A stretch of 52,158 bases of DNA from Paracoccaceae bacterium (lineage in GTDB: Bacteria; Pseudomonadota; Alphaproteobacteria; Rhodobacterales; Rhodobacteraceae): positions 1 through 52,158 of the forward strand of contig JAGRDO010000070.1 of NCBI GenBank assembly GCA_020447005.1, written 5' to 3'. The notes beneath the pieces are model-generated. The model saw only the letters and a list, made by a program, of their open reading frames with translations. It was not told where the DNA came from and searched no databases. This document shows positions 1 through 52,158 of this stretch, one piece after another (within the stretch, counting starts at the first letter, position 1; every line of letters begins with the position of its first letter). The translations under genes were made by a program, and so were the position numbers.

Positions 1-889
1 TGCCCTTCGACTTCGAGATCTTCTGCCCGTGCTCGTCCAGGAACAGCTCATAGGTGAAGTGTTCCGGCGCCTTGGCACCCAGCGCTTCGCATATGCCGTC
101 ATAGATCGGCGTGTTTGTGCTGTGATCCTTGCCATACATCTCGAAGTCGACGCCAAGCGCCGCCCAGCGCGCGCCGAAATCGGGCTTCCACTGTAGTTTC
201 ACGTTGCCGCCGGTGACGGGAAGCGTCCATTCGCGCCCGTCCTCATCGTCGAACGTGATCGTGCCGTCCGTGGCGTTGACCTCTTTCATCGGGACGTAGA
301 GAACGCGGCCGGTTTCGGGGTGAATGGGCAGAAACGCCGAATAGGTCTGCTGGCGTTCCTCGCGCAGGCTTGCCAGCATGATCTTCATGATCGCGTCATA
401 GCGTTCACAGCAGCGCAGCAGAACCTCGTCGAAGCGCCCGGATTTGTAGAACTCGGTCGCGCTGATGAATTCGTATTCGAAACCGAAAGTGTCCAGAAAC
501 CGCCGCAACATGGCGTTGTTGTGGTGGCCGAAGCTTTCATATTCGCCGAAAGGGTCGGGCACCGATGTCAGCGGTCGTTGCAGGTTGGCCTTCAGCATTT
601 CCTGCTGGGGCACGTTGTCCGGCACCTTGCGCATGCCATCGACGTCATCCGAAAAGCAGATGAGCCTTGTCGGGATATCCGAGATGATTTCGAAGGCACG
701 GCGGATCATTGTCGTGCGCTGCACCTCACCAAAGGTGCCGATATGCGGAAGGCCGGACGGTCCGTATCCGGTTTCGAACAGCACATAGCCCTTTGCGGGC
801 GGAGCCTTCTCATAGCGTTTCAGAACGCGGCGTGCTTCCTCGAAAGGCCAGGCTTTGGAGTTCATCGCGGCATCGCGCAGTGAGGACAT
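1..889 (-). CDS. lysS: Lysine--tRNA ligase, class I (3' part missing at window edge)
   Basis: This gene charges tRNA-Lys with lysine in the cytoplasm. It is read from an ATG at 889 leftwards, and 296 residues are inside the window. The Rossmann signature PHIGT lies at residues 48-52 and the second ATP-binding signature KISKSKG at the window edge (about residues 290-296). The order and spacing fit the archaeal-type class I LysRS used by many alphaproteobacteria in place of the class II enzyme. By family knowledge roughly 520-530 residues are expected, so the C-terminal helical and anticodon-binding part lies outside the window. It diverges from the TerB-like gene across a gap of about 110 bp. 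The residues between the two signatures look intact, with no frameshift. Confidence 0.93.
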
Positions 890-1000
890 GATCGAATTTC
901 CCGAAAGTGCGGCACCCATCGTACCACAAGGACCGGTTCCTATTGAACGGGTGGCTGATCGTCAATAATTAGCAAGGGAACGAGATGAGGACCCGCTGCC

Positions 1001-1423
1001 GTGACCCATACCCTTCCCGCCTTCTCCGCTCAGGATGCGCTTGTCGCGATCATGGTGACCGTATCGGTATCGGACGAGGCGATCCGAACATCGGAACTGG
1101 TTGCGATCGAACGGCAGGTGAACCACATGCCGGTTTTTGCCGATTACGACATCGACAATGTCCGGGAAGTCGCCGCGACGGTCTATTCCCTCATGGAAGA
1201 AGACGACGGGCTTGATACGCTGTTCGCCATGATCCGGGATGCATTGCCCGAACGGCTTTGGGAAACCGCCTATGCCCTGGCCTGCGATGTCGCGGCCGCC
1301 GATGGCAAGCTGCGTCAGGCCGAGTTGCGGCTTCTTGAAGAGGTGCGCCACGAACTGACGATCGATCGCCTTCACGCGGCGTCGATCGAATGGGGCGCGC
1401 GGGTTCGGCACCTGACGCTTTAG
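1001..1423 (+). CDS. TerB-like (tellurite-resistance fold) family protein
   Basis: This is a 140-residue, cytoplasmic, all-helical protein. It has the TerB/DjlA N-terminal pattern: a run of helices with the acidic segment ACDVAAADGKLRQAELRLLE (about residues 90-110), which resembles the DG-containing metal-binding loop of the family. The start is a GTG at 1001, with a purine-rich stretch (GAGATGAGG) upstream. Members often occur in Rhodobacteraceae as small stand-alone proteins of unknown role, so tellurite resistance itself should not be assumed. It runs convergent to the LuxR-type regulator and the two stop codons overlap by 4 bp (1420-1423). No partner ter genes are nearby. Confidence 0.7.
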   Translation: MTHTLPAFSAQDALVAIMVTVSVSDEAIRTSELVAIERQVNHMPVFADYDIDNVREVAATVYSLMEEDDGLDTLFAMIRDALPERLWETAYALACDVAAADGKLRQAELRLLEEVRHELTIDRLHAASIEWGARVRHLTL

Positions 1424-2577
1424 ATCCGCCGACCCTCAAAACGCTTGGCGGCAAGGGCAACGTCGCGAACAAGATCGGACTGGCGGTGGACCCCGAGTTT
1501 GGTCATCGCGGATTTCAGCTGGTTGCGCACGGTGTGAATGCTTACGTCGCGTGCTTCGGCAATATCCGTGGGGCTTTTCCCCTCGGTCAGGGCCAGAGAT
1601 GTTGCAGCCTCATGCGGGGTCAGCCCGAATTGCTCCATGAGATGCGAGACGATATCCTGCTTGGTCGCCACTTGTTGCAGCGTGACCAGAAGGCATTGCT
1701 CGCCTGCGCCGATCAGCGAGAGGAACGACCAGTGGTGCGGGCCGTCGCAGGGAAGCCGGGCTGTCCGGCACAGATACCGCGTTCCCGACGCAGGTTCGGA
1801 AGCGTGAAATTCGGTCGCATGTGTCATGTCGGACAATCGGATCGCAAAGATCGCGCCCGAAAAGGCAACCGCGGCCGGTTGTTGCGCGAAATCGACCCGA
1901 CAGCTGCCGTCACAGGTGACAACACCGCCATCCTCCAGCAGCGCCTGCGCGACGGGGTTCGCGTAAAGCAGTTGCCGCCGGCTGTTGACGACGAGTATCG
2001 CCGGATGGCCGCGCTCGTTCGCACTCAGCGCCAGCTGTTCCAGTGATTTTCCCATCAGCGTTCGGTTGATTTCGAACGCCTGACGCAGCGACGGCGCGAG
2101 GATTGCGGCCAGCCTCATCCAGTCGGCTTCCAGTTTGTCACGGTCCTTTCTTCGGATGTTTCCGCCGAACAAAACCGTTCGACTGTCATCGTTCCAGATG
2201 ACCGCGCCCCCTCCCCCCATCAGATCTTCCTGAGGCAATACCCAGTCGTTGTAGAACTCGGTCTTTTCGATGATTTCGTCAGGGCACATCATGTGGGCGG
2301 CAAGAACGGTTCCGCTCGGGCTCGCCGCAAAAACCGGAGCCCAAGCGTTGATGGCCGAGTAATAGTCAAGAAATGACTGCACATAGTCCGGATCATACCC
2401 CGAGCTGACCTGCGCCGCAGCCCGGCCAAGGGTTTGATCATGCATGAAAAGATGGGTGCGAACCCCACCACTCAGTCGGCCGACTTCATCAATGACACTT
2501 TGCCACCCGTCAGGGTCTATCGAAGCGGCGAAAATCCGGTTGGTCAGGTCCACGACGTCCTGAATGCTTATACGCAT
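1420..2577 (-). CDS. LuxR-family helix-turn-helix transcriptional regulator
   Basis: This is a 385-residue DNA-binding regulator. The C-terminal 65 or so residues (about 318-380) form a LuxR/FixJ-type helix-turn-helix, recognisable from LTPHEAATSLALTEGKSPTD followed by IAEARDVSIHTVRNQLKSAM. The first 300 residues do not match an autoinducer-binding or receiver domain that I recognise. A stretch near residues 190-215 (ILVVNSRRQLLYANPVAQAL) has the look of a PAS-like sensor strand. The ATG at 2577 gives a full-length protein. No luxI-type synthase or histidine kinase is adjacent, so it may sense a small molecule directly. The ligand and targets cannot be deduced from the sequence. Confidence 0.85.
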   Translation of the reverse strand: MRISIQDVVDLTNRIFAASIDPDGWQSVIDEVGRLSGGVRTHLFMHDQTLGRAAAQVSSGYDPDYVQSFLDYYSAINAWAPVFAASPSGTVLAAHMMCPDEIIEKTEFYNDWVLPQEDLMGGGGAVIWNDDSRTVLFGGNIRRKDRDKLEADWMRLAAILAPSLRQAFEINRTLMGKSLEQLALSANERGHPAILVVNSRRQLLYANPVAQALLEDGGVVTCDGSCRVDFAQQPAAVAFSGAIFAIRLSDMTHATEFHASEPASGTRYLCRTARLPCDGPHHWSFLSLIGAGEQCLLVTLQQVATKQDIVSHLMEQFGLTPHEAATSLALTEGKSPTDIAEARDVSIHTVRNQLKSAMTKLGVHRQSDLVRDVALAAKRFEGRRI

Positions 2578-2705
2578 GCCGGCACCTCATCGTTGAATTG
2601 GAAAAGACTATCACAATTGCGCCACCCGCGCTTAGCCCAAATGGGTCATGCGCCCCGGGTAGAATCCGACATTCTGGATGCGCATGAATTTTCAGGGAGG
2701 GGTAC

Positions 2706-3134
2706 ATGAAGCATTTTTCTTCGATTGGGATTGCCGCCGTGGTCTTCATTGCGGGTTGCGTTTCCGAAACCGGCAGCTCGGGCGTTTCTGCGGACGCCGC
2801 GCGCGCCGCCACGACCACGGATGAAGCTGTTGCGCTGGGCGGTGTCCAGCTTGACGAGGCCGCGTTTCGGGCCGAGTTGGTCGATGTGACACTTGTCGGC
2901 GACGGCTGGACATGGGTGATCCGCAGCAATGGCACGCACCAGAGCTTTGATAATGACAAGTCCACAACGTATCCGGTGGGCACCTGGCGTTTTGCCAACG
3001 GCGATTATTGCCGTGAAAACGGAGAAGGTGGCCCCGAAAGATGCAGCGAGGTCTACAAGATCGGACCGGTTTACCGCTTCAGCGATCCTGATGCCGACGG
3101 TATGCTGTCTGGCTGGTCGGTTACCCGGCCCTGA
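2706..3134 (+). CDS. Small lipoprotein of unknown function
   Basis: This is a 142-residue envelope protein. Residues 1-18 form a lipoprotein signal (hydrophobic segment ending FIAGC, with Cys18 as the expected lipidation site). The Shine-Dalgarno GGAGGGG sits just before ATG 2706. The mature part contains a Ser/Ala/Thr-rich linker (about residues 19-45) and a compact domain with two further Cys in DYCRENGEGGPERC, which could form a disulfide in the periplasm. I do not recognise the domain. The gene is monocistronic, with the divergent LuxR-type regulator 128 bp upstream and strong inverted repeats downstream. Confidence 0.75.
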   Translation: MKHFSSIGIAAVVFIAGCVSETGSSGVSADAARAATTTDEAVALGGVQLDEAAFRAELVDVTLVGDGWTWVIRSNGTHQSFDNDKSTTYPVGTWRFANGDYCRENGEGGPERCSEVYKIGPVYRFSDPDADGMLSGWSVTRP

Positions 3135-3145
3135 CACGCGATCGA

Positions 3146-3214
3146 CACGGCCCGCGTGGCTCCCCGCGGGCTGTGACCTGGCTGGCCAGAATGCCCACAC
3201 CGGGTATTCTGGCC
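3146..3214 (+). terminator. Two tandem hairpins after the lipoprotein gene
   Basis: The first hairpin pairs 3146-3156 with 3165-3175 (11 bp with one G-U). The second pairs GGCCAGAAT (3184-3192) with ATTCTGGCC (3206-3214) and continues inward through GCCC/GGGT to a 5-nt loop, giving a stem of about 13 bp. No clear U-run follows. These could form a terminator lacking the U-tract, or an mRNA-stabilising structure. Confidence 0.4.
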
Positions 3215-3326
3215 TTCGCGTTCTGTTCCAGCCGGAATAGCCCTGGAACCCCGGGTTATTGACCCGATTGCCGAAACGTCCATGCTATGGTAGCGCGCGC
3301 AACACTGTCGATCGGGGGGAAAACAG

Positions 3327-4586
3327 GTGAAAGTCGTCGTCATGGGCGCAGGGGTGATTGGCGTCACTACTGCCTATTACCTTGCCCGTCAGGGGGCCGA
3401 GGTTGTCGTGCTTGACCGTCAGCCGGGACCCGGTCTGGAGACAAGCTATGCCAATGCGGGCGAACTCAGCTATGGCATGACCTCGCCGTGGGCTGCACCC
3501 GGGGTGCCGATGAAGGCGCTCAAATGGCTTTTCATGAAACGCCGCCCCTTGTTCATCTGGCCGCTCATCAGCCCGCGCATGTGGGGCTGGGGCGCAAGGA
3601 TGCTGGCGAATTGCACGGAAGAGGCCTACTCGCTCAACAAATCCCGCATGGTCCGGATTTCGAACTATTCGCGCGACCTTTTGCCCGAGCTTGTCGCGGA
3701 CGCCGGAATCGAATTCGACATGCGCGAAAAAGGAACGTTGCAGCTTTTCCGGACCGGGAAGCAGCTGAAAGCGTCACAAGCCGATCAGGATATTCTGGCC
3801 GAATTCGGCAGCCCGTTCGAAGTGCTGGACCCGGATGGCTGTATCGCCGCGGAACCCGCCCTTGCCGAAGTGCGCGACAAGTTTGTCGGCGGCCTTCGCC
3901 TGACAGCGGACAGAACCGGCGATTGCCGGATGTTCACGGTTTCATTGGCGGAAAAGACCGCGGCCCTTGGGGCAAAGTTTCACTATGGCCAGAAAATTCG
4001 CCTGATCCAGGTCGACGGTGACCGCGTGAAAGGCGTGATGACCGAAGACCTTGGGCGCGTTCAGGGCGATGCCTATGTCTCGGCGCTTGGGACGTTCGGA
4101 CCGAAGCTGCTTGATCCGATCGATATCCGGTTGCCGGTCTATCCGGTCAAGGGATATTCGGTCACTCTGCCAGTGACCGATGATCGATTTGCCCCGCAGT
4201 CAACGATCATGGACGAGACCCACAAGGTGGCGATCACGCGTCTTGGGGACCGTATCCGCGTGGCCGGAACAGCAGAGATTGCCGGATACTCGAACCGCCT
4301 TGGACCGCACGCGACCGATACGGTACGTCATGTCATCAACGACCTTTTCCCCAAGGGCGGCGATCTGGCGCTTGCAGAGGGCTGGACCGGACTGCGTCCA
4401 ATGACGCCGGATGGAACCCCGGTTCTTGGCCCGACGCGGTACAGGAACCTTTTCCTCAATACCGGGCATGGAACCCTGGGCTGGACCATGGCCGCCGGTT
4501 CGGGCAAGGCCGTCGCCGACATCGTTCTGGGCAGAAAGCCGGAGATCGATTTTGAAGGTCTCACGGCCAGCCGCTACGGGATCTGA
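3327..4586 (+). CDS. dadA: D-amino-acid dehydrogenase (DadA-like FAD oxidoreductase)
   Basis: This protein is predicted to oxidise D-amino acids (classically D-alanine) to 2-oxo acids and pass electrons to the respiratory chain. It has 419 residues, the usual DadA length. The N-terminus carries the FAD dinucleotide-binding fingerprint VVVMGAGVIGVTTAYYLA (residues 3-20), and a conserved C-terminal FAD-oxidoreductase block with GWTGLRPMTPDGTPVLG is present. The start is a GTG at 3327, preceded by GGGGGGA with good spacing. The gene stands alone. No alanine racemase or Lrp-type regulator is adjacent, so substrate preference within the DAO superfamily is inferred. Confidence 0.85.
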   Translation: MKVVVMGAGVIGVTTAYYLARQGAEVVVLDRQPGPGLETSYANAGELSYGMTSPWAAPGVPMKALKWLFMKRRPLFIWPLISPRMWGWGARMLANCTEEAYSLNKSRMVRISNYSRDLLPELVADAGIEFDMREKGTLQLFRTGKQLKASQADQDILAEFGSPFEVLDPDGCIAAEPALAEVRDKFVGGLRLTADRTGDCRMFTVSLAEKTAALGAKFHYGQKIRLIQVDGDRVKGVMTEDLGRVQGDAYVSALGTFGPKLLDPIDIRLPVYPVKGYSVTLPVTDDRFAPQSTIMDETHKVAITRLGDRIRVAGTAEIAGYSNRLGPHATDTVRHVINDLFPKGGDLALAEGWTGLRPMTPDGTPVLGPTRYRNLFLNTGHGTLGWTMAAGSGKAVADIVLGRKPEIDFEGLTASRYGI

Positions 4587-4643
4587 CCGCTTTGGGTTCC
4601 GCCTTCTATTGTAGCCGGGGAAAGGCGCGATTACATCTGCGTC

Positions 4644-5453
4644 ATGAAACGATTTATCCCATTTATGAAATCGCCGCCCCGCGTGGCGGTCATAAGGCTG
4701 CAAGGTGTCATCAGCACCGGATCGCGCCCGGGCGGCGGCGCCGCGCTGAACGATGTGTCACTGGCGCCGATTGTCGAAAAGGCGTTCCGGAAGGGCAAAC
4801 CGGCGGCCGTGGCGCTGGTGATCAACTCACCCGGCGGATCACCCGTTCAATCATCGCTCATTGCCGCGCGGATCCGGCGGCTGGCTGACGACAAGCGCGT
4901 CCCGGTTCACGCGTTTGTCGAGGATGTCGCCGCGTCGGGGGGATACTGGCTGGCCTGTGCGGCGGACGATATCTGGGTCGATGACAGTTCGGTCATCGGT
5001 TCGATCGGCGTCATTTCGGCCGGGTTTGGCTTTTCGGAACTGATTTCCCGGCACGGGATCGAGCGCCGGGTGCATACGGCCGGCAAATCGAAGAGCTTGC
5101 TTGACCCGTTCCAGCCGGAAAAGCCCGAAGACGTCGCCCGCCTTCGCGCGATCCTTGAACCGATCCACGAAGCCTTCAAGACCCACGTTTCGGCGCGGCG
5201 CGGGACGCGCCTTGCACGGGATCGCGACCTTTTCACCGGCGATGTCTGGGTCGGGAACTCAGCCGTAGAGGTTGGCATCGCGGACGGGGTCGCGCAGATG
5301 GTGCCCAAGCTGAAGGCGCTTTATGGCGACAAGGTCAGGCTGATGCCTTATGGCGTGAAGCGGTCGTTCTTTCAGCGGTTTGGCGCCAGGTTGATCGATG
5401 ACGCAATCGATGTGGCCGAAGAGCGCGCGCTTTGGGCTCGCTACGGTCTGTGA
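4644..5453 (+). CDS. S49 family peptidase (short SppA/SohB type)
   Basis: This is a predicted serine protease that degrades signal peptides or membrane-protein fragments. It has 269 residues, the short single-domain form. The nucleophile is Ser98 in VAASGGYW. A general-base lysine is expected about 50 residues later, and Lys148/Lys150 in TAGKSKSLLD fit that spacing. The oxyanion-type loop NSPGGSP lies at 61-67 and GSIGVIS at 119-125. Unlike many SppA proteins, no clear N-terminal membrane anchor is visible; the first 20 residues are only weakly hydrophobic. A 53-aa membrane protein gene begins one base after the stop, suggesting a shared operon and possible membrane recruitment. Confidence 0.88.
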   Translation: MKRFIPFMKSPPRVAVIRLQGVISTGSRPGGGAALNDVSLAPIVEKAFRKGKPAAVALVINSPGGSPVQSSLIAARIRRLADDKRVPVHAFVEDVAASGGYWLACAADDIWVDDSSVIGSIGVISAGFGFSELISRHGIERRVHTAGKSKSLLDPFQPEKPEDVARLRAILEPIHEAFKTHVSARRGTRLARDRDLFTGDVWVGNSAVEVGIADGVAQMVPKLKALYGDKVRLMPYGVKRSFFQRFGARLIDDAIDVAEERALWARYGL

Positions 5454-5454
5454 C

Positions 5455-5616
5455 ATGATCAAGGCCATTACACTGCTTCTGATCTTCATGGCCGTTCTGG
5501 CGATGTTTGGCCGGTTACGCTTCCGCAGGCTCGGCCGGGACAAGGGCCGCATGGAACGCTGCAAGCGCTGCGGCCGCCCGAAAATCGGCAGTTCAGGTTG
5601 CGACTGCAAGTCTTAG
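5455..5616 (+). CDS. 53-aa membrane-anchored protein with zinc-knuckle-like cysteines
   Basis: This small protein starts at ATG 5455, one base after the stop of the S49 peptidase gene. Residues 3-19 (KAITLLLIFMAVLAMFG) form one hydrophobic membrane segment, followed by an Arg-rich juxtamembrane stretch. The C-terminus has a four-cysteine set, Cys36-x2-Cys39 and Cys49-x-Cys51, which resembles a minimal zinc ribbon. The one-base gap argues for translational coupling with the protease gene. I do not know a named family. It could be an adaptor or anchor for the protease. Confidence 0.7.
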   Translation: MIKAITLLLIFMAVLAMFGRLRFRRLGRDKGRMERCKRCGRPKIGSSGCDCKS

Positions 5617-6031
5617 GCCGGGTCAGGATCTTCGCGAGGCAGACCAGACCGGCGGCCCGAATCCTGTCGCGGCAGGCCCATTCGCAACCTTCCCGACCGG
5701 GCCAAATCGACGCCCATCCGCTCCAGTTTTTTTTCGGTCGGGGGTTGACTTGTCCACTTCCTCGAAAAGGGTCATGAACCTGTTACGAATCTTTCAACAT
5801 TTTCAGAGATTTGCGATTATCACGAAAAATATTGTTAATTTACAGACGCTTATTTATCTGCTTAAAAAATAGGCATTCCGGTGAACCCCGCCAGACACAA
5901 GGGAAATTTCCGGCTGCACTAAACTTTTCGACAGAGTTATCCACAGAATCCGTGGAAAGGTTTTCTCTTGAACTCGTGCCCGTAAGATTGCAGCGCGGGA
6001 AGAATCAAGACGCACAACAGGGGAGAGCAAA
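5617..6031. other. AT-rich intergenic region before uvrC with DnaA-box-like sites
   Basis: No gene is seen in these 415 bp. The centre (about 5780-5875) is unusually AT-rich for this window. A perfect DnaA box TTATCCACA lies at 5937-5945 and a weaker one, TTGTCCACT, at 5750-5758. GANTC (CcrM-type) sites occur at 5788-5792, 5946-5950 and 6002-6006. A near-match to the alphaproteobacterial LexA site (GAAC-N7-GAAT) lies at 5776-5790. The region may be the uvrC promoter, a DnaA-titration site or an origin-like element. The usual alphaproteobacterial origin neighbours (hemE, parAB, gidA) are not in the window. Confidence 0.45.
5937..5945 (+). promoter_or_regulatory. Consensus DnaA box TTATCCACA
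   Basis: This is an exact match to the strong DnaA-binding 9-mer. It lies 86 bp upstream of uvrC and next to an AT-rich stretch. Binding is inferred from the motif only. Confidence 0.5.
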
Positions 6032-7897
6032 ATGGGTGACCAAACGGCGCAAGACAGATCAGGCTACGACCTTATCGGGACTTACCTGAAGTCGCTGTCT
6101 TCGCAGCCCGGTGTCTACCGCATGCTCGATGCCGAAGGCCGGGTTCTGTATGTCGGCAAGGCCCGCAACCTGCGCGCGCGCGTCTCGAACTATGCCCGGC
6201 CTTCCGGCCATTCCGCGCGCATCGCACGGATGATCGAGGCCACCCGATCGATGATGTTCCTGACGACGCGGACCGAAACCGAGGCGCTTCTGCTGGAGCA
6301 GAACCTGATCAAGCAGCTCAAGCCCTATTTCAACGTGCTGCTGCGCGACGACAAATCCTTTCCCAACATTCTGGTTTCGAAAGAACACGCCTTCGCGCAA
6401 ATCAAGAAGCACCGTGGCGCCAAGAAGGAAAAGGGCGATTACTACGGGCCTTTTGCCAGCGCAGGCGCGGTAAACCGAACTCTCAACCAGTTGCAAAAGG
6501 TGTTCCTGCTTCGCAGCTGCACGGATTCGGTATTTTCGTCGCGCACCCGTCCGTGCCTTCTTTTTCAGATCAAGCGTTGCGCCGCGCCTTGTGTCGGGTA
6601 TGTGAACGAGGCCGATTACGGCGCCCTTGTCGCAGATGCCGAACGGTTCCTTCAGGGCCGTTCGACGCAGGTTCAGTCACGGCTGGCTTCTGACATGGCA
6701 GCGGCATCGGAGGCGATGGAGTTCGAGCGTGCGGCAGCGCTTCGCGACCGGATCAAGGCACTGACGCAGATACAGCAGGTTCAGGGCATCAACCCACGCG
6801 GCGTGGCCGAGGCGGACATTGTGGCATTGCATATGGAAGGCGGTCAGGCCTGTGTGCAGGTCTTTTTCATCCGCGCCAATCAAAGCTGGGGCAATCGCGA
6901 CTTTTATCCGAAGACAGGGTCAGGCGCGGACGCGCCCGAAGTGCTGGAAGCGTTCCTTGGCCAGTTCTATGCCGACAAGGAGCCGCCGCGGCTGATCCTG
7001 GTTTCGCATCGGATCGAAAACGAAGATCTGATGACCGAACTGCTGTCTGACCGGGCGGGCCGAAAGGTCGAGATATCGATGCCCCAGCGCGGGGAAAAGG
7101 CCGAGCTTGTCGAGAATGCGGCACGCAACGCACGTGAAAGCCTCGCCCGCCGGATGAGCGAGAGCGCCGCCCAGTCGAAACTGCTGGAGGGGCTTGCCGA
7201 CGCGCTTGGCCTGGAAACGGCTCCTCGGCGGATCGAAATCTATGACAACTCGCACATCATGGGCACCAATGCGGTTGGGGGCATGGTCGTTGCCGGCCCG
7301 GAAGGCTTCATCAAAAGCCAGTATCGCAAATTCAACATCAAAGGCACCGACCTGACGCCGGGCGACGATTTCGGCATGATGAAAGAGGTGCTTGCACGGC
7401 GGTTCCAGCGACTTTTGAAGGAAGACCCCGACCGTGAAAGCGAAGCCTGGCCCGATCTTTTGCTGATCGACGGGGGCGCCGGTCAGGTCTCGGCCGTTCA
7501 GGAAACCCTGGCCGAACTTGGCGTCGAAGACATTGTTTTTGTAGGTGTTGCAAAGGGCGTTGATCGGGACGCCGGCAAAGAGGAGTTCCATAGGCCCGGA
7601 AAGGCCCCGTTCGCTTTGCCACATAATTCGCCGGTACTTTATTTCATTCAACGCTTGCGTGATGAGGCCCATCGCTGGGCGATCGGTGCGCACCGCGCCA
7701 AGCGTGCGAAATCGGTAGGGGCCACACCTCTCGACGATGTGCCCGGGGTCGGAGCCGCGAGAAAACGGGCGTTGCTGCAGCATTTCGGATCGGCCAAGGC
7801 GGTCTCACGTGCGGGGCTGGACGATCTCAAGGCGGTTGAAGGCATCTCCGAAAAGATGGCCCAGACGGTCTATGATTTTTTTCACTCCGGCAGGTGA
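6032..7897 (+). CDS. uvrC: UvrABC excinuclease subunit C
   Basis: UvrC makes the dual incisions on either side of a DNA lesion during nucleotide excision repair, acting with UvrA and UvrB. It has 621 residues, normal for the family. The N-terminal GIY-YIG nuclease (about residues 25-105) contains [11 protein letters not shown] and [13 protein letters not shown]. The UvrB-interacting UVR motif lies near 210-245 ([17 protein letters not shown]). The UvrC homology/RNase H-like nuclease follows at about 270-550, with [19 protein letters not shown] and [10 protein letters not shown]. Tandem helix-hairpin-helix motifs end the protein ([19 protein letters not shown]). An AGGGGAGAG ribosome-binding site precedes ATG 6032. 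It is transcribed from the AT-rich gap that carries DnaA- and LexA-like motifs. Confidence 0.97.
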
Positions 7898-7953
7898 ACA
7901 TCCCGCGGCCGGGAGATATCAAGTGATGGTCAGAAGCAGCGAAGGCCGGAGCT

Positions 7954-9069
7954 ATGAACGACCGTGACAGCAAAAAGGCGGCAGAGCTTTTGCATCTGCG
8001 TGGCCAGAGGCTTGCCAAGGGTGATCCGATCGCCCTGCCGCTGACGCTGGCTTCGATGTACCATCTTCCCGGTGATCCCGCCGGACACCCCGGATATGGC
8101 CGCAGTGACAACCCGACATGGGAAACCGCGGAACATGCGATCAGCCATCTTGAAGGCGCCCCTGCCCTGCTTTTTCCCTCGGGCATGGGCGCGATTTCGG
8201 CGGTATTCCTTGCGCTCCTGAAAGCGGGTGACAGGGTGTTGCTGCCAAGCGACGGCTATTACGCGACCCGGGTCTTTGCCGAACGCTTCCTGAAAGGGCT
8301 GGGCATCGGCATTGACACAAGGCCCACGCGGCATTTTGAGATCGGCGGGTTTGAAGGCTACCGGATGGTCTTTGTCGAAACCCCTTCGAATCCGGGCCTT
8401 GAGACATGCGATCTTGCGCGGGTGGCCGCGTCAGTCCGCGCGGCGGGTGGGATCTCGGTTGTCGATAACACGACCATGACACCCTTTGGACAGCGTCCCC
8501 TTGACCTTGGGGCAGATATCGTCGTCGCCGCGGATACCAAGGCGCCAGGGGGGCATTCCGATCTTCTCTCCGGGCACGTGGCCAGCAAGGACGATCTGAC
8601 GTTGAACGCGCTGCGTGACTGGCGGCGCCTGTCGGGCGCCATTCCGGGGCCATTCGAGGCCTGGCTTTTGCATCGCAGCCTTGAAACGCTTGAGATGCGA
8701 TTTGACCGGATGTGCACCACCGCGGGCATTCTGGCCGAGAGGCTGGCAGATCACGGCGCGGTGGCGGGGCTTCGCTACCCCGGGTTGGTCGCCGATCCGG
8801 CATATGCGGTCGCCGCAAGGCAGATGGCCCGTTTCGGTTTTCTGATCGGCGTCACGCTGAAAAGTGAAACCGCCGCAGAGCGGTTCATTGACGGGTGCCC
8901 GTTGCTGCGCCCGGCAACCTCTTTCGGGGGTGTTCACAGTTCGGCCGAAAGGCGCGCCCGCTGGGGCGACGCGGTCGATCCGGGTTTTGTCCGCCTATCG
9001 GTGGGATGCGAACCGCTCGACGAGCTTTGGAGGGCGATTGACATGGCACTGCGCGCTGCGGCAGGTTGA
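7954..9069 (+). CDS. PLP-dependent trans-sulfuration enzyme (cystathionine lyase/synthase family)
   Basis: This 371-residue fold-type I PLP enzyme belongs to the Cys/Met metabolism family (cystathionine beta/gamma-lyase, gamma-synthase). Visible landmarks are the PLP-phosphate-binding loop SGMGA (76-80), the cofactor-stacking tyrosine in SDGYYATR (99-106), Asp171 in VVDNTTM contacting the pyridine nitrogen, and the Schiff-base Lys196 in DTKAPGGHSDLLSGH. The lysine context (DTK rather than the common ATK) is slightly unusual. Whether it cleaves cystathionine (metC-like) or acts in another sulfur step cannot be told from sequence. It starts 56 bp after uvrC and may be co-transcribed. A GAAGG ribosome-binding site lies 8 nt before the ATG. 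Confidence 0.85.
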   Translation: MNDRDSKKAAELLHLRGQRLAKGDPIALPLTLASMYHLPGDPAGHPGYGRSDNPTWETAEHAISHLEGAPALLFPSGMGAISAVFLALLKAGDRVLLPSDGYYATRVFAERFLKGLGIGIDTRPTRHFEIGGFEGYRMVFVETPSNPGLETCDLARVAASVRAAGGISVVDNTTMTPFGQRPLDLGADIVVAADTKAPGGHSDLLSGHVASKDDLTLNALRDWRRLSGAIPGPFEAWLLHRSLETLEMRFDRMCTTAGILAERLADHGAVAGLRYPGLVADPAYAVAARQMARFGFLIGVTLKSETAAERFIDGCPLLRPATSFGGVHSSAERRARWGDAVDPGFVRLSVGCEPLDELWRAIDMALRAAAG

Positions 9070-9130
9070 TCCCGCGCATGGGCTTGAAGCGCATCTTTCG
9101 CGCAGAGGCGCCTTAGGATATTCATCAGGA

Positions 9131-9793
9131 ATGACCTGGACGATCCCGAATATCCTGACGGTTCTGCGCCTGCTTGCCGCGCCAGGCGTGGCGGTCATGT
9201 TTTTGTATTTTCACAGACCCTGGGCCGACTGGTTTGCGCTTACGCTGTTCATCGTGGCCGCGATCACCGACTATTTCGACGGTTATCTTGCCCGCGCCTG
9301 GAAACAGGAAAGCCGGTTCGGCGCGATGCTGGATCCGATTGCCGACAAGGCAATGGTCGTCGTCGCCATCATGGTTCTGACGGGATATTCCGGAATGAAC
9401 CCTTGGCTGATCCTGCCAGCCACGGTCATTCTGTTTCGCGAAGTCTTTGTCTCGGGCCTGCGCGAATACCTTGGGGCCGGCGCCAGCCAACTCAAGGTCA
9501 CCAAACTGGCGAAATGGAAAACAACGGCACAGATGGTCGCGATTGCGATCCTCTTTCTGGGAACGGGCCTTGAACATCTTGAGGGCATTGCCCGGCGCGG
9601 CCTGACCCCCGATCAATATGCCGATCTGGTCACCAAAGGGTTGGCCGATCCGATCCGATCCTGCGGTGTCAGGGGGTGTTCTTCCTATGCGACCACGGTG
9701 GGGCTTGGCTTGATCTGGATCGCGGCGGTTCTTACGTTCCTCACCGGTTGGGACTATTTCCGAAAGGCGCTGCCCTTTCTGCGGGACGACTGA
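9131..9793 (+). CDS. pgsA: CDP-diacylglycerol--glycerol-3-phosphate 3-phosphatidyltransferase
   Basis: This enzyme makes phosphatidylglycerol phosphate from CDP-diacylglycerol and glycerol-3-phosphate in the inner membrane, the committed step to PG and cardiolipin. The protein has 220 residues from ATG 9131 (MTWTIPNILT); the reading frame is open further upstream, but that stretch overlaps the preceding gene. The CDP-alcohol phosphotransferase motif DG-x2-AR-x8-G-x3-D-x3-D is present: DGYLAR, then G, then MLDPIADK (about residues 49-73). Several hydrophobic segments follow. A loop with two Cys (RSCGVRGCSS, about 176-185) interrupts the C-terminal part. The stop overlaps the moaD start by one base, so the lipid and molybdopterin genes are translationally coupled. 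Confidence 0.93.
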   Translation: MTWTIPNILTVLRLLAAPGVAVMFLYFHRPWADWFALTLFIVAAITDYFDGYLARAWKQESRFGAMLDPIADKAMVVVAIMVLTGYSGMNPWLILPATVILFREVFVSGLREYLGAGASQLKVTKLAKWKTTAQMVAIAILFLGTGLEHLEGIARRGLTPDQYADLVTKGLADPIRSCGVRGCSSYATTVGLGLIWIAAVLTFLTGWDYFRKALPFLRDD

Positions 9794-10041
9794 TGGTTAA
9801 CGTTTTATATTTTGCCTGGGTGCGCGAACGCATCGGGCTGCCGCGTGAAGAGATCGAAACCAAGGCCGAAACCGTGGCTGATCTCGTGGCTGAACTGAGC
9901 GGGCGCGACGCGCGCTATGCGGCGGCTTTCGCGGACGTCTCGGCCTTGCGGGTCGCTCTCGACCAGCAGTTGTCAGAGTTTTCCGCACCGCTGAACGGGG
10001 TGCGCGAAGTTGCGTTCTTCCCCCCGATGACGGGGGGGTGA
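9793..10041 (+). CDS. moaD: Molybdopterin synthase small subunit (sulfur carrier MoaD)
   Basis: MoaD is the ubiquitin-fold sulfur carrier that donates sulfur from its C-terminal thiocarboxylate to precursor Z during molybdopterin synthesis. The protein has 82 residues and ends in MTGG; the terminal Gly-Gly is the functional signature. It begins at ATG 9793, overlapping the pgsA stop (ATGA arrangement). The downstream moaE completes the MPT synthase heterotetramer. The frame is open further upstream, but that part lies inside pgsA and is not expected to be translated. Confidence 0.93.
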   Translation: MVNVLYFAWVRERIGLPREEIETKAETVADLVAELSGRDARYAAAFADVSALRVALDQQLSEFSAPLNGVREVAFFPPMTGG

Positions 10042-10043
10042 CC

Positions 10044-10484
10044 ATGCATATCCGCGTCCAGCGCGAACCATTCGATTTTGGCGAGGAATGCGGTCGCTTC
10101 GGACAGGACGGGCGCAATGTCGGGGCAGTGGTCAGCTTTCTTGGCGTCGTGCGGGATGACAGCGGCGATCTTGCGTCAATGGAGATCGAGCACTATCCCG
10201 GGATGACCGAAAAGGCGCTGGGCGCTATTGCGGACGCTGCAATGAGCAGATGGGATCTGGCGGATTTGCTTGTCATCCACCGCTTTGGCGCCCTTGCCCC
10301 CGGGGAGGCGATCATGATGGTTGCGACCGCCGCGCGCCATCGTGCCGCGGCGTTCGAGGCGGCGGAATTCCTCATGGATTATCTCAAGTCGCGCGCGCCG
10401 TTCTGGAAAAAGGAAATCCGGCGCGAAGGTTCGGCCTGGGTCCAGGCAAGGGACGACGATGAGGCAGCGCTCGGGCGGTGGTGA
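10044..10484 (+). CDS. moaE: Molybdopterin synthase catalytic subunit MoaE
   Basis: MoaE binds precursor Z and, with MoaD, inserts the dithiolene sulfurs to make molybdopterin. The protein has 146 residues from ATG 10044. The catalytic lysine region MDYLKSRAPFWKKE (about residues 111-124) matches the family, as do the GVVR and EHYPGM segments. A run of seven G (10032-10038) gives a ribosome-binding site with suitable spacing to this ATG. A GTG two codons earlier (10038), overlapping the moaD stop, is an alternative start. No other moa genes are adjacent, so the rest of the pathway is encoded elsewhere. Confidence 0.93.
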   Translation: MHIRVQREPFDFGEECGRFGQDGRNVGAVVSFLGVVRDDSGDLASMEIEHYPGMTEKALGAIADAAMSRWDLADLLVIHRFGALAPGEAIMMVATAARHRAAAFEAAEFLMDYLKSRAPFWKKEIRREGSAWVQARDDDEAALGRW

Positions 10485-10630
10485 TCCCGACTTTGCGCCC
10501 AGCGCAATTTCTTGCGGATTACGGGTCTGAGACCGGGCCAGGTTTCACCCGCGGTGCAAACCCTGACATCGACCAAGCCAAGCGGAGGCCCAGGTCACCT
10601 TGCAAGTGGCGCGCGCGACCATCCGGCCGT

Positions 10631-11449
10631 TTAGCTGCCCAGTTTGGCGTGAACCTCATCAAGGTCGATTTCGCCGATGGGCATCTTGTTGCCCGGATTT
10701 TCGAAATCGTACTTGAACAACTCAAAATCGCGTTTGTAGATCTCATAGACCAGGTGCATCGACAGGTCGTCAAAGTAATCCTCGACCGGATGCGCACGCT
10801 TGGGGCCGTGACCCTCGCTTTCGTTGAATTTCGGAATCTTCTTCAGATTCACCTTCTTGGCTGTCTTGATGTTCTTGAGAACGCCCTGCATGCCGTCGTT
10901 GAATTTCTCGGTGAAGAAGATGTTGTCATAACGTCCGCCGTTCACGATATAGGTCGCGATATGTCCGGACATGGCTGACCAGTGAATGTCCGGTTCCATC
11001 GGCCGCCGCCAGCGGATCGTGTCGCGCGCAAAAAGCAGGAACCGCCGGAAACTTTTGATCTGATCGAATTCGAAGCCATTTTCAGGGTCTCCGACTTCGA
11101 TGCCGTATTTCTGGATCAGCATCGGCACCAGGTTGCCACGGTAACGCTTTCCGTTTCGCTGGATGCCGCAAATCTTGTCGAAATACGAAGAAAGAATGCG
11201 CGTGTACGGGTTGCGTACGCAGGTGAAGGCATAGCTTTTGTGCGACTTCACATTCGCTTCGATCTTGGCTTGACTGTCTTCCTGCGACCACTTGTGCAAC
11301 CCGCCGGTCGCATCATGAATGTCGCCGTCGAAAAACTTGCCGTGATCGGAGTAAAACATGATCTGGCCGATGGTCGAGCAGGCGCATTTCGGCACGACGC
11401 GGTAGACCACGCTTTCGCTTTCCGTCATCCAGGTTCCGGGAAATCCCAT
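10631..11449 (-). CDS. Sulfotransferase family protein (Sulfotransfer_2-like)
   Basis: This protein is predicted to move a sulfuryl group from PAPS to a carbohydrate or other acceptor. It has 272 residues. The 5'-phosphosulfate loop is VVPKCACSTIGQIMF near the N-terminus (about residues 18-32), and the 3'-phosphate motif is FTCVRNPYTRILSSYFD (about 74-90). Both are typical of carbohydrate sulfotransferases of the HNK-1/chondroitin type. There is no signal peptide or membrane segment, so it would act in the cytoplasm on nucleotide- or lipid-linked sugars. It diverges from the Core-2-type glycosyltransferase gene across a 143-bp AT-rich interval, which points to a shared glycan product. A GTG one codon upstream (11452) is an alternative start. 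Confidence 0.82.
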   Translation of the reverse strand: MGFPGTWMTESESVVYRVVPKCACSTIGQIMFYSDHGKFFDGDIHDATGGLHKWSQEDSQAKIEANVKSHKSYAFTCVRNPYTRILSSYFDKICGIQRNGKRYRGNLVPMLIQKYGIEVGDPENGFEFDQIKSFRRFLLFARDTIRWRRPMEPDIHWSAMSGHIATYIVNGGRYDNIFFTEKFNDGMQGVLKNIKTAKKVNLKKIPKFNESEGHGPKRAHPVEDYFDDLSMHLVYEIYKRDFELFKYDFENPGNKMPIGEIDLDEVHAKLGS

Positions 11450-11592
11450 CACAATATTCCTACAGGGTCGGCACGAGTGCCTGTCGTATACGCAACAATT
11501 GTGGCCTAAAAAGCAAAGAAACTCTGTTTTTTCAACGGCCGATAAAGCATTTTTGGAAACAATTCCAGAACTGGTGTTTACAAGTCCGGCAC

Positions 11593-13170
11593 ATGTCCAA
11601 GATCGCCTTCATCCTGCTTTCTCACAAGGATCCCGCCGGAATCATCCGGCAGGCCGAACGTCTGACGGCTGCCGGTGACTGCATGGCCATTCATTTCGAT
11701 GCACGATCGAGATCGTCGGACTTTGCCATGATCAAGTCTGCGCTGGCCGGCAACCCCAATGTTACCTTCGCCAAGAGACGCGTCAAATGTGGCTGGGGTG
11801 AGTGGAGCCTTGTGCAGGCGACGCTCAATGCCGTTCAGGCGGCCATAACCGCTTTTCCGTCGGCAACGCATTTCTACATGCTGTCCGGCGATTGCATGGC
11901 AATCAAATCGGCCGAATACGCGCATCGGTTTCTGGATGCCGATGACGCGGACTATATCGAAAGCTTCGATTTCTTCCAGTCGGACTGGATCAAGACAGGC
12001 ATGAAGGGTGACCGGCTGGTCTATCGGCACTGGTTCAACGAACGGCTGCACAAAAAGCTTTTCTACCAGTCGTACAATCTTCAAAAGCGTATGGGATGGA
12101 AACGTGCCATCCCGGCCGATCTGCAAATGATGATCGGCAGCCAGTGGTGGTGTCTGAGGCGGCGCACGATCGAGGCGGTTCTTGATCTGGTCGCACAACG
12201 ACGCGATGTCACGCGGTTCTTCCGGACAACCTGGATTCCGGACGAGACGTTTTTTCAGACCCTCGTACGCCACGTGGTTCCAGACAGGGAAATCCGCTCG
12301 CGGACGCTGACCTTTCTGATGTTTTCCGACTACGGCATGCCCGTGACGTTCTATAACGACCATTTCGACCTGCTGCTCAGCCAGGACTTCCTTTTCGCGC
12401 GCAAGATCAGCCCGGAAGCCCGAAAACTCAAATCGCAGCTGGGGGAACTCTACGCCTCCGAAGGCAAGCAGTTTCAGATTTCAAACGAGGGGCGCGGGCT
12501 TTACAAGTTTCTGACCGGCCGGGGCCGCGAGGGACGCCGCTTTGCCCGCCGCTTTTGGGAAACAGAGGCGAGCCTTGGGCGGGAACGGGAATTGCTGATC
12601 GTCGTCTGCAAGAAATGGCACGTTGCCAAGCGGCTTGTCGACCGCATCGGCAAAGCCACCGGCATTCCGGTAATCGAATACCTTTTTGACGAAGAGGGAA
12701 CGCCTTTGCCGGACCTAGGTGGAATTCAGTCGACGCTTGAAAAGCGGACCAGGCACCGGCGGGCCCTGATGCGGATGCTGTTCGATTATCTTGATACTGA
12801 CCGGTTGATCGTCTGCATGGACCCTAGCGATATCGATCTGATGCGCGATTTTTGCGGAGACCGGGCAAAGACGAAGATTCTGGAAATCGACTGCCTCTTT
12901 TCCGACGAATACCTGATTGGCCATGCCAAGCGGGTCGGGCTTGCCGGCGAGCACACGTCACCCGAAACCTTGGCGAGGCTTCTGCCAACGATCCGGTATG
13001 ACCTGCGGTTCGAGAGCGACCGGATTCAGGATGCGGGGTTCCCGGCGCTTTACCGAGTGTCGGAATCTGCGGGCCCAACAGAAAATGCCGTGCCATTGGC
13101 GATGTTTCTGTCTATTTCGGAAGAGGCGGCGCATGAAATTGCTGCAGCCGACCATCTGTTCGCCGACTGA
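11593..13170 (+). CDS. Core-2/I-branching-type glycosyltransferase with DUF5928-like C-terminal domain
   Basis: This is a two-domain, 525-residue protein. Residues 1 to about 270 resemble the Core-2/I-branching beta-1,6-N-acetylglucosaminyltransferase family (GT14): AFILLSHKDP at the start, then WGEWSLVQATLNAV, FYMLSGDCMAIK, GSQWWCLRR and the acidic WIPDETFFQTL. The C-terminal part (about 290-525) looks like the DUF5928 domain found with this enzyme in Rhodobacteraceae. It begins with RELLIVVCKKWHVAKRLVDR and has a P-loop-free nucleotide-kinase-like look. No signal or membrane helix is visible. It likely adds branching GlcNAc to a surface glycan, and the divergent sulfotransferase may modify the same product. 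The HIT gene follows 7 bp after the stop. Confidence 0.8.
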   Translation: MSKIAFILLSHKDPAGIIRQAERLTAAGDCMAIHFDARSRSSDFAMIKSALAGNPNVTFAKRRVKCGWGEWSLVQATLNAVQAAITAFPSATHFYMLSGDCMAIKSAEYAHRFLDADDADYIESFDFFQSDWIKTGMKGDRLVYRHWFNERLHKKLFYQSYNLQKRMGWKRAIPADLQMMIGSQWWCLRRRTIEAVLDLVAQRRDVTRFFRTTWIPDETFFQTLVRHVVPDREIRSRTLTFLMFSDYGMPVTFYNDHFDLLLSQDFLFARKISPEARKLKSQLGELYASEGKQFQISNEGRGLYKFLTGRGREGRRFARRFWETEASLGRERELLIVVCKKWHVAKRLVDRIGKATGIPVIEYLFDEEGTPLPDLGGIQSTLEKRTRHRRALMRMLFDYLDTDRLIVCMDPSDIDLMRDFCGDRAKTKILEIDCLFSDEYLIGHAKRVGLAGEHTSPETLARLLPTIRYDLRFESDRIQDAGFPALYRVSESAGPTENAVPLAMFLSISEEAAHEIAAADHLFAD

Positions 13171-13177
13171 GGACTCC

Positions 13178-13561
13178 ATGGCCTATCACTATGACACCGG
13201 GAATATCTTTGCGCTGATCCTGCGTGGAGAAATCCCGAACAAGACCGTGCTTGAAACCGAGCATACCTTGGCGTTTCACGATATCCATCCACAGGCGCCG
13301 GTTCATGTGCTGGTCATCCCGAAGGGCGCTTACGTGAATTATGACCACTTCACCGCCGCCGCGAGTGACGCCGAGATTGCCGACTTCGCCCGCGCATCGG
13401 CCAAGGTATGTGAACTTATGGGGGTAAGTCCCGGGAATGGCGGCCAAGGCTATCGCGCGATCTCGAACGCCGGAGCGCATGGGATTCAGGAAGTGCCGCA
13501 CTATCATCTGCACATTCTGGGCGGGCGCGTCCTTGGCCGGATGGTGCCGAGTGCGACATGA
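13178..13561 (+). CDS. HIT family protein (HINT-like purine nucleotide hydrolase)
   Basis: This is a 127-residue histidine-triad protein. The triad H-phi-H-phi-H is HYHLHIL with His108, His110 and His112, preceded by the conserved NAGAHGIQEVPH. HINT-type members hydrolyse AMP-lysine or adenosine phosphoramidates. The start is ATG 13178 (MAYHYDTGNI), 7 bp after the glycosyltransferase stop. Longer in-frame extension overlaps the previous gene and is rejected. The gene sits inside the glycan block by position only; its role is probably general. Confidence 0.92.
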   Translation: MAYHYDTGNIFALILRGEIPNKTVLETEHTLAFHDIHPQAPVHVLVIPKGAYVNYDHFTAAASDAEIADFARASAKVCELMGVSPGNGGQGYRAISNAGAHGIQEVPHYHLHILGGRVLGRMVPSAT

Positions 13562-13573
13562 CAGGCCCGGTTC

Positions 13574-13993
13574 ATGCTACGGATCAGCGATAGTGTGGCA
13601 ATCGCCGACTGGGAAATAACCGAGAGCTTTTCGCGTTCCTCGGGTCCGGGCGGACAGAATGTCAACAAGGTATCGACGGCCGTCGAGTTGCGGTTTGAAG
13701 CCGAGAGAAGCCCGCACCTGTCCGAAGCCGTCAAAAGGCGGTTGAAGCGGTTGGCCGGACGGCGCTGGACAGGGGATGGTGCAATCGTGATCCGCGCCGA
13801 GGAAACGCGCAGCCAGCTGCGCAACCGGGAATTGGCACGGGCACGGCTGGTCGATCTTATCGCCGCGGCACTTGTGGTGCCAAAGCGCCGTATCGCCACC
13901 AAACCGACCCTGGGAAGCAAGAAGCGCAGGCTTGAGGCAAAATCACAGCGCGGAGAGATCAAGGCGCTGCGCGGGCGGGTCGAAGACCAATAG
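13574..13993 (+). CDS. arfB: Alternative ribosome-rescue factor / peptidyl-tRNA hydrolase ArfB
   Basis: ArfB binds stalled ribosomes without a stop codon and hydrolyses the peptidyl-tRNA. The protein has 139 residues. The catalytic GGQ motif lies in SSGPGGQNVNKVST (Gly26-Gly27-Gln28). The basic C-terminal tail that enters the empty mRNA channel is clear: Lys/Arg-rich from about residue 100 onward (KPTLGSKKRRLEAKSQRGE). It lacks the codon-recognition domains of RF1/RF2, which separates it from true release factors. It starts 12 bp after the HIT gene and is probably co-transcribed. Confidence 0.93.
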   Translation: MLRISDSVAIADWEITESFSRSSGPGGQNVNKVSTAVELRFEAERSPHLSEAVKRRLKRLAGRRWTGDGAIVIRAEETRSQLRNRELARARLVDLIAAALVVPKRRIATKPTLGSKKRRLEAKSQRGEIKALRGRVEDQ

Positions 13994-14133
13994 ATGCGTT
14001 TGGCTGGCAGATCGAAAGCAATCCGGCAACAAACCGCAACCAAACCGGGGCCGCCTGTCACAAAGGCTTGAATTCGCGCGGTTTCCACACCAAAAACCGG
14101 GTGACCGCCGAATAGGGAGCGGGCAACGCAGCC

Positions 14134-15543
14134 ATGCTAAGAAACGCGATCATGCTGGTTTCGGGCAATGCCTTCGGCTCTGCCCTTTTGCTGCTGCGCA
14201 ACCTGATCGTCGCGCGCCTTGTCAGCCCCGAGGATTACGGCATCGCATCGACATTCGCCGTGGCGATGTCGATCGTCGAGATGCTGTCCTATTTCGGATT
14301 GAACCAGATGATCGTCGTCGACAAGGACGGCGATGATCCCCACGTTCAGCGCGCGATGCAGGGATTTCAGGTTATGCGCGGCGCGATTTCCAGCTTCATG
14401 CTGTTCGTGATCGCTTATCCCTATGCGCGGTTTCTTGGGGTCGAACACATCGCTTGGGCCTATCAGATCATCGCGTTCATCCCCTTGGTCAACGGGTTGA
14501 AGCATTTCGACATGGACCGGCTGAAACGGCATCTGAAATTCGGCCCTTCGGTCATCACCAGCGCGGTGCCACCCCTTGTCGCGGTCTTGACCCTGTGGCC
14601 CATTGCGCTGATCTACAACGATTACCGGATCATGCTCGTCTCGCTGTTCGTTCAGTCGGGTGCGACCGTGGCCCTGTCGCATCTGACCGCAGAGCGGCCC
14701 TATCGGATCGCTTTCGATTTCAGCCTGATGAAGCGCGCAACCGTATTTGGCTGGCCGCTTCTATTGAACGGAATGCTGCTTTTCGGTGTGTTCAATGGCG
14801 AAAGGCTGATCGTCGGCAACCGTTTGGGAATGGCCGATCTGGCCGTTTTTTCGATGGCGATCACATTGACCCTGACCCCGACGCTGGTTCTGGCCAATGC
14901 CTGCCAGTCGCTGTTCTTGCCGCAACTCAGCGCCACTCGTGACAGGGTAGAGGCGTTCCGCTGGCTTGGCGTGACCACCGTCGAAGCCGGGATGGCCATC
15001 GGGCTTGCCTTGCTTCTGGGGACGGTTCTGATCGGCGGACCTTTGGCGCATCTGCTGCTTGGGGCGAAATACAGCGGGATCCTGGGCCTTTTGGTGCCGA
15101 TGGCGGTGTTGCAGGCTGTTCGTGTTGCCAAGACCGGGGCATCGACCGTTGCGCTGGCGCGCGAACGCACCGGAAATGCCATGGCGTCTAACCTCTTTCG
15201 GGTGCTGTCGCTGCCGTTATCGTGGTACGCGGTTACCCAGACGGGGAATGTTCTTACGGTTATCGCCATCGGTTCCCTGGCCGAGGTATTGGGATTTCTG
15301 CTGTCGCTCAGACTGGCTGCGAAACGGGCGGGATTGGTGCTGCGTCCGTTGATCTTGCCATCGCTTTTGTCAGCCTTTGCCTGCGTCGCCGCGGTGATCG
15401 ATTCCCACAGCTATCCGGCGCAAACCTCCTGGATGTCGATTTTCCAGATCTCTCATCTGGGGGTCGCGCTGGTCTGTCTGGCCGCGCTGGCGTCCATGTC
15501 TGGCTTGCGCGGTTATATTCTGCGCCGGATCCGCCGGAGTTGA
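14134..15543 (+). CDS. Oligosaccharide flippase / Wzx-like polysaccharide exporter
   Basis: This is a 469-residue inner-membrane protein with about 12-14 hydrophobic segments spread along its length. It begins MLRNAIMLVSGNAFGSALLL, typical of the MOP-superfamily flippases that move lipid-linked saccharide units across the membrane. The RLVSPEDYGIAS motif near residues 27-38 is characteristic of this family. An AGGGAG ribosome-binding site precedes ATG 14134. Its place between the GT14-type enzyme and the acyltransferase and GT4 genes suggests it exports their product. The substrate cannot be read from the sequence. Confidence 0.88.
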   Translation: MLRNAIMLVSGNAFGSALLLLRNLIVARLVSPEDYGIASTFAVAMSIVEMLSYFGLNQMIVVDKDGDDPHVQRAMQGFQVMRGAISSFMLFVIAYPYARFLGVEHIAWAYQIIAFIPLVNGLKHFDMDRLKRHLKFGPSVITSAVPPLVAVLTLWPIALIYNDYRIMLVSLFVQSGATVALSHLTAERPYRIAFDFSLMKRATVFGWPLLLNGMLLFGVFNGERLIVGNRLGMADLAVFSMAITLTLTPTLVLANACQSLFLPQLSATRDRVEAFRWLGVTTVEAGMAIGLALLLGTVLIGGPLAHLLLGAKYSGILGLLVPMAVLQAVRVAKTGASTVALARERTGNAMASNLFRVLSLPLSWYAVTQTGNVLTVIAIGSLAEVLGFLLSLRLAAKRAGLVLRPLILPSLLSAFACVAAVIDSHSYPAQTSWMSIFQISHLGVALVCLAALASMSGLRGYILRRIRRS

Positions 15544-15547
15544 CGGC

Positions 15548-16087
15548 CTAGCGCTTGCGGATAACCTTCGCAGGCACACCCGCGGCAATGCAGCCCGCCG
15601 GCACGTCTTTGGTCACGACGGAACCTGCCCCTATGACCGCGCCCTCGCCAATCGTGACACCTGCGGTCAGGATCGCACGCGCGCCAATCCAGCAATCCGG
15701 TCCGATCGTGATGTCACGCTCCACCATTTCCTGCTCGGTGATCCTTTTACCTTCCGCCAAACCGTAGTCGGCGGCGGTCACGAAGACCTCTGGTCCAAAG
15801 GTTGTACGGTCCCCGACCCTGATCCAGCTTGTGCTTTTCCCTGCCCAGAGCGAACACCTTGCACCGACCTGAACGAAATCTCCCAACGCGATTCTTTCGG
15901 CATTTGCGAAAGAAACGTTGGGGGCAAGTCGAACGTCGCGGCCAAGGGTAAGGCGCCTGCGCTGACGAACATGGGAATAGCCGTAATAGTGCATCAGCCG
16001 GAACGGATGCAGCAGAACCGCCGGATCGGCGACCGATGAAATGGCACGCCCGATGCGGGCAAGGGTCGATCGCGGGGCAAGGGCCAT
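15548..16087 (-). CDS. Left-handed beta-helix (hexapeptide-repeat) acyltransferase
   Basis: This 179-residue protein is made largely of hexapeptide repeats ([LIV]-G-x4), for example [36 protein letters not shown] and [20 protein letters not shown]. The ending [10 protein letters not shown] is typical of WcaF/NodL-type O-acetyltransferases that use acetyl-CoA. ATG 16087 (MALAPRSTL) is chosen; a longer frame to 16171 is open but would have no support. It is convergent with the flippase gene (4 bp between stops) and diverges from the phytase-like gene. It likely acetylates a sugar of the surface glycan. Confidence 0.85.
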
Positions 16088-16218
16088 GAGTGTCTCCGAC
16101 TGGTTCGGTTTGAGCTTAGCCAATGCGGTGCAGGTTCGGCAATCAGCTCTCGAACTGGTCCCGTCTTGCACATGCTGCTAGTGTCGGGACATCACCGTCC
16201 GAGGAGGCCCAGGACAGC

Positions 16219-17124
16219 ATGCCGCGCCGCCGCCTGCACAGTTTCCGTATGCCTGCCGTCCTGTTGTCCATTTTCGTGGTTCTTGTACCTGGCCTTGCAC
16301 GGGCCGCAGAGCTTTTACCGCTCGGCACCTATGACTGGAGCGAGCCGGATGATGAGTTTGGAGGCTTCTCGGCACTTGTGATCGCGGCGGATGGCGGATC
16401 GTTCTACGCAGCCAGCGACCGGGGCGAACTTTACCGGGCAACGGTCAATCGCGATGGTTCGGGCAAGATCGCAAGCGTAAGGGGTATCTGGCACGACCGT
16501 TTCCAGGGAAACAGGGGCAAACCAGTTTCCGGCTTTACCGCCGATGCCGAAGCAATGGCGACCGACCGCGAGGGGCGGCTTGTCGTGGCCTTTGAAAGCT
16601 ATGCCCGCATCGCGGCCTATTCGCCGCCTGACATGATGCCGGTGGCCTTGAGTTCCTGGGACCGGTTCAAGGCAATCTGGGGCAATGAAGGGTTCGAAAG
16701 CCTTCTTGTTCTGCCGGATGATCGGCTGATGGTCATAGTCGAGGCACAGAGCAATGGGGGGTATCCCACCTACATCGAGGAAGGTGGCGAATGGCAGGCC
16801 GGTCCGCCTTTGCCCGTGCCGGATGACTTTCATGCGGTTGACGCGACGATCGGACCGGATGGCAAGGTCTATCTTCTGGAGCGGCGCCATAGCCTGATCA
16901 CTGGCTATCAAAGCAGGGTCCGGCGTCTTGCCTTGCCCGATGATGGCGTCTGGCGCGACGCCGCAGATGAACTTCTTTTGACCCGCCCGGGCGAGCTCGA
17001 CAATATGGAGGGGATTGGCCTTTGGCGGACATCCGGTGGCAGAACGATTGTCACATTGATATCGGATGACAATTTTTCACCCTTTCAGCGAACCATAATT
17101 GCCGAATACGAACTGAATGAGTAA
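16219..17124 (+). CDS. Secreted esterase-like activity of phytase family protein
   Basis: This is a 301-residue exported protein. Residues 1-30 form a signal peptide (basic start MPRRRLHSFR, hydrophobic core, ending GLARAAE). The mature part resembles the PF13449 'esterase-like activity of phytase' beta-propeller, with FGGFSALVIAADGGSFYAAS near the start and the acidic segment DNMEGIGLWR near the end. ATG 16219 is chosen because an AGGA site precedes it and the signal peptide begins there; the frame is open upstream. Catalysis on a particular ester or phosphate is not established for this family. Its place in a glycan cluster suggests a periplasmic role. Confidence 0.78.
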   Translation: MPRRRLHSFRMPAVLLSIFVVLVPGLARAAELLPLGTYDWSEPDDEFGGFSALVIAADGGSFYAASDRGELYRATVNRDGSGKIASVRGIWHDRFQGNRGKPVSGFTADAEAMATDREGRLVVAFESYARIAAYSPPDMMPVALSSWDRFKAIWGNEGFESLLVLPDDRLMVIVEAQSNGGYPTYIEEGGEWQAGPPLPVPDDFHAVDATIGPDGKVYLLERRHSLITGYQSRVRRLALPDDGVWRDAADELLLTRPGELDNMEGIGLWRTSGGRTIVTLISDDNFSPFQRTIIAEYELNE

Positions 17125-17183
17125 CCGGAGCAGGCGGATGAGCCCGCAACACGGGCATTGATCCGGAAAGCAAGGGAAATCGA

Positions 17184-18392
17184 ATGCGGCAAACCGATAC
17201 CAGGCGCGTTTTGATGGTGGTCGAGAACCTGCCTGTTCCACTGGACCGGAGGGTATGGCTCGAAGCGACCACGCTGCGGGCGGAAGGCTATGAGGTCAGC
17301 ATCATCTGCCCGACCGGTCGAGGATGGGACAAGCTCCGGGAAACCATCGACGGGATCCACATCTATCGCTACCCCGAACCGGTCGAAGCCCATTCCGGCG
17401 CCATCGCCTATGCGCGCGAATATCTCTGGTCACTGATGCACTGGTTCCGGCTGGCGCGCACGGTTCGGCGCGAACAGGGATTTGACGTGATCCATGGCTG
17501 CAATCCGCCCGATCTGGTCTTTCTGCTGGCCCTTTGGCACAGGCCACGCGGGGTGCGCTACCTCTTCGATCATCATGACGTCTGCCCCGAGCTTTTCGAA
17601 GCGAAGTTCGATCGTCAGGGGCTTCTCTACAAAGTCATGCGCATCTGGGAACGGATGACATTCGCCACCGCTTCGGTCTCGATCGCGACAAACGAGAGCT
17701 TTCGCGAAATCGCGATCCGGCGCGGCAGGATGGCACCCGAGGATGTATTTGTCGCGCGTTCGGCCCCGAAGGTGGAAAAGTTCGAAATCCGCCCGGCCGA
17801 TCCCGAAATGCGCAAAGGGGCGGGGACCGTCCTTGGCTATGTCGGCGTCATCGGTCAGCAAGAAGGAATGGATCTTCTTGTCGAAGCCGCCCGGCACCTG
17901 ATCCGGGACCTTGGCCGCAAGGATGTGCATTTCATCATCGTGGGTTTCGGGCCGGAACTTCCTGCGGTTCAGGCCGATGTCACCGCCAAAGGGTTGGATG
18001 AGCACTTCACGTTCACCGGGCCGCTTTACGGCGAAGACCTCTTGCGCGCGCTGAATTCCTGCGACATCGGCGTCAGCCCTGACCCCAAGAACGCGATGAA
18101 CGACATCTCGACCATGAACAAGGTCATGGAATACATGACCTTGGAAATGCCGGTGGTTCAATTCGACCTGAAAGAGGGGCGCGCTTCGGCCGGTGAGGCG
18201 TCCCTTTATGCCCGGGCCAATGACCCGGTGGATTTCGCCGCAAAGATCGCTGAACTGATGGACGCGCCCGACAGGGCGGCGGAAATGGGACGGATCGGGC
18301 GCAAGCGGGTATTGGAGCGGCTGAGCTGGGCGCATTCAATTCCCAATCTGCTTGCCGCCTATGACCGGATCTTCGACCGGATGGGAAGGTAG
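17184..18392 (+). CDS. GT4-family glycosyltransferase
   Basis: This is a 402-residue cytoplasmic glycosyltransferase of the GT-B fold. The N-terminal acceptor domain begins RRVLMVVENLPVPLDRRVWL. The C-terminal donor domain has LGYVGVIGQQEGMDLLVEAA (about residues 213-232), FIIVGFGPE, and the GT4 motif region with EYMTLEMPVVQFDL (about 315-328), where the E-x7-E acidic motif is expected. It resembles WbuB-type sugar transferases of surface polysaccharide loci. It follows the phytase-like gene by 60 bp and converges with the rhomboid gene. Confidence 0.9.
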   Translation: MRQTDTRRVLMVVENLPVPLDRRVWLEATTLRAEGYEVSIICPTGRGWDKLRETIDGIHIYRYPEPVEAHSGAIAYAREYLWSLMHWFRLARTVRREQGFDVIHGCNPPDLVFLLALWHRPRGVRYLFDHHDVCPELFEAKFDRQGLLYKVMRIWERMTFATASVSIATNESFREIAIRRGRMAPEDVFVARSAPKVEKFEIRPADPEMRKGAGTVLGYVGVIGQQEGMDLLVEAARHLIRDLGRKDVHFIIVGFGPELPAVQADVTAKGLDEHFTFTGPLYGEDLLRALNSCDIGVSPDPKNAMNDISTMNKVMEYMTLEMPVVQFDLKEGRASAGEASLYARANDPVDFAAKIAELMDAPDRAAEMGRIGRKRVLERLSWAHSIPNLLAAYDRIFDRMGR

Positions 18393-18404
18393 CCCGGCCC
18401 CGTT

Positions 18405-18983
18405 CTACCGCCGAAGCGCGGCCCCGAGCAGAAGCCCGGCGGCGCAGCCGCCAAGATGCACCTGCCACGCAAGCCCGCCAAGCGCATCGGCCAGCAGCAC
18501 CACACAAAGAACGATCAGGATGTTCGGCGTGGACCAGCGCCCTTCGCCAGCCGCCATGGTGGCGCCCGCCAGCGCGAAGATCGCGCCAGAAGCGCCGACC
18601 GTCGCCGTGGCGGCCGGGGCCAGCATCGTGAAGACCAGAGCGCCGGCAATCTGCCCGAGACCGTAGACAACGGCCGTCCGGATCAATCCATGCCGGCGCA
18701 AAAGGCCCGGCATGAACGCGACAAGCCCGGCGCCATTTACCGCCAGATGTGCCGGACCTTCATGTATCAGACCGTAAGTCAGGAACATCACCCATGCCTG
18801 ACCGGAGAAAAGCGGCGTCCAATCCGCCAGCAGACCGGGCCAGAATGCGCCCCATTCATAAGCTGTCAATCGCAGGTCAGCCTTGCCCCAGATGCCAAGA
18901 TCGGCGCCGCTCAGCACCAGTTCCGGCAGCGCCAGAAAAAGCAGGAAGAGGGCCGTGACGATGGCAGCGCCGCGCCGTGTCAT
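18405..18983 (-). CDS. Rhomboid-family intramembrane serine protease
   Basis: This is a 192-residue, six-helix-type rhomboid. The catalytic dyad is Ser132 in VGASGAIFAL and His176 in WQVHLGG. The H-x3-N element of helix 2 is present in HLAVNG (His79, Asn83). ATG 18983 (MTRRGAAIVT) is the first good start. It lies only 14 nt behind the exosortase gene on the same strand and is almost certainly in that transcript. It could simply be a housekeeping rhomboid, or it could process proteins handled by the exosortase. Rhombosortases, which are rhomboids that process GlyGly-CTERM proteins, are of similar size. Confidence 0.88.
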   Translation of the reverse strand: MTRRGAAIVTALFLLFLALPELVLSGADLGIWGKADLRLTAYEWGAFWPGLLADWTPLFSGQAWVMFLTYGLIHEGPAHLAVNGAGLVAFMPGLLRRHGLIRTAVVYGLGQIAGALVFTMLAPAATATVGASGAIFALAGATMAAGEGRWSTPNILIVLCVVLLADALGGLAWQVHLGGCAAGLLLGAALRR

Positions 18984-18997
18984 CTTATGGGCGGCGA

Positions 18998-20605
18998 TCA
19001 GAATGGTACGAAACGCGGCATGGGAAGAAGGCTCTGGCGGATGAAATCCAGCAGCCTCGTCTCGGCAATCTCGACACTTTCGTCCGGCCCGATGGGTGTC
19101 ACGTACCGGATAAGGGCACCATCCGACCGGCCAAGCGCAAGGCTGTCCCAAAGGACGGCGAGCTTGGCGCGGACATCGTTCGGAACCCGCCGTCCCCTGC
19201 CCTCGAACCAGTAATAGACCAGTTGCTTGGACAGACCTTTCTGGATCACGGCCCGGTTTGCCTTGAACGCGCCATAGCCCACATCGGTCAAGTCCAACGA
19301 CACTTCCTGAAGGCTGAAGACTTCCCAGCCACCGGCCGGCAAACAGACTTCCGGGGAATGGATCCCCTGCCCTTCCGTCTGCTTGTCATACCAGGCGACA
19401 AACAGGCTGATGGGCTGCTCGACAGCTGAATTCTGAAAGAATGCGTTGATGTAATCGTCAGCCGCCAGAACTTTTTCCACATCGGGTTCCAGCGGAAAGG
19501 TCACGCTTTGCCAGTCGCCAATTGTCCGCGGGTAAAGCGCCAGGGGCTCGCGGTCCGGGGCAGCGGCCTGCGGCGCGGGCAATGTAAGCCAGGCCAAAGA
19601 TACGGCCGCGGTCAGTGCCATGGCCGAAGCCAAACCTGCTGTGGCGGGCAAGGTAAGGACGCGCGCCAGTATCGCGCCGAAACCCTCAAAATCGAGATCG
19701 ATCGCCTCTGATAGCGGCATCGGCTTCGGCGTTGTTCTTTGCAGAACGACTGCCATCGAAAACAGGATTGCGATACAGATCAGGAATATCACCCAGCCTT
19801 CGAAGAAGTGAAGAAAACCGTCGGCCTGTTCGATCCCGTATCGATCCACCAGAATGCCGATCACGCCAATTCGGACGGAGTTCATAAGCACCGTCAAGGG
19901 CGCTGCCGAGATCAACAAGACCAGTTTATGCCAGATCGGTCCACGGTAGAGAATTGAGAACAGATAAGAAAAGCTGAGAATTGGGAAGAGGTAGCGCAGG
20001 CCCGAGCAAGCCTCGGCGACCTGAAGCTTGTAAACCCCGAGGTCAATGACATTGCCTTCGAGATACACCGCAACGCCGGCCAACTGCACGAACCAGACGC
20101 CAAGCGCCGAGGACACCCATTGCAGAAAGATGGTCAGCTTCCAGTAAAGGATTTGCGGCAGGGGCAGCATGAAAACCAGGTGAATGACGGGCAGCATATG
20201 CAGATGCCCGCGCTGCCAGCCGAAGATCGTGAGAACCACCCCTGCCACCCAGAGGATGAACGCATAGGTCACGATGTCTGGCACACGCATGAGATTGCCC
20301 AGCACCGCAACCAGCAGCGCCAGCATCAGCACGGCAAGGCCCGGCCACCGGGTTCTTTCGGCCCCGATCGCTTCCGGTTTCGCCCGGCGAAGCTCTCGCA
20401 GGAAGAGGTAAAGCGAAATGAGCGGGATCAAGGGGCCGTGGCTGTACTCTGCAGTCGACCAGGCCTTCAGCAACGATTGAAAGCCGATCCAGAAAATCGG
20501 CAATGATGCGACCAGCAGGGCCACAAAGAGCGCGAAACCCAGCCCGGGCAATGACGCTGAAGCGGGAACTGGGCGGAGTGAACTATGTGTCGATTGATCG
20601 CTCAT
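18998..20605 (-). CDS. xrtD: Exosortase of the XrtD (VPLPA-CTERM) type, fused to an EpsI-like domain
   Basis: Exosortases are inner-membrane transpeptidases that cleave proteins at a C-terminal sorting tag and are thought to pass them to a surface acceptor. This protein has 535 residues. The N-terminal part (about 1-290) has eight or so membrane helices and the catalytic set Cys200 in [13 protein letters not shown], Arg245 in NSVRIGVIG and His266 in LHFFEGW. The C-terminal part (about 320-535) is a soluble EpsI/DUF3485-like domain with [13 protein letters not shown]. This fusion, in a roseobacter-like context, fits the XrtD subtype, whose targets end in a VPLPA-containing tail. It is flanked by EPS export genes upstream and a rhomboid gene downstream. 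Confidence 0.9.
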
Positions 20606-20683
20606 TCCATCACAACGGTTTCAGGCACGAAACAGGTACCGGTATTCATTGGACCCCAACGACGCCCCCGATCCCGGGTCAGT

Positions 20684-22075
20684 TCATGGGCGGAACGAAA
20701 ACTTGCGGTCCAGCGTCAGGAAAATGGCATTGGACTGCGCGTCGTTCGCGACCGAGCTGTCGGTTCTGCGGCGCAGTTCGACGCCGCCGGTCATATCCCA
20801 ATCCTGCGTCAGGGAACGAGAATAGGTAGCCCTGAGCGTCGCCCGGTCGACCGTCGCGATCGCCGTGCCGCCGGCACCTTCCGAACGGCCCCAGTTAACC
20901 GTAACGCCAATCCTTGAGAGACTGTCGATATTGCGCCCGTAGGTCACATTTATCCGGGTGTCGAGCACATCCTGATTGACCGAGTTGGTGCTGACCGCAC
21001 GATTCAGCGATACCGTCACATCACTGTCCTTGAGCGCCAGCGAATAGGACAATGCCGCGATCGAATTGCTCTTTCCGCCGGGCGTGCGTGTAAGGCCGAG
21101 GCTTCCCGAAAGCTTGCCCGAAGGCAGCGTCAGATCGCGCCCGAACCGGAACGAGCTTCGCGTACCGTTCTGGTTCAAAGTCGTGTCGACGGTCGCGAAC
21201 ATCGATCCATTCGGCAATGATTTGGTCAAAGTCACGGCACCGGTCGTTCCGCTTCGCCCGGTCGAGCCCAGAAGGGTGTCGGTCTGCACGTCGGTCACAC
21301 CGATCCGGGCGTCAAGCACCAGCGTCTGGTCGATGTCCTGAACCACGCCAACTGAATAATCCGTCGTGACGCGATGGGTCTGGATGCCCGGCTCGTCGGC
21401 GTTGTAATCCTTGAGACCGTAATTGAGTTTCAGTTGCGTGACCGGCGATACTTTCATCGAGACGGTCGCATCTGCCGTGCTGGTACGATTGTCGAAAAGC
21501 TGTGGATTGGTCACGTTCGCATAGGCTTTGTCGTCATGCTTCAAAGCAAGCGAAAAGCCCAGCGGGCTGTTCAACCCGGTCTGGAGGGTAAGCCCGGCGC
21601 CGCGCTGGGTCAGCGTTCCGCCATCGTCGGTCAGCAAGCCATATTGCTGCTCTTCCTGCTCGACCTGAAACGGGTCGAGGAATTCACGGTCCACATGACG
21701 ATAGCGCAGGAACATCGACATGCGACTGTTTGCGGCGCTGCGCGAATAGTCCAGCTTGATGGTCGGATCTTCGAAACCCGACGTCGACCGCCCGGGAATA
21801 TCGGCATATCGCAGCACGGTCGATCCAGTGAGCGCAAAGGATTCCGTCGCCGTGACCGAGCTGAGACCAAAGGTGAATTTGTTGTCAAAGATCGTCGAGC
21901 TTCCGGCGCTGTTGACCTGAAGCTTGAAGTTGTCATCGCTTTTCAGCGATGAACTGACCCCGAGGTCCAACTGCCACCCACCCGGATTGCCAAGCCCTTG
22001 CGCAAGCGCTGCAATCGGAAGTGTGGCAGTTAACGCCGCGGCCAGCGCGATCTTGTTGTTTCTGCTCGTGCCCAC
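20684..22075 (-). CDS. Outer-membrane beta-barrel protein of the exosortase/EPS locus
   Basis: This is a 463-residue exported protein, probably an outer-membrane barrel. A signal peptide (TSRNNKIALAAALTATLPIA, ending ALAQG) is followed by many short amphipathic strands with alternating residues (for example FALTGSTVLRYADI and ATLRATYSRSLTQDWDMTGG). It ends in Phe-Arg-Pro after LDRKFSF, close to the aromatic C-terminal signature of outer-membrane proteins. GTG 22075 is chosen; a TTG at 22129 would overlap the upstream OPX gene. EpsL-type barrels commonly sit beside PEP-CTERM exosortases, and this is likely the functional equivalent. It may be the secretin-like exit or a structural partner of the exporter. 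Confidence 0.75.
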   Translation of the reverse strand: MGTSRNNKIALAAALTATLPIAALAQGLGNPGGWQLDLGVSSSLKSDDNFKLQVNSAGSSTIFDNKFTFGLSSVTATESFALTGSTVLRYADIPGRSTSGFEDPTIKLDYSRSAANSRMSMFLRYRHVDREFLDPFQVEQEEQQYGLLTDDGGTLTQRGAGLTLQTGLNSPLGFSLALKHDDKAYANVTNPQLFDNRTSTADATVSMKVSPVTQLKLNYGLKDYNADEPGIQTHRVTTDYSVGVVQDIDQTLVLDARIGVTDVQTDTLLGSTGRSGTTGAVTLTKSLPNGSMFATVDTTLNQNGTRSSFRFGRDLTLPSGKLSGSLGLTRTPGGKSNSIAALSYSLALKDSDVTVSLNRAVSTNSVNQDVLDTRINVTYGRNIDSLSRIGVTVNWGRSEGAGGTAIATVDRATLRATYSRSLTQDWDMTGGVELRRRTDSSVANDAQSNAIFLTLDRKFSFRP

Positions 22076-22097
22076 ACCATTTGCCTTGTTTTTGGAG

Positions 22098-22733
22098 CTA
22101 TTCGAAAAGTTTTCGCTCGGGCACGACAATCACGTCGCCCGCGCGCAATACGATGACCGGCGCTTTCGCGCCACCCTGAACAGCCTTGTAGTTGTAGTGA
22201 TAAACCGTTTCCGTTCCGGTCTTGGAATCCGCCCGGCGAAGCTGGATGCGTTTGGTCGCCGCAAATCGTGTCAGGCCACCGGTGCTTGCCAGAAACTGAA
22301 GAAGCGTTGTGCCCGAATCCACGTCAATCTTGCCGGGGTTGTTCACTTCACCCAGCGCATAGACCGAAATGGTTCCGTATTTCGCCACGTTGGCGGCAGC
22401 GGCTTGGGCCGCGGCATTGTTGACGGCGCTGGTTGTCGCATTCAACTGGCCGACCGTCAGAAAGACCGTAGGCGGCGCCGCGAAGTTGGGTGCGAGGGCC
22501 CCGGCGATCTTGCTGCGCAGCGCTTCCAGGCTTTGCCCCGACGCCTTGACCGATCCTACCAGCGGCAGGCTGACATTGCCGTCAGGCAGCACCAGCAGAC
22601 TGCGGTTAAGGCTTGGATCCTCAAGGACTTCAAGCTGCAGCACATCCCCGCTCTGGATACGATAGGCGCTTTGCGCCATGGCCGCGGGAACAAGACAGAT
22701 GGCCAGCAACAGGCCAATCAGGGTTCTGAACAT
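22098..22733 (-). CDS. Polysaccharide export protein (OPX/Wza family) with SLBB domain
   Basis: This 211-residue periplasmic/outer-membrane export protein belongs to the Poly_export family. A signal peptide (MFRTLIGLLLAICLVPAAMA) is followed by YRIQSGDVLQLEVLEDPSLN, the start of the PES domain. An SLBB-like domain follows (ISVYALGEVNNPGKIDVDSG). No lipobox Cys is present, unlike typical Wza lipoproteins. An Ala/Asn-rich insert (about residues 100-117) separates the two domains. ATG 22733 is chosen; a GTG three codons upstream (22742) is also possible. It likely forms the outer part of the EPS channel with the chain-length protein encoded on the divergent arm. Confidence 0.87.
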   Translation of the reverse strand: MFRTLIGLLLAICLVPAAMAQSAYRIQSGDVLQLEVLEDPSLNRSLLVLPDGNVSLPLVGSVKASGQSLEALRSKIAGALAPNFAAPPTVFLTVGQLNATTSAVNNAAAQAAAANVAKYGTISVYALGEVNNPGKIDVDSGTTLLQFLASTGGLTRFAATKRIQLRRADSKTGTETVYHYNYKAVQGGAKAPVIVLRAGDVIVVPERKLFE

Positions 22734-22872
22734 TTTCGACACCCAAATAATATTCGATTCGACGCAAGACTAAGCGCAATTGCCGAGAATACAAATCCTT
22801 AACACAGACCAAGGTACGATCTGGCCGCGCATTGGGCCGGATCAGTGCCACGGCGGCAACACAATTTTGCAA

Positions 22873-25317
22873 TCAGTTACCGATTGTAACCCCTTCTGAG
22901 GACAATGCACGAATGTTTTCGCGCATCGACGCTGCAAACTTTGGTTCATCGCCGGTTGCTGCATCGACAAGATCCAACGCCAGTTCAAATTGACGCAGAG
23001 CATCGCTCTTGCGATCAAGCGCCAGATAGACCTCGGCAAGATGATATTGGACTGACGGGTCTTTCGGCAGGCCGGCGGCTGCGGGTTCCAGTTCGGCCAA
23101 TGCATCCTCGTTATTGCCGCGAAGATGCGCGATCCAGCCATAGGTATCCTGGTACGGGGCGAAACCGCTGCCGCGCAAACGCCGGGCAATGATTTCGGCA
23201 CGATCAAGACTGTCTTTGTCGGCACGGAAATTCGACAGAAGGCTCGCAAGGTTGTTGGCAACGACCGGGTTGCCGCTGTTTTCCTTGTACAGATCCTCAT
23301 AAATGGCGATTGCGCCGTCGATGTCCCCGGTTGCTTCCAGCAGGCCTGCCTTGGCCCATTTCAGCTCGCCGGACTGAGGATTGGCGGCCAGGGCCTTTTC
23401 GATAAGCTGGGCCGTTTCACCCCGCCGCGCTTCGTCCGAACCGACAACGCTTACCAAAGACAGCCAGACCGCCAGACGACTAGGGTCTTCCTTGACCAGA
23501 TCCCTGAACGTCTCTTCGGCCTTGCCCGCCTGCCCGGCAAGCACGCGAACGGATGCATCCACAAACCTGATTTCCGGGTTCTCGGCATCCTCTTTCATAA
23601 GATTGTCGGCATAGGCAAGTGCTCGGTCGATCTGACCGTTGTCGATATGGGTCCGGAGAATGGCGATCTTCGTGCCAATACTGTTATCGCCACTATCGAC
23701 CAGCCCCTGAAGGTAACCGACGGCGTCGTCTGTCTGTTTTTGCCCGGACAAGACGGCAGCCCGGATCCCGGCGGCAGCGCGCTTCAACTCTTCGTTGTCC
23801 GAAGTCTCCATCTCTTGCGCGACAGCGGTTGCGCGCGGCCAGTCTTTTAAGCGCAGATAGAGCTCACCCAGCGCCCGAAGCAGAATTGGCTCGCCCGGAG
23901 AAAGCCGCAGGGCGTCGATCAGGATCCCTTCAGCCGGCAACAATTTTCCGTCGGATACAAGGAACTGGGCATATCGCAGCGATTCTGCAGGTGCGCGCCC
24001 GGAGGCTTCAACCGCACGCGACAACATCTCGCGCGTCAGATCGCGATTTCCGTCGCGATCGTAACCCTGCGCCATCAATGTCATGATCTGGGCATCGCGC
24101 GGATCGTTGTCGAGAGCACGCCGCAACACGGCAATCGCGTCACCGACCTCGTCATCCTCGATCAGCCACGCCGCCTTCAGCTTGAGCGCTTCGGTTTCGC
24201 CGCTGTCCTCTGCCAGCACCTCATCCACATAGGCCTGCGCGCCGACAGGATTGCCTGTCATCGACAGCATTCGCGCCAGAGCGACCTTTGTTCGACGCGT
24301 TTCCTCTGACGAGGGTGAGGATTCGAGGATCGCCTTCATGTCGGCGATGGCCTTGTCCTTCTGGCCAGTATCAAAAAGGAAGCCAGCGCGCGCGGAACGT
24401 AATGCGGTGGTCCCCTGGCCGGACGCAATCGCGCGGTCCAGTTCGGCGAGTACGGCCTCTGCACCGCGTTGCTGGGACAAAAAGCGCACGAGGTTGAAAA
24501 TGTCCGCCTCGGTTCCACCCTCGATCCGGCCGCGCAGAAAAACCTCGGCCTTGTCGATCTGTTTTTTGGACACGTACCAACGGACCAGCGAATCTGCAAT
24601 TTCGGGCGCATCGGGGAAGCGCTTGATCATCTCGTTGAGGTTGGTCTCGACGCCTTCATCGTCGCCCTGCGCCGCAAGTATCGACAGCTTGTGCGCATAA
24701 AGCGCCCGGTTTTGCGGCGCGATCTGCAAAGCCAAATCAAGTTCGGCCAGTGCCGCCGGATAATCCTGCGCGCGAATACGGTCATCAATGATGACTTGGT
24801 GCAGGATCAGGTTCTTCGGGAACAGTTCGCGCAGTTTGCGCACCGTGTCGATGGCCGCCAACTGCTTGGTCACATCGTTGTTTTCAGTCGCCTGACCATA
24901 TTCGGCGGCAGCGACCAGGGCCTGATACTCCGCGTTGTCGGGTTTCAGATCGCGCGCGATGGTCGCATAGCGCAATCCTGTATCGAACTCCGACCGCTCG
25001 ATCGCGATCTCGGCCAGCGCCTTCAGCGCATCCTCGTCGTCCGGGTATTGCTCGACAAGCCGCAGATACTGGCTGAACGCCGCAGGGGCATCACCGCGTT
25101 CGCGTTCTATGCTGGCATAAAGGCGCCGGGCTTCCCGGTGCTTTCCGTTGAGCTTGAAGACATTTCGGAATTCGACCAGAGCGCGGTCGACATCGCCCTT
25201 GGCGATATAGGAAAGCCCCGATTGATAGTATTTCTCGGCGCGCTCTTCCGAATTGTCACATGCCGCCGGAACCAGCAGACAAAGCACCAGAAGTAGGGCC
25301 GACAATGGCTTCCGCAT
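22873..25317 (-). CDS. TPR-repeat lipoprotein of the exosortase/EPS system (PrsT-like)
   Basis: This large protein of 814 residues has a lipoprotein signal (MRKPLSALLLVLCLLVPAAC, Cys20) and then about 20 tetratricopeptide-type helical repeats to the end. Examples are YYQSGLSYIAKGDVDRALVE near residues 30-50 and the last repeat VQYHLAEVYLALDRKSDALR. Proteins of this size and layout accompany PEP-CTERM exosortase/EPS loci (PrsT family). In such loci they are thought to scaffold the export complex, as AlgK or PelB do. It is the second gene of the minus-strand series after the sugar transferase, with 117 bp between them. Confidence 0.85.
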   Translation of the reverse strand: MRKPLSALLLVLCLLVPAACDNSEERAEKYYQSGLSYIAKGDVDRALVEFRNVFKLNGKHREARRLYASIERERGDAPAAFSQYLRLVEQYPDDEDALKALAEIAIERSEFDTGLRYATIARDLKPDNAEYQALVAAAEYGQATENNDVTKQLAAIDTVRKLRELFPKNLILHQVIIDDRIRAQDYPAALAELDLALQIAPQNRALYAHKLSILAAQGDDEGVETNLNEMIKRFPDAPEIADSLVRWYVSKKQIDKAEVFLRGRIEGGTEADIFNLVRFLSQQRGAEAVLAELDRAIASGQGTTALRSARAGFLFDTGQKDKAIADMKAILESSPSSEETRRTKVALARMLSMTGNPVGAQAYVDEVLAEDSGETEALKLKAAWLIEDDEVGDAIAVLRRALDNDPRDAQIMTLMAQGYDRDGNRDLTREMLSRAVEASGRAPAESLRYAQFLVSDGKLLPAEGILIDALRLSPGEPILLRALGELYLRLKDWPRATAVAQEMETSDNEELKRAAAGIRAAVLSGQKQTDDAVGYLQGLVDSGDNSIGTKIAILRTHIDNGQIDRALAYADNLMKEDAENPEIRFVDASVRVLAGQAGKAEETFRDLVKEDPSRLAVWLSLVSVVGSDEARRGETAQLIEKALAANPQSGELKWAKAGLLEATGDIDGAIAIYEDLYKENSGNPVVANNLASLLSNFRADKDSLDRAEIIARRLRGSGFAPYQDTYGWIAHLRGNNEDALAELEPAAAGLPKDPSVQYHLAEVYLALDRKSDALRQFELALDLVDAATGDEPKFAASMRENIRALSSEGVTIGN

Positions 25318-25434
25318 GGTTATCCCTCAGTTCACCGAACCAACCGATACAGAAACACCGGTCCGGCGCTGTCACGCCCACCACCCAAGGCAAACTTGTC
25401 ATGAATCACGTCAAACGACAACTGTAGTGTCCGA

Positions 25435-26124
25435 TCAGTACCCGGTTCCGCGCAATACGACGCTTACTGTTGCCAACAGGATCCGAAGATCTGATCGGAA
25501 AGAAAGTTGCCGGTCATAACTTCTGTCGTACTCTGCCCTTTTCGAGAACTCGCACTCGTTGCGGTCAGAGATCTGCCAGGAACCGGTGATCCCCGGACGC
25601 AGGGAATAATAGGCCATGCCGGTGTACAGCACGCGCTGAGACGGCATCATGGGGCGTGGCCCGACAAGCGACATGTCCCCGATCAGGACGTTCCACAGTT
25701 GCGGCAGTTCATCGAGCGACGATTTGCGCAGGAACCTGCCCATCTTGGTGATACGCGGATCGGATTTCAGTTTTTGCGTGCTGTTCCATTCCAGCCGCGC
25801 CTGCGCGTTCGTGCTCAGGTACTTTTCAAGCATGCGGTCAGCGTCGGGCACCATGGTCCGGAGCTTCAGCATGTAGAAAACCTTCCCGCCCTTGCCGACC
25901 CGGGCGCTGCGATAGAAGGGTGACGATCGATCACGTGCTACGATCAACGCCAAGATGGCGATCACGGGAAGAACCACGATTCCGGACACAAGCACTGCGG
26001 CGATGTCGAACGCCCGCTTGAAGATATTGCGATACAGCCCCGCTTTGCGCTCGACGCGGACAAGGCCGAACGGCGCAGTCGACATGCTAAGATCGTTGGC
26101 GGTTTCGCTAGTTTGAAACGTCAT
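25435..26124 (-). CDS. Initiating sugar transferase (polyprenyl-phosphate hexose-1-phosphate transferase)
   Basis: This enzyme begins EPS repeat-unit assembly by moving a sugar-1-phosphate from UDP-sugar to undecaprenyl phosphate. It has 229 residues, the short ExoY/PssA-like form with one reentrant membrane helix (residues 33-63, KRAFDIAAVLVSGIVVLPVI). Signature segments are FYMLKLRTMVPDAD, FLRKSSLDELPQLWNVL and MSLVGPRPMMPSQ, with RPGITGSWQISDRNE near the C-terminus. The ATG at 26124 is used; Met14 (MSTAPFG) is an alternative start. It faces the plus-strand ATPase operon across a 484-bp regulatory interval. Confidence 0.92.
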   Translation of the reverse strand: MTFQTSETANDLSMSTAPFGLVRVERKAGLYRNIFKRAFDIAAVLVSGIVVLPVIAILALIVARDRSSPFYRSARVGKGGKVFYMLKLRTMVPDADRMLEKYLSTNAQARLEWNSTQKLKSDPRITKMGRFLRKSSLDELPQLWNVLIGDMSLVGPRPMMPSQRVLYTGMAYYSLRPGITGSWQISDRNECEFSKRAEYDRSYDRQLSFRSDLRILLATVSVVLRGTGY

Positions 26125-26608
26125 ATGAAAAACTCAAAATCAGCATCGTCACTCACACCCTTAAGCGCCCTATGGAAAGGGGCACGCACACACCCGAATG
26201 TTCCCGCTGCTACCCCGGCGGGTTCGGTCGTGCATAGCACTGTTTGGACCTCGGAAGAAATCAAGATTCTGACAGATAACGAAAATTCGGCGGGTTCCGG
26301 CGAACTGGCCGCGTGATTCCGGTACATTCGAGGTTGACGGCATGCCCATCGAGGCGTTGACTGTTCACCGATTGGAAACGATCCAGTGAGTTCGCTGTAT
26401 TTTTAGTCTCGAACACATACTCGCTACGCGAAAAGCAGCCCGAATCGTTAAACCGGCATTAATTGTCTGCGAAAACCGCCGGGTCGTCATGATGTTGCCG
26501 AACTTTGCTGGGCAAAGAGATTTGAAATGCTTATGTGATTGCCCGTCACCGGATGGTATTCTGATGCCTGTTGAGCGTAGGCCAAGGTTGAGCGAACTGG
26601 ATTAGTGA
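26125..26608. other. 484-bp divergent regulatory interval of the exosortase/EPS locus
   Basis: I see no convincing gene here. Open frames of 67-68 codons on both strands at 26113-26327 have no ribosome-binding site and no recognisable product. The main feature is a perfect CtrA-type box at 26448-26462, preceded by a GANTC site at 26442-26446. The interval must carry promoters for both arms of the locus, but no clear -35/-10 pair stands out. Confidence 0.5.
26448..26462 (+). promoter_or_regulatory. CtrA-type binding site TTAA-N7-TTAA
   Basis: The sequence TTAAACCGGCATTAA matches the CtrA full-site consensus exactly (TTAA, 7-bp spacer, TTAA). It lies 146 bp upstream of the ATPase start and about 320 bp upstream of the divergent sugar-transferase gene. 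A GAATC (CcrM methylation) site lies two bases before it. I found no other full site in the intergenic regions. Binding is inferred. Confidence 0.55.
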
Positions 26609-27496
26609 ATGAACAAGGTCGTCGAGACCCAATCGGCGGAAAGCAGCGTCGGCTTCTACATGGATTTCTTCGGGTTTCAGGAGCGCCCGTTCACGCTCGT
26701 TCCCGACCCTGATTTCCTGTTCTGGTCTCCGCAGCATCGCCGCGCTTATTCCGTTCTCGAATTCGGGATCCTGAGCCGTGCGCCGATCACGTTGGTCACG
26801 GGTGGCGTCGGCTGCGGCAAGACGACACTTCTGCGCGAGCTTTTGCGCCAGTTTGGCAATCGCGTCACCGTCGGGCTGATCTCGAATGCCCAGGGCGGGC
26901 GTGGCGAGTTGATCCAGTGGGTCCTCAATTCGCTTGATGTGCCTTTTGATACCGGTTCGGGTTATGTCCAGCTGTTCCAGAAACTGCAGGATTATCTGAT
27001 CGAGGAATATGCAGCGGGGCGCCGCGTCGTCCTGATTTTCGACGAAGCGCAGAACCTTTCTGCCGAAAGTCTGGAAGAGCTGCGGATGCTGACCAACATC
27101 AACTCTGGCAAGGACGAAATCCTGCAATTGGTATTGGTCGGCCAGCCTGAACTGCGCGAGATGGTGCTGGAGCCGTCGTTGCGCCAGCTTGCCCAGCGGA
27201 TTGCTGCCAGCTTCCACCTTCTGCCGATGGATGAAAAATCGGTGCTTGAACTGATCCAGTTCCGGTTGCAGGCGGCGGGCGGCACCGGGACCGAAATCAC
27301 GCCTGCCGCTGTAAAGACCATTCACCGGGTAACCCATGGCGTACCGCGGCTGGTCAATCAACTTTGCGACATGGCATTGCTCTATGCCTGGAGCATGGAT
27401 AACCACCACGTTGACGAACATGTCGTTCAATCTGTGCTGGACGACGGAGTGTTCTTCGCGGCGCAGATTGCGGCGGAGGAAGCGAAACAGAAATGA
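26609..27496 (+). CDS. ExeA/PEP-CTERM-type AAA ATPase of the EPS locus
   Basis: This is a 295-residue P-loop ATPase. Walker A is GGVGCGKTT (65-73) and Walker B is RVVLIFDEAQN (139-149). Its N-terminal FFGFQERPFTLVPDPDFLFW matches the ExeA/XrtA-associated ATPase family found at exosortase loci. No transmembrane segment is visible. The C-terminal helical part (LIQFRLQAAGGTGTEITPAA and VPRLVNQLCDMALLYAW) is the AAA lid. The gene overlaps the chain-length gene by 4 bp (ATGA), so their products are made together. It probably energises or regulates assembly of the exporter. No clear ribosome-binding site precedes ATG 26609. Confidence 0.88.
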   Translation: MNKVVETQSAESSVGFYMDFFGFQERPFTLVPDPDFLFWSPQHRRAYSVLEFGILSRAPITLVTGGVGCGKTTLLRELLRQFGNRVTVGLISNAQGGRGELIQWVLNSLDVPFDTGSGYVQLFQKLQDYLIEEYAAGRRVVLIFDEAQNLSAESLEELRMLTNINSGKDEILQLVLVGQPELREMVLEPSLRQLAQRIAASFHLLPMDEKSVLELIQFRLQAAGGTGTEITPAAVKTIHRVTHGVPRLVNQLCDMALLYAWSMDNHHVDEHVVQSVLDDGVFFAAQIAAEEAKQK

Positions 27497-29040
27497 ACCT
27501 TGACCTGTCGTTCTACTTTGCCGTTTTCCTCAGACGGATACATTACTTCATAATCATCACCTGCCTGATCACGGCGGCGGCGGTCGCGGCGGCGTTCCTG
27601 TTGCCGGCTGTCTATTCGGCAAACTCGTTGCTTCTGGTCGAGTCATCTTCCATTCCGGGGCCTCTGGCCGCGCCGACGGTTCAGCCCGCAGCGCTGGAAA
27701 AGCTTCAGACGATCGAAAACAGGCTGATGACGCGGACCAACCTTCTGGACATTGCCCAGAAGCTGAAGGTGTTCAAAGACATCGAGAAGATGACGCCGGA
27801 TGACGTCGTGACCGCAATGCGCGACCATACGAAAATCAAGAAAAGCGCCGGCAAGGGTCAGGCGACGATCATGACGATCCAGTTCGACGGCGAAGCCGGG
27901 CCGAAAGTGGCCGCTGTCGTCAATGAATATGTGACACTGATCTTGAAGGAAGATGTCGAATTGCGCACGAAAAGTGCCAGTGACACGCTTGACTTCTTCG
28001 AACAGGAAGTAAAGCGGCTTTCGGGCGAGCTGGACAAGATGAGCGCGCGGATCCTCGACTTCCAGAACAGCAATTCGGATGCGCTTCCCAACACCCTGAC
28101 CTATCGCCTGAACCAGCAACAACTGTTGCAGAACAGGTTGCAGACTTCGGAAGCCAATATTGCCCAGCTTACCGATCAGAAGGCGCGTATGATCGCGATC
28201 TTCAATTCCACCGGGCAAGTCAACGCTCCGACGACGAACCAGACACCGGAAGCCAAGCAGCTTGATCAGTTGCGGATTCAGCTTAACACGATGCTTGCGG
28301 TGTTCACCGAAGATAACCCCAAGGTGAAACTGCTGCGCCAGCAGATCGCGCAGTTGGAAGAGGTGGTAAAAGCCCAGTTGCCACCGGCGCCGGCCGGGAC
28401 GACAACCTCGACCAACCCCGCGATGTCAATGCTTGACGTGCAGCTTGCCGATATCGACACCAGACTGGCGCAGGAAAACAAGACCCGCGATCAGGTGATG
28501 AAGGAACTGGCGGACCTGAAGGACACGATCGACAGAACGCCGGCCAACCAGGTCGCGCTCGACGCGCTCAACCGCGACTATTCCAACATCCAGCAGCAGT
28601 ACAACACGGCTGTAAACCGTCAGGCACAGGCCGCGGCCGGCGAGCGCATCGAAGTTCTGTCGAAAGGCGAACGCATCACGGTTATCGACGCGGCAACCGT
28701 GCCCGACCGCCCTGCAAGCCCCAACCGGATTGCTATTGTCGCCGGTGGGTTTGTTGCCGGATCGGGCCTTGGGATTCTGGTCATCGCCCTGCTCGAATTT
28801 CTAAACCGCTCGGTCCGGCGGCCGAAAGACCTGATCAACGCGTTTGGAATCACCCCGATCGTGACGATCCCCTATATGCGCACGCCTTCGGAAACGACGA
28901 TGCGGCGATCGGTATTTGCCGTCATGATGATGCTCGCCGTCGTCGGCATCCCGGCGCTCATTTACAGTGTGCATGTCTTCTATCAACCGCTTGATATCAT
29001 CATGGCCAAACTGGCGGCAAAACTGGGAATACGGCTCTGA
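27493..29040 (+). CDS. Polysaccharide co-polymerase / chain-length determinant (Wzz/GumC type)
   Basis: This is a 515-residue inner-membrane protein that controls polymer length and links the cytoplasmic kinase to the OPX channel. The Wzz-like N-terminus has a first membrane helix (about residues 16-38). It is followed by a long periplasmic region with coiled-coil stretches (about 160-230 and 255-380). A second membrane helix (IAIVAGGFVAGSGLGILVIA, about 412-431) comes after the conserved Pro-rich stretch VPDRPASPNRIAI. A third hydrophobic segment (about 475-497) lies near the C-terminus, an extra relative to simple Wzz. It overlaps the ATPase gene by 4 bp and is followed 40 bp later by the tyrosine kinase. 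Confidence 0.9.
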   Translation: MNLDLSFYFAVFLRRIHYFIIITCLITAAAVAAAFLLPAVYSANSLLLVESSSIPGPLAAPTVQPAALEKLQTIENRLMTRTNLLDIAQKLKVFKDIEKMTPDDVVTAMRDHTKIKKSAGKGQATIMTIQFDGEAGPKVAAVVNEYVTLILKEDVELRTKSASDTLDFFEQEVKRLSGELDKMSARILDFQNSNSDALPNTLTYRLNQQQLLQNRLQTSEANIAQLTDQKARMIAIFNSTGQVNAPTTNQTPEAKQLDQLRIQLNTMLAVFTEDNPKVKLLRQQIAQLEEVVKAQLPPAPAGTTTSTNPAMSMLDVQLADIDTRLAQENKTRDQVMKELADLKDTIDRTPANQVALDALNRDYSNIQQQYNTAVNRQAQAAAGERIEVLSKGERITVIDAATVPDRPASPNRIAIVAGGFVAGSGLGILVIALLEFLNRSVRRPKDLINAFGITPIVTIPYMRTPSETTMRRSVFAVMMMLAVVGIPALIYSVHVFYQPLDIIMAKLAAKLGIRL

Positions 29041-29080
29041 CCGCCTGCGGCGGCCAGGTGCGCTACAAGGACACGGATGA

Positions 29081-29926
29081 ATGGAAAAGCTAGAGGCAGC
29101 CCTTATCAAGGCACGGGAAATGCGCAAGGCGGCGCTTTCGTCGTCAGATACGCTTCATGAGCGTCCCGGTGCACGCGGCCTGACCGAGGCGCGCAAGCCG
29201 GGTCGCGACACGGCCGACTGGACGGACCTGCCGGAAGTCGAAATCACCTCTCAACGTGCGCTGAACTATCGGCTGACGACGCTTCTCGGCGGCAAGGACG
29301 CAACGCCTTATGACATGCTCAGATCCCGGGCAATCAGGATCATGCGCGAAAAAGGCTGGAGCCGGCTGGCGGTAACTTCACCGGATGCAGGATGTGGCAA
29401 AAGCACGGTTTCGCTGAACCTTGCCCTGAGCCTTGCGCGTCAAAAGGATCTGAAGATCCTTCTCATTGACCTTGATCTTCGCCGGCCGTCACTTCACCGG
29501 TTGCTGGATTACGTGCCGACCCGTTCGGTGTTCGATGTCTTGCGTGGCGAAGCAAAACTTGAAGAAGCCAGCGCCCGGATCGGTACGAATCTGATCGTCG
29601 CGATGAATGCCGAACCCTGCAAGCAACCGGCCGAGCTGCTGCAAAGTGCGCAAGCGCGTGACGCGCTGGCGGAAATCGAGCAGCGATGGCAGCCGGATAT
29701 CATGATCTTCGACATGTCACCTATTCTGGCAAGTGACGACAATGTCGGCTTTCTGCCGAATGTCGATTGCGCGCTTCTGGTCGCCGCGGCCGAAAGCACC
29801 TCCATGCCCAACATCGACATCTGCGAAAAAGAAATCGCCCAGCTGACGAATGTACTCGGGATCGTGCTGAACAAATGCCGCTATGCCGACGATTCCGTCG
29901 GCTACAGCTATGGCACTTACGGATAA
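29081..29926 (+). CDS. BY-kinase (CpsD/CapB/XrtA-associated tyrosine autokinase)
   Basis: This is a 281-residue bacterial tyrosine kinase. Walker A is SPDAGCGKSTVS (100-111), Walker A' is ILLIDLDLRRPSL (126-138) and Walker B is IMIFDMSP (207-214). The C-terminus carries a tyrosine cluster, Tyr268, Tyr275, Tyr277 and Tyr280 (YADDSVGYSYGTYG), the expected autophosphorylation tail. The protein is separate from its membrane activator, as in Gram-positive CapA/CapB pairs; the activator is likely the preceding chain-length protein. Phosphorylation cycles of such kinases control EPS polymerisation. No tyrosine phosphatase gene is found in the locus. Confidence 0.92.
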   Translation: MEKLEAALIKAREMRKAALSSSDTLHERPGARGLTEARKPGRDTADWTDLPEVEITSQRALNYRLTTLLGGKDATPYDMLRSRAIRIMREKGWSRLAVTSPDAGCGKSTVSLNLALSLARQKDLKILLIDLDLRRPSLHRLLDYVPTRSVFDVLRGEAKLEEASARIGTNLIVAMNAEPCKQPAELLQSAQARDALAEIEQRWQPDIMIFDMSPILASDDNVGFLPNVDCALLVAAAESTSMPNIDICEKEIAQLTNVLGIVLNKCRYADDSVGYSYGTYG

Positions 29927-30018
29927 CTTTATCGTCACCTCCCGAAACGGCTCGCATGGTGGGCTTGACGCCACTTGCGTAACCGCTACCACTTTGCCAC
30001 CAAAGTTAGGAGACTGGC

Positions 30019-31359
30019 ATGTGGCGATTGTTCTGCGGTCTTGCGCTGGCAGCGGCCCTGAGCGATCCGGCAGGTGCGGGTTCGGTCACTGATTTCACTC
30101 TCGACAACGGATTGGAAGTGGTGGTGATCGAGGACCACCGGGCCCCCGTCGTCGTGCAGATGATCTGGTACAGGGCCGGGGCGGCGGACGAAGAACGGGG
30201 CGTATCCGGGGTTGCCCATTTCCTGGAACATCTGATGTTCAAGGGGACAGAGGCTGTCAAATCGGGCGAGTTCTCGAAAACGGTGGAAGCCAATGGCGGT
30301 TCGGACAATGCGTTCACGTCATGGGACTATACGGCGTATTTTCAACGCATCGCGGCTGACCGGCTTGAGCTTGTCATGCGCATGGAGGCTGATCGGATGC
30401 GTGGGCTCATCCTGTCCGAAGACGACTGGAAGACCGAGCGCGAGGTGATCATCGAGGAACGCAATCAGCGAACCGACAGCGATCCCGGCGCAATTTTCGG
30501 CGAGCAGCGCCGGGCGGCGCAATATCTCAATCACCCATATGGAACACCGGTCATCGGCTGGCGGCACGAGATGGAAGCCCTGACCCGTCAGAATGCACTC
30601 GACTGGTACCGCCGCTACTATGCGCCGAATGACGCAGTGCTTGTCGTGGCCGGGGATGTCCGGCCGGAAGAGGTGCGGAAACTGGCGGAAACCTATTATG
30701 GCCCGATCGAGCCATCGCAGGGCATTGCGCCGCGCCAGCGCCCCCAGGAACCGCCACAACTGGCCGAACGTCGGCTGAGCTATTCAGACCCGCGCGTGTC
30801 GCAGCCCTATGTCGTACGCAGTTACATCGCGCCCGAACGCAACCCCGGCGATCAGAAAAAGGCCGCTGCGCTGACGATCCTCGCCGACCTACTGGGCGGC
30901 GACAGCCAGACATCGATTCTGGCGCGCAAGCTGCAATTCGACACCAAGGTCGCGCTCTATACGGGTGCCGGTTACGACGGAACATCTTACGACCCGACAA
31001 CATTCAATCTTTATATCGTGCCGGCCGAGGGCGTCAGTCTTGATGAGGCAGAAAAGGCGATGGACGGGGTTCTGGCGGGCTTCATTTCCGACGGTGTGGA
31101 CAGCGATCAGTTCGACCGCGTGAAGACCAGGATCCGCGCCGCGATGATCTATTCCGAAGACGATGTCGATGGCCTTGCGCGGCGTTACGGTGAAGCTCTT
31201 ACAACCGGCCTGACGATCGCGGATGTGCAGGAATGGCCGCAAGTGCTTGACCAGATCACGCAGGATGAGGTTGTGGCCGCCGCCAAAGAGGTTTTCGACC
31301 GGCGTCACTCGGTCACAGGCTGGTTGATGCGTCAGGGCGAAGAGGAGGCCATGCAATGA
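30019..31359 (+). CDS. M16 zinc peptidase, catalytic subunit
   Basis: This is a 446-residue exported metalloprotease of the pitrilysin/processing-peptidase family. A signal peptide covers residues 1-20 (MWRLFCGLALAAALSDPAGA). The inverted zinc motif H-x-x-E-H is His67-Phe-Leu-Glu70-His71 (AHFLEHLMFKGTE), and the downstream glutamate ligand lies in EREVIIEERNQR (about 140). It has the duplicated M16 fold (about 30-240 and 245-440). It starts with a strong AGGAG site at ATG 30019. Its stop overlaps the start of the second M16 gene by 4 bp, so the two subunits form a coupled pair, probably a periplasmic heterodimer that degrades peptides. Confidence 0.93.
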   Translation: MWRLFCGLALAAALSDPAGAGSVTDFTLDNGLEVVVIEDHRAPVVVQMIWYRAGAADEERGVSGVAHFLEHLMFKGTEAVKSGEFSKTVEANGGSDNAFTSWDYTAYFQRIAADRLELVMRMEADRMRGLILSEDDWKTEREVIIEERNQRTDSDPGAIFGEQRRAAQYLNHPYGTPVIGWRHEMEALTRQNALDWYRRYYAPNDAVLVVAGDVRPEEVRKLAETYYGPIEPSQGIAPRQRPQEPPQLAERRLSYSDPRVSQPYVVRSYIAPERNPGDQKKAAALTILADLLGGDSQTSILARKLQFDTKVALYTGAGYDGTSYDPTTFNLYIVPAEGVSLDEAEKAMDGVLAGFISDGVDSDQFDRVKTRIRAAMIYSEDDVDGLARRYGEALTTGLTIADVQEWPQVLDQITQDEVVAAAKEVFDRRHSVTGWLMRQGEEEAMQ

Positions 31360-32669
31360 TCCGGGCCCTGATGGCGGGTTTCTTGGCACTCGCGGCACTG
31401 GTGGCGCCGGTGGGCGCGGTCGACATCCGCGACGTCACTTCGCCCGGGGGCATCCGCGCCTGGCTGGTCGAAGAGCATTCGATCCCGTTCACCGCGCTCG
31501 AGGTTCGCTTTGAGGGCGGCGCGAGCCTTGACCCTGCCGGCAAACGCGGGGCAACCGCGCTGATGATGGCCCTGCTTGAAGAAGGCAGCGGAACACTCGA
31601 CAGTCAGGGCTTTGCATCGGCGCGGCAATCGCTCGCCGCTCAGTTCGGGTTCGATTCTCAGGACGATGCGGTGACCGTTTCGGCCAAGATGCTGACGGAA
31701 AACCGCGCCGAGGCGGTGGCGCTTCTGAAAACATCACTGACCGAACCGCGCTTTGACCAAGATGCCGTCGAGCGTGTCCGCGCTCAGGTTATCTCGATCA
31801 TCCGCTCGAACGAAAAGGATCCCGGAGATATTGCCAGCCGGGCCTTTGACCAGCTTGCATTCGGTGAACACCCCTATGCGACCTCGCGTTACGGAACCGA
31901 AAAGACCATCGCCGGCGTGACGCGGGACGACCTGATCGCAGCCAAAGCCGCGGTGATGACGCGCGACCGGATATTCGTTTCCGCAGTGGGCGATATCACG
32001 GCGGAAGAACTTGGCGCCATGCTTGACGAGCTTTTCGGCAGCCTGCCGGAAACCGGTGCCGTTCTGCCCGCGCCGGTGGTGCCGGACATCACCGGCGGTG
32101 TGACCCTTGTCGATTTTGCATCGCCGCAATCGGTGGTGATTTTCGGCCAGCGCGGGATCAAGCGAGAGGACCCGGATTTCTTTGCGGCCTATATCCTGAA
32201 CCAGATAGTGGGAGGCCAGGGCTTCGCGTCCCGCCTGATGGACGAGGTGCGCGAAAAGCGCGGCCTGACATATGGAATAAACACATATCTCGTCTCGATG
32301 GATCTGGCTGAAACCTGGCAAGGATCGTTTTCTTCCGCCAATGAAAAGGTCGCGGAGGCGATCACTGTCGTCAGGGATGTTTGGGCCAGGATCGCTGAAG
32401 ATGGCGTGACTGAAGCCGAGCTTGATGCAGCCAAGACTTACCTGACCGGCTCTTACCCGCTGCGTTTCGACGGAAACGGGACTATTGCGAACATCCTCGT
32501 CGGGATGCAGTCAGAGCGGCTGCCGATAAGCTACGTCAATGACCGGAACGCTTATATCGAGGCGGTGACGCTTGACGATATCCGTCGCGTCGCCACGCGT
32601 TTGATGTCGCCGGATGCGTTGCGTTTCGTCGTTGTCGGGCAGCCTGTGGGCGTGGACCCGGCGAACTGA
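31356..32669 (+). CDS. M16 family protein, non-catalytic partner
   Basis: This is the 437-residue partner of the upstream M16 peptidase. A signal peptide ([20 protein letters not shown], residues 1-20) directs export. At the place of the zinc motif it has [14 protein letters not shown] instead of HxxEH, so it is not expected to bind zinc. The conserved Arg/Tyr substrate-binding segment near the C-terminus is retained ([14 protein letters not shown]), as in the substrate-recognition subunits of heterodimeric M16 enzymes. The ATG at 31356 overlaps the previous stop. A GAGGAGG site lies upstream, inside the first gene. Confidence 0.92.
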
Positions 32670-32745
32670 AGCTTTGCCGATCGGTGTGCGGGGCCGTGGT
32701 CGACGGCCCTTTTGCGAATCTTCGTGTACTGCTAGACTTAGCGGT

Positions 32746-34581
32746 ATGAACGCCCAAAACCCCAAAATCCGGCCCGAACGGCCCCAAATTCGTCAGCTGG
32801 ACGAAGTTGCCATCAACCGCATAGCGGCAGGCGAGGTGGTCGAGCGTCCGTCCTCGGCCGTCAAGGAACTGATGGAAAATTCGCTTGATGCGGGGGCCCG
32901 GCGGATAGAGGTTGCCTATATCGATGGCGGCAAGACGATGATCCGCGTCACCGACGATGGCTGCGGCATGACGGGAACGGATCTGCCACTCGCCCTGGCC
33001 CGCCACGCGACTTCCAAAATCGACGGGACCGACCTTTTGAATATCCGCTCGTTCGGGTTTCGGGGCGAGGCGTTGCCATCACTGGGCGCGGTCGGCCGTC
33101 TGCGCATCACTTCACGCGCCGAAGGTGCCGAGGGCGCCGAAATCTCGGTGGCGGGGGGAAAGCTCTCGGCGGTGCGGCCAGCGGCCCTTTCCTTGGGCAC
33201 CTGTGTTGAACTCCGCGATCTGTTCTATGCCACCCCGGCAAGGCTGAAATTCCTGCGGTCGGACCGGGCAGAGGCGCAAGCGATCAAGGATGTCGTCCAA
33301 AAGCTTGCCCTTGCGGAACCCTATGTCGGTTTTCTTCTGCGGGATATGACTGGCGGAGGGGACGGGCGCACGATCTTGCGCACCGAGCCTGAGCAGGGCG
33401 ATCTGTTCGGCGCACTCTCCGGCCGCCTGCGCGCGATTGTCGGAAAGGACTTTGCCGAAAACGCGCTGCAGATCGACGCCGAGCGTGACGGTATCCGGCT
33501 GACCGGGCTGGCTGCATTGCCGACCTATTCCCGAGGGGCGGCGGTCGAGCAGTTCCTGTTCGTCAACGGACGGCCGGTGCGCGACAAGCTGCTGATCGGG
33601 GCGCTTCGTGCCGCCTATATGGACGTCTTGTCGCGCGACAGGCACCCTGCCGCGGTTCTGAACCTGACCTGCGACCCGGAACGGGTGGATGTGAACGTGC
33701 ATCCAGCGAAGGCCGAGGTGCGGTTCCGGGAACCGGGGCTGGCGCGCGGGCTGATCGTGTCCGCGCTAAGGCACGCCCTGGCCGGGGCCGGACATCGCGC
33801 ATCCTCGACCGTCGCCGGGCTGACCCTTGGGGCGATGCAACCGGCGCAGGCATCCCCGCGCATCTATCAGATGGATCGCCCCGCCCAGAGCACCCTGCGC
33901 GCCGCGTCCATGATGCAGGCCCCGCTTGCGCCGGAACTGGCCGAAGCCAGTGCCCGATATGAAGAGGCACCGGCGCCAGACCCCGATGGGGGTGAAGAGC
34001 ACCACCCGCTGGGCGCCGCGCGCGCGCAGCTGCACGAGAATTACATCATCGCCCAGACCGAAACCGGCATCGTCATTGTCGATCAGCATGCCGCCCATGA
34101 ACGTCTGGTCTATGAGCGCCTGAAAGAGCAGCGATCCAGAAGCAGCATCGCGGCACAGGCGCTTTTGATCCCCGACATTGTAGAGCTTTCGGAAAGCGAC
34201 GCACATCTGATCCTTGAGCACGCCGAACCGCTTGCAGGGCTTGGGCTGGTGCTGGAGCCTTTCGGAGCGGGCGCAGTCGCGGTGCGCGAAACCCCTGCCC
34301 TGCTGGGCAGCATCAACGCCGCCGCGCTGGTCAGGGATATCGTTGATGAGCTGCGTGACCTTGGCGACAGCCAACGCCTTCAAGCGCGCATCGACGCCAT
34401 ACTCAGCCGCATGGCCTGCCACGGTTCGGTCCGCTCCGGCCGGTACATGCGGCAGGACGAGATGAACGCACTTTTGCGCGAAATGGAGCGAACGCCGCTT
34501 TCGGGGCAGTGCAATCACGGGCGGCCGACTTATGTCGAACTGAAGCTTTCTGACATCGAGCGGCTGTTCGGACGCACATGA
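32746..34581 (+). CDS. mutL: DNA mismatch repair protein MutL (endonuclease-type)
   Basis: MutL couples mismatch recognition by MutS to strand cutting. The protein has 611 residues from ATG 32746 ([10 protein letters not shown]). The GHKL ATPase motifs are [19 protein letters not shown] and [16 protein letters not shown]. The C-terminal domain has the endonuclease metal motif DQHA-x2-E-x4-E in [26 protein letters not shown] and [11 protein letters not shown] are also present; the usual Pro in CPHGRP is Asn here. This fits organisms without MutH, where MutL itself nicks the daughter strand. The gene overlaps rmuC by 4 bp. Confidence 0.95.
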
Positions 34582-35747
34582 TAACGATTTACGGACAGAG
34601 CTTTGCGCTGAATGACCCGATCGTGCTGGCTGCGCTGGGCGGGGCGGCCCTGCTGTTACTTCTGTTCCTCTTGCTGATCATTACCCTTCGCGCCGCATCG
34701 CGGTCGGCGCGTATGACCGAACCGCTCGGATACCATCTTGGCGAGTTGGGCCAGCGCGTGCAGGCCCTGTCGGACGGGCAGCAGCAACTTTCGGGTGGGC
34801 TTAGCCATGTTTCCGAAGCGCAGGCCACGTCGCAGGCAAAAATGCTGCAACTGATGGAACTGCGGCTGGCGGAAGTCTCGCGGGGGATGACCGAAAGTCT
34901 TCACGGCACCGCCACCCGCACTGCGCGCAGCCTTGGCGAATTGCAACAAAGGCTGGAAACGATCGACAAGGCACAGTCGAATATCGAGAAACTGTCGGGT
35001 GATGTTCTTTCGCTGCAGGATATTCTGTCCAACAAGCAAACGCGCGGCGCCTTTGGTGAAATCCAGCTGAATGATATCGTACGCAAGGCCATGCCTGCCG
35101 ATGCATTCACCATGCAGGCGACTTTGTCGAATGGCCGGCGTGCGGATTGCCTGATCCATCTGCCCAACCCGCCGGGTCCGATTGTCATCGACAGCAAGTT
35201 CCCGCTCGAAGCCTATGAGGCGCTGCGGCGCGCGGAAAACCAGTCGCAACTGATTGAAGCCCAGCGCATGCTCCGCATCGCCGTCCGCGCGCATATCAAG
35301 GCGATTTCGGAACGGTATATTCTTGACGGCGAGACTGCGGACGGGGCGCTGATGTTCTTGCCGTCCGAGGCTGTATATGCCGAGCTTCACGCCAATTTCC
35401 CCGAAATCGTGCGCGATGGCTTTGCCGCCAAGGTCTGGATCGTCTCGCCGACGACCTGCATGGCAACACTGAACACGATGCGCGCGATTCTGAAGGATGC
35501 GAGAATGCGCGAACAAGCCGGCGCGATCCGTGCCACCTTGCGCCAGCTTCACCGTGACGTCGAAATAGTTGTCGAACGGGTGTCAAAGCTAGACACCCAT
35601 TTCAATCAGGCGCGGCAGGACCTTGAAGGTATCAGCACCGCCGCGGAACGCGCCGGCAAACGCGCAGCCAAGCTCGACAACTTTGATTTTGAGGAACTCG
35701 CACCCGATGCGGAAGCCGCGCGGGTGGTGCCGCTGGCAAAACCCTGA
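34578..35747 (+). CDS. rmuC: DNA recombination protein RmuC
   Basis: This is a 389-residue RmuC-family protein linked to limiting inversions at short repeats and to DNA repair. It begins with one membrane helix ([20 protein letters not shown], residues 17-36), so it is probably membrane-anchored. The middle (about 50-140) is a predicted coiled coil. The conserved RmuC core follows: [48 protein letters not shown] and [19 protein letters not shown]. The core resembles a restriction-type nuclease fold by family knowledge. The ATG overlaps the mutL stop (ATGA), coupling two genome-maintenance genes. Confidence 0.93.
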
Positions 35748-35798
35748 CGAGTGATTGGCGCAGACGGCACGGCCGATGTCGACTGTCGACGGTTGCCT

Positions 35799-36929
35799 TC
35801 AGCGCTCGTCAATCAGCCGCATATGTTGCGCAAGGTGCCCGACTTCGTCCAGCCAGCGCTTGACCAGCCTTGGATCATGCGGCGCCGCATGAACACCGAC
35901 CGCGATTTCCCGCGCCATGATCGCCTCAACCCCAAGCGATACCGTCCCCGACACCAGCCTCGCCATCGCCGATCCGCGCACATCACCTTCGGCATCCAGA
36001 ACCCAGCTGCGCTGCCAAACCAGGGCGCCATCCCGTTCGGATTTGAGCGTCACGCAAAGCACGACGCGGTCCGGCTCATCCTTGGGCAATGCGTACTTTG
36101 CCCAAAGTGCGTCGGAAATCTCGGTCAATCTTGCGTCGTCGGGCCCCGAGGCAAGCTCGTCGAAGACATCGGACCATGCCTCGGCCCAGCCATTGAGGCG
36201 CAGCGTCCCCCGGACAAATTCCTTGATCGTCCAGCTTGGATCAAACCGGTATTCGTCAATGAACGGCAGGGAATCGCGGTTCGGATAAACCTCGAATGTT
36301 TCGCTTTGACGAAGCGGGGCGATGAATGTCCTGACCGCGTCCCACGGGCGGAGGACCCGCAATTCGGAATAATCGCGAATTGACCGTGCGGGCGATTGCA
36401 AAGCCCGCAGGACCCCCAGCGGAGACCAGGAGAATTTATAGCGAAACCCGTTGGTTATCGCTGGCAGCCCTCCGCAATATGAGGTGAACGACAGCGCATC
36501 GCCCGGCCGATGCCCACCCGATGCGCGATAGGACGCGACGAGATCATGCGCCATGAGGTGGTCAATACCCGGATCGAGCCCGACTTCGTTCAGAACGACG
36601 ACGCCTGCTTCGCGCGCGGGTTCATCAAGTGCCCGCATTTCCGGCGAAATGTAGCTCGACGATACGAAATGCGCGGCGCGTTCGACGCAGCTTTGGGCCA
36701 GCGGCAGGTGCATCGGCGCGGGCAACATCGAAACGACTATGTCGCCGGGCAGAAGCGCAGATTCCAGCGCCCCGGGCAGCATTTCATGGATATCTTCGGT
36801 GATATCGCCCACAGCATCGACGGCCTGATCCACCGGCAGGTTCCAGACGCTGACAGGATGTCCTGCCTGAATAAGCCGCCGCAAACCGGGCCGCGAGGAA
36901 AGTCCCGTTCCGCACCAGTGTATGCGCAT
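35799..36929 (-). CDS. Saccharopine dehydrogenase-like NAD(P)-dependent protein
   Basis: This is a 376-residue protein with an N-terminal Rossmann-like segment (MRIHWCGTGLSSRPGLRRLI) and a C-terminal saccharopine dehydrogenase domain (EVGLDPGIDHLMAHDLV, FTSYCGGLPA, FRYKFSWSPLGVLRAL). These motifs match saccharopine reductases of the LYS9 type, which act in lysine catabolism or synthesis. The dinucleotide loop (GTGLSSRPG) is not a perfect GxGxxG, so the cofactor is uncertain. ATG 36929 is used; a longer frame to 37019 is open but overlaps the phosphatase gene. No lysine-ketoglutarate reductase is adjacent, so pathway assignment is tentative. Confidence 0.82.
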   Translation of the reverse strand: MRIHWCGTGLSSRPGLRRLIQAGHPVSVWNLPVDQAVDAVGDITEDIHEMLPGALESALLPGDIVVSMLPAPMHLPLAQSCVERAAHFVSSSYISPEMRALDEPAREAGVVVLNEVGLDPGIDHLMAHDLVASYRASGGHRPGDALSFTSYCGGLPAITNGFRYKFSWSPLGVLRALQSPARSIRDYSELRVLRPWDAVRTFIAPLRQSETFEVYPNRDSLPFIDEYRFDPSWTIKEFVRGTLRLNGWAEAWSDVFDELASGPDDARLTEISDALWAKYALPKDEPDRVVLCVTLKSERDGALVWQRSWVLDAEGDVRGSAMARLVSGTVSLGVEAIMAREIAVGVHAAPHDPRLVKRWLDEVGHLAQHMRLIDER

Positions 36930-36960
36930 GGTCTTGCGTCCTTCTTTTGGGCGATGCCCC

Positions 36961-37614
36961 CTAATAATGCGTCCGCGCGCTGTGGCGCTCAGGATAGTCG
37001 AGATGGGGCGTGGCGCCAAACTGGTTCAGGTGCAATTCGCCATCCTGAAACTCGAAACGGTGAACCGAAGTATTGCCGACTTTGAGGAATAGCCGCGCCT
37101 TCATCATCGCCTCAAGCCCAAGTGCCAATGCGCAAAGCGTGGCGATGACGCCCGTCGAAGTCACGATTACGGCACCCGGCCCGGCCTTCGCAGCATCACC
37201 CACCGCCCCGAGAACGCGGGCGCCGAACGCCTCATAGCTTTCGTGGTCCGGGCCCGCGTCACCCTGTCGCCAGAGTTCAAGAACTTTCTGGACATGCGCG
37301 GCGAATTCGGCAGGCGCTGTCGGAAAAGGTATACCGTGACGGGCCTGAAGGACGTCGGAAAGAAAGAAGTAATCGAGTTCGTTCAGTCGCGGGTCGGTCA
37401 GATGTTGCCGACCGTCCAGATTTAGCGCCGCCGCCGTTTCCTTTTGCCGTTGCAACGTCCCCGAGATGACCCGGTCAAACCCGCCTGTCTGGCGCAAGTG
37501 CTCACCCAGCCACATGGCCTGCTGGCGACCAAGCGGCGAAAGGCGGTCGTAATCGCTTTCGCTGCGTGCCCCAGAGTTGGCCTGGCCGTGCCGTATGAGT
37601 GTCAGCTCCGTCAT
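36961..37614 (-). CDS. Histidine phosphatase family protein (phosphoglycerate mutase-like)
   Basis: This is a 217-residue histidine phosphatase of branch 1. The phospho-histidine motif is LIRHGQA (residues 5-11) and the second conserved His-region segment is VIVTSTGVIATLCALAL (about 148-164). In this second motif the usual GH is replaced by ST, so the catalytic set may be altered. It contains the conserved Glu in LNELDYF. The gene is 31 bp upstream of the saccharopine dehydrogenase-like gene on the same strand, so they may be co-transcribed. Substrate is unknown. Confidence 0.85.
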   Translation of the reverse strand: MTELTLIRHGQANSGARSESDYDRLSPLGRQQAMWLGEHLRQTGGFDRVISGTLQRQKETAAALNLDGRQHLTDPRLNELDYFFLSDVLQARHGIPFPTAPAEFAAHVQKVLELWRQGDAGPDHESYEAFGARVLGAVGDAAKAGPGAVIVTSTGVIATLCALALGLEAMMKARLFLKVGNTSVHRFEFQDGELHLNQFGATPHLDYPERHSARTHY

Positions 37615-37969
37615 GATGCCGTGTTTGTCAGGCCGCGATCACAGTGCCAAGGGGAAATCCGACTTGCGATGACAATGGCTATCGCGCTCCATCTCTTTCC
37701 TGCCCGGACATACCGAAGTGATCTGGCGCGCAGCCCGATCGCCCGAAGGTTTGCCCCCGGCTTCGGTTGCGCGGGTTCCCGCCGTCGAAGTTGGCCTGAC
37801 GCTGGCGATGACGGTTTTTGTGGAAACGATCACCTTAGGTGCTGCAGTATGGATATGTCCGTTACGGATGTCTTGAAAATGCGAGACCGAGTTCAGCCGG
37901 ATTTTGATCGTTCTTCGGAAGGGGCCGGCGCGGGTACGAGTAGGTCTCGCCCTGAAGGGGAGGAGACGC
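37615..37969. other. 355-bp intergenic region without a recognised gene
   Basis: This gap separates the histidine phosphatase (minus) and the caspase-fold gene (plus). Open frames exist on both strands, but none has a product I recognise or a clear ribosome-binding site. It presumably holds the two divergent promoters. No RNA gene or repeat was seen. Confidence 0.4.
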
Positions 37970-39613
37970 ATGAAACAAGGGTTCATTCTGGCCGTGCTTA
38001 TGGCCGGGGTCGCTTTGCCGGTGTCTGCGCAAGATACCGCGCTGGTGATCGCGAATGAAAACTACCGCAACGCTTCCGACATATCGGCGGCCGACGATGC
38101 GCTGGATGCTGCCGTAGCCCTTGAGCGCGCGGGCTTTCGCACCCGCAAGGGGGCGGACCTGAACCTGGAGGCAATGCACGCGCTTTTGGATCAACACTAT
38201 GGTGACGCCGAAGGAAAAGGGCATAGTGTAATCCTTCTGACCGGCCATCTTGTGCATTCCGCGTCGGAAAGCTGGCTTGTGGCGACCGATGCCAACGCTC
38301 CCAGCCTCGCATCGATCGGTACGGTTGGTCTGCCGCTTTCAACCGTGTTTGCCATCGCGGCGGAACGCCCGGGGGCGGCCGTTGTGCTGGTCGGCACCGA
38401 AGAGCGGCGCATCGCGCTGGGCAGGGGCCTTGCCGCCGGGATCGGCACGGTCGATTTGCCACAGGGTGTGACGCTCTTTGTGGGCGACGCCGGCGAAATT
38501 GCGGAATTTGCGGGCGATGGCCTTCTTCAACCGGGGCTGAGCGCGGCCGGGTTGAAGGTGCGGGCGGGATCTTTGCAGGCAATCGGGTATTTCGGCGATA
38601 CCGGCGCGGCACTGGTTGAGCCGGCCGGACCGCCAAGCCCCGCGCCTTCAACGCAAACGGATCCGGGGGCGGAGACCGCCTTCTGGGACGCGATGCGCGC
38701 GGCCAATACAGTGGCGGGATATGAAGCCTATCTTCAGCGCTATCCGTCAGGGACGCATGCGGTGGAGGCGCGGCAGGCGATTGCGGTGCTGAATGACCCG
38801 GCCGCCCGCGCGCGTGCTGGTGAAGACGCCTTGTCGCTCAGCCGCGACCAGCGCCGTCAGATCCAACGCGACCTGTCCATCCTCGATATCGATCCCAAGG
38901 GTATCGACGGGTTGTTCGGGCCGGGGTCTCGCGGCGCCATCGCGCGCTGGCAGCGCCAGAACGGGCATGAGGCCACGGGCTTTGTCACGGCTGAACAGAT
39001 CGCGCAGCTTGCCGCACAGTCCGAACGCCGCGCGGCCGAGCTGGAAGCCGAAGCGGCCGCGCGCAAGGCCGAGCAAGACCGGCAGGACCGGCTTTACTGG
39101 GATCAGACCGGCGCGGCAGGCGACGAACCCGGCCTGCGCGCCTATCTCAAGCGCTACCCCGACGGTCTGTTTGCCGAACTGGCACAGGAAAGGCTGAAGG
39201 TCTTCGACGACGCGCGTCGCCAACAGGCCGAAGCCAACGACCGGGCCGATTGGGACAAGGCCGCAGCGGCCGATAGCGCCGCAGCCTACAAGGACTATAT
39301 CGCCCGCCATCCCGATGGAGCTTTCGTTGAGGAAGCCCGCCAGAAACTGGCTGACGCGGCGGCGGGCCAAGCGGATCAGAGTGCTCGCGATGAGGCGGAA
39401 CGGATCGAGAATGGGCTTGGGCTGAACGGGGTGACGCGGTCGATCATCGAACAACGGCTGGCTGCGCTGGGTTTGAAACCGGGGCCGGCAGACGGCGTCT
39501 TTGACGACGATACCCGTCGGGCGATACGGCGCTACCAACGCGCGCGCGGCCTGCCGGTGACAGGATACCTGACCCAGCAGACCGTGGCACGGATATTGGT
39601 GGATTCGCTGTGA
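37970..39613 (+). CDS. Secreted caspase-fold protein with two peptidoglycan-binding domains
   Basis: This is a 547-residue exported protein. A signal peptide (MKQGFILAVLMAGVALPVSA) precedes a caspase/peptidase C14-like fold (about 22-215). It starts DTALVIANENYRNASD and has TGH at 91-93 where the catalytic His is expected. The position of the catalytic Cys (usually DxC) reads VVLVGTEERR (138-147) with no Cys, so it is probably a pseudo-protease. Three repeats of about 30 residues (238-267, 376-405, 427-456; pattern W-x8-AYxxYLxRYPxG) and two peptidoglycan-binding domains (about 288-347 and 485-545) follow. GGGGAGGAG precedes ATG 37970. It may be a cell-wall scaffold or sensor. Confidence 0.82.
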   Translation: MKQGFILAVLMAGVALPVSAQDTALVIANENYRNASDISAADDALDAAVALERAGFRTRKGADLNLEAMHALLDQHYGDAEGKGHSVILLTGHLVHSASESWLVATDANAPSLASIGTVGLPLSTVFAIAAERPGAAVVLVGTEERRIALGRGLAAGIGTVDLPQGVTLFVGDAGEIAEFAGDGLLQPGLSAAGLKVRAGSLQAIGYFGDTGAALVEPAGPPSPAPSTQTDPGAETAFWDAMRAANTVAGYEAYLQRYPSGTHAVEARQAIAVLNDPAARARAGEDALSLSRDQRRQIQRDLSILDIDPKGIDGLFGPGSRGAIARWQRQNGHEATGFVTAEQIAQLAAQSERRAAELEAEAAARKAEQDRQDRLYWDQTGAAGDEPGLRAYLKRYPDGLFAELAQERLKVFDDARRQQAEANDRADWDKAAAADSAAAYKDYIARHPDGAFVEEARQKLADAAAGQADQSARDEAERIENGLGLNGVTRSIIEQRLAALGLKPGPADGVFDDDTRRAIRRYQRARGLPVTGYLTQQTVARILVDSL

Positions 39614-39650
39614 ATACCGGGCGGTCGCGGACGCGCCGCCCTGAAACCAA

Positions 39651-39678
39651 AAGGGCCGCCATCTGAATGGCGGCCCTT
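39651..39678 (-). terminator. Intrinsic terminator between the caspase-fold gene and rpmJ
   Basis: This is a perfect 12-bp stem, AAGGGCCGCCAT paired with ATGGCGGCCCTT, with loop CTGA. On the minus strand it is followed by TTTTGG, a short U-run suitable for ending rpmJ. It could also serve the plus-strand gene, making it bidirectional. Confidence 0.8.
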
Positions 39679-39698
39679 CCGACAGAATAAGCTTGCGT

Positions 39699-39824
39699 TC
39701 AGCCCTGACGGGCTTTGAAGCGGCGCTGCGTCTTGTTGATCACATAGACGCGGCCTTTGCGGCGCACGACCTGACAGTCGCGGTGACGCAACTTCAGCGA
39801 GCGGAGCGAGTTCCTGACCTTCAT
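39699..39824 (-). CDS. rpmJ: 50S ribosomal protein L36 (bL36, zinc-free type)
   Basis: This small gene encodes a 41-residue ribosomal protein. The protein starts [20 protein letters not shown] and continues [20 protein letters not shown], matching the longer bL36 form. It has only one Cys, so the zinc-binding four-ligand set is absent and this is the C-minus (zinc-independent) type. It is read from ATG 39824, and GGAGAAGACCG upstream provides the ribosome-binding site. A strong hairpin terminator follows at 39651-39678. The tRNA-Val gene lies upstream on the same strand. Confidence 0.93.
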
Positions 39825-39870
39825 CGGTCTTCTCCTATTCGCGGCGCGCGTGCGCCATGAAAACTACAAA

Positions 39871-39887
39871 TCCCCCGAATCGGGGGA
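39871..39887 (-). terminator. Hairpin downstream of tRNA-Val
   Basis: TCCCCCG and CGGGGGA form a perfect 7-bp stem with a 3-nt loop just after the tRNA 3' end on the minus strand, followed by ATTTGTAGTTTTC. It is a likely terminator or processing stop for the tRNA transcript. Confidence 0.6.
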
Positions 39888-39890
39888 CGA

Positions 39891-39965
39891 TGGTGGGCGG
39901 TACTGGGATCGAACCAGTGGCCACTACGATGTCAACGTAGTGCTCTACCGCTGAGCTAACCGCCC
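39891..39965 (-). tRNA. tRNA-Val (anticodon GAC)
   Basis: The minus strand folds as a full cloverleaf of 75 nt including an encoded CCA. The acceptor stem is GGGCGGT paired with ACCGCCC, the D-arm contains AGCTCAGCGGTAGAGC, the anticodon stem is CTACG/CGTAG with loop TTGACAT (anticodon GAC), and the T-loop is GGTTCGATCC. GAC reads the valine codons GUC and GUU. It is transcribed from the promoter near 40032-40060. Confidence 0.95.
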
Positions 39966-40031
39966 GTTCCGTCATCAATTCCGCCCGTTTCAAACAATTA
40001 GGACGCGGGCGGAACCGCGTCGGTCCCGGGG

Positions 40032-40060
40032 TCTATAAAAGGAGTCGTCGGCGCTTTCAA
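40032..40060 (-). promoter_or_regulatory. Sigma-70-type promoter of tRNA-Val
   Basis: On the minus strand a -35 element TTGAAA (40055-40060) and a -10 element TATAGA (40032-40037) are separated by exactly 17 bp. The predicted start is near 40025, giving a leader of about 60 nt before the tRNA, which contains an inverted repeat (40002-40008 with 40015-40021). Confidence 0.65.
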
Positions 40061-40066
40061 GGGGTT

Positions 40067-40094
40067 TTGGAAACGCATATTCTGCCCCTATAGT
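40067..40094 (+). promoter_or_regulatory. Sigma-70-type promoter of the N-formylglutamate amidohydrolase gene
   Basis: A -35-like TTGGAA (40067-40072) and a -10 TATAGT (40089-40094) are separated by 16 bp. The predicted start is near 40101, and GAGGAG lies just before ATG 40115. It lies back to back with the tRNA promoter. Confidence 0.55.
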
Positions 40095-40114
40095 ACGTCA
40101 TTCGAGGAGAGCCC

Positions 40115-40975
40115 ATGCGCATTCCGCCCTACCATCTGACGATGCCCGAGACCCGCAACACAGCGGTAGTCTTTGCCTCACCGCATAGCGGGCGGGAATA
40201 TCCGGCGGAATTTCTGGCTAAATCAGTTCTGGATGAACGTACCATTCGGTCGTCTGAGGATGCCTTTGTCGACATGCTGTTAGACGGCGTGGCGGCGCTG
40301 GGCGCCCCTCTTTTGACAGCGACCGCACCGCGGGCCTGGCTGGATTTGAACCGCGCGGCCGATGAACTCGACCCCGCCCTGATCGAGGGAGCCCGGATCA
40401 ATGTGCACAATCCACGGGTTTCCACGGGGCTGGGCGTCATCCCGCGCGTGGTTGCCGGCGGGCGGGCAATCTATCGGGGCAAGCTGACATCGAGCGAGGC
40501 CGAAACCCGTATCCGGGATGTCTGGCATCCCTACCATGATACGTTGCGCACCCTGATCGACGGGGCGTATCTGCGCTTTGGCATGGCGATTCTGATCGAC
40601 GTGCACTCGATGCCGCACGAAGCGATGGATTCTGTTGCAGTCACACGGGCACGTCGGCCGGAAATCGTTCTGGGCGACCGCTTCGGGGCAAGCTCGGACG
40701 GGTGGGTCGTCGATGCGGTGGAGGCCGCATTCGAAAAGGCGGGCTTCAGGACATTGCGTAACGCCCCGTTCGCCGGCGCTTTCATCACGCAGACCTATGG
40801 CCAGCCGTCGCGGCGACGCCACGCCGTTCAGATCGAGATCGACCGGTCTTTATACATGAACGAGCGCGAGGTTCGACCGAACGGCAATTTCGCCGGCTTC
40901 AAACGTACCCTGCAAGGCATCCTTGCTGAAATTGCCGATATAGGTCGCAGCGATTACCGTCTGGCAGCCGAGTGA
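40115..40975 (+). CDS. N-formylglutamate amidohydrolase family protein
   Basis: This is a 286-residue metal-dependent amidohydrolase predicted to release formate from N-formylglutamate or a similar N-formyl amino acid. Characteristic segments are VVFASPHSGREYPAEF (about 18-33), DVHSMP (about 168-173, with the metal-binding Asp/His) and the C-terminal AVQIEIDRSLYMNE. Enzymes of this type end one route of histidine degradation, but no other hut genes are nearby, so it may have a broader role. Its stop and that of dinB abut on opposite strands (TGATCA at 40973-40978). Confidence 0.87.
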   Translation: MRIPPYHLTMPETRNTAVVFASPHSGREYPAEFLAKSVLDERTIRSSEDAFVDMLLDGVAALGAPLLTATAPRAWLDLNRAADELDPALIEGARINVHNPRVSTGLGVIPRVVAGGRAIYRGKLTSSEAETRIRDVWHPYHDTLRTLIDGAYLRFGMAILIDVHSMPHEAMDSVAVTRARRPEIVLGDRFGASSDGWVVDAVEAAFEKAGFRTLRNAPFAGAFITQTYGQPSRRRHAVQIEIDRSLYMNEREVRPNGNFAGFKRTLQGILAEIADIGRSDYRLAAE

Positions 40976-42229
40976 TCAGCGCAGCGAGCGGCCCTTTATG
41001 ATCGCATCCGGGCCAAAGCGGGCGCGGATCGCGTCGCTTGCCCTTTCCGCACCTGCGCGGCGGGATGCAGCCGGGTCAATCAGATCGGGCGTCAGATCGG
41101 CCTCATGTGCGGGTACGATGTCCGAAAGGCCAATTCCGATCAGCCGATAGGGGCCGGGGTCAGCCACTGCGGCAAGCAGTGCCGAACTTTCCTTATAGAG
41201 GCGGTCGGCAATCTGGGTGGGTTCACGCAGGGTATGGCGCCGGGTGATCGCGGTAAAATCGCCACGCTTCAGCTTCAACGTTACCGTCCGGCCCGCGAGG
41301 TCCTTGGCTTTCGCGCGGTCCGAAACCTTTTCACTAAGCCGCCAAACATGCCCGTCCAGAAGATCACGGTCGCTGATATCCTCATCAAAGGTTGTCTCGG
41401 CGGAAATCGACTTCATGGGCTCATGCGGGCTGACGCGTCGAAAATCCTCTCCTCTTGCCAGATGCCAGAGCCTTTCACCGATCGCGCCAAACCGGCGATG
41501 CAAGTCCTTTCGGTCCCAACGGGCGAGATCATCGAAGCTGCGAATCCCCGCGGCATCGAGCTGCGCCTGGGTCGCGGCGCCCACGCCCCAGATCATGCGA
41601 ACCGGTTTTCCCTTGAGAAAAGCGGCTGTGTCCGCCTTGCCGATCACTGAAAACCCGCGCGGTTTATCGAGGTCAGATGCTATCTTGGCGAGGAACTTGT
41701 TATGCGAAAGACCGACGGATCCGGTCAGCCCCAGTTCGCTTTCCATCTTCTTCAAGAGCTTGCAAAGCAGAACGGCCGGCGGCGCCTTGTGCAGGCGTGC
41801 AGTGCCGGTAAGGTCAAGAAACGCCTCGTCCAGCGACAGAGGCTCTATTCTCGGGGTAAGCTCGTCCATCAGCGCCCGGATCTGACGGGACACCGCAGCA
41901 TAGTGGCTGCCACGCGGTTTGACGACGACCGCCTCGGGGCAAAGGCGGAGAGCCTGAAACATCGGCATGGCGGATCGGACGCCCCTTATCCGGGCCAGAT
42001 AACAGCATGTCGAAACGACACCGCGTTTCGCACCCCCGACGATGACCGGCTTGTCGCGCAAGGCCGGATCATCGCGTTTTTCCACACTGGCATAAAAGGC
42101 GTCACAATCCATATGCGCGATCGACAGATCGTAAAGTTCGGGATGCGCGATGACACGCGGCGACCGGCACGCGGGGCAGCGAGACCCGGACTCAAAGCGG
42201 CAAAGGCAATCTCGGCAAAGCGCAGGCAT
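40976..42229 (-). CDS. dinB: DNA polymerase IV (DinB) with N-terminal zinc-ribbon-like extension
   Basis: This is a Y-family translesion polymerase of 417 residues. The catalytic motifs are AHMDCDAFYASVEKRDD (Asp41) and SLDEAFLDLTG, and the thumb and little-finger domains follow. Residues 5-21 add a CxxC-x9-CxxC set (CRDCLCRFESGSRCPAC), a small zinc ribbon absent from E. coli Pol IV. ATG 42229 is chosen because the extension begins there. The frame is open to a TTG at 42304 that overlaps the glpK stop (TTGA), so an even longer, coupled form is possible. It lies downstream of glpD-glpK on the same strand and is probably transcribed with them. Confidence 0.92.
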   Translation of the reverse strand: MPALCRDCLCRFESGSRCPACRSPRVIAHPELYDLSIAHMDCDAFYASVEKRDDPALRDKPVIVGGAKRGVVSTCCYLARIRGVRSAMPMFQALRLCPEAVVVKPRGSHYAAVSRQIRALMDELTPRIEPLSLDEAFLDLTGTARLHKAPPAVLLCKLLKKMESELGLTGSVGLSHNKFLAKIASDLDKPRGFSVIGKADTAAFLKGKPVRMIWGVGAATQAQLDAAGIRSFDDLARWDRKDLHRRFGAIGERLWHLARGEDFRRVSPHEPMKSISAETTFDEDISDRDLLDGHVWRLSEKVSDRAKAKDLAGRTVTLKLKRGDFTAITRRHTLREPTQIADRLYKESSALLAAVADPGPYRLIGIGLSDIVPAHEADLTPDLIDPAASRRAGAERASDAIRARFGPDAIIKGRSLR

Positions 42230-42300
42230 GCCCAAATCTATATCGGCGGCGCGTTCGCGGAAAGGCGGCTGATTGGCGGAATGCTCAGGCTCGCCCCGGA

Positions 42301-43785
42301 TCAAACCGTCAATGTCGCCGCAACCGCCCGTTTCCAGCGCGTATATCTGGCATCACGATCACGCTCGGACATTCCGGGCTGAAACTGCCTTTCGCGCGAC
42401 CAGTTTTCGGCGAACCCCGCGGCATCCGGAAAGATGCCGGCCTGTGAACCGGCAAGCCAGGCGGCGCCAAGCGCGGTGGTTTCAAGAACGGTCGGCCTGT
42501 CGACGGGCGCCCCGATGATATCGGACAGGAACTGCATGGCCCAGTCCGAAGCTGACATTCCGCCATCGACCCGCAGCGCACCCGTGGCAGCGCCGCTCCA
42601 ATCGGCACGCATTGCCTCCAGAAGGTCGCGTGTCTGGAAACCGGTGCTTTCGAGCGCGGCGCGCGCGAACTCGGCCGGGCCCGAGTTGCGGCTGAGCCCG
42701 TAAACGGCGCCACGACACTCGGCATTCCAATAGGGCGCGCCAAGACCGGTGAAGGCGGGCACGATCACGACATCCTGCCCCGGATCGGCCCCTTCGGCGA
42801 GCGTCTGGCTTTCCGCCGCATCGGCAATGATACCCAGCCCGTCGCGCAACCACTGAACGACCGCCCCGGCGACAAAGATCGACCCTTCCAGCGCATAGGT
42901 TGGCTTTCCACCCAGCTGATAAGCGATTGTGGTCAACAGACGGTTGGAGGAGCTGACCGCCGTTTCGCCAGTGTTCAGCAATGCAAAACACCCGGTGCCG
43001 TAGGTCGACTTCATCATTCCGGGTGTAAAGCACGCCTGCCCGACCGTCGCGGCCTGCTGATCGCCGGCCACACCGCGAATGGCAATGGGGGCGCCAAAAT
43101 GCCGTGCGTCTGCCACTCCGAATTCGGCCGCGGAATCGTGGACCCTGGGCAGCATCGACATCGGAACGCCCATCAAGGCGCAGATTTCCGCATCCCACGA
43201 TCCGCGGTGAATGTCGTAAAGCATGGTCCGCGCGGCATTTGTGGCATCGGTGGCGTGGACCCTTCCGTTTGTCAGCTTCCAGATCAGATAGGTGTCGACC
43301 GTTCCGAACAACAGCTGCCCCGCAACAGCCCGGCTTCGTGCGGCATCGATGTTGTCCAGCACCCAAGCGATTTTCGTGGCTGAAAAATACGGGTCAAGCA
43401 ACAATCCCGTTCGCGACCTGACCAGTGCCTCATGGCCCTGGGCTTTGAGTTGCCGGCAATGCTCCGCCGTTCGCCTGTCTTGCCAGACGATCGCGCGATG
43501 GACCGGCTGCCCGGTTTCACGATCCCAGACAAGCGTCGTTTCCCGCTGATTTGTAATTCCGATTGCGGCGATGCCGGACGGAACGATCCCGGCCTTGGCC
43601 AGAGTTTCGCGACCGGTCTCAAGGACTGTGCTCCAGATATCCTCGGGGTCGTGTTCAACCCAACCCGATGCAGGGTAATGTTGACGAAATTCCCGCTGGG
43701 CGCTGGCGACAACGCGCATTTTGTCGTCGAAGAGGATTGCGCGGCTTGACGTCGTTCCCTGATCGAAGGCCAGAACGTGGCTCAT
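42301..43785 (-). CDS. glpK: Glycerol kinase
   Basis: GlpK phosphorylates glycerol to glycerol-3-phosphate using ATP. The protein has 494 residues, the normal length. Family signatures are [14 protein letters not shown] (residues 6-19), [14 protein letters not shown], the substrate segment [20 protein letters not shown] and [10 protein letters not shown]. The FGGY C-terminal signature region [21 protein letters not shown] is clear. It overlaps glpD by 4 bp (43782-43785) and is followed by dinB. The transcript is likely controlled by the divergent GlpR. Confidence 0.96.
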
Positions 43786-45356
43786 ACCGATGCCTCCGAT
43801 TTGATCCAGTCATCGAGACTGGCGATTTCCTCTGGTGTCAGACGCAGCCCGGTACGCGTGCGACGCCAGACGATGTCCTCGGCGGTTTGCGCGAATTCCT
43901 TTTCCATCAGCCACCGAACCTCGCATTCATAAAGCCCCGCCCCGAAATGGTGCCCCAGATCGGCTTCGCTTGCGGCCTCTCCGCAGACAAGCCGGGCCTC
44001 TGTCCCATAGTTGCGCACCAGGCGCCGACAGGTCGGCGCGCCAAGAAAGGGAAAGCGTGCGGCCAATTCTTCGACCAGACGCGGAGCATCGCCAATAGCG
44101 AAGTCCCCGCCCGGCAACGGCGCACGGGCGGTCCATTTTTCGGATTTGCCACCGATCAACGGGATGATTCTGTCCATGGCGTCTTCGGCAAGGCGGCGAT
44201 AGGTCGTGATCTTGCCGCCGAAGATGTTCAGCATGGGCGCGCCATCGGTATTTGTCGTCAGAACGTAGTCACGCGTTGTCGAAGATGCATTCTGAGCGCC
44301 GTCGTCGTAAAGCGGCCGCACCCCGGCAAAGCGCCAGACGACGTCGCGGGACGTGACAGGACGGGCAAAATACCGGGACGCAAATTCGCAAAGATAGTCG
44401 ACCTCGGCATCGGTGCACGACACGGCGGATGGATCGCCATGGTGGTCCTGGTCGGTCGTGCCTATCAGCGTGAACCCCTCTTCATAGGGCAGCGCGAAGA
44501 TGATGCGCCCGTCTGTTCCCTGAAAGAAATAGGCCCGATCGTGATCGAAAAGCTGGCGGGTCACGATATGCGATCCGCGGACAAGTCGGATATGCGCTTT
44601 CGGGGTAAGATGTGCGACATCGCGGACGATGTTTTCAACCCACGGACCGCCGGCATTGACCAGAAGCCGCGCGCGGTAGGTTCTGGTGCGGCCATTGGCC
44701 CGCACCGTGACCTCCCAGTGATTGGCGACCCGGCGCGCCTCGGTGACGGTTGTCCGTGTCAGAATGCGGGCGCCGCGTTCCTTCGCATCCCGCGCGTTCA
44801 GCACGACCAGCCGGGAATCCTGCACCCATCCATCAGAATACTCATAGGCGTGTTCAAATTCCGGTTTCAACGCGGCCCCTGCCGGGTCTTGGCGCAAGTT
44901 CAGCGTCTTTGTACCCGGCAGGATGCTGCGCCCCGCCAGATGGTCATAGAGAAACAACCCAAACCGGATAATCCAGGCCGGCCGGCGCCCCTTCATCCAG
45001 GGCATCATCATCGTCAACAACCGAGAGGCCGGAGTGGTCGATTCGAACCGCATGCCCGAATGATACGGCAGCACAAACCGCATCGGCCAACTGATATGCG
45101 GCATCGCCTGCAACAGCGTGTCGCGCTCGGCCAGCGCCTTGCGGACCAGCCGCAATTCAAAATATTCCAGATAGCGCAATCCGCCATGAAACAGTTTTGA
45201 AGACGCCGACGAGGTCGCCTGCGCAAGATCGCCTTTCTCGGCAAGCACGACGGAAAGCCCCCGCCCGGCGGCATCGCGCGCGATACCCGCGCCATTCACG
45301 CCGCCACCGATTATGAAAAGGTCATAGGCATGCTCGAGTGCGGGTTCGGATACCAC
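43782..45356 (-). CDS. glpD: Aerobic glycerol-3-phosphate dehydrogenase
   Basis: GlpD oxidises glycerol-3-phosphate to dihydroxyacetone phosphate and feeds electrons to quinone at the inner membrane. The protein has 524 residues. The FAD-binding N-terminus is [20 protein letters not shown], followed by the GlpD signature [20 protein letters not shown]. The start is a GTG at 45356 with GGAG upstream. It is the first gene of the glpD-glpK-dinB run and diverges from glpR, the standard arrangement for a repressor next to its target. Confidence 0.96.
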
Positions 45357-45430
45357 AGGGAGTTCTCCAGAAAATACTCAGTTTTATCGCGCCGCGATGC
45401 GCGATATGTCAATATTTGCTTTCTATTTTC

Positions 45431-45451
45431 TTCGTTATGGATGAAAACGAA
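45431..45451. promoter_or_regulatory. Candidate GlpR operator in the glpD-glpR interval
   Basis: An inverted repeat TTCGTT-N9-AACGAA lies in the 155-bp divergent interval. Its half-sites resemble the TTCG/CGAA cores of DeoR-family GlpR operators. It could overlap either promoter. This is a pattern-based inference. Confidence 0.4.
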
Positions 45452-45511
45452 CAGGATCGGTCGCAATTTCGCAGGTGACCCCATCTGCATGATCGCGAAG
45501 GAGCAGATCCA

Positions 45512-46276
45512 TTGGCACTAAGTTTCAGGCAAAGCGAAATCCTTGAGATCGCCCGCGCCGAAGGCCGGGTCGGGGTGGACGATCTGGCACATCGCTTCAG
45601 CGTCACGTTGCAGACGATCCGGCGCGACTTGGGGGAACTGGCCGATGCGGGAAAGCTCGACCGCGTTCATGGCGGTGCTGTCCTGCGTGCCGGGGTCGTC
45701 AATATCGGTTATGAGGAACGGCGATTGCTCAATGCCGATGCGAAAGTGGCCATCGCGCGGGTTTGTGCCGCAGAAATACCTGACAACAGTTCGGTCTTTC
45801 TGAACATCGGAACCACGACCGAGGCTGTGGCCCGCGCATTGGTCAGGCACCGAAATCTGACCGTGGTGACGAACAACCTGAATGTTGCGTCCATACTCGC
45901 CGGCAATGACAGCTGCGATGTGATCGTCGCGGGCGGCGTTTTGCGGCGCAGCGACGGCGGGCTGACGGGCGATCTGACCACCGAAGCGATCGCGCATTTC
46001 AAGGTCGATCGCGCGGTGATCGGCACATCGGCGATAGATGCCGACGGCGATCTTCTGGACTACGACCTTCAGGAGGTCCGGGTCAGCCGGGCAATTCTGC
46101 GTCAGGCACGTGCAACCTGTGTCGTGGCAGACCACTCGAAACTCGAAAGAAATGCGCCCGTAAGGATCGCGTCGCTCTCAGAAGTTGACCAGATCGTGAC
46201 CGACATTCCGCTGCCGGCGGCGCTGGGCGCAAAATGTCACGCCTGGAAAACGAAGGTGATTATTGCGGGCGTTTAA
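45512..46276 (+). CDS. glpR: DeoR/GlpR-family transcriptional repressor of glycerol genes
   Basis: This is a 254-residue DeoR-type regulator. The N-terminal winged helix is RQSEILEIARAEGRVGVDDL through VTLQTIRRDLGEL (about 6-42). The C-terminal sugar-phosphate sensor domain is of the DeoRC fold, with NIGTTTEAVARAL, VVTNNLNVA and GGVLRRSDGGLTG. In this family glycerol-3-phosphate usually releases the repressor. The start is a TTG at 45512, with AAGGAG 8 nt upstream. It is divergent from glpD and so is expected to repress the glp operon and perhaps itself. Confidence 0.9.
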   Translation: MALSFRQSEILEIARAEGRVGVDDLAHRFSVTLQTIRRDLGELADAGKLDRVHGGAVLRAGVVNIGYEERRLLNADAKVAIARVCAAEIPDNSSVFLNIGTTTEAVARALVRHRNLTVVTNNLNVASILAGNDSCDVIVAGGVLRRSDGGLTGDLTTEAIAHFKVDRAVIGTSAIDADGDLLDYDLQEVRVSRAILRQARATCVVADHSKLERNAPVRIASLSEVDQIVTDIPLPAALGAKCHAWKTKVIIAGV

Positions 46277-46334
46277 CAGGACAAGGCGATTGTCCCTGCT
46301 GCGGCAACCGCACCTTGTGCACCCGATCGACGCC

Positions 46335-46652
46335 TCAGAAAGCTTCTGCAACCTCGTACATAACCGGTTCGAACCGCGAGCAGAGCGCGGAAATCCGGCG
46401 GTTGCGGGTCCGCATTTCCGGGGTGCGCAGCATCGCTTGAAAGTCCTTTCGGTCCCGCCATTGAGAATAGTTGGCAATCCGGGTCTGCGCGTCGTTCATA
46501 TGCAAGCCGGCACCGATAAAACCCGGCTGGTGGCGGATGAATGACTCATAGGCGTCCTTCAATTCATCCATAAGATCCTGAGCGGTGCCAGGCGTCATCT
46601 CGAAAGTGGTGATCACCGTCTGACCGCTGAAATCGCTCGAAATCTTCGGCAT
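46335..46652 (-). CDS. Antibiotic biosynthesis monooxygenase (ABM) domain protein
   Basis: This is a 105-residue single-domain protein of the ferredoxin-like ABM fold. The core begins QTVITTFEMTPGTAQDLMDE and contains FIRHQPGFIGAGLHMNDAQT and RIANYSQWRDRKDFQAML, which match the family's two conserved strands. Members include quinol monooxygenases, heme-degrading enzymes and proteins of unknown role, and none can be chosen from sequence. ATG 46652 follows an AGGAG ribosome-binding site. The gene is convergent with glpR across 58 bp and is probably monocistronic. Confidence 0.8.
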   Translation of the reverse strand: MPKISSDFSGQTVITTFEMTPGTAQDLMDELKDAYESFIRHQPGFIGAGLHMNDAQTRIANYSQWRDRKDFQAMLRTPEMRTRNRRISALCSRFEPVMYEVAEAF

Positions 46653-46730
46653 TGGCCCTCTCCTGCTCTGGCGGCGATGCGCCAACTATCGCGTTCCGCC
46701 CGTTAACTGTAAACCGGTTATCGCGGGATG

Positions 46731-47363
46731 TCAGATGTCGAGAAGCCGCAGAACCTCGGTCAAAAGCGCCGCAACTTCGCCACCGGCGGGATTGCGCCCT
46801 GCCTCCATCGCGCCCAGCCCCTGCCCCAGTGTTTCGGCATAGACGACCCGGTTCGCCAGCCGGGCTTCGGCAACACCTGCGGTCAGTTCGGCCGCGGCTG
46901 CCGCCACTTCTTCGCCCAGCCGCGTTCCCGACCGGGTTCGGTTCAGAACCAGCCAGCTGGGCTTGTGTTCCCGCGCAGCCAGATCAAGCACACCCTCCGT
47001 CGCCCAGAGATCGACATGCGATGACGCGACGGGGATCAGCACCACATCGGCTTCGCGAAGCGCCGGGCGCAGATCGGCATCGACCTTGGGGGGTGTATCG
47101 ACGATGACGAGATCGACCGATCGTTTCAATTTCTCGCACTCGTAAGACACGCCCCATGCGGATGACGTCGAAAACTCAAGGCCTGGATCGCCCAATCGTT
47201 CACGCCGCGTCATGAACCACCGCCCCAAGGACCCCTGAGGATCGGTATCAAGCAGCGCGACCGACAAGCCGCGAAGCCTGGCGGCAACGGCAAGGTTGAC
47301 CGCCAATGTGGTTTTTCCTGATCCGCCCTTTTGCTGCGCAACCGCAATGACTTTGCCTGGCAT
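46731..47363 (-). CDS. ParA/MinD-like P-loop ATPase (orphan)
   Basis: This is a 210-residue ATPase. The deviant Walker A is KGGSGKTT with the preceding AQQ (about residues 11-20), the A' segment is LLDTDPQGSLGRW, and Walker B is LVIVDTPP. It matches orphan ParA proteins (ParC/PpfA-like) that position protein clusters or cargo rather than plasmids. No ParB gene or centromere-like repeat is nearby, and chromosomal parAB would lie elsewhere. ATG 47363 is preceded by AGGAGG with tight spacing; a longer in-frame extension to 47426 is rejected. Confidence 0.87.
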   Translation of the reverse strand: MPGKVIAVAQQKGGSGKTTLAVNLAVAARLRGLSVALLDTDPQGSLGRWFMTRRERLGDPGLEFSTSSAWGVSYECEKLKRSVDLVIVDTPPKVDADLRPALREADVVLIPVASSHVDLWATEGVLDLAAREHKPSWLVLNRTRSGTRLGEEVAAAAAELTAGVAEARLANRVVYAETLGQGLGAMEAGRNPAGGEVAALLTEVLRLLDI

Positions 47364-47471
47364 GGAGCCTCCTGACATCGCACCCTTGCTGCACTGCAGC
47401 ATAGCGCAAAAGGCAACCGGATGCACGTGCCATCACGGCGCGACGCAAAAAATCGTGGCCTCACATCCGCG

Positions 47472-48461
47472 TCAGGCGACTTTCAAAACGATTTTTCCAA
47501 TATGATCAGAGCTTTCGATACGGCGGTGAGCATCGGCCGCCGCGTCCAGCGGAAACTCGGAATCCACGATCGGGCGCAAACGTCCGCTTGAAACGAGCGG
47601 CCAGACATGGCGGCGCAGTTCGGCGGCGATCCTGGCTTTCGCCAGATCGCTTTGCGGGCGCAGGGTTGAACCCGTGATCGTCAACCGCCGGGCCATGACC
47701 TGCGCGAAATTCAGCTCGGCCTTGGGGCCGGTGAGGAACGCAATCTGCACCAGCCGCCCATCATCGCTCAGTGCGCGGACATTCCGGGCAATATAGTCGC
47801 CGCCGACCATGTCGAGAATCAGATCGGCCCCGCCCGCCGACCTGACGACCTCGACAAAATCCTCGGTCCGATAGTTGATCGCACGCTCGGCACCGAGGCG
47901 TTCGCATACTGCACATTTCGCATCCGACCCTGCCGTCGCGAAGACCCTTGCACCCATGGCGGCCGCGATCTGGATGGCCGTCGTGCCGATGCCCGAAGTT
48001 CCGCCGTGCACCAGAAACACCTCGCCCGCGGCAAGGCCCCCGCGCATGAAGACGTTGGACCAGACCGTAAAGCAGGTCTCTGGCAGGCAGGCAGCCTCTC
48101 TCAGATCGATCCCATCCGGAATCGGCAAGGCATGGGCGGCCGGGGTTACAACGAATTCGGCATAGCCGCCGCCGGGAAGAAGGGCGGTAACCGGGTCGCC
48201 CACAGACCAGCCTGCGACATTCGCGCCAAGGGCTGCAACGCGACCAGACGCCTCCAGTCCGGGAAGGGGCGAGGCCGAGGGGGGCGGCGCATAGGCCCCG
48301 GCGCGTTGCAGGGCGTCGGGGCGATTGACGCCGGCATAGGCAACCTCGATCAGGATCTGGCCCGGGCCGGGCACGGGCACGCGAACCTCGGCCGGAACAA
48401 GCACTTCCGGTCCGCCTGGTCTGGCGATCTCGATTGCCCGCATGGTCTTGGGAAGTTTCAT
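47472..48461 (-). CDS. NAD(P)H quinone oxidoreductase (zinc-free MDR family, PIG3-like)
   Basis: This is a 329-residue medium-chain reductase. The N-terminal GroES-like domain has VAYAGVNRPDALQRAGAY and PGLEASGRVAALG. The cofactor-binding Rossmann motif is VHGGTSGIGTTAIQIAAAMG (about 150-169), a typical NADPH-binding quinone reductase motif. The catalytic zinc ligands of alcohol dehydrogenases are absent. Members reduce quinones or enals. It overlaps the COQ9-family gene by 4 bp (ATGA), so a link to ubiquinone chemistry is attractive but unproven. Confidence 0.87.
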   Translation of the reverse strand: MKLPKTMRAIEIARPGGPEVLVPAEVRVPVPGPGQILIEVAYAGVNRPDALQRAGAYAPPPSASPLPGLEASGRVAALGANVAGWSVGDPVTALLPGGGYAEFVVTPAAHALPIPDGIDLREAACLPETCFTVWSNVFMRGGLAAGEVFLVHGGTSGIGTTAIQIAAAMGARVFATAGSDAKCAVCERLGAERAINYRTEDFVEVVRSAGGADLILDMVGGDYIARNVRALSDDGRLVQIAFLTGPKAELNFAQVMARRLTITGSTLRPQSDLAKARIAAELRRHVWPLVSSGRLRPIVDSEFPLDAAADAHRRIESSDHIGKIVLKVA

Positions 48462-49165
48462 GCGCCCCTACTCCGCGATTGCTTGCCGGGATGGTCAGCC
48501 GGCGCGCCGGCGGGGGCATGAACACGACCCAGCAGCTTCATCGGTCCGGCCAGCACTTTTCCCAAAAGGGGGGCTGCGCGCAGCTCTGCCTTGAAGGTCT
48601 CGAACCGCATGACGTCGTCGATCCGGCGATCCAGAAACTCCCATGTTGCCGAGCAGCCCGCGCTTTCGTCACCAAGCCAGTAGAGGACCACCGTGGAATA
48701 AACGGCGGAAAGCGTTGCGCGCTTGGAGTACCAGTTTATGTCATCCGACCGGTCGCCCAGCGCGCGCCAGACTGCATCGGAGGTTGCCCAGATCAATGCC
48801 ACGCCAGTGGCGGCATTCTGCGGCAGGCTGAACAGGGCCGCGCCCCTTCGGACAAGTTCGCGGTCTGCAGTCTCAAGCCGAAGGCGGATGGCGCGCGCCA
48901 CCCTGTCGCGGAACCTCAGCGCTGTCATATCCTCGCAAGCCAGCGCTGCGACCATCGCGTCATCGCCTGCCCGATGATAGGCGACGGCCAGGTCGAGTGC
49001 ACCGCGGGGATAGAGCGCATGGGCAAGGTCAGGGTCCACCCCCGCATCAACGCAGGCGGCGCCAAATGTCGCGTCAGACCAGCCGTCGAAAACCGCGTGG
49101 TCCACGGCCGCCCGCATCATGTCTTGCCGTGCTGTTTCAAGGTTCAAGTTCGCGCCCTTTCGCAT
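48458..49165 (-). CDS. COQ9 family protein (ubiquinone biosynthesis accessory factor)
   Basis: This is a 235-residue member of the COQ9 family, which binds lipids and helps COQ7-type hydroxylation in ubiquinone synthesis. The N-terminal helical TetR-like region has AVDHAVFDGWSDATFGAACV. The conserved C-terminal region contains INWYSKRATLSAVYSTVVLY and DRRIDDVMRFETFKAEL. The gene is divergent from rpsU across 94 bp, an arrangement seen in many Alphaproteobacteria. Its stop overlaps the start of the quinone reductase gene, supporting a common transcript. Confidence 0.9.
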   Translation of the reverse strand: MRKGANLNLETARQDMMRAAVDHAVFDGWSDATFGAACVDAGVDPDLAHALYPRGALDLAVAYHRAGDDAMVAALACEDMTALRFRDRVARAIRLRLETADRELVRRGAALFSLPQNAATGVALIWATSDAVWRALGDRSDDINWYSKRATLSAVYSTVVLYWLGDESAGCSATWEFLDRRIDDVMRFETFKAELRAAPLLGKVLAGPMKLLGRVHAPAGAPADHPGKQSRSRGA

Positions 49166-49177
49166 CCAGCCCCCTAG

Positions 49178-49206
49178 TAGACAAAGCCCGGGGCCTTTGC
49201 TATAGG
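49178..49206 (+). promoter_or_regulatory. Sigma-70-type promoter of rpsU
   Basis: A -35 element TAGACA (49178-49183) and a -10 element TATAGG (49201-49206) are separated by exactly 17 bp. The start would be near 49213, with a leader of about 45 nt that contains AGGAAGGTGG before ATG 49260. Confidence 0.65.
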
Positions 49207-49259
49207 GGCGCCTCCTGCAACGGAATGCAACTCTAACTTAGGAAGGTGGTGACAACCAC

Positions 49260-49466
49260 ATGCAGGTCAGCGTTCGCGACAACAATGTCGAACAGGCGCT
49301 TCGTGCTCTGAAGAAGAAACTTCAGCGCGAAGGGGTTTTCCGCGAGATGAAGCTCAAGCAGCATTTCGAGAAACCCTCCGTCAAGAAAGCGCGCGAGAAG
49401 GCCGAGGCCGTCCGCCGTGCCCGCAAACTGGCACGCAAGAAGGCCCAGCGCGAAGGCGCGCTTTAA
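49260..49466 (+). CDS. rpsU: 30S ribosomal protein S21
   Basis: This is a 68-residue basic protein of the small ribosomal subunit that helps base-pairing between mRNA and 16S rRNA at initiation. The sequence [20 protein letters not shown] with [18 protein letters not shown] and the Lys/Arg-rich C-terminus is typical. GGAAGG is the ribosome-binding site. It is preceded by a good promoter and followed by a strong terminator, so it is transcribed alone. Confidence 0.97.
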
Positions 49467-49518
49467 GAAGCGTCCGGAATTGCTGGCGGAGTGCAGCAGC
49501 ACCCCGCGAAAGACGATC

Positions 49519-49546
49519 ACCCCCGGGGCCCTGCCGCGGGGGTTTT
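49519..49546 (+). terminator. Intrinsic terminator of rpsU
   Basis: ACCCCCG (49519-49525) pairs with CGGGGGT (49537-49543) around an 11-nt loop, followed by a T-run (TTTT at 49543-49546). It lies 53 bp after the rpsU stop. Confidence 0.75.
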
Positions 49547-49641
49547 CATTTCATGCGAGCGGCACTTCGCGCGACCCGGCATTTACCGCGGGCCGGCAAG
49601 GTGATAGGCCGCGCTTGTTCCTGTCCGCACGAGGGTAGCCC

Positions 49642-49971
49642 ATGTCCGACACGAAACCGAAACGCCCGCAGGAAGTCTACACGCTGGTGATCGAGGTCGG
49701 TCGCAAGGCGGGTGACGGGCTGCCCAAAGGGGCAACCGGGGCTGCGCTGATGGTCTATGCATCCGGCGTGGACGAAGACGAAGCGGTGCGCGAGGCCGTG
49801 GCGGTTCTCAAACAGGCGGATATGGCCCCATTGGATGTCACCGGCTACGGCACGGCAGAAGAGCGCAGGGCGCAGGGCCACGAAATCGAGGCGGACGAGC
49901 ACGAATTGATGGCGCGCGCCCTTGCCGAGAATGCGGTGATCGTGGCGCAGGTCAGCCCCTTTTTCGAATAG
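49642..49971 (+). CDS. Small conserved-looking protein of unknown function
   Basis: This is a 109-residue soluble protein. I do not recognise a family. The alternation of strands and helices (VYTLVIEVGR, ALMVYASGVD, then the helix EDEAVREAVAVLKQADM, then PLDVTGYGT, and a final strand VIVAQVSPFFE) suggests a small alpha/beta fold of ferredoxin-like type. There is no signal peptide or membrane segment. The coding character is good and an ATG is present at 49642. It is flanked by the rpsU terminator and the thioredoxin gene. Confidence 0.7.
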   Translation: MSDTKPKRPQEVYTLVIEVGRKAGDGLPKGATGAALMVYASGVDEDEAVREAVAVLKQADMAPLDVTGYGTAEERRAQGHEIEADEHELMARALAENAVIVAQVSPFFE

Positions 49972-50110
49972 AGGGAACCACCGAGCCTCTGGCCGGCGGC
50001 AGGAAAGAGGTATTTGTGCCACGATGAAACGACATGCAGCGGCGCTGACCCCTTGGCCTTTTTGCCCCATGCCCTCATATAGGAGCCAACTGCATATTTA
50101 GGGGGCAAAC

Positions 50111-51019
50111 ATGCTCGAATTCGGCCAGCCGCAGAGTGGCGCACAGGCGAAAGATCTGATCCGCGACGTGACCGAAGCGGATTTCCTGAAGGAAGTGATC
50201 GAGGCGAGCCGCGAGGTTCCGGTGATCGTCGACTTCTGGGCACCGTGGTGCGGCCCCTGCAAGACGCTCGGCCCCGCGCTTGAGGCCGCGGTGACCGCGG
50301 CCAAGGGCAAGGTCCGGATGGCCAAGGTCAATATCGATGAAAACCAGATGATCGCGGCCCAGTTGCGCATCCAGTCGATCCCGACGGTCTACGCTTTTTG
50401 GCAGGGCAAACCCGTTGACGGGTTTCAGGGCGCTGTCCCCGGTTCGGAGATCAAGGCGTTTATCGACAAGTTGGCCGGGTTGGCCGGAGATGGCGGTCTG
50501 GGCGAGGCGATTGAGGCGGCGGAAGCGATGCTTGCCGAGGGTGCCGCGGTTGACGCCGCTGAGACTTTCTCGGCGATCCTGGGTGAGGAGCCGGAGAATG
50601 CGGCCGCGTATGGGGGGCTTGTGCGGGCGCATCTGGCAATCGGCAACCGGGAAGAGGCGGAGATGTTGCTGGCCCAGGTTCCTTCGGCCATCGCCGGATC
50701 GACCGAGATCGAAGCAGCGCGAGCCCAGATCGCGCTTTTGAAGCAGGCGGAAAATGCCGGCCCGGTCGCCGAATTGAAAATGCAGGTGCAATCAGAGCCG
50801 GGAAATCAACAATTGCGGTTCGAACTGGCGCAAGCGCTTCATGCCACCGGGAATGTCGAAGGCGCGGTTGACGAGCTTTTGGAACTTGTCCGGCGCGATC
50901 GTGACTGGAACGACGGTGCCGCGAAGAAGCAGCTGTTCACGATCTTCGACGCACTCAAACCAAATGATCAGATCGCTCTCAGGGGAAGACGGAAGCTTTC
51001 TTCTCTGCTCTTTGCGTAA
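50111..51019 (+). CDS. Thioredoxin-TPR protein (CnoX/YbbN-like, with intact CGPC)
   Basis: This is a 302-residue cytoplasmic protein. Residues about 20-110 form a thioredoxin domain with active site WCGPCK (about 47-52) and the conserved cis-proline in SIPTVYAF. Residues about 125-300 form TPR-like helical repeats. The layout matches the chaperedoxin CnoX, which protects unfolding proteins during oxidative stress; E. coli CnoX has lost redox activity. Here both active-site Cys are kept, so it should be redox-active. It starts at ATG 50111 after a run of G. The LON-domain gene follows 27 bp later. Confidence 0.9.
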   Translation: MLEFGQPQSGAQAKDLIRDVTEADFLKEVIEASREVPVIVDFWAPWCGPCKTLGPALEAAVTAAKGKVRMAKVNIDENQMIAAQLRIQSIPTVYAFWQGKPVDGFQGAVPGSEIKAFIDKLAGLAGDGGLGEAIEAAEAMLAEGAAVDAAETFSAILGEEPENAAAYGGLVRAHLAIGNREEAEMLLAQVPSAIAGSTEIEAARAQIALLKQAENAGPVAELKMQVQSEPGNQQLRFELAQALHATGNVEGAVDELLELVRRDRDWNDGAAKKQLFTIFDALKPNDQIALRGRRKLSSLLFA

Positions 51020-51046
51020 TCACCGCGCTACGATAGGCTGGTTCCC

Positions 51047-51685
51047 ATGATCCCGTGTGGCGATCTGCCAGGCAAAATCCCGTTGTTTCCCCTTCCCGGG
51101 GCGCTGCTTTTGCCGCGCGCCCGGCTTCCGCTCCAGATTTTTGAGCCGCGATATCTTGCGATGCTGGATGCGGTTTTGAAAACACCCGAACGACTGATCG
51201 GCATGATCCAGACGCGACACGGCGCGAACGGCAAGGAGACGCTTGCCAGGATCGGTTGCGCGGGTCGGGTGGTTTCGTTTTCCGAAACCGACGACGGGCG
51301 CTATGTGATATCTCTTTTGGGCATTTCGCGGTTCACGCTTGGCAGTGCGCTTGCCGGTTTTGCACCTTATCTGACCGGAGAGGTGAATTGGGACGGTTTC
51401 GATCGGGACAGGGCCGCTGGCGAAGTGGATCCTTCACTGGATCGCACGCGTTTCATCAAACTTCTGTCGCGGTACTTCGCAAGTCAGAAGCTCGACACCG
51501 ACTGGGACAGCCTGAAGGCGGCGGACGATGAAATGCTGATCAATTCGCTTTCGATGCTATGTCCTTTCGAACCGGAAGAAAAGCAGGCCCTCTTGGAGGC
51601 GCAGACGCTTTCCGGACGGCGCGAGATCTTGCTGACGCTGATGGAATTCAACCTTAGGGGCGGTGCGGATGAGGTGGTGCAGTGA
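51047..51685 (+). CDS. LON substrate-binding-domain protein (peptidase-free)
   Basis: This is a 212-residue protein matching only the N-terminal (PUA-like) substrate-binding domain of Lon protease: [20 protein letters not shown] and [14 protein letters not shown]. No AAA or Ser-Lys protease domain is present. Such proteins are widespread and may act as adaptors or bind unfolded proteins. It follows the thioredoxin-TPR gene by 27 bp, suggesting a protein-quality-control operon. Its stop overlaps the Trm112-like gene by 4 bp (GTGA). Confidence 0.88.
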
Positions 51686-51864
51686 GTGACGAAGTCAAGG
51701 TTGACCGCCGTGCGCTGGAGGCACTGGTTTGCCCGGTGACACAGACCCGCCTGAGCTATGATCCCGACCGTCAGGAATTGATTTCGAAAGCGGCCGGTCT
51801 GGCGTTTCCGATCCGCGGTGGAATTCCGATAATGCTGATCGACGAGGCACGCGAGACGCGGTGA
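51682..51864 (+). CDS. Trm112-family small protein
   Basis: This is a 60-residue protein of the Trm112/UPF0434 family. It begins [20 protein letters not shown] and ends near [19 protein letters not shown], the conserved core. Only one Cys remains (LVCPVT), so the zinc knuckle of eukaryotic Trm112 is reduced. In other organisms the family activates methyltransferases. The GTG start overlaps the LON-domain gene stop. Confidence 0.87.
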
Positions 51865-51985
51865 TCGGCCAGCGTCACCGTACATCGTCGCAAAGCCGAA
51901 TAGGCCGTCGAAACAGCCCGGTTCGAACATCCGGAAACCACCCCGGCACGTTCGTTTGGCAACCACTAAATCTTGTGGCATTGAC

Positions 51986-52014
51986 GTGACATTCGGCTTT
52001 GGACGTCCTATAAG
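51986..52014 (+). promoter_or_regulatory. Putative sigma-70-type promoter of gyrB
   Basis: A -35-like GTGACA (51986-51991) and a -10 TATAAG (52009-52014) are separated by 17 bp. The start would be near 52021, about 23 nt before the gyrB ATG. Confidence 0.5.
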
Positions 52015-52043
52015 TTGGGCTGAAATAACCTATGCGAGCAGGC

Positions 52044-52158
52044 ATGACCGACGAGACACAAAGACCGACCGAGTATGGCGCGGATTCCATCAAGGTTCTC
52101 AAGGGCTTGGAGGCCGTCCGCAAGCGCCCTGGGATGTATATCGGCGACACCGATGACG
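52044..52158 (+). CDS. gyrB: DNA gyrase subunit B (N-terminal fragment at window edge)
   Basis: GyrB supplies the ATPase of DNA gyrase, which introduces negative supercoils. Only the first 38 codons are in the window, starting at ATG 52044. The residues include [20 protein letters not shown] followed by PGMYIGDT, the signature start of the GHKL ATPase domain. The rest lies to the right. None of dnaA, dnaN or recF precedes it here, unlike the layout in many bacteria. Confidence 0.95.

Follow-up and report, generated by a model that had tools for sequence, protein, structure and literature searches.

The XrtD exosortase locus analysed here contains a rhomboid protease, referred to below as R, whose subfamily is closely linked to xrtD and is also found in loci that lack xrtD, in genomes that keep VPLPA-CTERM proteins. 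We lean, by a modest degree, towards a locus in which exopolysaccharide (EPS) production is coupled to the processing of VPLPA tags by XrtD, with R as a second protease on the same tags. XrtD together with EPS genes and tagged proteins in the genome constitutes an already-known system; the distribution of R is the unexpected feature. An earlier note on this DNA had listed the rhomboid as one layer of nine, and it is present as described, but its occurrence in loci without xrtD had been passed over.

Gene organization of the locus

Within the window, the whole stretch of 52,158 nucleotides that was analysed, all nine ORFs previously assigned to the locus are open at or near the positions proposed for them, and profile matches agree with the family names given. 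The two arms are divergent, as claimed, with six genes on the minus strand and three on the plus strand. The minus-strand arm encodes an initiating sugar transferase (25435..26124; PF02397), a PrsT-like TPR lipoprotein (22873..25317; TIGR02917, 223 bits at a cut-off of 312) with the lipobox LVPAAC, a short OPX protein of 214 aa (22098..22742; PF02563, Poly_export, plus SLBB), an outer-membrane beta-barrel (20684..22129), XrtD fused to EpsI/DUF3485 (18998..20605) and R (18405..18983; PF01694, catalytic Ser and His retained). R probably starts with the ATG at 18983, 14 nt past the xrtD stop. The plus-strand arm consists of an EPS-locus AAA ATPase (26609..27496; TIGR03015-like), a chain-length determinant of the PCP type (27493..29040; TIGR03007-like) and a BY-kinase with a C-terminal Tyr cluster (29081..29926; TIGR03018-like). 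A plus-strand glycosyltransferase gene (17184..18392) adjoins the locus, as it does in many close relatives, and a flippase-family (Wzx) gene is located at 14134..15543, also on the plus strand. The nine genes had been taken to cover every layer of the machine, which is too strong, since no Wzy polymerase match is found among them and the flippase-family gene lies outside the 18405-29926 interval.

The exosortase scores 663 bits against TIGR04152 (cut-off 400) and 150 bits against the XrtA model (cut-off 208), which places it in XrtD and not in XrtA. Its catalytic set, already recognised in the earlier reading, comprises Cys200, Arg245 and His266, all three invariant across the 81 sequences aligned. 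With the XrtA-system models (TIGR02917, TIGR03015, TIGR03007 and TIGR03018), the TPR, ATPase, chain-length and kinase proteins give matches below the curated cut-offs and are thus relatives of those equivalogs, not members. Neither Pfam nor NCBIfam gives a match for the barrel protein at 1e-3; its AlphaFold model is a barrel of 22 predicted strands, counted by hand (mean pLDDT 88), and Foldseek pairs it mostly with barrels of TonB-dependent receptors.

VPLPA-CTERM proteins in the genome and the genus

The sorted proteins had been predicted to be encoded outside the window, and a search of the whole genome, proposed at the time as a check, retrieved two VPLPA-CTERM proteins over the cut-off, both located elsewhere; with these two proteins, the outcome that would have spoken against the prediction, a genome devoid of such proteins, did not occur. 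In the window itself, the best of 782 ORFs reaches only E 0.23 against the tail model, in line with the statement that no VPLPA tail is present there. The two substrates of the genome score E 2.5e-15 and 9.1e-17 with the same model, a weak control because both are among the 23 tails used to build it.

An XrtD match is present in 19 of 22 genomes of the genus, a count that takes in a contig-end fragment below the cut-off (G007), and the identical 19 genomes carry VPLPA-CTERM proteins; the other three, G011, G016 and G017, lack both. All 13 fetched relatives from the genus, chosen for a VPLPA match about 10 kb from xrtD, have a VPLPA-CTERM gene beside the BY-kinase gene and convergent with it. 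The window instead has a 92-bp junction (29927..30018) from the kinase gene to a gene named M16-type from its sequence. The earlier interpretation, an XrtD/EPS locus with substrates elsewhere, is thus right in its outline and incomplete with respect to the kinase-side substrate gene of these 13 relatives. The idea that the window contig and C189 had simply swapped segments was rejected, as the M16-gene regions from five relatives have no blastn match longer than 250 bp in C189; the junction may represent either a rearrangement of another type or an assembly fault.

R is linked to xrtD and retains its catalytic residues

Of 78 xrtD loci with room for R, 55 have it no further than about 10 kb from xrtD, directly downstream in 37 of these; some of the 23 loci scored as lacking R are truncated by contig ends. 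R shows the features of active rhomboids, a GxSG serine and a distal histidine, with the catalytic Ser identical in 56 of 56 aligned sequences and the His in 55 of 56 (one gap). In a rhomboid tree that samples the 55 linked rhomboids at every second sequence, R sequences from loci with and without xrtD intermix in one clade, separate from 19 housekeeping rhomboids (SH-aLRT 100). Ten plasmid records carry R, and all ten also carry XrtD, near-duplicates included (two from R. denitrificans and two from R. litoralis). On pTB2 of Roseobacter denitrificans OCh 114, XrtD, R, the EPS core and two annotated VPLPA-CTERM proteins are encoded within about 23 kb.

Distribution of R, XrtD and VPLPA tags in the family

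We determined the occurrence of R, XrtD and VPLPA-CTERM proteins in 199 Rhodobacteraceae genomes (requested completeness ≥90%). R was scored with a model (A1) of 22 rows, the window rhomboid plus 21 rhomboids from xrtD loci, and R of XrtD-less genomes was excluded from it; rhomboids linked to xrtD therefore score high by construction. The threshold of 140 bits was set after a gap in the scores had been seen. Scoring covered first-look candidates of each genome, at most 13 for R and at most 40 for VPLPA-CTERM proteins, so that matches may be missed.

R is found in 34 of 44 XrtD-positive genomes versus 21 of 155 XrtD-less genomes. XrtD occurs without R in the remaining 10 of 44, which counts both against a dependence between R and XrtD and against the proposal that R acts on the tag. 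A comparison with genomes lacking xrtD had been suggested; the agreement seen within the genus (both present in 19 genomes of 22, both absent from three) is less good in the family, where 23 of the 155 XrtD-less genomes carry VPLPA-CTERM proteins. Among XrtD-less genomes, R is present in 10 of 23 VPLPA-positive versus 11 of 132 VPLPA-negative ones (Fisher p 9e-5, shared ancestry ignored), and in 9 of 14 genomes with at least five VPLPA proteins versus 12 of 141 others (Fisher p 4e-6, again ignoring shared ancestry). These counts treat as R-less both G137 (123.5 bits) and G129, which has two adjacent partial matches of 127 and 91 bits, perhaps pieces of a single R gene whose frame is broken; including G129 would turn the 11 of 132 into 12 of 132.

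Thirteen XrtD-less, VPLPA-positive genomes have no R, a further point against R acting on the tag. Eight of them lack R, an EPS ATPase and any exosortase over the cut-off, yet encode tagged proteins, 16 in the case of G166, so that something else can live with VPLPA tags.

R loci without xrtD and competing explanations

In nine of the ten XrtD-less genomes with both R and VPLPA-CTERM proteins, EPS-locus genes accompany R and no xrtD is present in the fetched stretch; the remaining contig (G125) is too short to judge. PF09721 gave no match even at E 10 in nine of the ten genomes, and G173, the other one, contains an exosortase E/protease. Genomes with these R-only loci encode between 3 and 20 tagged proteins. 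Of the ten XrtD-less, VPLPA-positive R loci, just one has a tagged gene near R, which again argues against an action of R on the tag.

The first competing explanation holds that R serves the polysaccharide machine, through processing or quality control of the barrel, the TPR lipoprotein or the chain-length protein, and correlates with the tag only via the common EPS locus. We consider this rather unlikely. R does follow the barrel gene immediately in seven of the nine R-only loci, and in L220, L221, L222 and L224, four loci from VPLPA-negative genomes, it lies beside sugar transferase and ATPase genes; these four, and seven further XrtD-less, VPLPA-negative genomes with R, also weigh against R acting on the tag. 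However, at least one of the TPR, OPX and barrel genes is present in 18 fetched R loci without adjoining xrtD, all 18 of which belong to VPLPA-positive genomes, whereas all three are missing from each of the 12 R loci in genomes that lack both XrtD and VPLPA proteins. In addition, 8 of 80 xrtD loci have a tagged frame no more than 250 nt from that of R, measured between stop-to-stop frames.

Improbable in our assessment is a strict two-step pairing, in which XrtD makes the sorting cut and R only removes the membrane stub, and in which R would have no function without an exosortase. The close linkage of xrtD and R would fit such a pairing, as would the fusion of exosortase E to an intramembrane protease (TIGR04162 plus TIGR03008 in L270) and four EpsH-CAAX protease fusions described in PMC1569441. 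It is at odds with R in xrtD-less loci whose genomes keep tagged proteins, with the ten genomes that have XrtD and no R, and with a TPR tree (40 rows with R, including the window, 14 lacking it, 9 R-only rows and 8 from second loci; loci where no long TPR frame was found are left out) on which the nine R-only rows require at least four changes, either gains or losses. An ordinary XrtD locus with R as a passenger of operon and plasmid transfer is very improbable, since the catalytic residues are conserved and R stays with the locus despite changed gene order and the absence of xrtD, even though the locus is found on plasmids and xrtD loci without R within 10 kb require eight changes on the same tree.

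Several further candidates were examined and rejected. By eye, no distinct tail motif separates R-only genomes from others (39 R-only tails, 14 exosortase-only tails, 11 of them from one genome, 6 tails from genomes with neither enzyme and 17 genus tails), a further point against R acting on the tag. A tripartite-tail scan of 12 R loci in VPLPA-negative genomes gave no convincing novel tag. A nonulosonic-acid cassette near R as anchor pathway was dropped on the distribution of a neuA-like gene, found in 3 of 10 XrtD-less, VPLPA-positive loci and in none of 49 other R and control loci or 80 xrtD loci. One query and a motif search revealed no CAAX-type protease in place of R at exosortase-only loci.

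Proposed mechanism and relation to known systems

From the genes, catalytic residues, substrates and linkage observed, and from the occurrence of loci both with and lacking xrtD, we infer a course of enzyme action in which R serves VPLPA-CTERM tags as a second intramembrane enzyme. The locus would make and export exopolysaccharide and couple export to the tag processing of secreted proteins. These substrates would be held in the inner membrane through the tag helix until XrtD, using Cys200, cuts near the VPLPA motif and passes the protein to a putative acceptor, whereupon the protein could depart together with the polysaccharide or attach to it. R would act on the same tags, jointly with XrtD in the present locus and alone, like rhombosortase, in xrtD-less loci, as a partner or stand-in for XrtD.

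The locus shares with the XrtD/VPLPA-CTERM system (TIGR04152/TIGR03370) an exosortase over the cut-off, the EpsI fusion, tagged proteins in the genome and an EPS locus, and differs in its rhomboid partner. A literature search, mostly at the level of titles and abstract openings, returned no rhomboid partner of XrtD. The XrtA/PEP-CTERM/EpsH system (Haft 2006, PMC1569441) likewise has a TPR lipoprotein, OPX protein, ATPase, chain-length protein, kinase and sugar transferase; it differs in that the TPR, ATPase, chain-length, kinase and exosortase proteins found here fall below the XrtA-system cut-offs. Rhombosortase/GlyGly-CTERM (TIGR03902; PMC3237569) likewise pairs a subfamily of rhomboids with a tripartite C-terminal tag that shares its distribution. 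Among NCBIfam models, TIGR03902 ranks first for all eight R proteins of relatives that were scored, yet also for 3 of 5 housekeeping rhomboids, and the R proteins reach 19.9 to 39.5 bits, below its cut-off of 84; the rhomboid ORF of the window has no NCBIfam match at 1e-3. The rhombosortase tag is GlyGly and that associated with R is VPLPA. Rhombosortase is near-perfectly co-distributed with its tag, whereas R, compared with the VPLPA tag alone, is enriched (43 of 65 VPLPA-positive versus 12 of 134 VPLPA-negative genomes over all 199). Exosortase E/protease (TIGR04162) likewise joins an exosortase with an intramembrane protease, there as a fused CAAX-type domain and here as a separate rhomboid. 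Finally, PMC9601211 describes an OPX/beta-barrel composite translocon (EpsY/EpsX) in which a short OPX gene similarly adjoins an outer-membrane barrel gene, with 18 strands in EpsX versus the 22 predicted here.

Exosortases were recognised via comparative genomics, and transpeptidation has been suggested for them, according to the myxosortase paper (PMC11980579), which also describes a test of myxosortase in E. coli. How exosortases process their tags and which acceptor receives the product is unsettled, and natural loci with tags and R in the absence of an exosortase make the question testable. The R-only loci offer a candidate second enzyme for the VPLPA tag, and Roseobacter denitrificans OCh 114 (pTB2) provides a named strain for the two-enzyme case. 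We tentatively suggest that the R subfamily might be an exosortase-independent VPLPA sorting enzyme, such that two unrelated enzymes may serve one tag and each may be dispensable while the other persists, and that, more generally, exosortase systems might recruit partner proteases of different families, a fused CAAX-type protease in XrtE and a rhomboid here.

The nine-gene locus and its exosortase

The earlier note had described nine genes (18405-29926) as an exopolysaccharide (EPS) and exosortase locus, and reading frames, family models and, for the barrel, a predicted structure bear out all nine. Arm one, on the minus strand, comprises sugar transferase, TPR lipoprotein, the short export protein OPX, outer-membrane barrel, xrtD and rhomboid; arm two, on the plus strand, comprises ATPase, chain-length protein and BY-kinase. 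As listed, the frames of OPX and barrel share 32 nt, 14 nt separate the xrtD stop from the likely rhomboid ATG, and the chain-length gene overlaps the ATPase gene by 4 nt. The exosortase is called as a TIGR04152-type XrtD scoring 663 bits (cut-off 400), with the EpsI domain in the same protein. The Cys/Arg/His set reported as visible in XrtD corresponds to C200, R245 and H266, invariant in 81 of 81 sequences, and represents the catalytic set because of the exosortase motifs Cys-x-Gly, Asn-x-x-Arg and His-x-x-x-Gly described by Haft et al. 2006 (PMC1569441). As first noted, the locus is a sound, ordinary XrtD locus.

No family model matches the barrel (20684-22129) at 1e-3, and the best PDB matches of its model are mostly TonB-dependent receptor barrels. 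Together with the short OPX, it looks like the OPX/barrel translocon described in PMC9601211, although EpsX therein has 18 strands and the predicted structure of the window barrel has 22 by our own count.

Tagged substrates

The tail model found no VPLPA tail in the window, in agreement with the earlier reading, and the substrates are indeed encoded elsewhere: the same genome (G000, 91% complete) has two VPLPA-CTERM proteins above the TIGR03370 cut-off, on contigs C189 and C111, two further matches (E 0.6 and 9) being left out of this count. In the proposed comparison with xrtD-less genomes, performed at genus level, 19 of 22 genomes have an XrtD match, and VPLPA-CTERM proteins are confined to these 19 and present in each; contig ends truncate the match in G007 and in G009, that of G007 falling below the cut-off.

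Of the other VPLPA proteins in the comparison, ten are related to the C189 protein, nine with 58-76% identity and one with 49%. In all 13 genus regions fetched, which were chosen for having a VPLPA hit ~10 kb from xrtD, the BY-kinase gene is convergent with such a relative. This kinase-substrate junction is absent from the G000 assembly, where an M16-type gene follows across a 92-bp junction (window positions 29927-30018) and the substrate gene lies on C189 (near 29047) together with the outer neighbours seen in the relatives. The broken junction reflects either a real rearrangement or an assembly fault. The substrate of one fetched locus (L061:92-751) was modelled with low confidence (mean pLDDT 65.5) as a beta-sandwich with a C-terminal helix; its PDB matches are weak (best E 1.1e-3, none below 1e-3) and contain numerous galactose-binding-like domains, family 32 carbohydrate-binding modules among them. 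Such a predicted fold in this substrate and its relatives would suit an EPS-binding role, without proving it.

Rhomboid R near xrtD and across the family

R denotes the rhomboid subfamily often found near xrtD; its window member (18405-18983) is unusually divergent (end branch 1.53, top identity 47% in the tree set), with catalytic residues intact. Named records gave 280 xrtD loci, and in the best 80 of them R lies immediately downstream of xrtD in 37 and elsewhere in the locus (within ~10 kb) in 18; it was not seen in 23, and another 2 loci end too early. A tagged frame is present in 38 of these best 80, at most 250 nt from the R frame in 8 (L064, L077, L083, L086, L088, L090, L104 and L130); 5 of these 8 have both frames on one strand.

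We searched 199 family genomes from 198 genera with a model built from 22 aligned rhomboids, that of the window and 21 from xrtD loci, and defined R by the upper score group (at least 142 bits; the lower group lies at ~127 bits and less). Of the 199 genomes, 44 have XrtD over cut-off, 63 have an exosortase of any kind (PF09721) and 65 have VPLPA-CTERM proteins (E 1e-4). R is present in 34 of 44 XrtD genomes versus 21 of 155 others, and in 43 of 65 genomes with tagged proteins (VPLPA-positive) versus 12 of 134 without. The association with tags is also seen in XrtD-less genomes (10 of 23 versus 11 of 132; p 9e-5) and in genomes lacking any PF09721 match (9 of 18 versus 10 of 118; p 7e-5), both by a test that ignores ancestry. 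Within the genus, 17 of 22 genomes have R; those without it are three with neither XrtD nor tags, G021, with a lower XrtD score (576 bits), and G009, whose xrtD runs into a contig end.

R loci without xrtD

From XrtD-less genomes we fetched 10 R loci of VPLPA-positive and 12 of VPLPA-negative genomes; a further 18 R loci come from XrtD genomes where R does not adjoin xrtD, and 19 loci of housekeeping rhomboids were fetched alongside. In the group of 10, nine are of the same EPS type as the window locus, with no xrtD within the stretch (R-only loci); R directly follows the barrel in seven (L209, L213 to L218) and is placed elsewhere in L211 and L212, the stretch of L212 stopping short of any barrel. 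The remaining one, L210, consists of a short contig carrying two tagged genes. Similar EPS loci make up 9 of the 18 (L233 to L237, L239 to L242), L237 and L242 holding part of the EPS set only and L239 also xrtD, 5 kb off; a tenth, L232, has OPX, barrel and xrtD. TPR lipoprotein, OPX and barrel were found in none of the 12 VPLPA-negative and none of the 19 housekeeping loci. A sugar transferase and an ATPase lie beside R in 4 of the 12 (L220, L221, L222 and L224), with no tripartite tails seen near R. The R proteins of these four fall outside the main clade, and their genomes are VPLPA-negative. With PF09721 at E up to 10, no match was obtained in genomes G117, G125, G142, G160, G180, G185, G186, G205 and G236; G173 carries an exosortase E/protease.

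Among 88 rhomboids placed in a tree, R forms one clade against 19 housekeeping rows (SH-aLRT 100); its members from xrtD loci and from xrtD-less loci are intermixed, about half of the inner branches being weak. Judged by TIGR03902, R is not a rhombosortase (19.9 to 39.5 bits for 8 proteins, cut-off 84); housekeeping rhomboids score 14.6 to 25.4 bits (5 proteins). In the TPR lipoprotein tree (71 proteins), nine R-only rows require 4 changes, 4 of them forced by well-supported branches, and 14 rows from xrtD loci lacking R within 10 kb require 8, 7 of them forced, gains and losses not being told apart. Because of the loci without xrtD and these tree changes, we conclude that XrtD and R each come and go around a stable core.

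Plasmids

A survey of 72,556 plasmid records, with R of an R-only locus as query (E 1e-15), yielded 10 records, some near-duplicates, and all 10 also carry XrtD and the EPS ATPase; overall, 25 records have XrtD and 30 have the EPS ATPase. Roseobacter denitrificans pTB2 (L357) carries the EPS core, R directly after the gene in barrel position, xrtD, two annotated VPLPA-CTERM proteins and a dTDP-rhamnose operon. On Haematobacter massiliensis pOT1-6, a VPLPA-CTERM gene lies ~115 nt before R. pTB2 also carries a bifunctional sulfate adenylyltransferase/APS kinase gene, and its sugar and sulfate genes hint at a rhamnose-containing, perhaps sulfated, polymer.

A proposed role for R

We propose a C-terminal sorting system in which two non-homologous intramembrane enzymes take part and one or the other may be missing from the locus, and we infer that R acts as an enzyme in tag sorting. 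The following observations count against this proposal: (i) eight VPLPA-positive genomes (G033, G066, G073, G095, G116, G165, G166 and G195) lack R, an exosortase over cut-off and an EPS ATPase match (E 1e-20), G166 having 16 tagged proteins despite neither R nor exosortase over cut-off; (ii) 11 XrtD-less R genomes have no tags; (iii) the XrtD genomes G158 and G162 have no tags at E 1e-4; (iv) the tails of R-only genomes show no visible difference from the others compared; and (v) R scores well below the TIGR03902 rhombosortase cut-off, as given above. Another processing enzyme may operate in the eight genomes, and G129 may be a twelfth tag-less R genome with a broken frame. The pairing of exosortase and R is absent from the titles and abstract openings surveyed, and Haft et al. 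2012 and Haft 2024 may mention it. What R adds to an otherwise ordinary XrtD locus is a candidate second enzyme, and hence a variant system.
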